This document shows positions 1 through 5,078 of a stretch of DNA of 5,078 nucleotides, in pieces. The DNA is taken from positions 1-5,078 of the forward strand of contig JAUSPT010000004.1 in the NCBI GenBank assembly GCA_030652805.1, written 5' to 3'. How positions within the stretch are numbered: position 1 is the first letter of the stretch; every line of letters begins with the position of its first letter. The position numbers and the translations under genes are program-made. Below the pieces are notes generated by a model. That model was not told the DNA's origin, did no database searches, and saw only the letters and a program-made list of their open reading frames with translations. The DNA is from a bacterium. GTDB taxonomy: Bacteria; JAHJDO01.

Positions 1-321
1 TTTTTTTTGCAACATCCATCTATATAGCGTGGTAAACCCCGCTTCAGCCGCTATTTCTTTTCTATTTTTATTGCGTGTGTCCATGTCTATTATTTTTTGC
101 GTATTAGCAGATGGAAACTGGTGTCCTTTCGGTAGCTTAGGCAACCTTTCTTCATCCATAGCTTTACCAATAGATGAAGCCGATATGTAAATTATGTCTT
201 GTATTGCAACCAGTGATTTATATTTCTTATAAAGCTGTTTTAAAAACATCCAGCGGGTTTTATAATTAGTTTTGTGATCTCGATTATAAGCAAGCCTTGT
301 TCCGTCCCAGTCTATAGTCAT
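1..321 (-). CDS. IDWD/LPKGH family small protein, copy A (C-terminus cut by window edge)
   Basis: An open frame of 107 codons starts at ATG 321 and is still open at base 1, so the C-terminus is missing. A good ribosome site (AAGGAG, about 8 bases upstream) precedes the start, and the stop of the 57-aa gene before it lies 3 bases away, so the two are probably translated together. The N-terminus begins MTIDWDGTRLAYNRD, followed by a basic/aromatic stretch (YKTRWMFLKQLY, residues 20-31), a helical segment ending near DEE (residue 58), the block LPKGHQFPS (63-71) and MDT (80-82). The last part (ERK-less KEIAAEAGF then YRWML, about 88-104) looks like a helix-turn-helix. About 22 of the first 31 residues match the copy at 603-1004, and the LPKGH block also matches the copy at 1663-1938. 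A DNA-binding role is inferred from these helices. I do not recognise a named family. Confidence 0.75.
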   Translation of the reverse strand, partial: MTIDWDGTRLAYNRDHKTNYKTRWMFLKQLYKKYKSLVAIQDIIYISASSIGKAMDEERLPKLPKGHQFPSANTQKIIDMDTRNKNRKEIAAEAGFTTLYRWMLQKK

Positions 322-324
322 TTT

Positions 325-498
325 TTAAACTCCTTTTTTTACCGCTTTCGGCCACTTGTGAATTATTTCTAATTTTTCTGCCGGTGTCGGCTCAACTAAA
401 CAACTATGATCTTTTTCTACTGCGAATTTGTTTTTTTTAGTATTATAATAAACCGAATCTTTACTCTTTAATTTGCCTAAGGCTTTCCAATCATTCAT
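325..498 (-). CDS. 57-aa hypothetical protein
   Basis: This complete small frame starts MNDWKALGKL and ends KAVKKGV with a TAA. Its ATG overlaps the stop of the 15-codon ORF before it (ATGA), and a GGAAAGGA ribosome-site-like stretch lies 13 or more bases upstream. The stop is 3 bases before the start of copy A. The protein is short, soluble and lysine-rich, with one cysteine, a proline-containing turn (EPTPAEKLE, residues 36-44) and a possible C-terminal helix. No membrane segment or known motif is visible. I do not recognise it. Being tucked between coupled genes in the same direction is the main support that it is real, and it is probably one of many small accessory proteins of a phage operon. 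Confidence 0.6.
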   Translation of the reverse strand: MNDWKALGKLKSKDSVYYNTKKNKFAVEKDHSCLVEPTPAEKLEIIHKWPKAVKKGV

Positions 499-542
499 GA
501 TTTAGCGTATTCCTTTCCTTTGTTGTTATAGATGTTGTTCAT
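495..542 (-). CDS. 15-aa mini-ORF, translationally coupled
   Basis: The frame reads MNNIYNNKGKEYAKS and stops at TGA. It is preceded by a strong ribosome site (AGGGAGAAG, about 7 bases before the ATG). Its ATG overlaps the stop of the 34-aa frame upstream (ATGA), and its TGA overlaps the ATG of the 57-aa gene (ATGA). This double overlap suggests ribosomes do pass through it. It may be a true micropeptide, a leader that couples translation, or the decayed start of a longer gene. No function can be read from 15 residues. Confidence 0.4.
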   Translation of the reverse strand: MNNIYNNKGKEYAKS

Positions 543-643
543 ATCCGCTTCTCCCTACGCTTAAGTTCCAACTTTAATCCGGTAGTCTGATTTGAGGGTG
601 ATTCATATGTATAAGGTATTTCGGGCTGTGTTCCAGTCTGCAT
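539..643 (-). CDS. 34-aa small ORF overlapping the TnpB-fusion gene
   Basis: A short frame starts at ATG 643, directly after an in-frame TGA, and ends at TGA 541-539. The N-terminal third overlaps, in another frame, the last 13 codons of the gene at 603-1004. The C-terminus is charged (TGLKLELKRREKRI) and its stop overlaps the start of the 15-codon ORF as ATGA, the same junction style as the next pair. A weak GGGA lies about 9 bases before the start. The charged, non-repetitive tail and the ATGA junction favour translation. Against it, the overlapping frame has its own TnpB-like signal, and the part after 603 might be only the remains of a mobile-element end. No family is recognised. Confidence 0.35.
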   Translation of the reverse strand: MQTGTQPEIPYTYESPSNQTTGLKLELKRREKRI

Positions 644-1004
644 TCATCACATTCCCAGTTGTGTTGTCACCTATAAATTCACCATCTGAGCTTACAATCA
701 GTTCTTTATAACCAATATCTATGGTCTTAGTGTCCATATTAAGCACCTTTTTTTGCGCCAGCGAAGGAAATCTATGTCCCTTAGGCAGTAGTTTTAGCTG
801 AAGCTTGCCTTTTGCTGCTCTTAGTTTGTTCTCGTCTCTTATTGCCCTTGCAAACGCCTTGTGGCTTATACATATTGCTTTTGACGCTCGATAAAGCGAT
901 GTATGTTTATTATATAGTTGCTTTAAGAGCATCCAACGGCTTTTATATTTTGTTCCGTTGTCTCTGTTATAAGCAATTCTGTTTGCGTCCCAGTCAATAC
1001 TCAT
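603..1004 (-). CDS. IDWD/LPKGH family protein copy B fused to an internally deleted TnpB fragment
   Basis: This is a 133-residue frame with a strong ribosome site (AAAGGAG) just before ATG 1004. It starts 8 bases after the methyltransferase stop, so the two are co-transcribed. Residues 1-31 (MSIDWDANRIAYNRD, then YKSRWMLLKQLY) match copy A, followed by a helical region, the LPKGHRFPS block (73-81) and MDT (90-92). From about residue 93 the second helix-turn-helix seen in the other copies is absent. In its place is TIDIGYKELIVSSDGEF and GDN (94-114), matching the RuvC-I region of the TnpB at 1958-3004 in 20 of 22 residues. It runs straight into GNVMNADWNTARNTL (117-131), which resembles the RuvC-III end of TnpB proteins. 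The RuvC-II glutamate and zinc finger are missing, so it cannot be an active nuclease. It may be a broken gene or a small expressed DNA-binding fusion. The fusion itself is clear in the sequence; any role is inference. Confidence 0.75.
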   Translation of the reverse strand: MSIDWDANRIAYNRDNGTKYKSRWMLLKQLYNKHTSLYRASKAICISHKAFARAIRDENKLRAAKGKLQLKLLPKGHRFPSLAQKKVLNMDTKTIDIGYKELIVSSDGEFIGDNTTGNVMNADWNTARNTLYI

Positions 1005-1012
1005 TTTCTCCT

Positions 1013-1663
1013 TTAAAACATTTTAATTTGTTTGCGTTCTGCTTCAATACGTTCTTTTGCAATACGGCAAAAATGCTCCGAAATTTCAATCCCAATCCAG
1101 CGTCGTTTTAATGCCTCACAAGCTATTGCAGTTGTGCCCGAACCAAGAAACGGGTCGAGAATTAAATTTCGACTGCTTGAATATCTATTAATAATACACA
1201 TAAACAAACCGACGGGCTTTTGTGTTGGATGGTATCTTTTTTCTGGAGATTCTTTTAAAAATCCATTCCATAACCATTTGATTTTTCTGATAGATTTTTT
1301 ATGAGATGTCCAAGCAAGCTCGCAATCCCCGAAGTTGCCAGTATTATCTTTGTCCCATACAATCCAGCTTGTCGAAGGCGGTAAATAGTCAGTAAACAGA
1401 TTACCCCCAAAAATTATTTGATGAGTTGATATTGACTGTATTAAATCGAAGACTGTTTTATCCGGTCTTGTTTTATTCCAGTTCTGTTTACCATAATCGG
1501 GTTGCTTAGCTAAACACCTACCACGACCCTTAGAATAATAATCAAAGTCTGTTCCATAGGGAGGATCTGTGAGACAAAGATCAACAGGCTCAAGTTCAGG
1601 TATTATATCCTCGCATGAACCATGATACAGCTTCCCCAATTCAGTCTCGTAGTAAGGCTTCAT
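1013..1663 (-). CDS. Site-specific DNA methyltransferase, beta class (N6-adenine or N4-cytosine)
   Basis: This protein probably transfers a methyl group from S-adenosylmethionine to an exocyclic amino group in a DNA target site. Numbering from the preferred start, the catalytic motif TDPPYG is at about 32-37, HPTQKP at 145-150 and the AdoMet-binding motif DPFLGSGTT at 170-178, followed by RRWIGIEIS. Catalytic motif before AdoMet motif is the beta-class order (N6_N4_Mtase family). DPPY leans to adenine methylation, but the target is not readable. I start at ATG 1663 (216 aa) because GAGGA sits about 5 bases upstream and the stop of the gene before overlaps it as TAATG. An upstream in-frame ATG at 1684 would add 7 residues and lacks a good ribosome site. 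No restriction nuclease lies beside it, so it looks like a solitary phage methyltransferase, perhaps for protection from host restriction or for regulation. Confidence 0.9.
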   Translation of the reverse strand: MKPYYETELGKLYHGSCEDIIPELEPVDLCLTDPPYGTDFDYYSKGRGRCLAKQPDYGKQNWNKTRPDKTVFDLIQSISTHQIIFGGNLFTDYLPPSTSWIVWDKDNTGNFGDCELAWTSHKKSIRKIKWLWNGFLKESPEKRYHPTQKPVGLFMCIINRYSSSRNLILDPFLGSGTTAIACEALKRRWIGIEISEHFCRIAKERIEAERKQIKMF

Positions 1664-1938
1664 TAATTCCTCGGCTTTTTCCATTTCTTATTAAACCGTG
1701 TTAACAATAGCCAAGCGAACTGTGGCGTTATTTTAGCTTGCAGAGCTACCTGCCATCGGTACATATCAGCCGTGTCCATCTCCAGCACTGCTAATTGAGC
1801 CCATGAGGGGAATCTATGCCCTTTTGGTAGTCGTGGTATTCCTTCATCCACCATAGCCCTGTGAAACGATGTGTGTGCCATATAGAGGGCTTCACCGCAT
1901 TTCTGGCATGTCTTGTATTCTGCGTAAATAGCTGATAG
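1663..1938 (-). pseudogene. 3' part of IDWD/LPKGH family gene (copy C) cut by the IS607 element
   Basis: Coding similarity continues upstream of the first ATG (1881) to about 1938, where an in-frame TAA (1941-1939) blocks it. The 19 codons before that ATG read LSAIYAEYKTCQKCGEALY and line up without gaps with LKQLYNKHTSLYRASKAIC of copy B, so the true gene began further up. The rest carries FHRAMVDE, LPKGHRFPS, MDT and a likely C-terminal helix-turn-helix (WQVALQAKITPQFAWLLL) with a basic tail ending KKPRN. The missing N-terminus lies at 3630-3677, across the transposon. A 72-residue product could still be made from ATG 1881, where a weak GGTGA lies upstream; this would keep the LPKGH block and the last helix-turn-helix. 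The CQKC pair is specific to this copy. Its stop overlaps the methyltransferase start (TAATG). Confidence 0.75.
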
Positions 1939-1943
1939 TTACC

Positions 1944-1957
1944 TTTTCTATAGAAAA
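1944..1957. repeat. Perfect 14-bp palindrome at the right end of the IS607 element
   Basis: TTTTCTATAGAAAA is fully self-complementary and lies between the tnpB stop and the inferred right boundary. Each half matches the TTTTCTAT core repeated at the left end, so it is probably a TnpA binding site. As RNA it could form a 5-bp stem with a UATA loop at the 3' end of the tnpB transcript. This is where the guide (omega) RNA of TnpB elements normally ends, so a structural role there is also possible. Confidence 0.55.
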
Positions 1958-3004
1958 TCATAGAACTGGCTGTAAGGCGTCGAGACCATATGCACCGACG
2001 AATAGGATATTTTTGGATGCATTGAGATCGCTATCCATCAATAATCCACAAGAGCACTTGTAAGTTTCGCCACGACGGTTTGACTTACAAATGCGCCCAC
2101 ATTGGCTACAACGCTGGCTGGTATATTGAGAAGGAACTTTTTTAAAAATAACTCCGGTTTCTTCACACAGCATAGATAATTTATCAAGGACACCTCGATA
2201 AGTCCATCTTTGTAGCTTATTATTGAATTTCTTACATATTTTGCCTTTAGTCTTATGTTTGACATTTTTTAAGTCTTCAGCAAACAGCTCTTTGACATTA
2301 TCTAAATCTAAAGCTTTACATGAGACATTGACCAATTCATTACGCTCGATCAAGGCACGTTTAAAAGCCTTACTGCCTTGCTTCTTGCGTGCTATTTTTT
2401 CATAAATTACATTATCCCCGATGAACTCACCATCAGAACTAACAATGAGCTTTTTATAACCGATATCAATGGCTTTCTGGCCACCAGAAGTCTTTATTGG
2501 AGGAGCTGGTTTTTCAAAGAAAATATCAACGAAATAACCATTTTCAGTTATTCTAAGCCGAATAGATTTTTTGATGATCCAGCCGGCTTCTATAAAGTGA
2601 TTAAAATGGAAGTGCTTTTGGGAAGGCAGGTTGATTGTGATTTTGTTGCCTATTGAGGATAATTTAATCCAAATATCAAAGCTATTTACAGCTTGTTTAA
2701 TATCAACAAAGCGTGAATCAAGCTCCATGACAACTCGATTAAGAACTGGCTTGGTTTTCTTTTTCTTCTTGCGCTGGGATTTAACAATAGATAGAGCTTG
2801 TTTTGCGGCAGCTTGTCTTAGCCTGGCCGATAACCAGCTTTCAACTGTAGTATCCTTGACAAAATTGCCAGAGAATTGCCTTTGCTCCCAAAGGCTGTCT
2901 ATAAACAGGTTGACAACGCTTTGATATTCCTCGGCTATCTCTTTGACCTTCTCAAGCTTGCCAGTATTCGCAAATTTAAGGCTTATTGTCGATTTTCTTA
3001 TCAT
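1958..3004 (-). CDS. tnpB: TnpB, RNA-guided RuvC endonuclease of the IS607 element
   Basis: TnpB proteins are compact ancestors of Cas12. They use a guide RNA made from the element's right end to cut matching DNA, which helps keep the element in place. This 348-residue protein is within the usual range. Visible parts are an N-terminal helical/beta region with a lysine run (79-83), RuvC-I at KAIDIGYKKLIVSSDG (catalytic D180), RuvC-II at LFAEDLKNVK (E243), the TSQRCSQCG zinc finger (C299, C302, C317, C319) and RuvC-III at MDSDLNASKNI (D324/D326). All catalytic positions are present, so it is likely active. It overlaps the end of tnpA by 29 bases, suggesting coupled translation; AAAGAG lies upstream of ATG 3004. 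The last residues after SKNILFVG are less typical and lie over the probable guide-RNA region. Cleavage activity and the guide are inference. Confidence 0.93.
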   Translation of the reverse strand: MIRKSTISLKFANTGKLEKVKEIAEEYQSVVNLFIDSLWEQRQFSGNFVKDTTVESWLSARLRQAAAKQALSIVKSQRKKKKKTKPVLNRVVMELDSRFVDIKQAVNSFDIWIKLSSIGNKITINLPSQKHFHFNHFIEAGWIIKKSIRLRITENGYFVDIFFEKPAPPIKTSGGQKAIDIGYKKLIVSSDGEFIGDNVIYEKIARKKQGSKAFKRALIERNELVNVSCKALDLDNVKELFAEDLKNVKHKTKGKICKKFNNKLQRWTYRGVLDKLSMLCEETGVIFKKVPSQYTSQRCSQCGRICKSNRRGETYKCSCGLLMDSDLNASKNILFVGAYGLDALQPVL

Positions 3005-3563
3005 CTTGAAGCTCTTTAATTAATTGTTCGGTTTTTCTTTTGCTTCGGCGTTGCCCATAAATTTTAGCACAAAAACTTGTAATAATTGAAACAAAGTCTT
3101 GAATTAAATCTTGTTTGTCTGTTTCAGTTTGATTTAAAATTATTATTTCACAATTAATATGAGAACATAATATTTCAAGGTATCTTACACCAAACCTTGA
3201 TAATCTATCTTTGTGCTCAACAACTATTTTTGTTGCCTTGCCATTAAGCAAGACAGATTCAAGTTTTTTCCGTTTATCGTTTAATCCTGAGCCTATCTCT
3301 TTTAGATTAAGGTCTGCAGTCCATCCTTTGGCATTGCAAAAACCAATTAATCTTTTAGATTGGCTTTCAAGATTATCTTTGTTTTGAGAGGAACTAACAC
3401 GGGCATAAGTAACAATAAAATCTTGTTTTTTTCCAATGGATTCAGGTATTATTATAGCCCCACCTGGTAACTTATAAGCCGAAGGGAGCTTTCCGGTTCT
3501 AAAATATTCCCATGCTGTTCTATAAGTAATGCCTTGTTTTTTAGCCCAGTGTGATAATTTCAT
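2976..3563 (-). CDS. tnpA: TnpA, IS607-type serine recombinase (transposase)
   Basis: This enzyme moves the element by serine-recombinase cut-and-rejoin chemistry through a circular intermediate. The 195-residue protein has the IS607 layout. First comes an N-terminal MerR-like helix-turn-helix for end binding (MKLSHWAKKQGITYRTAWEY, then PSAYKLPGGAIII). The catalytic domain follows, with YARVSSSQ (catalytic S57, supporting R55), GSGLN (91-95) and DRLSRFG (119-125, R120/R123). The family's C-terminal FCAKIYGQRRSKRK motif is at about 164-177. Having the DNA-binding domain in front of the catalytic domain is the reverse of most small serine recombinases and marks IS607. The start is the conserved MKLS. 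It sits only 6 bases after a consensus -10 box, so the message is probably leaderless. Nothing looks truncated. Confidence 0.93.
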   Translation of the reverse strand: MKLSHWAKKQGITYRTAWEYFRTGKLPSAYKLPGGAIIIPESIGKKQDFIVTYARVSSSQNKDNLESQSKRLIGFCNAKGWTADLNLKEIGSGLNDKRKKLESVLLNGKATKIVVEHKDRLSRFGVRYLEILCSHINCEIIILNQTETDKQDLIQDFVSIITSFCAKIYGQRRSKRKTEQLIKELQDDKKIDNKP

Positions 3564-3569
3564 GCCTTT

Positions 3570-3597
3570 ATTATATATACTAATTTTCTATTGTCAA
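3570..3597 (-). promoter_or_regulatory. Consensus sigma-70-type promoter of tnpA, leaderless
   Basis: On the minus strand a perfect TTGACA (3597-3592) is followed after 16 bases by a perfect TATAAT (3575-3570). Only AAAGGC separates the -10 from the tnpA ATG, so transcription should begin at or next to the start codon and leave no room for a ribosome site. One copy of the ATTTTCTAT repeat lies in the spacer and the other just upstream of the -35. TnpA bound at its own end could therefore shut the promoter off (inference). Confidence 0.7.
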
Positions 3598-3611
3598 CTA
3601 TTATTTTCTAT
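3583..3611. repeat. Paired ATTTTCTAT direct repeats at the IS607 left end
   Basis: ATTTTCTAT occurs at 3583-3591 and again at 3603-3611, with start points exactly 20 bases apart (about two DNA turns, same face of the helix). The same core appears palindromically at 1944-1957 at the other end. Short repeats near both ends, rather than terminal inverted repeats, are typical IS607 recombinase binding sites. The assignment rests on position and recurrence. Confidence 0.5.
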
Positions 3612-3629
3612 AAATCGTAAGTTTATCTA

Positions 3630-3677
3630 TTATACTTTATTCCACATGTAGCGATTTAAATCCCAATCGATTGCCAT
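3630..3677 (-). pseudogene. 5' fragment of IDWD/LPKGH family gene (copy C) left of the IS607 element
   Basis: The frame reads MAIDWDLNRYMWNKV then stops at TAA. The first nine residues match the starts of copy A (MTIDWDGTR) and copy B (MSIDWDANR), which identifies it as the N-terminus of the same family. It begins one base after the stop of the 52-aa gene, as expected for a gene in the same operon. The IS607 boundary is placed at the GG in the TGG codon (W12), so the last few codons belong to the element. The remainder of the gene is at 1663-1938. About 11-14 codons present in the other copies are found on neither side. Confidence 0.75.
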
Positions 3678-3678
3678 T

Positions 3679-3837
3679 TCATTTATTGCCTACCACTAAT
3701 GCTATTCCACTATTCCCAAAAACCAGCGCATATATTGTATGTTCGTAGCACTCAGAATATAAAAATCCGATGAGCTTATCACCGAAACCGCCAACATATT
3801 TAAAGGATTTAATTTCAGCGAATAGGAATCTTTTCAT
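3679..3837 (-). CDS. 52-aa hypothetical protein
   Basis: I start at ATG 3837 because GGAGGG lies about 7 bases upstream; an in-frame ATG at 3891 has no such site and would bury most of the previous gene's end. The chosen start makes a 23-base overlap with the 98-aa gene before it. The protein starts MKRFLFAEIKSF, is rich in aromatic residues and glycine, and has a weakly hydrophobic stretch near the C-terminus (TIYALVFGNSGIALVVG, 34-50). That stretch is too interrupted to call a membrane segment with confidence. It ends one base before the start of the interrupted IDWD/LPKGH gene, so these belonged to one operon. No family is recognised. Confidence 0.6.
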   Translation of the reverse strand: MKRFLFAEIKSFKYVGGFGDKLIGFLYSECYEHTIYALVFGNSGIALVVGNK

Positions 3838-4111
3838 TTTTTGCCCTCCGCTTAAATCTTTTCTTATTGTGTTTTTCCTGCCATGCTTCAAACGGCCCCC
3901 AGGCAGGATGATTTTCTCTTTCCGGTTGATTTTTCAGCGGATCCCCATCTGTCTTTAGGAACATAGGCCCATAATAAGCCTGGAATCTCCACCTCCAGAG
4001 CTTGCCATTTTTATCAATTCCTTCGCCGAAATAAACACCGTGCGAACACTCGATGCAATAAGGTGAGTCGAAAGCACGGCATATGGTGCTGGTACAAATA
4101 TCCGGTCTCAT
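3815..4111 (-). CDS. 98-aa hypothetical protein with possible Cys4 metal site
   Basis: The protein starts MRPDICTSTICRAFDSPYC. Its four cysteines are at 6, 11, 19 and 22, and the last pair (CIEC) has zinc-finger spacing. The middle is tryptophan- and tyrosine-rich (LWRWRFQAYYGPMF, 38-51), followed by GDPLKNQP, HPAWGPFEAW and a strongly basic tail (KKRFKRRAK). This suggests a nucleic-acid contact, but only by composition. The ATG overlaps the TGA of the 13-codon ORF (ATGA), and AAGGG lies about 10 bases upstream. Its 3' end holds the ribosome site of the next gene, a tight phage-style arrangement. No named family is recognised. It follows the RusA-like gene directly, so a role in DNA processing is possible but unproven. 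Confidence 0.7.
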   Translation of the reverse strand: MRPDICTSTICRAFDSPYCIECSHGVYFGEGIDKNGKLWRWRFQAYYGPMFLKTDGDPLKNQPERENHPAWGPFEAWQEKHNKKRFKRRAKNEKIPIR

Positions 4112-4149
4112 TTTTTAATTTCCCTTATTATTTTTGGATTAGCTGGCAT
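4108..4149 (-). CDS. 13-aa mini-ORF between rusA-like gene and 98-aa gene
   Basis: The frame reads MPANPKIIREIKK. GTGGAG lies about 8 bases before its ATG, inside the end of the RusA-like gene, and its TGA overlaps the next ATG as ATGA. It fills the gap between two clear genes and most likely couples their translation. It contains the ribosome site of the 98-aa gene (AAGGG). It may be a coupling device rather than a functional peptide. Confidence 0.35.
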   Translation of the reverse strand: MPANPKIIREIKK

Positions 4150-4150
4150 A

Positions 4151-4579
4151 TTAATACTCCACTATGCAACATGGAAATTCTTTATCAATCTGATACCAAA
4201 CGTTGTTAATTTTAATTGGCATAGGGATTAGGTGGTCAGCGTTATCATCTTCGATCACATCGTGGGCTACCAGGAGATCACACACAATCGCCATTGCATT
4301 CGTGATGTCGAACTTATGTTTGGAATCCCTCACGAAATGAAAGCCGATTATATGCGGCGGCTTGCGTTTTTTTAAATCTGCCCGCATAGATTTCACAGCG
4401 GCTTCAAATAAATTAGGTCGTGTTTTGTAATTCTCTACGGTCTTTTTAGATACTGAATATTTCTTAACGCCTAATTTTTGTAGGTATTTACGCACAGTCT
4501 TTGAGTGAAACACCCCCTTTACTGTTGCTACCTTTGAGTTTTTTAATGAAGGCGTGTTTCCAGGAATATGGATTCTCAT
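4151..4579 (-). CDS. RusA-family Holliday junction resolvase (endodeoxyribonuclease)
   Basis: RusA enzymes are phage-encoded dimers that cut four-way DNA junctions made during recombination or replication. This 142-residue protein has the family's N-terminal PSLKNSK signature (10-16), a SKTVRKYL segment (26-33), and the acidic core HKFDITNAMAIVCDLL (88-103) followed by DVIEDDNADHLIP (107-119). D91, D101, D111 and D112 are candidate metal ligands. In E. coli RusA the core reads D-L-D-N with both aspartates needed; here the second is threonine (D91-I-T93-N). This may mark a variant subgroup or reduced activity. A strong AAAGGAG lies 8 bases before the ATG, and the XRE gene ends 13 bases upstream, so they are co-transcribed. 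Family placement is confident; full activity is not. Confidence 0.85.
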   Translation of the reverse strand: MRIHIPGNTPSLKNSKVATVKGVFHSKTVRKYLQKLGVKKYSVSKKTVENYKTRPNLFEAAVKSMRADLKKRKPPHIIGFHFVRDSKHKFDITNAMAIVCDLLVAHDVIEDDNADHLIPMPIKINNVWYQIDKEFPCCIVEY

Positions 4580-4592
4580 CAGCTTAACTCCT

Positions 4593-4778
4593 TTATTTAA
4601 TTAGGTCCCGTGGGTCTAAATTGAGAGCTTTGGCTATTTTCTCTGCGTGGGTTATTTTCTTAGACTTAATCATATAAAATAATAACTGCCTGCTAACTTT
4701 CATTTTATTAGCAAGCCATGCTTGATTCTCGCCAAGTCTTTCTAATTCCTGTTTTATTTTGAGTGTGTTCAGTTCCAT
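4593..4778 (-). CDS. Small XRE/Cro-CI type helix-turn-helix regulator
   Basis: This 61-residue protein is almost entirely one XRE helix-turn-helix domain. Helix 2 is near QAWLANKMK (19-27), the turn is VSR, and the recognition helix is about RQLLFYMIKSK (30-40). ITHAEKIAKALNLDPRDLI closes the fold. There is no C-terminal dimer or LexA-like peptidase domain, so it resembles Cro or plasmid/phage mini-regulators more than a full CI repressor. No ribosome site precedes ATG 4778, and a -10-like box lies only 6 bases upstream, pointing to a leaderless message. It heads the leftward operon and faces a divergent gene, so it most likely binds the intervening control region and regulates both directions (inference). 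Confidence 0.85.
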   Translation of the reverse strand: MELNTLKIKQELERLGENQAWLANKMKVSRQLLFYMIKSKKITHAEKIAKALNLDPRDLIK

Positions 4779-4784
4779 AGTTTA

Positions 4785-4813
4785 TTCATATCATTAACTT
4801 TATTGCCTGTCAA
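4785..4813 (-). promoter_or_regulatory. Leftward promoter for the XRE gene and its operon, probably leaderless
   Basis: On the minus strand a perfect TTGACA (4813-4808) is followed after 17 bases by TATGAA (4790-4785, a 4 of 6 match to the -10 consensus). The ATG comes 6 bases later, so the transcript would start at the start codon. This matches the absence of a ribosome site and parallels the leaderless cI message of phage lambda. Confidence 0.6.
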
Positions 4814-4899
4814 GTTTTTTCTTAACAGATTTTTGCGCTCAAAATTCTTAATGAAAGCACCCATTTATGCAAATATATTAATTCAAGTAAAAGAATAGT

Positions 4900-4929
4900 T
4901 TGACAGATATTTCAGATTGTGTTTATATA
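4900..4929 (+). promoter_or_regulatory. Rightward promoter for the Cys4 gene
   Basis: TTGACA at 4900-4905 is a perfect -35. After 18 bases TATATA (4924-4929) is a workable -10; TATAAA two bases further right is an alternative. A start near 4936 would leave a short leader containing AAAAGGAG (4938-4945) before ATG 4952, so this transcript, unlike the leftward one, has a normal ribosome site. Confidence 0.55.
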
Positions 4930-4951
4930 AACAAAACAAAAGGAGAATATT

Positions 4952-5078
4952 ATGGGATTATGTATTGAATGCAAAAAAAGACCGATTAAAATCAAGAAAA
5001 GAAAACTATGCTCTATATGTTATGGAAAACTTTATAGGCAAAAGAGATTAGCTAAAATAAATCCAAGCGAAACAATGA
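4952..5078 (+). CDS. Small Cys4 (zinc-finger-like) protein, 3' end beyond the window
   Basis: This is the only rightward gene. AGGAG lies about 7 bases before the ATG. The 42 visible codons read MGLCIECKKRP at the start, then a lysine/arginine-rich stretch, LCSICYGKLYRQKR and a tail toward NPSETM, with the frame still open at the window end. Two CxxC pairs (C4/C7 and C20/C23) separated by 12 residues form a likely small zinc-binding fold, and the high basic charge suggests nucleic-acid binding. It is divergent from the XRE regulator and shares its control region, so it is probably the first gene of the opposite (possibly lytic or early) operon. No named family is recognised. Confidence 0.7.
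   Translation, partial: MGLCIECKKRPIKIKKRKLCSICYGKLYRQKRLAKINPSETM

What the first reader, a model, noticed from the sequence alone, without database searches (positions are those of the whole stretch)
603..1004. In-frame fusion of a phage small protein to a TnpB core lacking RuvC-II and the zinc finger
The N-terminal ~92 residues belong to the IDWD/LPKGH family. The rest joins a RuvC-I segment (20 of 22 residues equal to the nearby TnpB) directly to a RuvC-III-like NADWNTARNTL. The DNA of the RuvC-I piece differs from the intact tnpB at about 16 of 66 positions, mostly without changing the protein. It therefore came from a different, long-functional TnpB lineage and is not a copy of the neighbour. 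The TnpB piece takes the place of the family's second helix-turn-helix. It could be decay, or a domesticated nuclease-dead domain that binds DNA or a guide RNA.
Basis: partly seen in the sequence, partly recalled or inferred. Interest (0 to 1): 0.65.

Follow-up and report, generated by a model that had tools for sequence, protein, structure and literature searches.

The report
Transposon scrap fused to phage protein
A small phage gene for a DNA-binding-type protein has lost its normal tail and now ends in two short in-frame scraps of a dead TnpB transposon gene; the join is real in the sequence, but it looks like ordinary transposon decay and not a new RNA-guided protein.

Summary
ORF 603-1004(-) is 133 aa. 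Residues 1-92 belong to a phage two-helix-turn-helix family with two other copies on this contig and orthologues in IMG/VR. Residues 93-114 are a TnpB RuvC-I piece (20/22 identical to the neighbour; 16/66 nt differences, 14 synonymous). Residues 117-133 are a genuine TnpB RuvC-III piece: score 33.9, against 18.7 for the best of 187,119 random windows. It is a relic of a different TnpB copy, missing the N-terminal half, RuvC-II and the zinc finger.

A working function is not supported. The covarying 3' RNA scaffold of intact relatives scores 121 bits at the neighbour but 7.6 at the relic, aligning only to coding sequence. AlphaFold gives the fused tail pLDDT 35-47, against 72-81 for the normal second helix-turn-helix. 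No second genome with the junction was found. Several related viral tnpB copies are also broken, and the neighbouring IS607 element has disrupted a third family copy. Best reading: a decayed IS607-type TnpB insertion that replaced the tail of one paralogue. The protein may still be made as a one-HTH protein.

The parts
603..1004 (-). Chimeric ORF, 133 aa
   Evidence: unique to this contig among everything searched
729..1004 (-). N-terminal 92 residues: IDWD/LPKGH phage family (first helix-turn-helix plus LPKGHRFPS linker)
   Evidence: AlphaFold pLDDT 74-86 over residues 1-70; dN 0.40 with saturated dS against the paralogue
663..728 (-). TnpB RuvC-I relic, KTIDIGYKELIVSSDGEFIGDN
   Evidence: 20/22 aa, 50/66 nt to neighbour; up to 53/66 nt to L034; DNA similarity stops at both edges
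606..656 (-). TnpB RuvC-III relic, GNVMNADWNTARNTLYI; stop at 603-605 where relatives have a Gly codon
   Evidence: family-profile score far above null; DNA match to L039 tnpB, 0/300 shuffles; L024/L037 read NILHIG or NILHMG at the same place
539..602 (-). Sequence 3' of the relic: no structured RNA and no IS607 right end
   Evidence: z = +1.6 to +2.1, i.e. less stable than shuffles; RNA model R1 aligns only to the coding half
1..321 (-). Intact paralogue with both helix-turn-helix units, running off the contig (completed on contig C10, total 109 aa)
1666..1938 (-). 3' part of a third family copy (orthologue of the L027 gene), cut by the IS607 element
   Evidence: 69% identity to the L027 gene over 91 aa
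3636..3677 (-). 5' part of that third copy (MAIDWDLNRYMWNK)
   Evidence: tblastx to L027 9752-9711
2976..3563 (-). IS607 serine recombinase TnpA, 195 aa
   Evidence: PF00239 9.7e-16, phrog_6620 8.4e-54
1958..3004 (-). Full-length TnpB, 348 aa
   Evidence: PF07282 3.3e-16; 70-83% identical viral relatives
1938..2058 (-). 3' RNA scaffold of the intact element (omega-RNA-like), overlapping the tnpB 3' end
   Evidence: 30 pairs, 9 with compensatory changes in 5 sequences; 121.3 bits with R1 (it is one of the training sequences)

Best explanation
The ORF is a paralogue of a phage two-HTH protein whose C-terminal HTH was replaced by the debris of an IS607-type TnpB element. An element from a TnpB lineage other than the neighbour landed in, or recombined into, the gene after codon MDT. 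It then lost both ends, the N-terminal ~175 codons, the ~100 codons between RuvC-I and RuvC-III, and its 3' RNA. The two surviving pieces happen to be in the host frame, and the ORF stops at a codon that encodes Gly in relatives. If made, the protein can act only through its first HTH and LPKGH linker; the TnpB tail is an inert, probably unstructured extension. Shown: identity of all three pieces, missing parts, absence of the RNA scaffold, absence of other instances in what was searched. Inferred: order of events, inertness of the tail, expression.
For: Both TnpB pieces are real, but only ~39 of ~348 residues remain. RuvC-II, zinc finger, N-terminal half and 3' RNA scaffold are absent. The fused tail has pLDDT 35-47 against 72-81 for the normal C-terminal HTH with the same four sequences. 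Base rate: L034, L043 and L044 carry related tnpB copies interrupted by stops, and the IS607 element in this window has itself cut a third family copy, which lacks about 36 bp relative to L027. The RuvC-III piece departs from residues that are invariant or nearly so in the compared relatives (A to T, I to T, D to N, and G to stop).
Against: The RuvC-I piece is nearly perfect (dN 0.04-0.12 against a saturated or near-saturated dS), so most of its divergence accumulated under selection. With no close donor sampled, selection after the fusion cannot be ruled out by dN/dS. Two in-frame junctions are about 1 in 9 by chance, so mildly favourable to a kept protein. The RuvC-III differences could be normal in an unsampled donor lineage and not decay.
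Confidence: 0.83

Rival explanations
1. Domestication: the TnpB pieces were recruited as a nuclease-dead nucleic-acid-binding tail and are kept by selection.
For: Both junctions in frame, intact start and Shine-Dalgarno; RuvC-I piece almost unchanged at protein level.
Against: No other instance in IMG/VR, GTDB contigs, INPHARED or 58 other genomes; low predicted order; the parts of TnpB that contact guide RNA and target (N-terminal half, most of RuvC, zinc finger; established knowledge of TnpB structures) are missing.
Confidence: 0.05
2. The relic's 3' region still makes a guide RNA for the intact TnpB nearby (in trans).
For: RNA model R1 places a weak hit exactly at the relic, 565-667(-), 7.6 bits, E 0.61 over the window.
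Against: Only the coding half (RuvC-III DNA) aligns; the two 3' hairpins and the right end are absent; the region folds worse than shuffles.
Confidence: 0.03
3. Assembly chimera: the junctions do not exist in any real molecule.
For: Single contig in a MAG; no reads available; junction seen once.
Against: The contig shares an exact 81-base overlap with C10, suggesting k = 81, and the two junctions lie 66 bp apart, so single k-mers span both. No other copy of this DNA in the MAG could cause a misjoin. Both pieces differ from the neighbour's tnpB.
Confidence: 0.05
4. Only the RuvC-I piece is TnpB; NADWNTARNTL is a chance resemblance or belongs to another frame (NWECDECRLEHSPKYLIHMNHPQIRLPD, open in another frame of the same strand).
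For: The alternative frame is open for 28 codons.
Against: Score beyond every one of 187,119 null windows and DNA-level match to L039; the alternative peptide has no relatives.
Confidence: 0.02

Closest known systems
IS607-family TnpB (intact copy 1958-3004 and IMG/VR relatives L022, L034, L037)
   Same: RuvC-I segment and RuvC-III motif in the same order, homologous at DNA level
   Different: About 39 of ~348 residues; no RuvC-II, zinc finger, N-terminal half, 3' RNA scaffold or IS ends
TldR, TnpB-like nuclease-dead repressors (PMC13418256)
   Same: Phage-borne, TnpB-derived, without a working RuvC
   Different: TldRs are described as losing nuclease activity without apparent loss of guide RNA and DNA binding; here the protein core and RNA scaffold are gone
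IDWD/LPKGH two-HTH phage family (unnamed; L027 9399-9752, L029 13688-14044)
   Same: N-terminal HTH and LPKGHRFPS linker
   Different: Second HTH replaced by TnpB relic; extra 10-residue insert before LPKGH

Membership tests
TnpB nuclease | RuvC-I segment with catalytic Asp (xDxG) | tested here: met
   IDIG within a 22-aa segment, 20/22 identical
TnpB nuclease | RuvC-II with catalytic Glu | tested here: not met
   residue 114 (GDN) joins directly to the RuvC-III piece; the ~100 intervening residues of relatives (AEDLKN region) are missing
TnpB nuclease | RuvC-III motif (D/N)ADxNAAxNIL | tested here: met
   MNADWNTARNTL; score 33.9, null maximum 18.7
TnpB nuclease | Zinc finger and N-terminal half | tested here: not met
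   absent; PF07282 does not match the piece
TldR / TnpB with guide RNA | 3' structured guide-RNA scaffold | tested here: not met
   R1: 121.3 bits at intact copy (training sequence), 7.6 bits at relic, aligning in coding part only; fold z +1.6 to +2.1
TldR / TnpB with guide RNA | Conserved in several genomes with linked partner gene | tested here: not met
   no second instance found; metagenome contigs could not be scanned
IDWD/LPKGH phage family | IDWDxNR, first HTH, LPKGHRFPS | tested here: met
   modelled helices 23-33, 37-43, 48-65
IDWD/LPKGH phage family | Second C-terminal HTH | tested here: not met
   present in paralogue (pLDDT 72-81), absent here (pLDDT 35-47)
Chimeric protein kept by selection | dN/dS below 1 across the fused part after fusion | not testable with these tools
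   no second copy of the fusion exists in the data searched

The most novel reading that the evidence does not exclude
A phage two-HTH DNA-binding protein has exchanged its C-terminal HTH for a miniature TnpB-derived tail that is kept by selection, for example to interact with TnpB, its guide RNA or IS607 DNA ends of the element inserted nearby.
Probability: 0.04. Interest if true: 0.7.

Novelty: new member of a known kind. Interest (0 to 1): 0.2.

Why it matters
As it stands it is a clean example of how IS607/TnpB insertions truncate and re-tail phage genes, with the relic's donor lineage different from the element now next to it, implying at least two separate visits by related elements to the same small phage region. 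It also cautions against reading short TnpB-like tails as domesticated RNA-guided proteins: the RNA scaffold must be checked too.

Tried and rejected
Searches for a second fusion: IMG/VR, GTDB contigs, INPHARED, 58 other genomes including the genus: none. Rfam on the window: nothing. Pfam, PHROGs and NCBIfam on the tail: nothing significant. Alternative reading frame of the RuvC-III stretch: no relatives. tblastn of the RuvC-III piece alone in phages and plasmids: no hit, query too short. Search for the donor TnpB in 395 genomes of one host phylum: only the genome already known. PDB fold search with the paralogue model: best-ranked hits are mostly HTH repressors but none significant (best E 2.3). 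The other TnpB of this MAG (C48) has a different RuvC-I (SLDPGIRSF) and is not the donor.

Full report
What the window is. The window is the whole of contig C4 (5078 bp) of a 2.0-Mb MAG from a phylum with only five held genomes. It is phage DNA. Its RusA-like gene is 79% identical to one in IMG/VR contig L027 and a gene of the family in question is 69% identical. Contig C10 overlaps its left end by exactly 81 bases and carries a DnaB-like helicase whose best tblastx segment against L027 is 89% identical.

The N-terminal family. Three copies lie on this contig: 1-321(-), the reported ORF, and a third split by an IS607 element (3636-3677 and 1666-1938, minus strand). Orthologues occur in L027 and L029; none was found in the phage or plasmid records. 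The model of the 1-321 paralogue shows two three-helix units joined by the LPKGH linker (helices 23-34, 37-44, 48-56 and 72-79, 87-94, 98-106), consistent with a two-HTH DNA-binding protein. No database family matches significantly (weak HTH_50 and TyrR-HTH hits, E about 0.1), and no solved structure matches significantly.

The TnpB pieces. Residues 93-114 match TnpB RuvC-I: 20/22 aa and 50/66 nt against the neighbour, 53/66 nt against L034; similarity ends sharply at both edges. Counted by Nei-Gojobori, 14 of 16 differences to the neighbour are synonymous, so the divergence accumulated in a protein under selection. Residues 117-133 match RuvC-III far beyond chance at protein level and in one ungapped 51-bp DNA stretch to L039 (0/300 shuffles), with no DNA match above chance to the neighbour. 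So the relic comes from a TnpB copy other than the one now next door. Whether both pieces come from one donor is open: no TnpB with both segments was found.

What is missing. About 175 N-terminal codons, about 100 codons between the two pieces (RuvC-II, zinc finger), the last codons, the right end, and the RNA. Intact relatives share a covarying RNA structure over the tnpB 3' end (30 pairs, 9 with compensatory changes), a likely omega-RNA scaffold. A model of it scores 121.3 bits at 1938-2058(-) (a training sequence) and 7.6 bits at 565-667(-). That weak hit aligns only with the RuvC-III coding half; the 3' hairpins do not align. The relic's 3' region folds less stably than its shuffles (z +1.6 and +2.1), while L034 and L022 give z -2.3 and -2.9 (the neighbour gives -0.85).

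Does the fused tail do anything? With four sequences in the alignment, AlphaFold gives residues 1-70 pLDDT 74-86 and the fused tail 35-47; in the paralogue the normal C-terminal HTH reaches 72-81 under the same conditions. Shallow alignments limit both, and the paralogue model is itself poor at its N-terminus. The N-terminal part shows clear purifying selection between paralogues (dN 0.40, dS saturated), as does the TnpB lineage before fusion. Selection on the tail after fusion cannot be measured because no second copy was found.

Decay is common here. Three of the viral relatives' tnpB copies (L034, L043, L044) are interrupted by stops, and the IS607 element in this window cut a family gene that lacks about 36 bp relative to L027.

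Verdict. A real chimeric ORF, best explained as a phage gene re-tailed by the debris of an IS607-type TnpB element. It may still act as a one-HTH protein. It fails the tests for TnpB (no RuvC-II, no zinc finger) and for TldR-like RNA-guided repressors (no RNA scaffold, no conservation; TldR description from PMC13418256). Assembly error is unlikely but was not tested with reads.

Noticed in passing
window 1938-2058(-); L022, L024, L034, L037: The 3' end of the intact IS607 tnpB and its relatives carries a covarying RNA structure (9 of 30 pairs with compensatory changes), probably the omega-RNA scaffold; Rfam has no match.
   Followed up: partly
window 1-81 and G000:C10 1-81 (L050): Exact 81-base overlap joins contigs C4 and C10 and completes the 1-321 gene. 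The graph break may be due to the poly-A run (8 A at the C4 end, 9 A in C10), or to another sequence joined at the same MDT codon where the fusion junction lies.
   Followed up: partly
window 1666-1938 and 3636-3677: IS607 insertion into a third family copy with about 36 bp of that gene missing compared with L027.
   Followed up: partly
L034 3001-4044: The closest viral tnpB (83% aa) is cut by an in-frame TAA directly upstream of its RuvC-I segment.
   Followed up: no
L027 9265-9420 and 8342-9145: In L027 the start of the methyltransferase next to the family gene is duplicated/truncated (first 17 residues 82% like the window's enzyme), followed by a complete but divergent methyltransferase; the site looks like a hotspot of replacement.
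   Followed up: no
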